From NCBI GenBank assembly GCA_014239265.1, contig JAAZZH010000009.1:1-44131 (forward strand): DNA of 44,131 nt. Reading direction: 5' to 3'. The DNA comes from Actinomycetota bacterium. Its GTDB lineage: Bacteria > Actinomycetota > Acidimicrobiia > Actinomarinales > Actinomarinaceae. Every line of letters begins with the position of its first letter. The first letter of the stretch is position 1. The notes under the pieces are model-generated. The model did no database searches and was not told where the DNA came from. It saw only the letters and a program-made list of their open reading frames with translations. Shown in pieces: positions 1 through 44,131 of this stretch. The translations under genes and the position numbers were made by a program.

Positions 1-1
1 T

Positions 2-742
2 TCTGGCGCAGCACCTATTGCTCCCGAAATACTTAAATTTTTCTTAGCGCTTGGTGTTCCAATTTTTGAGGGTTACGGTATGACGGAAAATTGTGCTTAT
101 GCTTCGGGTAATAACGATAAAAAGATGAAATTAGGAACAGTAGGAGTTCCTAATCATGGTGTGGAGATAAAGCTAGCTGATGATGGTGAAATTTTAGTAA
201 AATCTCCCGCGGTCTTTAAAGGTTACTTCAAAGATGAAGCTGCTACGAAAGAATGTATAGATGAAGAAGGTTGGCTGTATACAGGTGATGTTGGTGTTTT
301 TGATGGAGAGTTTCTTAAAATTGTTGACAGGAAAAAAGACATTATTATTACAAGTGGAGGTAAAAATGTATCCCCACAAGAGATTGAAAATAAGATAAAG
401 ATATCACCTTTTATTAAAGATGCTCTTGTTATTGGAGATAAAAGAAAATTCTTAGCAGTTTTAATTGCGATAGAATTTGAAACTGTATCCAATTGGGCTC
501 TTCGTAAAAACATTCCACACACTACTTATAGAGATTTGTCTGAAAAAAAAGAAGTAAAAGATCTTGTATGGAGTGAAATACTTAAAGCAAATGCAGAAAC
601 TTCATCTTTAGAAATTAGAAAATTTCAAATGATTCCGAAAGAACTTGACCATGAAGACGGAGAGATGACAGCTACTCAAAAAATTAAAAGAAATGTATTA
701 ATGGAGAAATTTAGTGACCTAATAGAGGAGATGTATAGTTGA
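2..742 (+). CDS. Long-chain acyl-CoA synthetase / AMP-dependent ligase, C-terminal part (5' truncated by window)
   Basis: Frame open from nt 2 (SGAAPIAPEILKFFLALGVPIFEGYGMTEN...) with adenylate-forming motifs GYGMTE, GWLYTGDVG, IVDRKKDIIITSGGKNVSPQEIE. Confidence 0.9.
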   Translation, partial: SGAAPIAPEILKFFLALGVPIFEGYGMTENCAYASGNNDKKMKLGTVGVPNHGVEIKLADDGEILVKSPAVFKGYFKDEAATKECIDEEGWLYTGDVGVFDGEFLKIVDRKKDIIITSGGKNVSPQEIENKIKISPFIKDALVIGDKRKFLAVLIAIEFETVSNWALRKNIPHTTYRDLSEKKEVKDLVWSEILKANAETSSLEIRKFQMIPKELDHEDGEMTATQKIKRNVLMEKFSDLIEEMYS

Positions 743-1659
743 TTATCTTTCTACAAGCAACAGTTGAAGGCCTTTCACTAGCGGCAATTTATTCATTAGT
801 CGCTATTGGATTTGTATTAATTTACAAGGCAATGGAAGTTTTAAGTTTTGCCCAACCTGCACTTGCGGTAGTAGGAGCAGGAATAATCAGCTCATTAGCC
901 GTAGATAGAGGTATCCCATTTTGGCTAGCATTATTTTTAGGAGTCATTTTAACTGGAATTCTCGGATTGCTAATTGAGAGAACCTTTTTAAGGCCGATGG
1001 TTGGAGAACCAGTTTTTTCTGTTGCAGTTTTGACAATTGGAATTGATATTTTATTAAGGACAGTTCTCGATAGCTGGATTGGCATAAATCCAAAATATAT
1101 GGGGGATCCTTTTCCTAGCTATGGAAATTTTGGTGCAATAAAACTTGGAGGCGTAAATATTAAATATCTTGAGTTGTCAGCGCTCGTCACTGCAATTTTG
1201 TTGATCATACTTTTGACTATTTTCTTCAGAAAGTCAAAATACGGTATCGCAATGAGAGCAACTTCTTATGACCAAGAAGCAGCAATGGCTCAAGGAATTA
1301 ATGTTGGGAGAATATTCGGTCTTGTTTGGATGATAGCGGGGATATTAGCTGCCTTTGCTGGCTTTTTCATTACAGGGGGTTTCAATACATTATCTCAATT
1401 TAGTTTTATATCAGCATTAAGAGCGTTGCCTGCAGTTGTAATTGGTGGCTTAGACTCAATTCCTGGAGCAGTAGTTGGATCAATCATTATCGGTCTAACT
1501 CAAGGTTATGTGGCCTACTATCAACTAAGCTTTGAAAGTCTAATTGGTTTTTCATTTGGAAATGGTTTTTCTGTAGTTGCCCCTTATCTAATTATGTTTG
1601 TAATTTTAATTTTTAAACCCGATGGACTGTTTGGGACTGAGGAGGTTGAAAGAGTATGA
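739..1659 (+). CDS. Branched-chain amino-acid-type ABC transporter permease (LivH-like)
   Basis: 306 aa, multi-TM LivH-like permease, TTG start overlapping the upstream stop. Confidence 0.88.
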   Translation: MIIFLQATVEGLSLAAIYSLVAIGFVLIYKAMEVLSFAQPALAVVGAGIISSLAVDRGIPFWLALFLGVILTGILGLLIERTFLRPMVGEPVFSVAVLTIGIDILLRTVLDSWIGINPKYMGDPFPSYGNFGAIKLGGVNIKYLELSALVTAILLIILLTIFFRKSKYGIAMRATSYDQEAAMAQGINVGRIFGLVWMIAGILAAFAGFFITGGFNTLSQFSFISALRALPAVVIGGLDSIPGAVVGSIIIGLTQGYVAYYQLSFESLIGFSFGNGFSVVAPYLIMFVILIFKPDGLFGTEEVERV

Positions 1660-2759
1660 GAGGTAGGCCGAATCTTTATATTGACTACCGAAAGGAATCT
1701 TCCATATTTTCTAACAACACACAAAAAGGTTGGTTTGGAATATTAATCACCTTGTCTATTGCTTTTTGTTTTTTAGCAACTGATTACTGGATACTTCTTT
1801 TAACAACTTCTTTTTTGATAGCTATTGCAGGGTGGGGTTTAAATATTGTCTCTGGATTAGCAGGTCAAATTAACCTTGCACATGGAGTATTTATTGGAGT
1901 TGGAACTTATGCTTCTGCTGTAATTGGTGGAGTTGCTACATCGAGTGTAATTGGTTTCGAGTTAGACATGATTTTTTGGTTACCTTTTGCTGGTATAGCT
2001 GCAGCCATTGTTGGTTTAATAATTGCTCCAATTACCGTTAAACTAAAAGGCCTTAATCTCGCTTTAGTAACACTTGCATTAGTTTTTATAGGCTCTCATT
2101 TATTTTCAAACTTTAAATCTGTTACTGGTGGAGCAGGTCTAGGAAGAAAGGTAGCTACTTTAAAACTATTTGGTGTAAATCTAGAAAAAGGAATTGAAAT
2201 TGGAACTCTTTATTTACAAAAAAACCAAATTCTTTATCTGTTCTGTCTGCTTACATGTATTCTTGCTGGTTTAGGTTTTAAAAATCTAGTCAGATCAAGA
2301 GCTGGCAGAGCTTACTCCGCAATTCGTGACGGCGATATTGCTGCAGAGGCACTGGGTATTAATCTGTTTAGATATAAAGCATCAGCTTTTGCTTTATCAA
2401 GTTTTTATGGTGGTATAAGTGGGGCACTCTTTTTTACAGTCTCTGGAGGAGTTGAGCCTGGTACTTTTAGTCTTTTGTACTCTATTACTTTTGTAGCAAT
2501 AGTAGTTATTGGTGGGGCAGGAACAGTACTGGGACCATTATTTGGGGCTCTGTTTTATACATTATTTCCTGCTTTAATACAGTTGTTACTACATACTTTT
2601 GAGATTGGAGAACAATCACTACCTTTAAATCTTGGTCAGCTTGAAAGACTATTGTTTGGTTTATTCATCATTCTTTTCTTAATTTTTGAACCCAGAGGCC
2701 TATGGGGCATTTGGTTTAGGTTACGTAATTATTTTAAAGCCTGGCCATTTTCCTACTAA
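1656..2759 (+). CDS. Branched-chain amino-acid-type ABC transporter permease (LivM-like)
   Basis: 367 aa; GLNIVSGLAGQINLAHGVFIGVGTYASA motif; ATGA overlap with the preceding permease. Confidence 0.88.
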   Translation: MRGRPNLYIDYRKESSIFSNNTQKGWFGILITLSIAFCFLATDYWILLLTTSFLIAIAGWGLNIVSGLAGQINLAHGVFIGVGTYASAVIGGVATSSVIGFELDMIFWLPFAGIAAAIVGLIIAPITVKLKGLNLALVTLALVFIGSHLFSNFKSVTGGAGLGRKVATLKLFGVNLEKGIEIGTLYLQKNQILYLFCLLTCILAGLGFKNLVRSRAGRAYSAIRDGDIAAEALGINLFRYKASAFALSSFYGGISGALFFTVSGGVEPGTFSLLYSITFVAIVVIGGAGTVLGPLFGALFYTLFPALIQLLLHTFEIGEQSLPLNLGQLERLLFGLFIILFLIFEPRGLWGIWFRLRNYFKAWPFSY

Positions 2760-2815
2760 CTTGATGAAAACCTAGTAACCTAAATTTATTAGTACTAATT
2801 ATAAAAGGGGGAATA

Positions 2816-4192
2816 ATGAAACCATTGCGTAAGCAGGGAATCATTCTTTTTACAGTTCTAGCCCTTGTCTTAGTAGCTTGCGGCGGAGCCGCTGAAGAAA
2901 CAGTAGAGGAAACAACTCCTGAAGTTGTTGAATCACTGGAATCTCCAGCTGTTACGACTGCCAGTACTGTAGACACAGGTGTTGGAGTTACAGCAGAGGC
3001 ATGTCCTGAAGCAATAGGCGGAGTACCAACAGGTGCTGATCCTACAAAAGGTTGTATATATCTTGGTTTACTCAATGATTATACTGGACCATATGGTCCC
3101 CTTGGACCTGCTTTAGAAACAGGCCAAAGAGCTTTTTGGCTCTGGGCAAACCAAACAGGTGGAGTTGGAGACTATAGTGTCGCAATCGTTGAAGGTTTTG
3201 ATACAGGTTACAATCCTCAAAAACATCTAGAAGGATATAACGCGCAACGCGATAGTGTTGCAGCTTTAGCTATGTCACTTGGTACGCCACAAACAGTATT
3301 TATTCTTGACAATATGGACACAGACAACATGATTGCAGCTCCTATGAGTTGGTATTCAGGTTGGTCTTATAAGTCTGTTGATAGAGGATTGGTAATTGAA
3401 TTCGGTTCAGCATATTGTGCTGATGGTATGAATGCAGTTGATTGGGCATTAGCTAACTATCCAATTGATGTTAAAACTATTGGAATTATGGGATACGCTG
3501 GCGACTATGGTGGCGATTACGCTAAAGGTGTAACAGCTGCTGCAGAAGCTAATGGTCTTACTGTTGCTTGGGAATATGTTGTTCCAAGTCCAGAGTTTGA
3601 CGTTGCTCAGGCAGTTGGTCTAATGGTTACAAAACCAGTAGATGCATACTTTCCAGCAATTGGGCCTACTCATATGGCACAAGTAGCTGGTGGAGCTTTC
3701 CAACAAGGATTGACACCACTATCTATGATGGCCGCACCATCTTTTAACGATGCATTCGTTAGGGAAGGTTTTGCATTGGCACCATTATTTACTTCTGGTT
3801 CGATGTATCTTATGGCCTTCGTGGCTCCGTATGAAGCTGAAACAGCTGGTCATGCAACTATGAGAGCTACATTTACAGCAATGGGAATTGATTCAGCGAA
3901 TACATTCTTAGTTGCTGGTTGGGCTTCACAACACCACTTAAAAGGTGTACTTGAAGCTGCCAACAAAGGTGGAGATCTAACAAGAGCAGGTATCAGAAGA
4001 GCTGCTGGTAGCGTTTATGTTGACTCTGATGGCATGATGCCACAAAGAGAGCTCGGACAAAACAGAGCAGATGCTGAGAGCTTCATTGCTGTTCCAGACG
4101 GAACAATTGGTAGTGGAGTTAAATTATTGGCAGGAAACTATGTTGGTCCATCAGCCGGTGGATACGACTGGGAATCTGGTCCATGTAGTTAA
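2816..4192 (+). CDS. ABC transporter substrate-binding lipoprotein (Leu/Ile/Val-binding-like, type 1 periplasmic fold)
   Basis: Lipobox LALVLVACGG, low-complexity acidic/Thr linker, then periplasmic binding fold; strong SD (agggggaataATG). Confidence 0.85.
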   Translation: MKPLRKQGIILFTVLALVLVACGGAAEETVEETTPEVVESLESPAVTTASTVDTGVGVTAEACPEAIGGVPTGADPTKGCIYLGLLNDYTGPYGPLGPALETGQRAFWLWANQTGGVGDYSVAIVEGFDTGYNPQKHLEGYNAQRDSVAALAMSLGTPQTVFILDNMDTDNMIAAPMSWYSGWSYKSVDRGLVIEFGSAYCADGMNAVDWALANYPIDVKTIGIMGYAGDYGGDYAKGVTAAAEANGLTVAWEYVVPSPEFDVAQAVGLMVTKPVDAYFPAIGPTHMAQVAGGAFQQGLTPLSMMAAPSFNDAFVREGFALAPLFTSGSMYLMAFVAPYEAETAGHATMRATFTAMGIDSANTFLVAGWASQHHLKGVLEAANKGGDLTRAGIRRAAGSVYVDSDGMMPQRELGQNRADAESFIAVPDGTIGSGVKLLAGNYVGPSAGGYDWESGPCS

Positions 4193-4213
4193 TTTTTATT
4201 AACTTAGTTATTT

Positions 4214-4245
4214 AAAGAGCCGGCTTTTGTCGGCTCTTTATTTAT
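4214..4245 (+). terminator. Rho-independent terminator after the ABC transporter operon
   Basis: Perfect 9-bp inverted repeat aaagagccg/cggctcttt, loop gcttttgt, followed by a T-rich tract. Confidence 0.88.
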
Positions 4246-4255
4246 TTAGATAACC

Positions 4256-4261
4256 TAATAT
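4256..4261 (+). promoter_or_regulatory. Candidate -10 hexamer TAATAT for a leaderless transcript starting at GTG 4268
   Basis: TAATAT-tttatt-GTG, 6-nt spacer. Confidence 0.6.
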
Positions 4262-4267
4262 TTTATT

Positions 4268-5296
4268 GTGAAAAAATTATCTATATTTGAAAAAAAGAGA
4301 CTCCTAGTTATTTTATTAATAACTTCTTCATTGTCTTATTTCGGCCTTTTTGTAGATACAGAATATTATTACATGTCACCAGGCCCTCCGTATGAGTGGG
4401 ACATAAATATTGAAGCTGCACAGCAATATGACTCTGACGGAAATCTTTACCAACTTACTGTTCGTAGAGACGTTGCTAATTACTTACTGTATTCATGGGC
4501 CTATTTAAGTGATTCTGTAGATTTGTACCCAAAAGAGGTGATATTGCCAAAGGGTGTCACACCAAGTGAACTTAGTGAAATAAGTATTCAAAATATGCGC
4601 ACATCTGAGAATGTTGCAATTGCTGTAGCTTTAAATTCTCTTGGTTACGATATACAGTCCGAGGGTGATGGGGTTTTAGTAGTTGGGATTTTGGATGATT
4701 CTCCAGTAAAAGATAAACTCTTAAAAGATGATTTGATAATCTCTATTAGCGGAGAGGATAAAATAACATACAGTGTTAACTCATCAACACAATTTATATC
4801 ATTACTAAGAACTTTTTCTATTGGAGAGATAGTTTCTATTGGTGTTCAACGAAATGAAAAAGAAGTTCAAATTGAAACACAATTAATAGAACATATTGAG
4901 TATAAGAATGAGCCAATGGTTGGCTTCCTAGCATCAACACCGAATCAAAGGTTTGTCTTTCCTATAAATGTAGATATTGATACAGGAAGTGTTGGAGGCC
5001 CTTCTGCTGGTTTAATGATGGCTCTAAATGTATATAACAGACTAACTGAAGCCGATATAACAAATAGCGCAATCGTTGCAGGCACTGGAACTATTGAGAT
5101 TGATGGTTCAGTTGGACCAGTCGGGGGAGTTAAACAAAAAGTAATCGCAGCAAAAAGAGCAGGAGCAACTCTGATATTAGTTCCTACCTCTAACTATCAA
5201 GATGCAAAACCTTACGAAGACAATGAAACTTTAATTGTGGCTGTTAAATCTTTTGATAATGCCTTGCAAGTAATTTCTGAGTATAGTTCACGTTAA
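4268..5296 (+). CDS. PDZ domain / Lon-type serine protease (YlbL-like)
   Basis: N-terminal TM, PDZ-like region (LVVGILDDSPVKDKLLKDDLIISISG), Lon catalytic motif DTGSVGGPSAGLMMAL and K in VGGVKQKVIAAKRAG. Confidence 0.9.
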   Translation: MKKLSIFEKKRLLVILLITSSLSYFGLFVDTEYYYMSPGPPYEWDINIEAAQQYDSDGNLYQLTVRRDVANYLLYSWAYLSDSVDLYPKEVILPKGVTPSELSEISIQNMRTSENVAIAVALNSLGYDIQSEGDGVLVVGILDDSPVKDKLLKDDLIISISGEDKITYSVNSSTQFISLLRTFSIGEIVSIGVQRNEKEVQIETQLIEHIEYKNEPMVGFLASTPNQRFVFPINVDIDTGSVGGPSAGLMMALNVYNRLTEADITNSAIVAGTGTIEIDGSVGPVGGVKQKVIAAKRAGATLILVPTSNYQDAKPYEDNETLIVAVKSFDNALQVISEYSSR

Positions 5297-5324
5297 ACAC
5301 AGGACATAAATACAATACATTTAA

Positions 5325-8144
5325 ATGGTAAACATAGGAAACGTTAGTAACGCAGGTTCAGATAGACGCGGTCTTTCATTCATTGTCTTCATCGGAATAA
5401 TAGGCTTCTCAGTTGCTAGAGGAGTTGCTACATTTTTTACTAACTATCTGTGGTTTGATTCTGTAAGTCTTAATGATGTTTGGGTCAAAATACTTTTAAC
5501 AAGACTTGGTCTTGTTGCAGCAACTACAACGATTGCTTTTATTTTTATATTTACAAATTTAAGACTAGCTACCCGCGCAACCCCAGTTATAGATATATTT
5601 GAAGCTTTTGATGCTCAAGATCCTTTAGCTAGATTTAGAAGTTTTGTCAGTGAAAAATTTGCAAGATTTAGACTTACAGGTGCTCTCGGTTTATCTCTGT
5701 TTTTAGGAGCTGGATCTTCAACTCTTTGGGAACAAGTATTACTGTTCATCAATCAAGTAAATTTTAACGTTACGGATCCAGTTTTCAATAACGATATATC
5801 TAATTACATTTTTGGATTACCTCTTTATAGACTTTTTGTATCTTGGGGTTTTCAACTTATAACTTTAACCTCTATCGTTGTTGTTCTGTATTTTATTGCA
5901 ACAGGTGCTATGCAGTTGCGCCCACAAAAATTACCTGAAGTTAGCAGTGGTGGAAAGGCTCATTTATCAGTTTTGTTGGCCTTTGTTGCAATATTGAAAG
6001 CAGTGGCATATCGCTTAGATTCAATGGAGCTTTTATACTCTCCAAGAGGTAAAGTTTTTGGAGCAAGCTATACCGACGTAACTGCACACTTACCAGCTCT
6101 TCAATTGTTAATCTTAATTTCACTATTTGGTGCAGTACTTTTATTAGTCAACATTCGAAGAAGAGGCTGGTTACTTCCTGCAACAGCACTAGGGCTTTGG
6201 TTAGCAGTTTCTATTGTTGTTGGAGGGATAGTTCCAAGTGCCATTCAACGATTTAGAGTTCTGCCTGACGAATTAAACAAGGAACTTCCTTATGTAGAGG
6301 AACATATTGACTACACAAGGTTAGCCTACGGACTTAATTCAATTGAAGAAAGACCATTCGAGGCTTCTCCAACTTTAACAAATGAAGATATAAATCAAAA
6401 CTCTCAAACCGTCAATAATATCAGATTATGGGATCCAACCGTTCTAGCAGAAACCTACAGTCAGTTACAAGAAATTAGAGCTTACTACGCTTTAGATGAG
6501 GTAGATGTTGACCGTTACACTATAGATGGAAAATTGACTCAGGTGATGGTTTCAGCAAGAGAACTAGATCAAACAAACTTACCAGCACAAGGTTGGGTGA
6601 ACCAAAGATTACAATATACACATGGTTATGGCGTTGTATTTAGTCCAGCAAATAATGTAGCTAGTCAAGGACAGCCAGATTTCTACGTAAAAGGAGTCCC
6701 AGCAACAACTACAGCACCTGAGCTTGAAGTATCTCAGCCAAGGATATACTTTGGTGAGTCAGCTGAGTCCCAAGAATACGTTGTAGTTAACTCACTCCAG
6801 GAAGAAGTTGATTATCCGCTTTCAACTGAAGGACAGTCTGTCGCATATACAAATTATTCAGGTCAGGGTGGAGTAGGTATAGGATCATTTTTTCAAAGAC
6901 TTGGTTTTTCTCTTAGGTATAGTGAGTTAAACCTAATGATATCAAATCAGTTAAGTGACGATTCAAAAATAATCATGGAAAGAAATATCACTAGTCGAGT
7001 TAAAAAAGCTGTTCCATTTTTATACACAGATAATGACCCCTACTTAGCTCTAATAGAGGGAAATCTTTTTTGGATAATTGACATGTACACCGTTAGTGAT
7101 AAGTATCCATATGCTCAACCAGCTGATACAAGGAGAATTAACGAAAGATCAGGATTGCCTATTAACTTCAATTACATAAGGAACTCTGTAAAAGCAGTTG
7201 TAAATGCATATGATGGAACAATGGATTTTTATGTGTTTGACGAAACAGATCCATTAATACAAACATACGCAAAAATATTCCCTTCTCTTTTCACTGATAA
7301 AGCAGATATGTCTTCTAGCCTTTTAGATCACATAAGATATCCTGAAGACTTATTTACAATCCAATCAGATATGTATAAGGATTACCACATGACTGATCCC
7401 CGTGTTTTTTATGCAGATGAAGATCCGTGGGAGATTCCAACTGATTCTTCTACAACTCCTAGGGTCGCAACGCTACGTGGTGAATTTACAGAGCTTGGTT
7501 ACAAACCAATGCTTCCGTACTATTTATTGATGACTCTTCCTGAAGAAGAAGATCTAAGCTACTTAATTTTTCAGCCCTTTAATCCTGAAAACAGACCAAA
7601 CATGCAGTCTTTCTTGGTTGCAGATGCTGATCCAGAGAATTATGGGCAACTTATTGATTACAGACTACCAAAAGGTGAATTTGTTGATGGTCCTTCCCAA
7701 GTGTCAACTAGAATTAACCAGGATCCAGATATATCACAAATTTTTACTTTGCTTGATCAGCAGGGATCGAGTGTAATTAGAGGAAACCTGTTCGTAGTCC
7801 CTATCAACCAATCTGTACTTTATTATCAACCAATTTATTTACAAGGGGAGCAAAACCCTCTTCCTGAATTTAAATTTGTTGTAGTAATTTTTCAAGACAA
7901 AATAATTATGGAAGAATCACTTGGAGAGGCTCTCAAGGGTATATTTGAGGGTGCAGATTTTAGTGAAGGTGCTGATGCAGAAAATGAAGCTGGACTTGGA
8001 GCAATTCAACTTCTGCAGAAAGCCAACGATGCATTTAATCAAGCACAAGATAAGCTAGTTTCTGGCGATCTAGGTAGATATCAAGAGCTTATTGAGTTAG
8101 CTGAAGAGTATGTCTCCTTGGCCATCGAAGAATTAAACAAATAA
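5325..8144 (+). CDS. UPF0182 family large membrane protein
   Basis: 939 aa, N-terminal multi-TM region and long extracytoplasmic domain characteristic of UPF0182 (common in Actinobacteria). Confidence 0.9.
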   Translation: MVNIGNVSNAGSDRRGLSFIVFIGIIGFSVARGVATFFTNYLWFDSVSLNDVWVKILLTRLGLVAATTTIAFIFIFTNLRLATRATPVIDIFEAFDAQDPLARFRSFVSEKFARFRLTGALGLSLFLGAGSSTLWEQVLLFINQVNFNVTDPVFNNDISNYIFGLPLYRLFVSWGFQLITLTSIVVVLYFIATGAMQLRPQKLPEVSSGGKAHLSVLLAFVAILKAVAYRLDSMELLYSPRGKVFGASYTDVTAHLPALQLLILISLFGAVLLLVNIRRRGWLLPATALGLWLAVSIVVGGIVPSAIQRFRVLPDELNKELPYVEEHIDYTRLAYGLNSIEERPFEASPTLTNEDINQNSQTVNNIRLWDPTVLAETYSQLQEIRAYYALDEVDVDRYTIDGKLTQVMVSARELDQTNLPAQGWVNQRLQYTHGYGVVFSPANNVASQGQPDFYVKGVPATTTAPELEVSQPRIYFGESAESQEYVVVNSLQEEVDYPLSTEGQSVAYTNYSGQGGVGIGSFFQRLGFSLRYSELNLMISNQLSDDSKIIMERNITSRVKKAVPFLYTDNDPYLALIEGNLFWIIDMYTVSDKYPYAQPADTRRINERSGLPINFNYIRNSVKAVVNAYDGTMDFYVFDETDPLIQTYAKIFPSLFTDKADMSSSLLDHIRYPEDLFTIQSDMYKDYHMTDPRVFYADEDPWEIPTDSSTTPRVATLRGEFTELGYKPMLPYYLLMTLPEEEDLSYLIFQPFNPENRPNMQSFLVADADPENYGQLIDYRLPKGEFVDGPSQVSTRINQDPDISQIFTLLDQQGSSVIRGNLFVVPINQSVLYYQPIYLQGEQNPLPEFKFVVVIFQDKIIMEESLGEALKGIFEGADFSEGADAENEAGLGAIQLLQKANDAFNQAQDKLVSGDLGRYQELIELAEEYVSLAIEELNK

Positions 8145-8186
8145 AACTTGAGTTTAAACTAATTCTAATTACTATTGATTATTCAG

Positions 8187-8263
8187 CGCGGGGTGGAGCA
8201 GTCTGGTAGCTCGCTGGGCTCATAACCCAGAGGTCGTAGGTTCAAATCCTACCCCCGCTACCA
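8187..8263 (+). tRNA. tRNA-fMet (CAT), CCA encoded
   Basis: Cloverleaf with unpaired 1-72 (C/T), three G-C pairs in the anticodon stem (TGGGCTCATAACCCA), T-loop ggttcaaatcc, genomic CCA. Confidence 0.96.
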
Positions 8264-8269
8264 ATAAAT

Positions 8270-8407
8270 TTATCTTATAAAAAAATCAAGTATTCTTTTT
8301 CTTCCAGTTGACGCAGCAAGCAGCTTAAGAGTAAAGATTCCCATGATACCGAGAAAAGTAAGTATTCCACCTAATAAAAAAATTCTCCAAAAAAGTATTT
8401 GATCCAT
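8270..8407 (-). CDS. Small single-TM protein (45 aa), not in supplied ORF track
   Basis: Reverse-strand ORF MDQILFWRIFLLGGILTFLGIMGIFTLKLLAASTGRKRILDFFIR; TATAAT 5 nt before the ATG; same strand, directly downstream of the thioredoxin-like gene. Confidence 0.55.
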   Translation of the reverse strand: MDQILFWRIFLLGGILTFLGIMGIFTLKLLAASTGRKRILDFFIR

Positions 8408-8437
8408 AATTAATTATAAACAGGTCTTGATTAACAC

Positions 8438-8929
8438 TTACTTCGAAATATTGTTAATCATAGCGTATGTAATAGGTCCATTAAAAGTTTTTATTATCAT
8501 ATAATCAAGATCAAGAACTACTGAGGTTGGGATACCACTCCATTTAAATTCAGTGAGGACAACTTCCACATCATCTTGATTAAGTTGATTTTCATACTCT
8601 ATGTCATATTCTTTAATAAATTCTTTACCATTATTCATAGAGTCATCAACTAAAAGACCAATTACATAAAATCTATTGTCATTTGAAAGTTTTTTGAGTT
8701 CGTCCACTTCTTCAATACAAGGAATGCACCAACTTGCCCAAAGGTTAACAATTATGAAACTTTCACTAGTCAAGTTTTCCTTTACAGAAGTAATATTTTT
8801 GATTGATGACAACTCGACAGATTCATTGTTATTCTCAGAAATTTCTACCTCAGCAGGACTACCGTAAGTCAAATATGTGACTGAAATAATCAGAATCAAT
8901 ATTGATAATATGAAATTTCTTTTCAACAT
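8438..8929 (-). CDS. Thioredoxin-like / TlpA-type disulfide oxidoreductase with N-terminal signal anchor
   Basis: WASWCIPCIEEVDELKKL active-site CxxC, cis-Pro region SGIPTSVVLD. Confidence 0.88.
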   Translation of the reverse strand: MLKRNFILSILILIISVTYLTYGSPAEVEISENNNESVELSSIKNITSVKENLTSESFIIVNLWASWCIPCIEEVDELKKLSNDNRFYVIGLLVDDSMNNGKEFIKEYDIEYENQLNQDDVEVVLTEFKWSGIPTSVVLDLDYMIIKTFNGPITYAMINNISK

Positions 8930-8935
8930 ATGTTT

Positions 8936-8941
8936 AATTTA
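8936..8941 (-). promoter_or_regulatory. Candidate -10 TAAATT for leaderless thioredoxin-like mRNA
   Basis: Reverse strand TAAATT-aaacat-ATG, 6-nt spacer. Confidence 0.5.
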
Positions 8942-8955
8942 ATCACTAATGAACA

Positions 8956-8961
8956 TAATAT
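8956..8961 (+). promoter_or_regulatory. Candidate -10 TAATAT for leaderless mrp mRNA
   Basis: TAATAT-atgtgt-ATG(8968), 6-nt spacer. Confidence 0.6.
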
Positions 8962-8967
8962 ATGTGT

Positions 8968-9996
8968 ATGAGTATTGAAAATATAGTTTATCCCGGATTT
9001 AACAAAAGTTTAATCGAACTAAATTGTCTAAAAAAGATTGATGATAAGACATACGAGGTTCTAGATTTTACCGATATTGAATGGGTTCGCTCCGCATTAC
9101 ATGAATCAGCTATATCGATTGATAACTTGGTCAAACTTAAATTTAGAAAACCTACTGATGAAGAAATGACCAAGGTTTTAAAAAAAATTGGAGCTGATAA
9201 AACACCGGATCAAGTTAAAGATTCTTTTAATGATGGAAAACGTGTTATTGGAATTTCATCGGGAAAAGGTGGAGTTGGAAAGTCTACAGTTACCTCACTA
9301 CTTGCTCTGGCGTACGCAGAAAAAGGCAAGAAGGTAGGGATAGTTGATGCAGACATCTGGGGGTATTCAATACCTAAAATCTTAGGTGCGAAGTTTCCGC
9401 CAATTCCATTTAGTAACAGAATATTCCCTTCAAAAATAAATGATTTAAACGTTATGTCTATGGAGTACTTCGTAAAGCAAGATGAAGCTGTAATTTGGCG
9501 AGGGCCAATGCTACATAAGGCAATAGAGCAATTTCTCTTTGAAGTAATTTGGGAAGACATTGATATTTTATTAATAGACATGCCTCCAGGAACTGGTGAT
9601 GTCTCCATTTCACTTTCGCAGCTACTTACTTTTTTTGAGACAATTATAGTTACAACACCTCAATCAAATGCAACGCTGGTCGCAGAGAGAGCTGGAATAA
9701 TGTCAAAAAAAGTTAACTCCAGCATTATTGGGGTAATTGAAAACATGTCTTATATGAAAATTGAGGATTCAATTATTCATCCATTCGGAGAGGGGGGAGG
9801 AGCAACTCTATCTGAAAAATTAGATGTACCTTTATTAGGGCAGATTCCACTCGATAAATTAATTGCTAGTTACTGTGAGATGGGTAGATTACAAGATATT
9901 ACTTCACATAAAATTTTTAAAGATATTTTAGAATTTTCCGACAAAATTGATAAAATTGCTCCTAAGAAAAAGCCCATTAATTTAAAAATTAATTAA
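8968..9996 (+). CDS. mrp: Mrp/NBP35-family Fe-S carrier P-loop ATPase
   Basis: GISSGKGGVGKST deviant Walker A, LLIDMPPGTGD, MIP18-like N-terminus; start moved from 8962 to 8968 on promoter spacing. Confidence 0.9.
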   Translation: MSIENIVYPGFNKSLIELNCLKKIDDKTYEVLDFTDIEWVRSALHESAISIDNLVKLKFRKPTDEEMTKVLKKIGADKTPDQVKDSFNDGKRVIGISSGKGGVGKSTVTSLLALAYAEKGKKVGIVDADIWGYSIPKILGAKFPPIPFSNRIFPSKINDLNVMSMEYFVKQDEAVIWRGPMLHKAIEQFLFEVIWEDIDILLIDMPPGTGDVSISLSQLLTFFETIIVTTPQSNATLVAERAGIMSKKVNSSIIGVIENMSYMKIEDSIIHPFGEGGGATLSEKLDVPLLGQIPLDKLIASYCEMGRLQDITSHKIFKDILEFSDKIDKIAPKKKPINLKIN

Positions 9997-10741
9997 TAAA
10001 ACAAAATACTGATAATAAGAAGCAATACAAGCCAAAATATTGCAGCTTTGCATTAACAGTAATATTTACAAGAATCCTAATAGCAAAAAGTCCAGAAATA
10101 AATGCAACAATAGTTGGCCCCAACATCGCTCCATTAAGATTAAAAGATGACTCCGCAAAAGTAAGAAGCCAGGCTCCAAAAATTGTTGGAATTCCTAGTA
10201 GTAACGAAAAGTATATTGCTTCAGTTTTTTTTATTCCTAGATACATCCCAGTTAATAAAGTTACTCCCGATCTTGATACGCCAGGAATAAGGGCAAATGC
10301 TTGAGCTAGGCCAACAATAAAAGACTGACTCAATGAGATTTCATTAAAATTTATATCACTATCATTTTTTATTTTGTTTGAAAATAATAAAATAATTGAA
10401 AATATTAGATAAGCTGCACCGGTAATTTGAAGAATGTTCTTATTCGAATCAATAATATCCTGCAACGGGGAGAAAAGCCCAACGGCTACTGCGGGTATTA
10501 AAGCTACAAAAATTACTTTTAATGAAGTTTTGAAACTCTCTTTGTCAGAAAATATATCAAGAATTCTTTCCCTGTAGTAGATAAAAATTGATAAAAGAGT
10601 TCCAACATGTAAAAAAGCTATGTCGTAAGTATCTAGGTCTAGTGATTCGTTTAATGATGAAAGAATGACAAGATGACCACTTGAAGACACAGGAAGAAAT
10701 TCTGTAATTCCTTGTAATAGTCCTGCAATATATTCGTACAT
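9989..10741 (-). CDS. uppP: Undecaprenyl-diphosphatase
   Basis: GLLQGITEFLPVSSSGHLVI and PGVSRSGVTL motifs. Confidence 0.95.
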   Translation of the reverse strand: MYEYIAGLLQGITEFLPVSSSGHLVILSSLNESLDLDTYDIAFLHVGTLLSIFIYYRERILDIFSDKESFKTSLKVIFVALIPAVAVGLFSPLQDIIDSNKNILQITGAAYLIFSIILLFSNKIKNDSDINFNEISLSQSFIVGLAQAFALIPGVSRSGVTLLTGMYLGIKKTEAIYFSLLLGIPTIFGAWLLTFAESSFNLNGAMLGPTIVAFISGLFAIRILVNITVNAKLQYFGLYCFLLSVFCFIN

Positions 10742-10744
10742 GTC

Positions 10745-10897
10745 TTATTTAATACTAGCTAAATGCCAGCCACTGCAACTTGAACATCTATAAACACTAT
10801 ATTTTTGCTTATTTTCAGTTTCGAGCCAACCTCTATTTCTTCGCGCCTCGATCTCTGTTTCATATCTAACTTTAGATTTACAGTTATTTTGAAACAT
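10745..10897 (-). CDS. Small Cys-containing protein (50 aa), possible zinc ribbon; not in supplied ORF track
   Basis: Reverse-strand ORF MFQNNCKSKVRYETEIEARRNRGWLETENKQKYSVYRCSSCSGWHLASIK; C-K-x-K ... Y-x-C-x2-C-x2-WHL pattern. Confidence 0.65.
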   Translation of the reverse strand: MFQNNCKSKVRYETEIEARRNRGWLETENKQKYSVYRCSSCSGWHLASIK

Positions 10898-10971
10898 AAT
10901 TTTTTTTAAATATCATTTTCTTTATTTATTTTATCGTTTACTTTCTTTAAAACACTCTTCAAATTATTAAG

Positions 10972-10977
10972 TACAAT
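10972..10977 (+). promoter_or_regulatory. Candidate -10 TACAAT for leaderless plsY mRNA
   Basis: TACAAT-taatat-ATG(10984), 6-nt spacer. Confidence 0.6.
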
Positions 10978-10983
10978 TAATAT

Positions 10984-11592
10984 ATGATTTATATAGTTTT
11001 ATCTATAAGTTACCTTTTAGGTTCAGTAAATTTTGCAATAATTATCAGTAAATATAAAGGCATAGACATTAAAAGTGAAGGTAGCGGCAATCCTGGATCA
11101 TCAAATGCACTAAGAGTTCTCGGTAAAAAATATGCAGCAGGTGTTTTGGCTGGAGACATGTTAAAAGGAATTATTAGCATAGCCTTAGGTATTTTTTTTG
11201 TTGAATCTGTAAATCCATTCATATTTGGATTGGCAAGTGTTCTAGGGCACTGCTTTCCGATATACCACAAATTCAGGGGTGGAAAAGGAGTTGCAACATT
11301 TTTAGGCTCTTATTTAGGATATCTGATACTTGTACCATCAACAAAATATACCGAGAGTTTTAAAATAATAATTTTTTTAATTCTACTGTCAAGTTTTGTA
11401 GTGATCGCAAAATTTTTTCGAATTTCAGCACTTGCAAGCTTATTTACAGTTATTATTTCAGGATATTTCGTTATTACAGATACAAATAACACATCAGCTC
11501 AAATAGGTACTCTTCTAATAATTTTAATTATCATTTTTCAACATCGTTCAAATATAGAAAGACTACTAAAAGGAAATGAAAATAAATTTTAA
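10984..11592 (+). CDS. plsY: Glycerol-3-phosphate acyltransferase PlsY
   Basis: YLLGSVNFAIIISK, GSGNPGSSNALRVLG, GHCFPIYHKFRGGKGVAT motifs. Confidence 0.94.
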   Translation: MIYIVLSISYLLGSVNFAIIISKYKGIDIKSEGSGNPGSSNALRVLGKKYAAGVLAGDMLKGIISIALGIFFVESVNPFIFGLASVLGHCFPIYHKFRGGKGVATFLGSYLGYLILVPSTKYTESFKIIIFLILLSSFVVIAKFFRISALASLFTVIISGYFVITDTNNTSAQIGTLLIILIIIFQHRSNIERLLKGNENKF

Positions 11593-11650
11593 AGCGAAGA
11601 ATATAATTATTTTTTTCTGTACTATGAAATTAGAAAGTTGAGGCAGGGCA

Positions 11651-12019
11651 ATGAGTTCAACATTTGTTTTGATTAGTTTATTATTATCGTTATCGATGGC
11701 AGTTTTAGTGCCTGAACTGAAAGATTCCAAAAAACCTATTTTTTCACTATCACCAGAGTATGATTACATGGTTAGTAAACAACGTAAAGGGTTTCTAACA
11801 ATAGGACTTCTTGCAGTCTCAACATTTTTTGTTTCAATACAAACCCTATCAGTCGCATTATTTGTTTTTCATCTATTTCTCGATCTCCTTTTTGGCCTAT
11901 ACGCGTATATTTCTTTTCAAGTTAGGAGAACCACCTTGCTTCAGAATTCTCTAGTTGGCTCTAGTTTTATAAGTGAAAATATTACTCAGCAGGAGGAGTA
12001 CCTCCAAGAAGCTGGTTAG
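11651..12019 (+). CDS. Hypothetical small membrane protein (122 aa)
   Basis: ORF with N-terminal hydrophobic segment plus central TM region; no family recognised. Confidence 0.65.
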   Translation: MSSTFVLISLLLSLSMAVLVPELKDSKKPIFSLSPEYDYMVSKQRKGFLTIGLLAVSTFFVSIQTLSVALFVFHLFLDLLFGLYAYISFQVRRTTLLQNSLVGSSFISENITQQEEYLQEAG

Positions 12020-12087
12020 TCCTTAATTAAATACTTAATTTAAAACTAGGTTATTAATGAAATCTAAAGAAAAAATTACTAACGTAG

Positions 12088-12093
12088 TAAGTT
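12088..12093 (+). promoter_or_regulatory. Candidate -10 TAAGTT for leaderless thioesterase mRNA
   Basis: TAAGTT-atttct-ATG(12100), 6-nt spacer. Confidence 0.45.
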
Positions 12094-12099
12094 ATTTCT

Positions 12100-12603
12100 A
12101 TGGAATATAAATACATCTCAGGAATATCTTTACCTCTTCCCAGTAAAACAGTTTGGGAAGAAGGCATGCTACTTCAGGATATTTATCCTGACTCCTCATT
12201 TGTAAGTGGGAGTAAAAATCCACAAAGTATGAGAATGAAGCCAATTGTAAAAAATAATTTCGTATATGCTAACTACATTTTTGAAGATCGCTTTGCGGGT
12301 GGACCTGGTTTAGTACACGGTGGAATTTTATCAGCTGCACTTGATGACTTAATGGGATACGCAACAGTCCTTCACAATAGAATGTGTGTAACAGCAAATT
12401 TAGAAGTCAACTTTATTACCCCAGTCCCAGTTGAGCAAGAATATGAATTATTTGCATGGGTTAAAGATATCGATGGAAAAAAAATATCAACAGAATCAGT
12501 CATTAGAACTGAAGAGAACATTCATGTAGAGTCGAGAGCTCTTTTTATTGATTTAGGTGAAAATGCATTTAAACATTTTGCACCAGAAAAGAATTATCCT
12601 TAA
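12100..12603 (+). CDS. PaaI/HGG-type hotdog-fold thioesterase
   Basis: GPGLVHGGILSAALDDLMGYA motif. Confidence 0.82.
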   Translation: MEYKYISGISLPLPSKTVWEEGMLLQDIYPDSSFVSGSKNPQSMRMKPIVKNNFVYANYIFEDRFAGGPGLVHGGILSAALDDLMGYATVLHNRMCVTANLEVNFITPVPVEQEYELFAWVKDIDGKKISTESVIRTEENIHVESRALFIDLGENAFKHFAPEKNYP

Positions 12604-12604
12604 C

Positions 12605-14446
12605 TCAAATTTTACTTGCTAAGAAATGACTCATTGCTTGAATCGTAATCATAGGATTAACTCCGGAGCATCTTGGGAATGTTGAGGAGTCAGTTATATA
12701 AACATTTTCAAGTCCATGCACTTTTCCATTTAAGTCAACAACACCTTCAGAAGGATTTGGATGTATTCTGGCTGTTCCCATTTGATGAGCTGAACCTAGG
12801 AGTATTCGATATGGCTCATTTCTAACTTTCCTAACTTTACCTATAAAGCTTTCAATATCTTCATTTGATTCTCTTTTCCAATGCATAGTTGGAGATGTTG
12901 CAACCATTATCTCTTCTGCACCAGCTAAAAAGTTTGCTTTAACAAGACTTTCTATTCCATGTAATAAATTTCCATGATCAAAATTATTTAAGTTATATTT
13001 CCATAAGTGTTGAGGATTTTTGTTAATAATTGAACCAGAACTTGTATCAGAGGTTAATACAATTGAGCCTGACCAATAATTATAACTTGAGATAAAGTCT
13101 TCAAAATTGTCTTGATTGTTTGGAAAGAAAGGAAAGAAAAGACTTGGATGCATTGGCAAACCCTCAAGGAGGTATCCATAGTTATCTTTCCTGAATAAAT
13201 TGTCATCTGAATAAATACCCTGCATGCTCCCTGCCCATGGATTTTGTAACTCAGAAAACTTTCCAGCAACTCCAGAAACAGGGTGTAGCTTTAAATGCTG
13301 ACCGAGATGTTTATTTTCATAACCACTATTCAGCAATATTTTTGGTGTATTTAAAGAACCTGAAGCTAGTATTACTTTTTCAACTGCCACTGAGTAAGAT
13401 TGGCCATTATGTTCAACATTAACATGAGTTGCTTTACCTTTTGAAAGGGTAAGACTTTTTACATGGGTATTACTGTATATATTTCCTTCATTAAATTTAT
13501 CTTTTGAAAACCAAGATTTATAGGATGAATTTATAGTGTCATCAGAATGTCCAAATGTACTAAAACCAGACTCAAGACAATCATTATTTTTAGTATTTCT
13601 TGGAATTATTTTGTAACTGGTTTTATTAAGCTCTAGGCCCTGCGCCAATTTAATTTCTTTTTGAGGAATTTTATTATTTGTCTCATCGACATTTAAATTT
13701 TGGCATATATAGTCCAGGCTTTTATTAAATGAATCCGAATTAAAGTAATTATTCTGTTGGGTAAGAGCATCCCATTCACTCAAGATATTGTCAGGAGTCC
13801 TAAGAGATGTAGTCCAGTTAATACTTGTACCGCCACCAATACCCATTCCAGCTAGGAGCTGAACTTTGTATCCTCGAGTTTGTTGGATTGCATGTGTTTC
13901 ATAGAAGTTGTGATACCCAAAAGTTTCATTATTTGTTTCACCATTTGGAAAATGGCCTTTATCAAAAATACCTACTTCATATTTTTGATTTAATAAATTA
14001 GCTGCAATGCCTCCACCTGCACCACTGCCAATTACTGCAACCTCAAGATTTTTTGGAATAGAGTTTTCTTTTTTTTCAATCTTTGAATTTTTATAAACTG
14101 GATAATCTAGATATTTATATACAGAGCCTTCTCCACTGAGTGATCGAGCAGTGCTCAATCCAAAAAGTGCAGTAATGCTAAAACCAAGATTTCTTAAAAT
14201 TTCTACATTAGAACTTTGTAGTTTACTTATTAAATTAGCTATATTTTGATCTCTTATTATTAATGTTCTTACTTTGAATGAAAATATAAAAAATAATGCT
14301 TTCAACTGTACTATTTCAGATTTATCAGGATAATTACTTAATATAAAGAAAAAATATTCTTCTGAGTTTTCTATCTCACTTTCCTTAAAGTTTGGATATA
14401 AACTTTTAAAAATTGTTTTAAAACTTTTACTTATTCTTCTATTCAC
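12605..14446 (-). CDS. GMC-family FAD-dependent oxidoreductase (long-chain alcohol oxidase/choline dehydrogenase-like)
   Basis: VAVIGSGAGGGIAANLL dinucleotide-binding motif, GMGIGGGTSINWT, C-terminal LLGSAHQMGTARIHPNP...ITDSSTFPRCSGVNPMITIQAMS. Confidence 0.88.
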   Translation of the reverse strand: MNRRISKSFKTIFKSLYPNFKESEIENSEEYFFFILSNYPDKSEIVQLKALFFIFSFKVRTLIIRDQNIANLISKLQSSNVEILRNLGFSITALFGLSTARSLSGEGSVYKYLDYPVYKNSKIEKKENSIPKNLEVAVIGSGAGGGIAANLLNQKYEVGIFDKGHFPNGETNNETFGYHNFYETHAIQQTRGYKVQLLAGMGIGGGTSINWTTSLRTPDNILSEWDALTQQNNYFNSDSFNKSLDYICQNLNVDETNNKIPQKEIKLAQGLELNKTSYKIIPRNTKNNDCLESGFSTFGHSDDTINSSYKSWFSKDKFNEGNIYSNTHVKSLTLSKGKATHVNVEHNGQSYSVAVEKVILASGSLNTPKILLNSGYENKHLGQHLKLHPVSGVAGKFSELQNPWAGSMQGIYSDDNLFRKDNYGYLLEGLPMHPSLFFPFFPNNQDNFEDFISSYNYWSGSIVLTSDTSSGSIINKNPQHLWKYNLNNFDHGNLLHGIESLVKANFLAGAEEIMVATSPTMHWKRESNEDIESFIGKVRKVRNEPYRILLGSAHQMGTARIHPNPSEGVVDLNGKVHGLENVYITDSSTFPRCSGVNPMITIQAMSHFLASKI

Positions 14447-14452
14447 CCTTTA

Positions 14453-14458
14453 ATTTTA
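14453..14458 (-). promoter_or_regulatory. Candidate -10 TAAAAT for leaderless GMC oxidoreductase mRNA (GTG start)
   Basis: Reverse strand TAAAAT-taaagg-GTG, 6-nt spacer. Confidence 0.5.
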
Positions 14459-14627
14459 GTAATTATTAAAGAAAGAAGTTTAGATAATCATGGTCTTTTT
14501 ATAATTTTTCACTTGAAACAGAAAAGAGAATTCTTTTGTCAGATCTTTATAAATCTAACGAATCCTCTTTTCCTCAAAGTTTAGTAAACATCTACTTCAC
14601 TTTGTAAAGGTATTGTAAGTGTTTTTG

Positions 14628-14647
14628 ATGTTTAAAAATGTTTAAAA
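14628..14647. repeat. Perfect tandem 10-bp repeat ATGTTTAAAA x2 in a divergent intergenic region
   Basis: 14628-14637 and 14638-14647 identical; flanked by the 12-bp direct repeat CTCAAAGTTTAG at 14573-14584 and 14663-14674. Confidence 0.7.
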
Positions 14648-14685
14648 TATATTTTTTAATTACTCAAAGTTTAGATGCCTTTTAG

Positions 14686-14691
14686 TATCTT
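14686..14691 (+). promoter_or_regulatory. Candidate -10 TATCTT for leaderless nuclease mRNA
   Basis: TATCTT-taatat-ATG(14698), 6-nt spacer. Confidence 0.45.
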
Positions 14692-14697
14692 TAATAT

Positions 14698-16158
14698 ATG
14701 AGCGAAAAGCCATTAAGTTTTTCTACTACAAAAGTTAATAAGATAGCACAATGTCCTGGATCCGAATATAAGAAATTTAACACCACACATACTCCAAATT
14801 CCAACCTACAAAGGTGGAAAAGTATTAATGATGCAATTATAGATTGGTTAGTAAATCAGGCTCCAGATGAAGTTGCAATCACCCAAGCAGAAGAAAATAA
14901 CTTCAAATATTTAGACAGACTACAACAAAAAATTTCTTCAGAGTTATTTTTGCAGTTTAGAGATATATATCATAAAAATACTGCAGACCTTAACGCAGAT
15001 TTTCCTAATAGTAGTATTTCTAAAGTTATCAATGATGAGGAAGTTTTTATCAATGCTCACACACAATTTGAATTTGAAGATGAAGTCTCTACAGAGTATG
15101 TGAAGTTAAAAACTGGTAAAAAGGGTGTTAGTGATTTAGACAAAGCAATAATTTTAAAAACACGTTTAGAAAATGAAACCTTTTATGTTGCAGATCTTTA
15201 CAACAACGATTTCCTTGAAATTAGCAGTATAGAAAATGCCGATGAGGTTATAGATGATAATTTTTTATTGCTTGAAGATTTTATAAATGAAAATATAAAG
15301 CTTATACCAGGAAGTCATTGTACCCTTTGTGAGAGATCATCCTCATGCGGAGAATATCCCAGTATCAATGGAGAGGGAACGAAGAAAAGTTATAGAGGAA
15401 TTGTTATTTCTAAAACTAACTTATTAAATAAAGATAATTGTGAGAGACAGTTCGCATGGAAAACACAATACGGTATTCCAAAAGAGGAAAAAGAGTCCGA
15501 TCCATTCCCAATGAAAGTTGGAATTAGTTTTCATAAATTCTCTGGAATGATGCTTCTAAACAATAAAGATTCTCAAAAATCAGGAGAAATAGAAAGATTG
15601 AAAAATTTGCTTAAAGAAGAAGATGGAGAAGTTGCAATAGAAGTAATTAAGAAATATGAACAACTCTTAAATCAAATTAAGGATTTTAATAATCTTGAAA
15701 TAACAGCAAGAGAAAGAGTCCTTGGTTTTACTGCAATAGCGGATGCAATAGTTCAAAATAAAAGTCATAAAGTTTATGAGGGTAAAATTGCTGCAACATT
15801 TATGGGCTCTGCTGATTTAGTTGGCAGACTGGATGGAGCACCTCTAGTTATAGAACTAAAAACTGGGGCACAGCTTCCTCAACATTCAGCTGAAGCAGAG
15901 CTCTATGCATTAGGTGCATTTATTCAAACAAAGGAAAAAGAAGTAGTTGTTCTTCATATCTATGTAAGTGATAAAGAAGAAAAAATTGTCGAAAGGAGAT
16001 TTACACACGACCAGATTGAACCTTTAAAGAAAAAGTTTGATTCAATTGCTAAAACTATTGGACAATGGGACCCGAGTGATGCTTTACAACCTAGATTTTC
16101 AGAAGGTGATTGGTGTAATTTTTGCGATTTTCAAAAAACTTGTCTTGAATTTAGATAA
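14698..16158 (+). CDS. PD-(D/E)XK (RecB/AddB/Cas4-like) nuclease with duplicated Fe-S Cys modules
   Basis: C-half: GISFHKF, GSADLVGRLDGAPLVIELKTG, AEAELYALG, CNFCDFQKTC. N-half: AQC ... KLKTG ... CTLCERSSSC. Confidence 0.85.
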   Translation: MSEKPLSFSTTKVNKIAQCPGSEYKKFNTTHTPNSNLQRWKSINDAIIDWLVNQAPDEVAITQAEENNFKYLDRLQQKISSELFLQFRDIYHKNTADLNADFPNSSISKVINDEEVFINAHTQFEFEDEVSTEYVKLKTGKKGVSDLDKAIILKTRLENETFYVADLYNNDFLEISSIENADEVIDDNFLLLEDFINENIKLIPGSHCTLCERSSSCGEYPSINGEGTKKSYRGIVISKTNLLNKDNCERQFAWKTQYGIPKEEKESDPFPMKVGISFHKFSGMMLLNNKDSQKSGEIERLKNLLKEEDGEVAIEVIKKYEQLLNQIKDFNNLEITARERVLGFTAIADAIVQNKSHKVYEGKIAATFMGSADLVGRLDGAPLVIELKTGAQLPQHSAEAELYALGAFIQTKEKEVVVLHIYVSDKEEKIVERRFTHDQIEPLKKKFDSIAKTIGQWDPSDALQPRFSEGDWCNFCDFQKTCLEFR

Positions 16159-16183
16159 CCCCATCTTTAGATGAAATCAATAA

Positions 16184-16189
16184 TATAAT
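16184..16189 (+). promoter_or_regulatory. Candidate -10 TATAAT for near-leaderless aconitase mRNA
   Basis: Consensus TATAAT 7 nt before ATG 16197. Confidence 0.5.
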
Positions 16190-16196
16190 CATCAAT

Positions 16197-18461
16197 ATGG
16201 ATTTATCTAGAACCCAAGTTGAACTAGTTTCAAATGCTTACAAGAAAATAATAAATAACATCGAAATTCTAAGAGAGAGGAAAAGTGCTCCACTGACTCT
16301 CGCTGAGAAGTTGCTTTTTGGTCACGCTAAGGACGTCACGTCTATTTCTTTAAACAAGGGCGAAGATTTTGGAGATTTCCTTCCTGATAGAGTAGCTATG
16401 CAAGATGCGACAGCACAAATGGCTATTCTTCAATTCATGCAAGCAGACCTACCTAAAACAGCTGTTCCTACAACAGTGCATTGTGATCACCTAATCCAAG
16501 CCTATGAAGGTGCTAATAATGACCTTCAGGTTGCCAATAAAACCCATAAAGAAGTTTTTGACTTTTTGAGGTCATCATCTGAAAAATATGGCATCGGTTT
16601 CTGGGGACCAGGAGCTGGAATTATTCATCAAGTTGTCTTGGAGCAATATGCCTTTCCAGGTGGAATGATGATTGGCACTGACAGTCATACTCCAAATGCA
16701 GGTGGAATAGGAATGATAGCTATAGGTGTCGGGGGAGCTGATGCTGTAGATGTCATGGCGGGCATGCCTTTTAACACAAAAATACCAAAGTTAATTGGTA
16801 TTAAACTTACAGGCTCAATAAGCGGATGGACCGCTCCAAAAGACATAATTTTAAAAGTTGCTGAAATATTAACCGTAAAAGGTGGGACAAATGCAATTGT
16901 CGAATACTTTGGAGAAGGAACAAAAACTATATCCACTACTGGTAAAGCAACAATTACAAACATGGGAGCTGAGATTGGAGCAACATGTTCCGTATTCCCT
17001 TTTGATGAAAAAGGTAAAGACTACTTAATTGCTACAGATAGGAAAGATTTAGCTAACTTAGCAGCGGAGAATATGGATATTCTTACTGCTGATGAGGAAG
17101 TTTTGGAGTCTCCGGAAAAATATTTTGATCAAGTTATAGAGATAAATCTTGATTCACTAGAGCCACATATAGTAGGTCCTCACACACCAGATTTAGCAAG
17201 ACCGGTCTCAAAGTTAAAAGAGGATGCACTCAAGAATGAATACCCAATGGCTATATCCAGTGCATTAATAGGTTCGTGTACAAATTCATCTTATGAAGAC
17301 ATTGGAAGAGCAGCATTTATTGCACGTGAAGCTGCAAAAAAAGGACTTAAATCAAAAGTTCCTTTGATGGTCACTCCTGGATCAGAACAAACTAGAGCAA
17401 CAATTGAAAGAGATGGTTACTTAAAGGATTTGGAAGCAATTGGTGCGACCGTACTTGCAAATGCTTGTGGACCTTGTATCGGACAGTGGAAAAGGGATGA
17501 TATCAAAGAAGGAGAGAGCAACTCAATTGTGTCTTCTTACAATAGGAACTTTCCAGCTCGTAATGATGGTAATGCAGAAACTTTATCTTTCATTGGATCA
17601 CCTGAAAGTGTTATTGGACTTGCCTTAGGAGGATCTCTTGATTTTGACTTTTTATCTGAAACTCTTACCAACGAGAATGGGGAGGAAGTAAAGTTAACCC
17701 CTCCTGTTGCAGATGAACTTCCTTCAGAGGGGTTTGAACAAACTCTTGAGGGATTTATTCAACCTTCGGAATCTACTGAGGGTATTGAAGTAATTATTGA
17801 TCCCAACTCATCTAGGTTGCAAGTATTAGAGCCATTTGAAGAATTTAATAAAAATAACTACGACTCTTTAACTGTCTTAATGAAAGCAAATGGAAAATGT
17901 ACAACAGACCATATCTCTCCAGCTGGTAAATGGTTGCAGTTTAGAGGACACCTAGAAAATATATCCCAAAATTTATTTATTGGTGTCAATAATTCCTTTA
18001 CAACAGATTCAGGAATGGGAAATAATCTATTAACCAATGAAATTATGTCTTTACCAGATTTGGCAAAAAGCTATCATGAAAACTCTGTCAATTGGGTAGC
18101 AATTGGAGATGAAAACTACGGAGAAGGCTCTTCTCGAGAACATGCAGCTATGGAACCTAGGTTTCGAGGTTGTAAAGTAGTCCTTGTAAAAAGTTTCGCA
18201 AGAATTCATGAAGCAAATTTGAAAAAACAGGGAATACTACCCTTAACATTCGAAAATAAAGATGATTATGAATTAATTGAACAGGATGATAAGTTAACAA
18301 TTCAAGATCCTTCCAACGTAGAGCCTGACAAGCAGGTGATTGTAAATATTGAAAAATCTGATGGTAAAGTTTTAGCTATTGTAACTAATCACTCCCTGTC
18401 CGACGAACAGATAACATGGTTCAAAGCTGGATCGGCGTTAAATTACATAAAATCTAGTTAA
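16197..18461 (+). CDS. Aconitate hydratase (mitochondrial-like ~750-aa type)
   Basis: GTDSHTPNAGGIGMIAIGVGGADAVD, LIGSCTNSSYEDIGRAA, ANACGPCIGQW, GDENYGEGSSREHAAMEPRFRG. Confidence 0.95.
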   Translation: MDLSRTQVELVSNAYKKIINNIEILRERKSAPLTLAEKLLFGHAKDVTSISLNKGEDFGDFLPDRVAMQDATAQMAILQFMQADLPKTAVPTTVHCDHLIQAYEGANNDLQVANKTHKEVFDFLRSSSEKYGIGFWGPGAGIIHQVVLEQYAFPGGMMIGTDSHTPNAGGIGMIAIGVGGADAVDVMAGMPFNTKIPKLIGIKLTGSISGWTAPKDIILKVAEILTVKGGTNAIVEYFGEGTKTISTTGKATITNMGAEIGATCSVFPFDEKGKDYLIATDRKDLANLAAENMDILTADEEVLESPEKYFDQVIEINLDSLEPHIVGPHTPDLARPVSKLKEDALKNEYPMAISSALIGSCTNSSYEDIGRAAFIAREAAKKGLKSKVPLMVTPGSEQTRATIERDGYLKDLEAIGATVLANACGPCIGQWKRDDIKEGESNSIVSSYNRNFPARNDGNAETLSFIGSPESVIGLALGGSLDFDFLSETLTNENGEEVKLTPPVADELPSEGFEQTLEGFIQPSESTEGIEVIIDPNSSRLQVLEPFEEFNKNNYDSLTVLMKANGKCTTDHISPAGKWLQFRGHLENISQNLFIGVNNSFTTDSGMGNNLLTNEIMSLPDLAKSYHENSVNWVAIGDENYGEGSSREHAAMEPRFRGCKVVLVKSFARIHEANLKKQGILPLTFENKDDYELIEQDDKLTIQDPSNVEPDKQVIVNIEKSDGKVLAIVTNHSLSDEQITWFKAGSALNYIKSS

Positions 18462-19111
18462 TGGAAAAAATTTCAAGTACCCTAGCATCTCTCAGAAAAG
18501 AATATGGCAATAAAGAACTCGATGTGAATGAACTTTCCGAAAATCCGATTAATCAGTTCAAAAAATGGTTAGACGAAGCTATAAAAATCGAAGCAAATGA
18601 GCCGAATGCAATGGCAATTTCTACAGTAACAGATGAGAATAAGCCACGATCTAGATACGTTTTATTCAAGAATCTCATAGAGGAGGAAATAATCTTCCAT
18701 AGCCATTACGAGAGTCCTAAGGCGATAGAAATCTTTAATAATCCAAATATTTCCGGCATATTTTATTGGCCAGAGATTCATAGACAGATTAGATTTGAAG
18801 GTGTTTGTAAAAAAGCTTCACCAGAAGTATCTGATGATTATTTCAACTCAAGGCCTAGAGGTGGTCAACTGAGTGCTATTGTTTCAAATCAAAGCCAAAA
18901 AATACAGGGGAGAGATGAGATTGAAGAAAAGATAGCTGAATTAGAATTCAAATATAAAAATAAAGAAATCAAAAGACCAGATAACTGGGGTGGGTTTAGT
19001 ATAAAAATAGCTTATTGGGAATTTTGGCAGGGAAGAGATAACAGGACCCACGATAGATTCTCTTATTCTTTATTAGATAATAAATGGAAAATAGAAAGGC
19101 TTTCACCGTAA
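18461..19111 (+). CDS. pdxH: Pyridoxamine 5'-phosphate oxidase
   Basis: PNAMAISTVTDENKPRSRYVLFKN, SRPRGGQLSAIVSNQSQ, WGGFSI...EFWQGRDNRTHDRFSY. Confidence 0.95.
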   Translation: MEKISSTLASLRKEYGNKELDVNELSENPINQFKKWLDEAIKIEANEPNAMAISTVTDENKPRSRYVLFKNLIEEEIIFHSHYESPKAIEIFNNPNISGIFYWPEIHRQIRFEGVCKKASPEVSDDYFNSRPRGGQLSAIVSNQSQKIQGRDEIEEKIAELEFKYKNKEIKRPDNWGGFSIKIAYWEFWQGRDNRTHDRFSYSLLDNKWKIERLSP

Positions 19112-19112
19112 T

Positions 19113-19778
19113 ATGAGGGAAATAAAAATAACAAAAGATTTTATAAATTCTAAAAATACATCTGTACTTTACGAATCTGGCAATACAAAAGTTTTGATAA
19201 CTGTATCAATTTCAGACAGATTGCCAAGATGGCTTGAGAATGGAGATTCTGGATGGGTCACTGCTGAGTACAGTATGCTCCCTGGGTCATCGGGCAGCAG
19301 GGTTCCAAGGAAATCATATGAAGGTGGAAGATCTAAGGAAATATCTAGATTGATTGGAAGGTCATTAAGAGCAGTTTGTAATCTGAAATTATTAAATGGA
19401 TATTCAGTAACAGTGGATTGTGATGTCTTAGAGGCAGACGGTGGAACAAGAACAGCTTCAATTAATGGTTCGTGGATAGCACTAAATGAGTCATTTAATA
19501 AATTAGTTGAAAATGGAAAAATGAATCAAAATCCTTTGACGAACCATGTTGCAGCTTTATCTGTGGGAATTGTTGAGGGAGAGTACATAGTTGATCTTGA
19601 TTATAAAAATGATTCGAATGCACAAGTTGATTTAAATATAGTATTAAATGATAATTTTGAAATTCTAGAAATCCAAGGAACTGCTGAGAAGAAACCATTC
19701 TCCAAAGAAGATCTTGATAAGTTATTTGAGATAACAAAACCAGAAATAGAAAAAATAATAACTCTTCAAAAAAACTAA
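19113..19778 (+). CDS. rph: Ribonuclease PH
   Basis: GWVTAEYSMLPGSSGSR, RLIGRSLRAV, DCDVLEADGGTRTASI; lies next to rdgB. Confidence 0.95.
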   Translation: MREIKITKDFINSKNTSVLYESGNTKVLITVSISDRLPRWLENGDSGWVTAEYSMLPGSSGSRVPRKSYEGGRSKEISRLIGRSLRAVCNLKLLNGYSVTVDCDVLEADGGTRTASINGSWIALNESFNKLVENGKMNQNPLTNHVAALSVGIVEGEYIVDLDYKNDSNAQVDLNIVLNDNFEILEIQGTAEKKPFSKEDLDKLFEITKPEIEKIITLQKN

Positions 19779-20350
19779 TGAACATACTTCTTGCAACTAA
19801 AAATATCAACAAGCATAGAGAAATTTCTAGAATATTAAAAGATACTGGTAACTTCCATCAAGCTATCTACAAAGAAGATTTAATAGATGTTGTAGAGGAT
19901 AAAAATACAATTTTAGAAAATGCTCAAAAAAAAGCACATGAGATTTATGATCACTATCAGGTTCCTGTAATTTCTGATGATTCTGGTTTATTTGTAAATT
20001 CACTCGATGGAATGCCTGGCCTTCATTCAAAAAGGTATGCAGGAGAAAATGCAACGGATCTTCAAAATATTGACAAGCTGTTGGCAAACCTCATCGAAGA
20101 AAAGGATCGAAGTGCATACTTTCAAACAGTCTTATATTTCTATGATGGTAAAACTGAAATTTCTACAGACGGAATCCTTGAAGGTCTAATTGCTAAAAAG
20201 CCTAGAGGTTCAAATGGATTTGGATATGATTCTATATTTGAGAATAAGGGTAAAACCCTTGCTGAATTATCTTCAGAGGAGAAAAATACTATTAGTCACC
20301 GCAAGATTGCTACAAATAAAATGATTGGAATTCTAAATGAAAAAATCTAA
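19778..20350 (+). CDS. rdgB: RdgB/HAM1 XTP/dITP pyrophosphatase
   Basis: LLATKNINKHREI, VISDDSGLFVNSLDGMPGLHSKRYAG, GFGYDSIF, SHRKIA. Confidence 0.94.
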   Translation: MNILLATKNINKHREISRILKDTGNFHQAIYKEDLIDVVEDKNTILENAQKKAHEIYDHYQVPVISDDSGLFVNSLDGMPGLHSKRYAGENATDLQNIDKLLANLIEEKDRSAYFQTVLYFYDGKTEISTDGILEGLIAKKPRGSNGFGYDSIFENKGKTLAELSSEEKNTISHRKIATNKMIGILNEKI

Positions 20351-21020
20351 GAATATTCTCATAGTTTTTTTATTTTTATTCTTCTCAGCATGTGAAGCAA
20401 CTTGGACAATGGAAATAGAACTTAATGATGATAATTCTGGAGATTACAGAATAGCCATTCTTCTTGACCAAGAAGCACAGCTATATGCAGTAGAGACAGG
20501 CCAAACTTCTATTGGTGGTTTAAATGCCATACTTACAGCTATGCCAGATGGTTTTGGCTCAACTATTTATGAAGATAATGATAAATTGGGTATCTTAATC
20601 AGAAATAATTTTCAAAATATTGAAGAGTTCGAGAAACAATTAGAAATTCTACGAGAAAATGAAAATACTGAACTGTTACTACTCCCGTTATCTAATATTT
20701 CAATATCGTCTGATGGGAATAAAAGAAGTATCTCAGGTTCTTTTGCAAAAATACTCAATGGTGCGGATGAAGAGATAGAAGGAATAGAAAATATTTATTC
20801 TGGTAGCTTAAGTATTCAGCTTCCAGGAAGAGTAACAGAACCAAACATTGAAAATATTGTAGATAATAAAATAATATTTCAACATTCAGGTTTACTTGAG
20901 CAAACCTTCCTCATGTCCTCAAATACACAAGAGTTGACACAAGTTTATATTGTGGGTTTATTATTTTCCCTCTTACTACTTGGCTATATAATTGCTAGAC
21001 AACGGAACAGAAATAAGTAA
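20337..21020 (+). CDS. LppM-like (DUF3153-type) lipoprotein with C-terminal TM
   Basis: Lipobox FFSAC, domain beginning ATWTMEIELNDDNSGDYRIAILLDQEA, C-terminal hydrophobic helix plus RQRNRNK. Confidence 0.65.
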   Translation: MKKSKNILIVFLFLFFSACEATWTMEIELNDDNSGDYRIAILLDQEAQLYAVETGQTSIGGLNAILTAMPDGFGSTIYEDNDKLGILIRNNFQNIEEFEKQLEILRENENTELLLLPLSNISISSDGNKRSISGSFAKILNGADEEIEGIENIYSGSLSIQLPGRVTEPNIENIVDNKIIFQHSGLLEQTFLMSSNTQELTQVYIVGLLFSLLLLGYIIARQRNRNK

Positions 21021-21023
21021 TAT
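20996..21023 (+). promoter_or_regulatory. Candidate promoter of the cimA leader: -35 TAGACA (20996-21001), 16-nt spacer, -10 TAATAT (21018-21023)
   Basis: TAGACA is 5/6 to TTGACA; TAATAT sits 6 nt before ATG 21030. Confidence 0.6.
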
Positions 21024-21029
21024 TGATAC

Positions 21030-21056
21030 ATGATGAATATCATAATTATTAATTAA
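21030..21056 (+). CDS. Candidate attenuation leader peptide MMNIIIIN (four consecutive Ile codons)
   Basis: ATG ATG AAT ATC ATA ATT ATT AAT TAA immediately upstream of a terminator hairpin and cimA. Confidence 0.72.
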   Translation: MMNIIIIN

Positions 21057-21084
21057 GGACAACGAACGCATCGTTGTTACCCTT
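21055..21084 (+). promoter_or_regulatory. Candidate antiterminator: AAGGACAACGA / TCGTTGT(tac)CCTT
   Basis: Perfect 7-bp stem ACAACGA/TCGTTGT (21059-21065/21071-21077), extendable by AAGG (21055-21058)/CCTT (21081-21084), overlapping the terminator's 5' arm. Confidence 0.55.
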
Positions 21085-21105
21085 GCATGGCAGGGGTTTT
21101 TTTTT
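21079..21105 (+). terminator. Intrinsic terminator/attenuator immediately upstream of cimA
   Basis: ACCCTTGC-atg-GCAGGGGT 8-bp stem (one G-T pair) followed by an uninterrupted T tract (T9 from 21097), ending 4 nt before ATG 21110. Confidence 0.82.
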
Positions 21106-21109
21106 AGAT

Positions 21110-22666
21110 ATGAAAATAGATATATTTGACACAACTTTGAGAGATGGCTTTCAGCAAGAAGGGATTTCACCTTCTGTGAAGGACAAGCTTGCTATTGCAG
21201 AGTTACTTGATGAACTAGGTGTTGCCTTTATAGAGGGTGGCTGGCCAGGTGCTTCACCCAAAGAAGAAGAATTTTTCGATAGGGCTAAAACTGAACTTAA
21301 ACTTAAAAATGCAAAACTAGTAAGTTTTGGATCAACAAGAAAACTAAATTTAAAAGTTGATGAGGATCCACAAGTCCAGGCTCTCATTGACTCTGGAACA
21401 GAATATGTTTGTATTGTAGGAAAATCATCAAATTTACATATTACAAAAGCAATTCAAACTGATGTTAAAAGTGCAATTGAAATGGCTGTGGACACAATTG
21501 AACATCTTAGTTCCAAAGGCAAAAAAGTTTTTTTTGATGCTGAGCATTTTTTTGATGGATATAAAGAAGACTCCAAAACAAGTCTTGAAATAATGGATGC
21601 AGTTATGGCTACTGGTGTAGATTGCTTCATCTTCTGTGACACAAATGGAGGAACGTTACCATCCGAAGTCACTGCAATATTAACCGAAATATTGCCAAGG
21701 TATGAAGGCCAAAAGTTTGGTGTACATTTTCAAAATGATAATGGATGTGCAGTTACAAATTCCATGGCAGCGGTTAATTTGGGAGTGAACCATGTTCAAG
21801 GGACCATGAATGGCTATGGAGAGAGAACTGGAAATGCCGATCTTTGTACTCTTGTACCAAATTTATCTTTAAAAATGGGTCATGAAACAATAAATTTAGA
21901 ATCTTTAAAAAAGCTAACACCTATAGCAAATCACATTGCAGAACTAGTCAATGTTACCATCGATTCTAGACAGCCATATGTTGGTTCAGCTGCTTTCACT
22001 CACAAAGCTGGATTGCATGCTTCTGGTATGGCTAAAGACAGTTCACTATATGAACACATTGACTCTTCTGCTGTAGGGAATTATACACGAACTACGGTCT
22101 CGGAACTAGCTGGTAGGGCAAGTGTAATTACTAAAGCAAATGAGTTTGGTTTAGAGTTTTCAAATGATGATGCAAAAGAATTAATTAATCATGTACAGAA
22201 TTTAGAACATGCTGGATATCAATTTGAAGCTGCAGATGCATCTTTATATTTACTTATAAAAAAAGAAAAAAATGTAGTTCCAGAGTTTTTTAGTTTTGAG
22301 AGTTTTCGTGTATTTTCAGAAAGGCGCAATTCGGAAAATGTTATCTCAGAAGCTGTAACAAAATTAATTGTCAATGAGAATAGATACGTTACAACTGGTG
22401 AGGGGGTCGGCCCTGTAGACGCTCTAAGTAAGGCCCTTGTAGCAGCATTAGAGGCTGATTACCCAAATGTTACAACCATCAAATTAGTTGATTACAAAGT
22501 AAGAATTATTGATTCTTCTGATGGTACCGAAGCAAAAACAAGGGTCTTAATTGAATTTACAGATACAACTAAAAACTGGAGCACTATAGGTGTCCATGAA
22601 AATATTATCAATGCCTCATGGAATGCGCTTTGTGATGGATTTAATTATTATTTTATGACAAGCTAA
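21110..22666 (+). CDS. cimA: (R)-citramalate synthase, CimA family
   Basis: IDIFDTTLRDGFQQEGISPSVKDKL, FDAEHFFDGYKED, CDTNGGTLPSEV; start moved from TTG 21074 to ATG 21110, after the terminator. Confidence 0.92.
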   Translation: MKIDIFDTTLRDGFQQEGISPSVKDKLAIAELLDELGVAFIEGGWPGASPKEEEFFDRAKTELKLKNAKLVSFGSTRKLNLKVDEDPQVQALIDSGTEYVCIVGKSSNLHITKAIQTDVKSAIEMAVDTIEHLSSKGKKVFFDAEHFFDGYKEDSKTSLEIMDAVMATGVDCFIFCDTNGGTLPSEVTAILTEILPRYEGQKFGVHFQNDNGCAVTNSMAAVNLGVNHVQGTMNGYGERTGNADLCTLVPNLSLKMGHETINLESLKKLTPIANHIAELVNVTIDSRQPYVGSAAFTHKAGLHASGMAKDSSLYEHIDSSAVGNYTRTTVSELAGRASVITKANEFGLEFSNDDAKELINHVQNLEHAGYQFEAADASLYLLIKKEKNVVPEFFSFESFRVFSERRNSENVISEAVTKLIVNENRYVTTGEGVGPVDALSKALVAALEADYPNVTTIKLVDYKVRIIDSSDGTEAKTRVLIEFTDTTKNWSTIGVHENIINASWNALCDGFNYYFMTS

Positions 22667-22690
22667 TTAGATATTTTCTAATTTTTTTAT
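22665..22690 (+). terminator. Weak candidate AT-only intrinsic terminator after cimA
   Basis: AATTAGA-tattt-TCTAATT followed by a T-rich tract. Confidence 0.4.
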
Positions 22691-22717
22691 TTATACTTAT
22701 AAAAAAGGAGTATTCCT

Positions 22718-24664
22718 ATGAATGAAAAAATAGAAAACCTATTAGAAGAAAATAGAAAATTTAGCCCATCTGAAAATCTTGTTAACAATGCAAATGCAAC
22801 AAGTGATTGGTTTACAGAAGCAAATGAAGACCGTATAGAGTTTTGGAAAAAACAAGCCCTTGAACGTATTACGTGGTACAAAGAACCGACAGAAGTTTTA
22901 GATGATTCAAATGCACCTTTTTACAAATGGTTCAAAGATGGAGAGCTGAACCTTTCATATAACTGTTTGGACAGACATCTTGAAACTGATGCTGACAGAG
23001 TAGCATTTTACTGGGAAGGGGAGCCTGGAGATACTCAGGAAATTACTTATCAAGATCTGTATGAAAGAGTTTGTAGGCTTTCAAACGCACTAAAAAAATT
23101 AAATGTTGGAAAGGGTGATAGGGTAGCAATCTACCTCGGCATGACTCCTGAAATAGTTGTATCAATGCTAGCTTGTGCAAGAATAGGAGCGGTCCATTCA
23201 GTTGTTTTTGGAGGCTTTTCGTCAGAAGCTTTAGCTGATAGAATTAACGATGCTCAAGCTAAATTAGTCATTACTGCTGATGGTGCATGGAGAAGGGGAG
23301 ATATTGTACCTCTAAAAGAAAATGTTGATGGGTCTCTTTTACTGACTGAATACATAGAAAATGTAATTGTAGTTAAAAGAACCAATCAAGAAATCTCAAT
23401 GGTTGAAGGTAGAGATCACTGGTACGAAGACATTACAAAAAATGAATCTTCAGAATGTGAACCTGAAGTAATGAATGCTGAAGATATGCTTTACATTCTT
23501 TACACATCTGGCACTACAGCAAAACCGAAAGGAATAGTTCATACCCAAGCAGGATATCTAACTGGAGTTACAACGACTCACCATGAAGTTTTTGACATTA
23601 AAGATAACGATATTTATTGGTGTGCTGCTGATTGTGGTTGGGTCACTGGCCATAGTTACATTGTTTATGGACCTCTTGCAAACAAGACTACGAGTGTGAT
23701 GTACGAGGGAGCTCCTAATGCCCCAGATGAGAAAAGATTATGGAATATTATTGAAAAGTATAAGGTAAATATTTTCTACACAGCACCAACCGCTATTAGG
23801 GCATTTATGAAATGGGGAGTAGAACATCCACAAGCTCATGACCTATCATCACTGAGGCTTTTAGGTACAGTTGGTGAGCCAATTAATCCTGAGGCATGGA
23901 TGTGGTATCACCAAAATATAGGTAACGAGCAATGCGCAATTGTTGATACCTGGTGGCAAACGGAAACGGGTTCCATTATGATTTCACCATTACCAGGAAT
24001 AACCGATACTAAGCCTGGGTCTGCATGTGGACCTCTTCCAGGAATAGAGTCTGCCATCATTGATGAAAAAGGAAATGAAGTTGGTAAAGGAGAAGGTGGT
24101 TATTTGGCTATTAAAACACCATGGCCATCAATGTTAAGAACAGTGTATGGGGATGATCAGAGATATATTGATACTTATTGGTCACAACATGAGGGCCTAT
24201 ATTTTGCTGGCGATGGAGCAAAATATGATGACGAAGGTTATGTATGGCTTTTAGGCAGAGTAGACGATGTTATGAATATTTCAGGACATAGGATTTCAAC
24301 AGCTGAAGTTGAGAGTGCATTAGTTTCACATGTAGCAGTAGCTGAGGCTGCTGTAATTGGAAGATCTGATGAGATATCAGGCGAAGCGATTGCAGCATTT
24401 GTTTCTTTAATAGGAACTGATCAAGGTGATGAGAACTTAATCTCAGAATTAAGGCAACATGTAAGTGATAAAATTGGACCGATAGCTAAACCAAAAAGTA
24501 TCGTGATAACCGCAGACTTACCAAAAACTCGAAGTGGTAAAATTATGCGTAGGCTTCTCAAAGACATTTCAGAAGAGAGAAAACTAGGCGATGTAACTAC
24601 TTTGGCTAATGCTGACATAGTCTCTGAACTACAATCAAGAGCGATAGATTCCGACGATGAGTGA
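22718..24664 (+). CDS. acs: Acetyl-CoA synthetase
   Basis: YTSGTTAKPKGIVHTQAGYL, DTWWQTETGSIMISPLPG, LPKTRSGKIMRRLLKDI; SD aaggag. Confidence 0.96.
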   Translation: MNEKIENLLEENRKFSPSENLVNNANATSDWFTEANEDRIEFWKKQALERITWYKEPTEVLDDSNAPFYKWFKDGELNLSYNCLDRHLETDADRVAFYWEGEPGDTQEITYQDLYERVCRLSNALKKLNVGKGDRVAIYLGMTPEIVVSMLACARIGAVHSVVFGGFSSEALADRINDAQAKLVITADGAWRRGDIVPLKENVDGSLLLTEYIENVIVVKRTNQEISMVEGRDHWYEDITKNESSECEPEVMNAEDMLYILYTSGTTAKPKGIVHTQAGYLTGVTTTHHEVFDIKDNDIYWCAADCGWVTGHSYIVYGPLANKTTSVMYEGAPNAPDEKRLWNIIEKYKVNIFYTAPTAIRAFMKWGVEHPQAHDLSSLRLLGTVGEPINPEAWMWYHQNIGNEQCAIVDTWWQTETGSIMISPLPGITDTKPGSACGPLPGIESAIIDEKGNEVGKGEGGYLAIKTPWPSMLRTVYGDDQRYIDTYWSQHEGLYFAGDGAKYDDEGYVWLLGRVDDVMNISGHRISTAEVESALVSHVAVAEAAVIGRSDEISGEAIAAFVSLIGTDQGDENLISELRQHVSDKIGPIAKPKSIVITADLPKTRSGKIMRRLLKDISEERKLGDVTTLANADIVSELQSRAIDSDDE

Positions 24665-25142
24665 AAGAACATTTAGCTGGAATTTACCCCAAGATGCTGT
24701 TCAAAAATTAATAAGTCTCGACCGTGACCAAAGAATTGAATTTTTTAAAGATTTACCTATGGAAAATGTTCCGATAGGTGCATTAATGGGTTTTTCTAAG
24801 ATAGATATTGATGATAAGGGACAAGTAACCTTTACTATTACACCTCAAGAATTTCATTACAATCCTTTAGGTACAGTACACGGAGGACTAGCTGCTACCT
24901 TGTTAGATTCTTGCAATAGTATTTCAGCGAACTGTCAGATTGATAAAGGATTTATAACAATGACAACGGATATCAGGGTAAATTATTTAAGACCAATGAC
25001 TATAAAAACTGGTGAGGTAACTGCTACTGCGATTATCGAAAAAGTAGGTAGAAAAGTTATTTTTGTTAAGGGGTCACTGGCGGATAAAGATGGAAAAGTC
25101 TATGCCACAGCTAGCTCTACTGAACTTGTGGTTGAAGTTTAA
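24657..25142 (+). CDS. PaaI-type hotdog thioesterase
   Basis: HYNPLGTVHGGLAATLLDSCNSIS; TDIRVNYLRPM. Confidence 0.85.
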   Translation: MSERTFSWNLPQDAVQKLISLDRDQRIEFFKDLPMENVPIGALMGFSKIDIDDKGQVTFTITPQEFHYNPLGTVHGGLAATLLDSCNSISANCQIDKGFITMTTDIRVNYLRPMTIKTGEVTATAIIEKVGRKVIFVKGSLADKDGKVYATASSTELVVEV

Positions 25143-25160
25143 TTCAACTAAAAAATCTGT

Positions 25161-25242
25161 GCGGATGAGAGGACTCGAACCTCCACGAGCAAAGCTCACT
25201 GGATCCTAAATCCAGCGCGTCTACCAGTTCCGCCACATCCGC
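25161..25242 (-). tRNA. tRNA-Leu (TAG)
   Basis: Reverse strand cloverleaf, gcggatg/catccgc acceptor, anticodon loop TTTAGGA, type II variable arm; CCA not encoded. Confidence 0.95.
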
Positions 25243-25254
25243 TAAAATGTCGCG

Positions 25255-25327
25255 TGGGTCGCCGGGGACTTGAACCCCGAACCTGCGGATTAAGAGTCCG
25301 ATGCTCTGCCAGTTGAGCTAGCGACCC
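25255..25327 (-). tRNA. tRNA-Lys (CTT)
   Basis: Reverse strand cloverleaf, gggtcgc/gcgaccc acceptor, anticodon loop CTCTTAA; CCA not encoded. Confidence 0.95.
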
Positions 25328-25422
25328 TTTTATACAGATTAACCGAAGTAAGATTACTTAACTATTATTTTTTAATTAATTGTTTCCATAAAACCAGTAT
25401 CATGGAACAATAATTAGACGTA

Positions 25423-25497
25423 CGGGCTGTGGCTCAGCTTGGCTAGAGCGCCTGCTTTGGGAGCAGGAGGTCGTGAGTTCGAATCTCACCAGCCCGA
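25423..25497 (+). tRNA. tRNA-Pro (TGG)
   Basis: cgggctg acceptor, anticodon stem-loop cctgctttgggagcagg; CCA not encoded. Confidence 0.94.
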
Positions 25498-25511
25498 CGA
25501 ATCGCATTATT

Positions 25512-25582
25512 GCGGGTGTAGCTTAATGGCAAAGCTCCAGCCTTCCAAGCTGGCTATGAGGGTTCGATCCCCTTCACCCGCT
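25512..25582 (+). tRNA. tRNA-Gly (TCC)
   Basis: gcgggtg/cacccgc acceptor, anticodon loop CTTCCAA; CCA not encoded. Confidence 0.95.
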
Positions 25583-25586
25583 CGAG

Positions 25587-25660
25587 GCTCTCGTAGCTCA
25601 AATGGATAGAGCAACAGACTTCTAATCTGTAGGTTATAGGTTCGAGTCCTATCGAGAGCG
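25587..25660 (+). tRNA. tRNA-Arg (TCT)
   Basis: gctctcg/cgagagc acceptor, anticodon loop CTTCTAA; CCA not encoded. Confidence 0.95.
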
Positions 25661-25665
25661 CGCGT

Positions 25666-25740
25666 GGTGGTCGTAGCTCAGTTGGTTAGAGCACCTGGTT
25701 GTGGTCCAGGATGTCGCGGGTTCGAATCCCGTCGATCACC
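25666..25740 (+). tRNA. tRNA-His (GTG), with encoded G-1
   Basis: G-1 plus gtggtcg/cgatcac acceptor, anticodon loop TTGTGGT, C73. Confidence 0.94.
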
Positions 25741-25765
25741 CAAATTTTATTAATTAAGGAGAAAA

Positions 25766-27085
25766 TTGAAATATAAGATTAAAAAAGAATCAGAATTTGA
25801 AAAGAATCTTGAAATCAAGGTCGAACTTGAAGATTTAGAAAATCATAGAGATGAAGCCATAAAAAAAATTGGTAAACAAATTAAAGTAGATGGATTCAGG
25901 ACTGGAAAAATTCCTGCCAACATTGTAAAAAGGGAAGTTGGAGAGGATTATATAAATGAGGAAGCTATAGAGCTATTTTTACCACAAACATTATTTTCTA
26001 TTCTCAATGATGAAGAAATATCACCAGCAACTAGACCAGCAATCAAAGAAATTAAAAAAGAAAAAAATCATTTTGATGTAAATGTTTTGATTACCCTTTG
26101 GCCTACGCTTTCAAAATTACCAAAACTTAGTCAAACAGTCGAGGTTGATTCAATTGCCCCTACAGATGAGGAAATCGCAGATCAGATAGAGAGAATAAAA
26201 TCACAATTTGCAGAGGTTTCTAAAGTCGAAAGGCCACTTAATTCAGGAGATTTTGCCATGATGAATTTATCAGCCACAAAAAATGGTATTGAAGTAAAGG
26301 ATTTTACATATAATGACTACCTTTATGAAGTGGGGACTGGTGCTCTTACTCCATCTTTAGACTCCAAACTCGAAGGAGTTGCACCTGGTGCTATCATAAA
26401 ATTTAATGATTCAATCCCACAACTCAATGAAGAGAATGTTGAAGTGACTGTTTTATTAAAGGAGGTTAGGGAAAAGATTTTACCTGAATTAACCGATGAA
26501 TGGGTTTCTGAGACTACAGAATTTGAGAATGTTGATTCCCTAAAAAAGGAATTGGTAGTAAATATTGAAAATGTTAAAAAACAACAGATTGCATCTCAAT
26601 ATCAAGGTCAACTAACAAATAAACTAATTGAAGAGGTAGACATGAAACTTCCAGAACAATTAGTAATTGCAGAAATGGATAGCATTCTACAAAATTTTCT
26701 AAATGAATTAAAGCAAAGCAATATTCAATTAGAAGACTATTTTAAAATAACTGGATTAACTGAAGAAACACTCAGAGATGACCTTAATAAACAAGCTTCA
26801 AGAAATTTAACAATGGTACTAATACTTGATAAAGTCATAGCAGATTTAGACATGAAGCTTGATGAGAAAGATATAGCGTTAGTTGACGAACACATGGTTA
26901 CCCACAAAGATGATGCAGAAGATTCTGATCAAAGTAGCCACAGGATGAATTTAGAAGCTGAATCTCTTCGTAATAAAGCGATGCTTCATATATTGCAACA
27001 AGGTATATCAGTTGATAAGGACGGCGAAAAAGTATACCTACAGGATGTATACAATAGAGATACAGATTTAGGAGAGGAAGAATAA
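25766..27085 (+). CDS. tig: Trigger factor
   Basis: 439 aa, N-terminal ribosome-binding motif [17 protein letters not shown]; directly upstream of clpP-clpX; TTG start with SD ggag. Confidence 0.93.
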
Positions 27086-27086
27086 A

Positions 27087-27704
27087 ATGGAAAAAATACC
27101 TTCAAATTATGTTATACCTACAGTTATTGAAAATACCAGTAGGGGAGAAAGAGCTTTTGATATATATTCAAGGCTATTGAAAGATAGAATTATTTTTCTT
27201 GGTACTCCAATAGATGACGGTGTAGCTAACTCAATTATGGCTCAGTTATTACATCTAGAATCAGAAGATCCTGAAAAAGATATCTTTATGTACATCAACT
27301 CACCAGGTGGGTCTATTACTTCATTGTTTACAATTTTTGACACAATGAACTATATCAGACCAGATATTTCAACAGTCTGCATGGGGCTTGCTGCTTCCGC
27401 TGCATCAGTAATTTTAGCTGGTGGAGCTAAAGGTAAAAGATACAGTCTTCCAAATGCAAGAATTATGCTCCATCAACCATCTGGAGGTATGGAAGGTACT
27501 GTTGCTGACATGGAGAGAAATTTTGACTTAATTGTGTCAATGAGAACTCAATTAAACCAATTACTGGCAGATTTTACCAATCAGGATGTAGAAAAAGTTA
27601 CAGCTGATACTGATAGGGATTTTTGGATGACAGCACAAGAAGCTTTAGAATACGGTATAGTGGATGAAGTACTAACTCAAAGGGAGTTAGTCGACAAAAA
27701 ATAA
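27087..27704 (+). CDS. clpP: ATP-dependent Clp protease proteolytic subunit
   Basis: [15 protein letters not shown] catalytic Ser, MLHQPSGG catalytic His. Confidence 0.97.
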
Positions 27705-27722
27705 AATAACAGGGTAGTAAAC

Positions 27723-28991
27723 ATGGCTAATAAGGAATCGTCATCCGAACCTCTAAAATGTAGTTTCTGTGGAAAATCCCAGAAACAAGTAATTAAGTTA
27801 ATTGCTGGTCCGGGTGTTTACATTTGTGATGAATGTATAGAACTTTGTACCGAAATCATTGAAGAAGAGAAAATTGACTCTATTGACAGCACGGACGAAG
27901 TTAATCTTCCACTACCGAAAGAAATAAACCATTCTTTAAATGAATTTGTTATCGGACAAAATGATGCAAAGAAAACCCTCGCGGTAGCAGTTTATAATCA
28001 CTACAAAAGAATTTATAAAGATGACACAATTAAAGATGATCTTGAAATACAAAAATCTAATGTTCTAATTTTAGGACCAACAGGTAGCGGTAAAACCTTA
28101 TTGGCACAAACGCTCGCAAAGATATTAAATGTACCATTTGCTATAGCGGATGCTACTACGCTTACTGAGGCAGGTTATGTTGGTGAAGATGTTGAAAACA
28201 TACTACTTTCTCTAATAAATGCTGCAGATTATGATATTCAAAAAGCAGAAAAAGGTATTATATACATCGATGAAATTGATAAGATTACTAGAAAATCTGA
28301 TAACCCCTCAATAACACGAGATGTTTCTGGCGAGGGAGTCCAACAGGCCTTATTGAAAATATTAGAAGGTACTGTAGCTCAGGTCCCACCTCAAGGTGGC
28401 AGAAAACATCCTCAACAAGAGTATCTCCAAATAGATACAACTAACATCCTATTTATTGTCGGTGGTGCATTTGATGGACTTGAAGAAATTATTACTAAGA
28501 GATTAGGCGAAAATTCAATTGGCTTCTCAGCTTCTTTAGAAGGTACTAGTAAAGTAAATGAAAATGAAATATTTCAAAATGTTGAGACTAAAGATTTAAT
28601 AAAGTTTGGCTTAATTCCAGAGTTTATCGGAAGACTTCCTATAGTTACAAATGTAAACGAATTGGAAAAAGAGTCACTTATTAAAATTTTGACAGAGCCA
28701 AAGAATGCAATTACTAAACAATTTAAAAAAATGTTTGCGTTAGATGATATTGATTTAATATTTACAGATGACTCATTAGATGCTCTTGCCGACTTAGCAC
28801 TAGAAAGAAATACAGGAGCAAGAGGTCTGAGATCAATACTCGAAAAAATACTCTTGAATGAAATGTATGAATCTCCATCTAGAAAAGATATAGATCAAAT
28901 TATCTTAGATAAAGAAAATGTTCTTGATGGTATTCAACCTAAACTAGTTTTAAATTCAAACAAAGATTCTAAAAATTCAAAACCTGCATAG
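27723..28991 (+). CDS. clpX: ATP-dependent Clp protease ATPase subunit ClpX
   Basis: N-terminal C4 zinc finger CSFCGKSQ...CDECIELC, Walker A GPTGSGKT, Walker [11 protein letters not shown]. Confidence 0.97.
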
Positions 28992-28995
28992 TTAG

Positions 28996-31590
28996 ATGCG
29001 AGATGAACAGTACGAGCCCTTAAAAATAGAAAAAAAATGGCAAAAAGTATGGGCCGATCAAAATAAATTTGAACCTAAACCTTCAGATAAGCAATTTTCT
29101 ATAGTAATCCCTCCGCCAAATGTTACAGGATCTCTTCATATGGGGCATGCCTTGGAACATTCTATTATCGATGTACTAGTTAGATATAAAAGGCTAAATG
29201 GATTTGAAACTTTATGGGTTCCCGGAACAGATCATGCAGGAATTATTACACAATTACTTGTCGAAAAAGAATTGTCGAATCAAGGAACAAGTAAAGAGGT
29301 ACTTGGCAGAGACAAATTTATTGATGAAGTATGGAAGTGGAAAGAGACATCTGGTGAGAATATTTCAAATCAAATGAAAACACTTGGTATGAGCTGTGAT
29401 TGGAGTATGGAAAGATTTACTATGGATGAAGGTCTTTCCGATGCCGTTAAGCAGGTATTCATTGATTTGTACGAAAAAGATTTGATATACAAAGGAACTC
29501 GGATGGTTAACTGGGACACAACACTAATGTCTGCAGTCTCTGATCTGGAAGTAAACATGACTTCTAAGCAGGGAAAACTATGGAATCTCAGATACAAAGT
29601 AGGAGATGAACATTTAGTAATCGCAACAACACGCCCAGAAACATTATTAGGAGATTCAGCAATTGCTGTTAATCCTAATGATGAACGGTATAAAAACTTA
29701 ATCGGCAAAAAAGCAATCATCCCATTGGTTAATAGAGAAGTTCCAATAATTGCAGATGAATATGTTGATATCGAATTTGGATCAGGCTGTGTAAAAATTA
29801 CACCAGCACATGATTTTAATGATTACGAAATTGGTATTAAGCACTCACTAGAATTAATCAGCTGTATGAATCTTGATGGTTCAATTTCAAATGACGAGTT
29901 TATTCCCAAAAATCTAAGGGGGCTTGATAGGTTCGAAGCAAGAAAAATAATTATTCAAGAATTACAAAAGCTTGATCAAGTTGAAAAGATCGATGATTAT
30001 ACAAATCAAATACCAATAGGAGATAGGTCAAAAAGCATACTTGAACCCATGATTACAGAACAATGGTTTGTTAAAACTAAAGATATTGCTAAGGATGCAA
30101 TTAAAGCTGTCGAGACCGATGAAATTAAGTTTATCCCAAAAAACTGGGAAAAGACTTATTTTGAATGGATGTACAACATTCAAGACTGGTGTATATCAAG
30201 ACAGATATGGTGGGGACATAGAATTCCAGCATGGTATGACGATAATGGGAACATATATGTTGGTTTATCAGAAGAAGATGTGAGAAGTAAAAATAATCTA
30301 TCGAACGAGATAGCTCTTACTCAAGATGGAGATGTCCTCGATACATGGTTCTCGTCAGCATTGTGGCCATTTTCAACCCTTGGTTGGCCAGAGGATACCG
30401 ATAAATTAAAACAATATTATCCAACTTCATTACTAGTGACAGGATTTGATATCATATTTTTTTGGGTAGCCAGGATGATAATGATGGGTTTACATGTCCA
30501 GAAAGAAGTACCTTTTCAAGATATATTAATACATGGTTTAGTAAGAGATTCAAAAGGTCGTAAAATGTCTAAAAGTTTAGGTAATACAATTGATCCTCTA
30601 GAGTTATCTGTAAATCATGGTGCGGATGCACTAAGGTTTTCTTTAATAGAAAAGGCATCACCAGGTCAAGATGTTCCATTCGATGAAGAGTGGACTGTAG
30701 CAGCCAAAAAATTTGGTAACAAGATCTGGAATGCTGCAAAATTTGTACACCTTTACACAGACGACTCTGATGATCTAAAAAATGATGAGATTATAAGTAA
30801 GGAAAATATATGGATACTCACAAGATTTAATCAAGTATTAAATGAATTCGAACTCTTATTCAATGACTATAAAGTATCTGACGCTTATAAAGTATTTTAT
30901 AATTTTCTATGGTCAGATCTGTTTGATTGGTATTTTGAATTATCTAAAAATCTTATTACAAACAATATCAATAAAGATGAAACTAGCTATGTCCTGAGAT
31001 CTGTATTTTTAAAATCATTAAAGATTCTAAATCCAGCAATGCCGCACATCACAGAGGAAATATGGAGTTCATTTGATGAAACTTTACTAATTGACAATGT
31101 TTGGCCTGATAAATATAAGGTCAATCAAAATGATACACAAGAAGTAGAAGCACTGAAAAATATAATTAGTCAGATACGAAACTTTAAAGTTACGTATGGA
31201 CTTAAAAATTCACAATCTATTGAGGTACATAGTTCAGCGATTTTTGAGGACTGGTTCATAATGCAGCTAGAGGTACTAACAAAGTGTACCGTTCAGAAAG
31301 ATAGTGATATCTTTTCTAGAGAGAAGAATTTAGTAGTTTTTCAGCATCAAAACTTTAAGTTTGGACTAGTTCCCGGAGAGTATATTGATATTGAGGTCGA
31401 AAAGAAAAAATTGAACAAAAAATTAGCTGAACTCAGTAAAACTCTAGATGTCTCAAAATCTCGTTTAGATAATAAAAAGTTTGTAGAAAATGCAAAACCT
31501 GAATTGATTCAACAAGAAAAGAAAAACCTAGCTAATGTTACATTAGAAATAGACACTATTAATGAAACTCTAAATACCCTTAATGGATAA
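28996..31590 (+). CDS. valS: Valyl-tRNA synthetase
   Basis: PPPNVTGSLHMGHAL (HIGH) and GRKMSKSLGNTIDPL (KMSKS), C-terminal coiled coil. Confidence 0.97.
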   Translation: MRDEQYEPLKIEKKWQKVWADQNKFEPKPSDKQFSIVIPPPNVTGSLHMGHALEHSIIDVLVRYKRLNGFETLWVPGTDHAGIITQLLVEKELSNQGTSKEVLGRDKFIDEVWKWKETSGENISNQMKTLGMSCDWSMERFTMDEGLSDAVKQVFIDLYEKDLIYKGTRMVNWDTTLMSAVSDLEVNMTSKQGKLWNLRYKVGDEHLVIATTRPETLLGDSAIAVNPNDERYKNLIGKKAIIPLVNREVPIIADEYVDIEFGSGCVKITPAHDFNDYEIGIKHSLELISCMNLDGSISNDEFIPKNLRGLDRFEARKIIIQELQKLDQVEKIDDYTNQIPIGDRSKSILEPMITEQWFVKTKDIAKDAIKAVETDEIKFIPKNWEKTYFEWMYNIQDWCISRQIWWGHRIPAWYDDNGNIYVGLSEEDVRSKNNLSNEIALTQDGDVLDTWFSSALWPFSTLGWPEDTDKLKQYYPTSLLVTGFDIIFFWVARMIMMGLHVQKEVPFQDILIHGLVRDSKGRKMSKSLGNTIDPLELSVNHGADALRFSLIEKASPGQDVPFDEEWTVAAKKFGNKIWNAAKFVHLYTDDSDDLKNDEIISKENIWILTRFNQVLNEFELLFNDYKVSDAYKVFYNFLWSDLFDWYFELSKNLITNNINKDETSYVLRSVFLKSLKILNPAMPHITEEIWSSFDETLLIDNVWPDKYKVNQNDTQEVEALKNIISQIRNFKVTYGLKNSQSIEVHSSAIFEDWFIMQLEVLTKCTVQKDSDIFSREKNLVVFQHQNFKFGLVPGEYIDIEVEKKKLNKKLAELSKTLDVSKSRLDNKKFVENAKPELIQQEKKNLANVTLEIDTINETLNTLNG

Positions 31591-32797
31591 CCTTCATTAC
31601 CTATTACAAAAAGCGTCATCTAATTCAAACAAGAACTTAGAAATATTATCAAATTTTTTTTCCCAAGAAGAGAAACAACTATTAACTCAGAGATCGGTTT
31701 CAATAGTTGGTACAAATGGTAAGACTTCAACGGCTACTGTTCTAAATGAATTGTTATCTAGAAATGGTTTAAGTACGATACTTTTTACTTCACCTCACTT
31801 AGTTAATGTGAATGAAAGGATTCAAATTAAAAAAGAAATTATAAAAGATATTGATCTTGATAGGGGAATGGAAAAGGTAAGAGTATTTGAAGATAAAAAT
31901 AAAATTACTCTTGGATATTTTGAGTCGATTTTTTTAATTGCTGCAACTTATTTTTTGAATAATAATTTAGATATTTTCATTGTTGAGGCTGGTATCGGAG
32001 GACGGCTAGATACAACTTCAATACTAAATAGCCAGATAGTGTGTTTAACCAATATTGGTTTAGATCATACTGAACTGCTTGGGACGACTATAGAAGAAAT
32101 ATTACATGAGAAAATATTAGTATCAAAAAATGTAAAACAATTCATAAACGGAAGCGCAGAAATACATACAAAGTATGAACATCTCATCAAAGAGTCTCTT
32201 AAATTAAAAAATGAAGACTATCATCTAGGTTTTAAAGATGATGAATATGTTAATTCTTCGAGTATTGTTAAAACAAATTATTTGAAATCTAATCAAAGTA
32301 ACGCAATTAAAGCATCGAAAGTTATTCTCGGTAATCTAAATAAAACTGATAATTTCAACAATGATCCGTTATATCTTGAAAATATTAAAAAAATGAAAAC
32401 AGAAGGTAGGTTTCAGGTAATCCAAAATCTCCCTAGTCTAAAAATTATCGATGGTGCGCACAATCCATCAGGAATTAAGGCTTTTTTTGATCTACTTGAA
32501 TATTCCTACAATATAGGTGATGTTAAAAATTTTGATTGTTATGTCGGCTTCAATAAAAATAAGGATTACAGGGAAATGCTAAAAACAATATGGTTAAAGA
32601 GATATCTGAATATTAAGCTTCTCGAGGATGGTAGTTTTTTTAAACAACAAAAAACTTATACGTTGGAAAAATTTTTTATAGCTAATAATAAAGATATCCA
32701 AAAAAGTACATTAAAAGAATTTCATTTGTCTAACAAGCCATCTATTTTGTTAGGTAGTTTATATTTAATTGGAGAGTATATAAAGGAATACAAATGA
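31583..32797 (+). CDS. folC: Folylpolyglutamate synthase / dihydrofolate synthase
   Basis: [56 protein letters not shown]. Confidence 0.92.
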
Positions 32798-33189
32798 AAA
32801 CATTTTTTATGATTAAACCTGACGGAGTTCAAAGAAACATAATTGGCGATGTTGTTAATAGAGTAGAAAAAGAAGACTTTGTAATTACAAAGATGAAAAT
32901 GATGCAAATTTCTACTGAATTAGCAGAAATGCACTATGCAGAGCACTCAGAAAAACCCTTTTTTGGTGATCTTGTAACTTTTATAACAAGTGGTCCAGTT
33001 GTTGCAATGCAAGTTGAGGGAGATAATGCTGTTCTTGCTATCAGAGAACTCATGGGAGCAACAAACCCTGCAGATGCTGAACCTGGAACAATAAGAGGAG
33101 ATTTGGCATCTAAGCTCGAGGAAAATGTAGTCCACGGCTCTGACTCTGAAGAGAGCGCCACAAGAGAATTGGGACTATTTTTTAACTAA
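32794..33189 (+). CDS. ndk: Nucleoside diphosphate kinase
   Basis: [49 protein letters not shown]. Confidence 0.97.
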
Positions 33190-33236
33190 AAAAATTCTAT
33201 TTCACTTCAATATTTAGTCTATTATTCTGAATATAC

Positions 33237-34280
33237 ATGGCAGGATTAAATCTTAGAAGAACTTTATTTGGCGGTAATGATATTGCAATAGATCTTGGAA
33301 CCGCAAATACACTTATTTACGTAAAAGGTGTAGGCGTTGTCGTTGATGAACCTACAATACTTGCCATAAACAAAGGTGATGGAAGTATTTTAGCTGTTGG
33401 AAATGAAGCCAAAAAACTTATTGGACGCGTTCCAGACTCAATTGAACTAGTAAAACCCCTGCGAGATGGAGTAATCTCAGAGATTGAAATGGCTGAGGAA
33501 TTAGTCAAAACCTTGCTAACTAGGGCTATAGGTAGAGCTTATTCAAAACCAAGAATAGTCATATGCGTTCCAAATGGGGTAACTAGTGTTGAGCAAAGGT
33601 CAATTGAAACAGCAGCTCATGCCACAGGTGCATCTGAAGTCTTTACTATAGAAGAGCCAATGGCAGCCTCAATAGGTGCAGGATTACAAGTTTTTGAACC
33701 AGTCGGAAATATGGTTATTGATATTGGTGGTGGTACAACTGAGATTGCAGTGATCTCCATGGGTGATGTTGTAAATGCTAACTCTGTTCGTATAGGTGGA
33801 GAGGATATGACGGAGAGACTAATTGAATATCTTAGAAGTGAACATGCAATGTTAATTGACGAGGGTATTGCAGAGTCACTCAAACATGCTGTTGGATCTG
33901 CTTTTCAATTCGACAAGGAACCACAGGTTACAGTGACAGGTAGGGATATAGTGAAAGGTGTACCAAAACAGGTATTACTAGAGGCCTCAGATGTGCGAGA
34001 AGCTTTGGCTCCAATAGTAAATGAAATTATTGAGGCTATAAGAATTTCACTATCTAAAACACCACCAGCTCTAGTTTCTGATATTGATAAAGATGGTGCC
34101 TGGCTCACAGGTGGCGGATCAATTTTAAAACAGCTTGATAGAAAAATTGCAGAAGAGCTAGGTATTCCAATAAATATGACAGATGACCCACTAAGTACAG
34201 TTGTAGTAGGCTCAGGCATTTGCCTTGAAAGGTTTGAAGATTTTAGGACAGTTTTAAAGTCATCACCAAAACCAAATTAA
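33237..34280 (+). CDS. mreB: Rod shape-determining protein MreB
   Basis: DIAIDLGTANTLIYVKGVGVVVDEP, MVIDIGGGTTEIAVIS. Confidence 0.97.
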   Translation: MAGLNLRRTLFGGNDIAIDLGTANTLIYVKGVGVVVDEPTILAINKGDGSILAVGNEAKKLIGRVPDSIELVKPLRDGVISEIEMAEELVKTLLTRAIGRAYSKPRIVICVPNGVTSVEQRSIETAAHATGASEVFTIEEPMAASIGAGLQVFEPVGNMVIDIGGGTTEIAVISMGDVVNANSVRIGGEDMTERLIEYLRSEHAMLIDEGIAESLKHAVGSAFQFDKEPQVTVTGRDIVKGVPKQVLLEASDVREALAPIVNEIIEAIRISLSKTPPALVSDIDKDGAWLTGGGSILKQLDRKIAEELGIPINMTDDPLSTVVVGSGICLERFEDFRTVLKSSPKPN

Positions 34281-34283
34281 GCC

Positions 34284-34892
34284 ATGATCAATAACAACAG
34301 TCCTAAAAGACGAGTGTATATTTTTTATATTTTGGGCATTATTTTATCTGCAACAGTACTTACAGTTGATATTTTTTCTGACAAAAGTGTATCAACCTAT
34401 CTAAATAATAAATTGAGTGTATTGTCACCTACACCACTAGTAAGTTCAAATTTTCGTTTTCCTGAAATCGAAGTATTTAAAAGTAAGAGTAATTTAATAA
34501 ATGAAAATATTAGATTAAAAAATGAAGTCATTGAATTACGTAAACTTAAAGTCGAAAACGAAAAACTTAAGATTGAGAATGAGGCAAATAAATTTATTGT
34601 TAAAGAGGTTGATTCTTCAATTTATGATATTTATGAATCTTCGATTATATTTAAAACTCTTACAAACCAATACATTATCTCAGGTGGAGAGAATCTTAAT
34701 CTTAATGAGAAAAATTTAGTTATAGACGAAAATTCCTACGTAATTGGAGTCATATCAGCAGTAAGACAAAATAGATCTATTATCTCTACAATTCTTAATC
34801 CTTCTTTTTCAATAGAGGGTATTGATAAATATGGTAATGAGTATTTAATAACTTCAGATAGCAAAAATTTATATGTCAAAAAAAAAACCTAA
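34284..34892 (+). CDS. mreC: Rod shape-determining protein MreC, N-terminal part (frame ends right after an A10 tract)
   Basis: TM plus coiled coil and MreC beta domain; between mreB and mreD; stops just after gtcAAAAAAAAAAcc. Confidence 0.85.
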   Translation: MINNNSPKRRVYIFYILGIILSATVLTVDIFSDKSVSTYLNNKLSVLSPTPLVSSNFRFPEIEVFKSKSNLINENIRLKNEVIELRKLKVENEKLKIENEANKFIVKEVDSSIYDIYESSIIFKTLTNQYIISGGENLNLNEKNLVIDENSYVIGVISAVRQNRSIISTILNPSFSIEGIDKYGNEYLITSDSKNLYVKKKT

Positions 34893-35079
34893 AAAGACTA
34901 ATAATACTGACATAAAGTACATTTATACAGATGTTATTTTTGGCCATCCTGGACAATTCCCAATTATTGATTTGTCTTCGACATCAATAAATATTGCCAA
35001 TAATAAAATTACTGCAGAACAAGAGATAAATTTGAATATCAATTACTTTTCAAATATTTATTTAGTAAAAACAAAATGA
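34873..35079 (+). CDS. mreC: MreC C-terminal part in the +1 frame (likely the same gene as 34284-34892)
   Basis: KYIYTDVIFGHPGQFPIIDLSSTSINIANNKITAEQEINLNINYFSNIYLVKTK resembles the MreC C-terminal beta domain; continuous with ORF1 if A10 were A9. Confidence 0.75.
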   Translation: MSKKKPKKTNNTDIKYIYTDVIFGHPGQFPIIDLSSTSINIANNKITAEQEINLNINYFSNIYLVKTK

Positions 35080-35546
35080 CGTACCTTAAAAATCTCATTC
35101 TAACTTTTTTAACATTCTTTTTAATATTTACTGAAATAAGAGTTAATACTTTTCTAACTAACAATGTGTATTTTGAATTTTATCCCTTTCTTATTTATCT
35201 TTTTTATGTCTCATCAAAATATTTCTCAAGGAGTTCTGTATTGATTCTTGTCTTAAATGGTTTTTATTATGACATATTTTATACCACTAACTTTTTAGGT
35301 GAAACATCAATAAAATTGCTGCTTATCTGTATTGTCACCCATTTCATTTCAACAAAACTGAGTAAGAGTATTTTTACTAATTTTTTATTATTTTATATAT
35401 GTTTGTTACTTTATAAATATGAGCTGATTGTTGGAGATATCGGCATGTCACTATTTTATTTTTTAGTTATTTGTTTGCCTAATTACCTTTTATTTAGAGC
35501 ATTGAACAGTAATCTTAGAAGAGATGTTTTTTCAGCAAAAATTTAG
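35076..35546 (+). CDS. mreD: Rod shape-determining protein MreD
   Basis: 156-aa multi-TM protein between mreC and mrdA; synteny. Confidence 0.8.
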   Translation: MTYLKNLILTFLTFFLIFTEIRVNTFLTNNVYFEFYPFLIYLFYVSSKYFSRSSVLILVLNGFYYDIFYTTNFLGETSIKLLLICIVTHFISTKLSKSIFTNFLLFYICLLLYKYELIVGDIGMSLFYFLVICLPNYLLFRALNSNLRRDVFSAKI

Positions 35547-37359
35547 ACTACTTACTACCTTAATAGGCATAATCTTCCTTACATTACTTTTTAATGTTTA
35601 CAATTTACAAACATCTGATAGGGAAGCTTCTTTAGTATCAGTAAATAAACAAACGCTTGATACATTCTATATCCCATCTCCAAGAGGTGAAATTTTTGAT
35701 GCGAACAATAATAAGCTTGTATCTTCCTCCTTAGAACCACATCTGTTTTTAAATCTTAGAAAAATTAACGATAACAATAGAAGCCAATATGAGCAGTATG
35801 TAAAATATAACTTTGTTGACTTAAGTGAGGACTTTATTGATGAAATATTCGAAAGTGAAGATTTATTAATAAGAATTGCCAACATTCAAAACCTTAATTT
35901 TGATAGTAGACAAAGCTTGGCTTCTTTAGAGGCATTTGAAATTTTTGATTTCCCCGTACGCAAATATGAGTACAATAATATTGCATCCCACATTGTAGGC
36001 TATTTGGGAGAACCTTCATTCGAAGATGCTAGAGATTTCCCTCTTTCGATTAAGCCAAATATAGTAGGTAAAAGCGGTTTAGAAAGATATTATCAAGATG
36101 ATTTAGCAGGCATACCTACCGAAATAATATTTAAAGATGATGAAATAGAACAGATAATAAAGGGTACTCCCGGAAAAGATATATTTACAAGTTTAGATAT
36201 CAAGCTTCAAACAATAGCAACAGAGTCTTTATTACAGGGTATTGAATTAGCAAATGGAATTAATGAGACAGAAAACAAAGTACAAAGAGGGGCTATTGTC
36301 GTTCTAGATATTAGAACGAATGAAGTAATTTCGCTTGTTTCCCTTCCTGATTACAACCCTAACAATTTCATTGACGGGATATCTCGGACAGAATTTAATA
36401 AACTAAATATATCAGGGGCTTTTATTAATTACTCTATTCAAGGTCAATATCCCCCAGGATCCGTTTTTAAAGTAGTTGCATACTGGCTTGCAGAAGAAGA
36501 AAATATCTATCCGGAGGGCTTATCCTCAAGGAATCAGAGGATTAACTGTAAAGGTAGTCTTTCATTTGGTTTCGATGATGGGTCTCAACAAGTTTATAAT
36601 GACTGGAAAGAAGATGGTCATGGAAATGTAGATTTAGGATCTTCAATTAAGCAGTCCTGTAATGTTTACTTCTGGGATATTGCTCTAAAAATATGGAGAG
36701 ACTATGAAGGTTCCACAGCGGAGTCAATTCTTCAGGAGTACGCTAAAAGTCTGGGATTTGGTACAGCCACAAATATTGATTTACCGTACGAAGCAGACGG
36801 AGTAGTAGCAGATAGAGAGCTTTTCGAAAACTGGGCAATATCTCAACCAGAGCGAGTTAGACCAGAGGGTTGGTTAGGTGGAGATTTAATGAACCTTATT
36901 ATTGGTCAAGGAGCTATAACAAGTACACCTATCCAGGTTGCAAATGCATACAGAACTCTTATTTCTGGTAATTTAAGCTACCCATACATTAATAAGAATA
37001 GAGAGAGCCAACCAGAGGAATCTATTGGGGTAACTGAAGATTTTGTCAATTTTTTACTTAAAGATCTTAATTCTGTTACTAACGAGGGTGGCACAGCACA
37101 TGCTTCTTTTTCAATACTTGGTAATGAAGTCAAAGATGTTGGTGGAAAAACTGGAACAGCACAAAACTCAGGAGATAAAAATAATACTTCATGGTTTGTC
37201 GGTGTGGATTCAGTAAGCAACCCAAGGTATATTATTGCCACGGTTGTCGAAGAGGGGGGTTCTGGTAGTGCTATAGCTGCACCAGTCACTCGTAGAGTGA
37301 TACAGTCTTTAAGAGAGATGGAGATAACACCAGTTAAATTTGGAGAGATTACCGAATGA
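35524..37359 (+). CDS. mrdA: Penicillin-binding protein 2
   Basis: PBP dimer domain, PPGSVFKV (SxxK), KQSCNVYFWDI (SxN), GGKTGTAQ (KTG). Confidence 0.95.
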   Translation: MFFQQKFRLLTTLIGIIFLTLLFNVYNLQTSDREASLVSVNKQTLDTFYIPSPRGEIFDANNNKLVSSSLEPHLFLNLRKINDNNRSQYEQYVKYNFVDLSEDFIDEIFESEDLLIRIANIQNLNFDSRQSLASLEAFEIFDFPVRKYEYNNIASHIVGYLGEPSFEDARDFPLSIKPNIVGKSGLERYYQDDLAGIPTEIIFKDDEIEQIIKGTPGKDIFTSLDIKLQTIATESLLQGIELANGINETENKVQRGAIVVLDIRTNEVISLVSLPDYNPNNFIDGISRTEFNKLNISGAFINYSIQGQYPPGSVFKVVAYWLAEEENIYPEGLSSRNQRINCKGSLSFGFDDGSQQVYNDWKEDGHGNVDLGSSIKQSCNVYFWDIALKIWRDYEGSTAESILQEYAKSLGFGTATNIDLPYEADGVVADRELFENWAISQPERVRPEGWLGGDLMNLIIGQGAITSTPIQVANAYRTLISGNLSYPYINKNRESQPEESIGVTEDFVNFLLKDLNSVTNEGGTAHASFSILGNEVKDVGGKTGTAQNSGDKNNTSWFVGVDSVSNPRYIIATVVEEGGSGSAIAAPVTRRVIQSLREMEITPVKFGEITE

Positions 37360-38426
37360 GAGATAGAAAAATTACTCTTTTAGGTCCAGAGGGAACCAAC
37401 TTAACACTATTGATAATCTTTTTAGTTCTTAATTTTATTTCTTGGTTAACCCTATTTACTCTCTCGGATGGCTTATCTTTCGATTTAAATAACTCACTAT
37501 TTAGGCAAATAGTCTTCACTTTGCTTGCGGTTATTTTATTTTTTGCGATTACGTACATATCTATGGATCAAATAAATCAATATACATTTCCATTTTTTGG
37601 ACTTATAACAATATTGCTTATTTTTATTTTTGCGACAGACCCAAAAGAGGGCGTTCGTAGATGGTATGACTTAGGTGTAATTGATTTTCAACCATCAGAA
37701 TATATAAAAATCGCTCTTGTACTTTTTATATCCAAGTGTTTCGTTGAAAATTATAACAAAGTTTACATTGGTGCATTCTCATTATTTTCAATTTCCCTTG
37801 TTTTTTTCCAACCTGATTTAGGTACAACAACTCTACTGATAGTCATCACTTTAAGTATGTTTCTCGTATCTGATATAAAAATTCGAAGTATTTTATTTTT
37901 GTTATTACTTGGTGGCGTATTCTTCTTTATTTTTCTGGAATTTGGATTAATCAATCAATATCAACTCAATCGTGTAACCAACTTTTTCGAGACAGTTGAT
38001 TTTGCACAGTCACAAAGTCGATTAGCAATTTCGAGTGGTGGAATTACTGGACAGTTTTTTGAAGCTGATAAGATTAATCAGATTTTTATACCGGTCCAAA
38101 GCACTGATTTTATTTTTTCAGCATTTGCATATCAGTTTGGATTCTTGGGTGTTCTTTTACTATTCGGACTCTGGATATTTTTCTTTTATCGTGTTGCGAG
38201 GATAATATTAACTACTAATTCTGAGTTTGAAAAATTTGTACTGGCTGGTTTCTCTGCCTCATTAATTTTCCAAATCTATATTAATATATCAACAGTAATT
38301 GGGGTTATACCTGTTACTGGAATGCCATTTCCTCTTTTAAGCTTAGGCGGCTCTTCTATAATTGCTACTGCAGTAATTTTTGGAATTATAAATAGAATAT
38401 TTATTGAAAATAACGTAGTTATTTAA
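37356..38426 (+). CDS. rodA: RodA (SEDS peptidoglycan glycosyltransferase)
   Basis: GVRRWYDLGVIDFQPSEYIKIALVLFISK, FQPDLGTTTLLIVI, TGMPFPLLSLGGSS. Confidence 0.95.
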   Translation: MRDRKITLLGPEGTNLTLLIIFLVLNFISWLTLFTLSDGLSFDLNNSLFRQIVFTLLAVILFFAITYISMDQINQYTFPFFGLITILLIFIFATDPKEGVRRWYDLGVIDFQPSEYIKIALVLFISKCFVENYNKVYIGAFSLFSISLVFFQPDLGTTTLLIVITLSMFLVSDIKIRSILFLLLLGGVFFFIFLEFGLINQYQLNRVTNFFETVDFAQSQSRLAISSGGITGQFFEADKINQIFIPVQSTDFIFSAFAYQFGFLGVLLLFGLWIFFFYRVARIILTTNSEFEKFVLAGFSASLIFQIYINISTVIGVIPVTGMPFPLLSLGGSSIIATAVIFGIINRIFIENNVVI

Positions 38427-38495
38427 TATTTAATACCTATTACTCTTAGGTTATGAGTTTTTATAATATATTTTCACATCAACATGGAGGTTTTA

Positions 38496-39971
38496 ATGTT
38501 TGGATTATTCAAAAAATCAAAAGTAATACGAAAAAGTGATGAACCATTAAATAAGACAGAAACTAAATGGTTTAAAGGTCAAAAAGTAAAGATTAAAACA
38601 GGAACTACTGTTAGTAGGCCTAATAGAAAAAACTACAGAAACAATAGGTCCAATAATCAAACATGGTTTAAAGAAGCACCTTTACCAGTTCCTAATGTTG
38701 AAAAAAAGCAAATGCTTATCAGCTTTAAAGGAGGATCTTCGAAGATTGCAATTCTTGAAGGAGCATCTCTTGTAGAATATTATTCGGCTCAAGATAAGAA
38801 GAAATCACTTGTAGGCAACATTTATTTAGGAAAAGTAAAAAATATATTACCAGGAATGGAAGCTGCTTTCGTTTCGTTCGGAGAAGAAAAAAATGGAGTT
38901 ATCTATGTTGCGGATATCTCAAATTCAAAAAGAAATTCAAAAATTGAACATCTTTTAAAACCCGAGCAAGAAATTTTAGTCCAAGTTGTGAAAGATGCAA
39001 TGGGGGAGAAGGGGGCCAGATTAACTGGTCAAATTTCTTTTCCTGGAAGATATTTAGTATTAATTCCTAACTCCAATACAAAGGGTATTTCTAGAAGACT
39101 CCCTGAGCAAGAGAGGACAAGACTCGATAGGATAATTAGAAAAATTAAACCTGAAGGTTTCGGAGTTATTGTTAGAACAGCTGCTGAAGGTGTTTCTGAA
39201 TCTTCTTTAAAGAATGATATAGATAAATTAGCAGACGAATGGGCTGCTGTTTCCTCAAGCAATCAAGGTACTGCTCCAGTTCTCATTCACGAAGAACCTG
39301 ATGTATCAATTAAAGTCATTAGAGAGCATTTGAACTCAAATTTTAAAAAACTTTTAATTGAGAAGAACAAAAATTTTGATATTGTTCAAAAATATGTAGA
39401 GGACACCTCTCCAGAACTCACTAACATAATCGAAAGCTATGACGATAAGTTAGATCTATTTGAGAGGTATCACATAGAGGATCAAATTCAAAAAGCCTTA
39501 GACAGAAAAGTATGGCTACCATCAGGAGGTCACTTGATAATTGATCCTACTGAAGCTTTGACAGTTATTGATGTCAATACGGGTAAATTTGTTGGTAAAG
39601 ATAGTCTGGAAGAAACAGTCTATGAAAATAATCTTGAAGCAGCGGAGGAAATCGCTCGTCAACTTAGGTTAAGAGATATTGGTGGAATTATTGTAATTGA
39701 CTTTATCGACATGGAATCAATTAAAAAACAACAAAGTTTACTTACTAAATTAAAACAAGAACTAGCAAAAGACAAAACAAGAACACAGGTATTTGAAGTA
39801 TCTAGATTGGGGCTTGTTGAGATGACACGAAAAAATGTAGCAGCAGGTTTAATTGAAACCTTCTCCGAGGAATGTGAAGAATGCAATGGAAGAGGTTTAA
39901 TTATAAATGATATCTTTTCAAATAATTCACAAGAAAATAATATACTTGAATCTGAAGCCGTAGTAGAGTGA
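38496..39971 (+). CDS. rne: Ribonuclease E/G family protein
   Basis: GNIYLGKVKNILPGMEAAFVSFGEEKNGVI, LIIDPTEALTVIDVNTGKFVG, C-terminal CEECNGRG; start at 38496 chosen for SD ggagg at 38486. Confidence 0.92.
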   Translation: MFGLFKKSKVIRKSDEPLNKTETKWFKGQKVKIKTGTTVSRPNRKNYRNNRSNNQTWFKEAPLPVPNVEKKQMLISFKGGSSKIAILEGASLVEYYSAQDKKKSLVGNIYLGKVKNILPGMEAAFVSFGEEKNGVIYVADISNSKRNSKIEHLLKPEQEILVQVVKDAMGEKGARLTGQISFPGRYLVLIPNSNTKGISRRLPEQERTRLDRIIRKIKPEGFGVIVRTAAEGVSESSLKNDIDKLADEWAAVSSSNQGTAPVLIHEEPDVSIKVIREHLNSNFKKLLIEKNKNFDIVQKYVEDTSPELTNIIESYDDKLDLFERYHIEDQIQKALDRKVWLPSGGHLIIDPTEALTVIDVNTGKFVGKDSLEETVYENNLEAAEEIARQLRLRDIGGIIVIDFIDMESIKKQQSLLTKLKQELAKDKTRTQVFEVSRLGLVEMTRKNVAAGLIETFSEECEECNGRGLIINDIFSNNSQENNILESEAVVE

Positions 39972-39978
39972 TTTAGTT

Positions 39979-40305
39979 ATGAGTATATATGCAGTAATTA
40001 AAGTTGGAGCAATTCAACAAAGAGTATCAGTAGGAGACACAGTTGAAGTTCCCCACAACTTCCCCAATGAAGCTATTGAGCCAATTTTTATGGGTTCTAG
40101 CAAGGGAAGTATAAAAGCTGACAAAGATTCTTTAAAAGATTCGTTGGTTGAGTTTGAATTTATGGGAGATACTAAAAGTAAAAAAATAAATATCTTCCAG
40201 TATAAAAACAAGACCGGTAACCGAAGAAAAATGGGCTATAGAGAAGACAAAAAGATAATAAAGATAACTGCTATTTCTAATGCTGAATTTGGAGAAGAGG
40301 AGTAA
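39979..40305 (+). CDS. rplU: 50S ribosomal protein L21
   Basis: [31 protein letters not shown]; upstream of rpmA. Confidence 0.95.
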
Positions 40306-40306
40306 G

Positions 40307-40558
40307 ATGTCAAAAACTAAAGCTGGTGGTTCAACAAGAAATGGTAGGGATTCCGAATCCAAACGATTAGGCACAAAAGTTTTTGATGGTCAGGATATTT
40401 CTGCAGGTTCTATTGTTATTAGGCAACGCGGTACCAAAATCCACCCTGGAGAGAATGTCTCCAAAGGGGGGGACGACACTCTTTTTGCAAAAATAGATGG
40501 AGTAGTTAAGTATTCTTCAAGGAATGGTAGAAAACTAGTAAATATCATTCCAAAATAA
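40307..40558 (+). CDS. rpmA: 50S ribosomal protein L27
   Basis: [52 protein letters not shown]; start moved from 40280 to 40307. Confidence 0.97.
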
Positions 40559-40562
40559 TGCA

Positions 40563-41762
40563 ATGTTCATCGACAAGATTGATCTAACACTTTTCTCTGG
40601 CTCTGGCGGATCCGGCTCAATTAGTTTCAGCTCTAAAAGCTCTAAAACTTCACCTAATGGGGCGAGTGGTGGTAAAGGTGGATCGATAATTATTAGTACA
40701 AATAGAAAGCTATTTGATTTCAGCCATATTTATTCTAAAAGTATATTTAAAGCTGAAAATGGTGGGGATGCATCTAAAAATTTACAATCTGGTAAAAATG
40801 CTAATGATCTAATAATTGAGGTCCCATTAGGTACAAGTGTTATTGATAGTGAAGGGTTAGTTGCTAAATTAATTCATGAAAATCAAGAATTAAAAATACT
40901 ACAAGGTGGAAGAGGTGGCTTAGGAAATAGGGAGCTAAAATCTAGCAGAAACATTAATCCAGGAATTGCGGAGCAAGGTCAAAAAAGGTCTAAAAAAGAA
41001 ATAAAACTTGAATTAAGTTTAATTACAGATATCGCAATCTTAGGGTTGCCAAACTCAGGTAAAAGCACGCTAATCAAAAAAATTACAAACTCAAACGCTA
41101 AAACTGATTCATATCCCTTTACTACAGTGTCACCAAACCTAGGAGTCATTGAAAACTTAGAAAGCAAGTATATAATCTGTGATCTTCCAGGGCTCATAAA
41201 AGGTGCTGCAACAGGAGTGGGGCTAGGTAAATCAATATTGAAACACCTAATTAATACAAAAGTACTTATTTTTTTACTAGATCCCTCAAATATAGAACTA
41301 AATACAGATCAACAAATTAAATTACTGCAAAATGAAGTATATAGCTATGATGAAAAATTAGAAAAGCTTCCTGTTTTAAACATTGTTAATAAAGCAGACT
41401 TAGATGTAAAGGAAGAGGGGATGCTTAACATATCTGCATTAGAAGAGATGAACATAGATATTTTACTTCAAAAATTAGAAGAACTTAACATTAACAATCT
41501 GGAAACATTAAATAGAAGTTTTTTAAGAACAGAACTACATCAAAATAAATTTAGTATTCAAAAATCATCAGCTAACTACTGGGATGTTGAGGGTCCTGAA
41601 GTAGATAGAATTACTGGCATATTAGGAAATGAGAATGATGTTTTTAATGAAATCTCTTATAGGTTTGAAAATTCTCTCATTCCAGAGGAATTAAAATTGT
41701 TAGGAGTCAAAAAAGGAAGTACTATCAAATTGGGCAGTTTTGAGTTTATATATGAAGATTAA
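40563..41762 (+). CDS. obg: GTPase Obg/CgtA
   Basis: Gly-rich Obg domain, GLPNSGKSTLIKKITNSNAKTDSYPFTTVSPNLGVI, C-terminal Obg domain. Confidence 0.96.
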   Translation: MFIDKIDLTLFSGSGGSGSISFSSKSSKTSPNGASGGKGGSIIISTNRKLFDFSHIYSKSIFKAENGGDASKNLQSGKNANDLIIEVPLGTSVIDSEGLVAKLIHENQELKILQGGRGGLGNRELKSSRNINPGIAEQGQKRSKKEIKLELSLITDIAILGLPNSGKSTLIKKITNSNAKTDSYPFTTVSPNLGVIENLESKYIICDLPGLIKGAATGVGLGKSILKHLINTKVLIFLLDPSNIELNTDQQIKLLQNEVYSYDEKLEKLPVLNIVNKADLDVKEEGMLNISALEEMNIDILLQKLEELNINNLETLNRSFLRTELHQNKFSIQKSSANYWDVEGPEVDRITGILGNENDVFNEISYRFENSLIPEELKLLGVKKGSTIKLGSFEFIYED

Positions 41763-42804
41763 AAAAAATATTGTAATTAAAATTGGAACAACCTCAATTA
41801 TTAAAGATGAATTGCTTAACAAGCAACTTATAGAGTCTCTGGCAGGAAATGTTAAATTACTTAAATCACAGGGTGTCAATACACTTATCGTCACATCTGG
41901 AGCTGTGCAGTTAGGTGCTAATGAATTAAAACTAAAAAAAAGACCAACCAATTTAAAATCACTCCAAGTAGCTTCTTCAGTTGGGCAGATTGAATTAATA
42001 AATTCATTTAAAAGTATATTTAATAATCATAATTTAAAAATAGGACAAGTGCTGATGTCTAAGAATGTGTTAGAAGATAGATCCCAATTCGTGAATACTA
42101 CCGAAGCCTTAAATGAACTTTTAAATCAAGACATTATTCCTGTAATCAATGAAAATGATATCGTAGCAACAGAAGAACTTAAATTTGGAGATAATGATCG
42201 ACTTTCTGCAATAGTGGCGATTATCACAAAGGCAGAAAAACTAATAATCGTAACTGACCAAGAGGGTTTATTCAATGCAGATCCAACCTCAACTAAAGGT
42301 GCTCAAAAAATTGATTATATCGAATTTGATTCAGAGGAACTTACAAATTTAATAGATAAATCATCTTCTGGAAGAGGTGTTGGTGGATTTTCTACAAAAA
42401 TAATGGCTGCTCAAATGGCTGGATTTTCAGGAATACCAACACAAATTATTCCTTGGACCAAGGACGCGGTTCTTAACTGTATTAACGAGGTAGAAATAGG
42501 TACATTAATCAAGCCATCATTAAAAAAAGTGAAGTTAAAAAAACTGTGGATTGCTTATGGATTGCCTGTTACTGGAAAAATAATAATAGATACTGGAGCT
42601 GTAGAGGCAATAAGTTCCGATGCATCTCTTTTGTCAATAGGAATCAAAGAGATAATAAAAAACTTTGATAATGATGAAGGCGTCGAAATCTTTGATGATC
42701 AAAATAATCTCATTGCTAAAGGTATCTCAAAAATAGATAGTTCAGATATCTCTAATAAAAATAATGAAATTGTTATTCATAAAGATAATTTATTAATCTT
42801 ATAA
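41752..42804 (+). CDS. proB: Glutamate 5-kinase
   Basis: IVIKIGTTSI, VTSGAVQLGANEL, NENDIVATEELKFGDNDRLSA, C-terminal PUA-like region; start at 41752 preferred over TTG 41740. Confidence 0.94.
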   Translation: MKIKKNIVIKIGTTSIIKDELLNKQLIESLAGNVKLLKSQGVNTLIVTSGAVQLGANELKLKKRPTNLKSLQVASSVGQIELINSFKSIFNNHNLKIGQVLMSKNVLEDRSQFVNTTEALNELLNQDIIPVINENDIVATEELKFGDNDRLSAIVAIITKAEKLIIVTDQEGLFNADPTSTKGAQKIDYIEFDSEELTNLIDKSSSGRGVGGFSTKIMAAQMAGFSGIPTQIIPWTKDAVLNCINEVEIGTLIKPSLKKVKLKKLWIAYGLPVTGKIIIDTGAVEAISSDASLLSIGIKEIIKNFDNDEGVEIFDDQNNLIAKGISKIDSSDISNKNNEIVIHKDNLLIL

Positions 42805-42833
42805 AAATGATTTTTATTATTGAGATAATCAAA

Positions 42834-42839
42834 TAAACT
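42834..42839 (+). promoter_or_regulatory. Candidate -10 TAAACT for leaderless proA mRNA (GTG start)
   Basis: TAAACT-tgatat-GTG(42846), 6-nt spacer. Confidence 0.5.
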
Positions 42840-42845
42840 TGATAT

Positions 42846-44087
42846 GTGTTAAAAGATATAGGTATTAAAGCTCAAAAAGCTGCTGAACAGGTAAATAAAC
42901 TTGATTCAGATTTAAAAAATAAAATTATTCATGATATGTCAAGTCAACTACTTGAAGATACGGATTCAATACTAGATGCAAATAATCAAGACCTACAAAA
43001 TGCGACAAATTTAAACCTCTCAAGTGCCTTAGTTGATAGGTTGACACTTTCAAAAGAGCGTTTAGTCGGTATGAGTGAGGGACTTCAAAAAATTATAGAT
43101 TTAGAAGATCCTGTAAACTTAGTCACTAAATCCTGGAAAACAAAAGAAGGGTTGAATATAGATAAAATAAGATCTCCATTCGGAGTTATTGGTGTTATTT
43201 ATGAGGCTAGACCAAATGTAACAAGTGATGTATCTGCATTATGTTTAAAATCAGGCAATGCTGTGGTCCTAAAGGGATCAAGTTACTGTGTTGACTCAAA
43301 CGATGCAATTTTGAAATCATTACAAAAAGCACTTAAATCTAACCATGTGGATATAAACTCGATTCAACTAATTAAGAGTAAAGATCGTGATGATGCAATT
43401 AAATTCATGCAGCTGAAGGATTATATTGATTTGATTGTCCCAAGGGGAGGAAGAGGTCTTATTGATACTCTTGTTGCAAATGCTAAGGTCCCATTCATAC
43501 TTGATGGTGATGGAAATGTTCATTTATACATTCATGATGATGCAAAAAAAGAATACATTAATGACATCATCATTAATTCTAAAGTTCAGAGACCAGGAGT
43601 ATGTAACGCACTAGAGACACTCCTAATAAATCGTAAAGTTTACAATAAATTTGGTAAAGAAATCATTTCTGAATTAATAAACAACAATGTTGAGTTATTT
43701 GTTGATAAAGATATTAAGAATGAGTTTCCATCACTTGAACAGGTCACAGAAACTCATTTCGCAACCGAGTTCCATGATCTAAAATTAGCGGTTGGTATTG
43801 TAGACACACTAGACGAAGCAATAAAGCATATCCAGAAATATTCGTCTGGACATACAGAAGGTATCATTTCCGAATCTACAAAAGTTGCTGAACAATTTTC
43901 TAAAAGTATTGATTCCTCTGTTATCTTTATTAACACCTCAACTAGATTTACAGATGGAGAAATGTTTGGATTTGGAGCAGAAGTTGGCATCAGTACTCAA
44001 AAACTTCATGTGAGAGGACCTATGGGTTTGGAGGCATTAACCACCGAAAGATATGTTGTAACTACTGAAGGGATAATTAGAAAGTGA
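42846..44087 (+). CDS. proA: Glutamate-5-semialdehyde dehydrogenase (gamma-glutamyl phosphate reductase)
   Basis: RSPFGVIGVIYEARPNVTSDVSALCLKSGNAVVLKG, VPRGGRGLI, RPGVCNALETLL. Confidence 0.96.
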   Translation: MLKDIGIKAQKAAEQVNKLDSDLKNKIIHDMSSQLLEDTDSILDANNQDLQNATNLNLSSALVDRLTLSKERLVGMSEGLQKIIDLEDPVNLVTKSWKTKEGLNIDKIRSPFGVIGVIYEARPNVTSDVSALCLKSGNAVVLKGSSYCVDSNDAILKSLQKALKSNHVDINSIQLIKSKDRDDAIKFMQLKDYIDLIVPRGGRGLIDTLVANAKVPFILDGDGNVHLYIHDDAKKEYINDIIINSKVQRPGVCNALETLLINRKVYNKFGKEIISELINNNVELFVDKDIKNEFPSLEQVTETHFATEFHDLKLAVGIVDTLDEAIKHIQKYSSGHTEGIISESTKVAEQFSKSIDSSVIFINTSTRFTDGEMFGFGAEVGISTQKLHVRGPMGLEALTTERYVVTTEGIIRK

Positions 44088-44089
44088 AT

Positions 44090-44131
44090 ATGGAAGATTT
44101 GAGTCTTAAGGATTTACAGAAGAGTGGATAT
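44090..44131 (+). CDS. Start of an unidentified downstream CDS (truncated by window)
   Basis: ATG just after the proA stop: MEDLSLKDLQKSGY..., open to the window end. Confidence 0.4.
   Translation, partial: MEDLSLKDLQKSGY

Follow-up and report, generated by a model that had tools for sequence, protein, structure and literature searches.

Leader-peptide attenuation has long been known. The E. coli leaders trpL, hisL, leuL, thrL and ilvL each carry a short open reading frame (ORF) in which the regulating codons stand in a row, an intrinsic terminator before the biosynthetic gene, and an RNA structure that depends on the position of the ribosome. The cimA element described here resembles them in all of these respects. 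In the E. coli leaders, however, the antiterminator captures the terminator's 5' arm by base pairing (values of 0.67-1.0 in the folding procedure described below), whereas the cimA element has no conserved overlap of this kind: its hairpin starts at the stop codon and stands beside the terminator, and its RNA in Actinomarina is only 76 nucleotides (nt) long and probably leaderless.

Actinobacterial ilvB leaders are similar to the cimA element in that they combine branched-chain leader peptides with terminators (PMC1262725; PMC10272879; PMC8079986), but the gene in the published cases is ilvB and none of them includes a cimA element. Among these leaders are the branched-chain leader peptide IlvL of Streptomyces lividans (PMC8079986) and the Corynebacterium ilvB-II leader, in which the peptide spans P1 and the antiterminator is formed by the P1 loop with the 3' side of P2a (PMC10272879). 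C. glutamicum and S. lividans are reported to have leader peptides that are leaderless or lack a ribosome binding site (PMC10272879; PMC8079986). Seliverstov's actinobacterial survey of 2005 covers trp, cys, leu/ilvB and ileS T-boxes only and does not treat cimA (PMC1262725), and neither does the ilvB-II paper (PMC10272879). The T-box riboswitches of isoleucine genes also sense the charging of Ile-tRNA, but they bind the tRNA directly and without a leader peptide, which the cimA element possesses; the element had no Rfam T-box match with the T-box covariance model, and no match to the Rfam leader families above the gathering score. The first-pass annotation of this DNA, which was made from the sequence alone, knew of no described cimA attenuator of this form. 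Our searches of Rfam and of open-access papers likewise returned none: we found no description of a leader-peptide attenuator at cimA (citramalate synthase) and no paper on attenuation in Acidimicrobiia, which is weak evidence because the literature covered was open-access only.

The window, by which we mean the whole 44,131-nt stretch of DNA that was analysed, comes from a Candidatus Actinomarina genome. The features of its cimA locus, all on the forward strand, are as follows.

20996-21001 (+): -35-like hexamer TAGACA, from a consensus scan, lying within the upstream gene at its 3' end
21018-21023 (+): -10-like hexamer TAATAT, from a consensus scan, sharing bases with the upstream gene's stop codon and 6 nt 5' of the leader ATG
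21030-21056 (+): leader ORF MMNIIIIN*, read directly as ATG ATG AAT ATC ATA ATT ATT AAT TAA
21039-21050 (+): regulatory Ile codons of the leader ORF
21055-21084 (+): optional extension of H1, AAGG (21055-21058) with CCTT (21081-21084), the antiterminator of the first-pass annotation
21058-21078 (+): hairpin H1, 8 bp, beginning 2 nt past the leader stop; predicted switch element
21059-21065 with 21072-21078 (+): H1 core, ACAACGA / TCGTTGT, read directly
21079-21097 (+): terminator hairpin T, 8 bp, ACCCTTGC (21079-21086) / GCAGGGGT (21090-21097)
21097-21105 (+): U tract T9, whose first T doubles as the last base of the T stem
21110-22666 (+): cimA, citramalate synthase (TIGR00977; PF00682 and PF08502)

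The leader ORF, the stems, the AAGG/CCTT pairing, T, T9 and the spacing to the cimA ATG had all been placed at these positions by the first-pass annotation, and all are present there. T adjoins H1 with a spacer of 0 nt, and the cimA ATG at 21110 lies 4 nt past T9. The identity of cimA also holds, as its product scores 610 bits against TIGR00977 (cut-off 450). The name lppM, given to the upstream gene (20337-21020), is unsupported here because that gene has no Pfam or NCBIfam match; its product is lipoprotein-like, with FFSAC near the N-terminus and a C-terminal membrane stretch. The 76-nt RNA has a predicted folding energy of -21.9 kcal/mol (z -4.1), and none of 200 shuffles was equally stable. 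The surrounding 20 kb contains 13 terminator-like sites, of which T alone has a long pure T tract, and the pattern of this terminator occurs once in the window against 0.02 occurrences expected. Elsewhere in the window are a cluster of six tRNA genes (25160-25740; two on the minus strand and four on the plus strand) and another tRNA at 8187-8260.

We consider it very probable, judging from sequence comparison, that a ribosome-mediated attenuator makes cimA respond to charged isoleucyl-tRNA. The locus has consecutive codons for the amino acid that the pathway makes, a terminator between the leader ORF and the gene (by sequence), and an RNA structure that depends on the ribosome (by computation). 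According to the proposed mechanism, the mRNA would begin at, or a few bases 5' of, the leader ATG, from a promoter located where the preceding gene ends, and a ribosome would translate the 8-residue Ile-rich peptide. With ample Ile-tRNA, the ribosome would come to stand at the stop codon with its front edge covering the 5' arm of H1; with H1 blocked, T would fold and RNA polymerase would be released, leaving a transcript of about 76 nt. If Ile-tRNA were scarce, the ribosome would stall on the first Ile codons and H1 would close just ahead of it; abutting T, H1 would keep T incomplete and cimA would be transcribed. We infer both termination in vivo and the direction of the response: the formation of H1 marks starvation, which for a biosynthetic gene should mean readthrough.

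The genus, family and order genome sets used for comparison consist of the same 42 genomes. In Actinomarina, the element precedes all 29 cimA genes with an intact 5' end; 28 complete orthologues were compared base by base, and the 29th (in G003, gene start only) was read directly. Counted from the leader ATG (its ATA counterpart in one case) through the last base of T9, all 28 compared leaders measure exactly 76 nt and have no indels, and each has the exact T9. They represent 23 distinct sequences, with 49 of 76 columns invariant. The leader is 9 codons long in 27 of the 28, with the remaining one beginning at the second codon. Peptides (MMNIIIIN, MINIIIIN, MMNIIIII, MNIIIII, MKKIIIII, MKKIIIIV, MINFIIII, MINFIIIT and MINFMIII) contain three to five consecutive Ile residues, while the residues outside the Ile run vary. 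The sole changed start among the 28 is in L008 (G016:C4), where the first leader ATG is replaced by ATA and the start would shift to the second codon.

Over the 23 distinct sequences, 99.5% of cells are paired in H1 (columns 29-36 with 42-49) and 98.9% in T. The alignment of related genomes proposed in the first-pass annotation thus recovered the conserved Ile-rich short ORF that it predicted, but the expected covariation is thin in Actinomarina because the stems hardly vary: in H1, only pair 36:42 has changed on both sides (AU/UA/UG), three pairs show AU/GU changes, and most pairs are invariant.

A covariance model of the Actinomarina element has no match in 254 other Acidimicrobiia genomes. 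When the regions upstream of cimA outside Actinomarina were gathered by protein similarity, the same layout was found in different letters. An ATG-initiated ORF of 6-30 codons with III within the last six residues was present at 18 of 74 such loci, whereas the reverse strand and 50 dinucleotide shuffles had none and the 3,884 control windows had 8; four other loci (L044, L052, L057 and L080) have degenerate Ile runs and the same hairpins. The enlarged set comprises 88 distinct cimA leaders from eight families besides that of Actinomarina (f2, f7, f10, f15, f18, f20, f27 and f29), and these carry 80 different peptides. The Ile run occupies the fourth to second codons before the stop in 39 of the 88 and the fifth to second in 16. 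H1 is mostly 9-13 bp in this set and starts in or right after the stop codon (-3 to 0 relative to the stop end) in 87 of 88 leaders, at the last base of the stop codon in 54; the spacer between H1 and T is -1 to 5 nt in 78. Because the search that found these hairpins demands pairing, their compensatory diversity is in part a product of the method; a dinucleotide shuffle control, which addresses this bias, is beaten by H1 (p<=0.05) in 79 of 88. The first-pass proposal of an Ile-codon leader and intrinsic terminator controlling cimA can therefore be extended, as a prediction, from the window to the whole genus and eight further families with unrelated peptide and stem sequences.

No such cimA leader was found in the other families examined, among them f5, f11, f21, f34 and f47; at several loci without the leader that were read, cimA sits close behind another gene. 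A CimA tree of 67 rows shows a single switch between the attenuated and non-attenuated labels, on a branch with 100/99 support, compared to a mean of 21.3 changes expected for shuffled labels. This distribution shows the predicted element to be inherited vertically in Acidimicrobiia.

The hexamers TAGACA and TAATAT, separated by 16 nt, match 9 of 12 consensus positions (a consensus match only). TAGACA is seen upstream of the leader in most Actinomarina relatives, and a TAATAT/TATTAT-like hexamer ends 6-7 nt 5' of the leader ATG across them. Because so little space separates the -10-like hexamer from the ATG, the Actinomarina leader peptide is probably translated from a leaderless mRNA, with the predicted promoter located at the end of the preceding gene. 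In 69 of the 88 class leaders, a TATAAT-like score puts a -10 6-11 nt 5' of the leader start; a TTGA-type -35 was counted in 64, and a Shine-Dalgarno-like sequence precedes the start in two. TAnnnT was rejected as a class promoter pattern, as only 12 of 88 leaders fit it.

A sister element of the same format, with a Leu/Val-rich peptide that is probably also leaderless, precedes Actinomarina ilvB (L151-L180; e.g. L156, G000:C66:18853-20523). An example has the peptide MKKLYVLITLLVLVLM followed by TAG, the G of which is the foot of the hairpin GCGCTCA...TGAGCGC; the terminator is CTCCC...GGGAG with T9 directly 3'. All 24 distinct Actinomarina ilvB leaders have an H1 that begins at the final base of the stop codon, and 13 further Acidimicrobiia ilvB leaders share the layout with spacers of 1-5 nt (GC-rich examples are L348-L372). 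When a 585-kb sister contig (G041:C1) was scanned in pieces, 23 terminators were found, five of them with an abutting hairpin and exactly two with both a short ORF ending at the hairpin and a gene within 120 nt: those of cimA and ilvB. Sequence comparison shows the predicted element to be restricted to cimA (Ile) and ilvB (Leu/Val). This sister element, the class-wide distribution and the putative leaderless promoter all go beyond the first-pass annotation. Conserved leaders in the genus and the class, together with the ilvB counterpart, give strong support to ribosome-mediated isoleucine attenuation.

The dependence of the RNA structure on ribosome position was modelled by masking the mRNA as far as 12 nt downstream of the A-site codon's first base, folding the transcript up to the terminator loop, and measuring the upstream pairing of the T 5' arm. 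Five E. coli leaders (trp, his, leu, thr and ilv) were run as controls by the same procedure. In these controls, the arm is paired upstream at 0.67-1.0 on the sensor codons; once the ribosome passes these, the value drops in thr, leu, trp and ilv. With the ribosome at the first sensor codon, upstream pairing exceeds 0.5 in 6 of 23 genus leaders, all in the window's clade (L002-L005, L018 and L026), and is 0.02-0.47 in the other Actinomarina leaders; the class leaders have a mean of 0.18, with 1 of 88 above 0.5, and 0 of 37 ilvB leaders surpass this value. These results are nearly independent of mask length (9, 12 or 15 nt). The computed fraction of H1 pairs formed falls from a median of 0.98 when the A site holds the first Ile codon to 0.00 at the stop, and the IIIX-stop spacing is such that the front edge of a ribosome stalled at the first Ile reaches the foot of H1. 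On this modelling, H1 is predicted to be the consistent and conserved switch element.

How H1 would act on T is less certain. The equilibrium fold of the window sequence with H1 and T together has an energy of -20.3 kcal/mol, compared to -10.6 for extended H1; since the two hairpins can coexist at equilibrium, H1 must act by position or timing, and secondary structure alone does not explain how it would prevent termination. Steric abutment is our leading guess. The closing pairs of a terminator form within the RNA exit channel, and an immediately adjacent helix could collide with the polymerase; H1 would block T either through such a steric clash in the channel or by delaying its folding. Competition from AAGG/CCTT may add to this block in the clade of the window. 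It is a tentative but real possibility that a large part of Acidimicrobiia cimA and ilvB shares a separate attenuation format, in which a leaderless peptide is followed by a stop-codon-footed hairpin abutting T and antitermination occurs by abutment (steric or kinetic) with no sequence overlap.

The first-pass annotation instead read extended H1 (AAGG/CCTT) as a base-pairing antiterminator of the classical trp/his type that takes the T 5' arm. This fits the window and its close relatives, where upstream pairing is 0.65 with the ribosome at Ile 4-5 and falls to 0.08 at Ile 6 (and to 0.01 at Ile 7 in the window), comparable to the 0.67-0.74 of E. coli leu, trp and his; the low counts above 0.5 in the genus, class and ilvB sets weigh against it, and pairs 25-27 of the extension are the stop codon, which is conserved regardless. 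The reading is therefore plausible within the window's clade but not conserved beyond it. A conserved antiterminator taking the T 5' arm, as in a classical attenuator, was not found, although the window itself could form one locally. The textbook version thus describes some members of the family only, and as a general account we regard it as rather doubtful. About equally doubtful, yet a serious alternative to abutment, is a role for H1 as a pause hairpin that keeps RNA polymerase in step with the ribosome, with regulation by timing and with another structure or factor bringing about antitermination. H1 ends about 10-12 nt before the T loop, as is usual for pause hairpins, and a ribosome reaching the stop would open H1; no conserved second antiterminator was found in the genus, class or ilvB leaders, however, and the pause consensus (judged by eye only) is poorly kept in Actinomarina.

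Two further explanations appear very improbable. T lies between co-oriented genes and might merely end the upstream transcription unit, with the cimA promoter downstream of it; yet the gap from T9 to cimA is just 4-12 nt in Actinomarina, the end of the upstream gene varies while the leader ORF, H1, T9 and the T spacing stay constant, and the layout recurs at cimA and ilvB of GC-rich relatives. The strong sequence conservation within the genus would also suit a 76-nt RNA acting in trans (as a small RNA or bioactive peptide), or H1-T acting as a protein- or ligand-binding switch. This is equally hard to credit given the lack of an Rfam match and the class-wide pattern, in which peptide and H1 sequence are free while codon identity and geometry are kept.

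Several pairings were considered and rejected. For AAGG/CCTT as a general antiterminator, pair 29:52 is possible in 8 of 23 distinct leaders and the pairing is not conserved; this test used a register related to that of the first-pass annotation, the letters of which were read from the alignment, and conservation of the other extension pairs says little because they involve the stop codon. The Ile-codon region pairs with the U tract in folds of the MKKIIIII group but not in those of the other groups. Region 1 can pair with the terminator loop (GCAACG/CGTTGC) in some species only, because that loop varies. Complementarity between the H1 loop and the T 3' arm is inconsistent (GC-rich leaders were checked by eye).

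TIGR01127, one threonine deaminase model, has no match in 41 Actinomarina genomes (eight of them at least 90% complete) and matches in 14 of 14 control genomes, suggesting that CimA is probably the sole entry to isoleucine in Actinomarina. Ribosome-mediated attenuation as proposed here would add cimA to the genes under leader-peptide attenuation, and would place such control in streamlined ocean bacteria of approximately 1 Mb that seemingly make isoleucine via citramalate only. If the abutting hairpin is a real antiterminator, a helix beside a terminator suffices to switch termination with no shared bases, and attenuator searches that require overlapping stems would miss such elements.

The covariance model finds one strong copy per Actinomarina genome, always 5' of cimA, with the exception of G026. 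In the copy in that genome (L142, G026:C2:15483-15558, minus strand), the Ile peptide, H1 and the T stem are intact, and unrelated sequence replaces the U tract and cimA after the T stem; no CimA was found in G026, which is 63% complete. Either gene loss or misassembly at the hairpin could account for this copy. The genus has further, weak matches (E 0.1-0.9) that appear to be due to chance. Two of the weak matches to the cimA model (L146 and L147, E about 0.4) lie 5' of a gene with a translation similar to ribosomal protein L10, in a stretch that has its own hairpin and T run and is possibly a separate leader.
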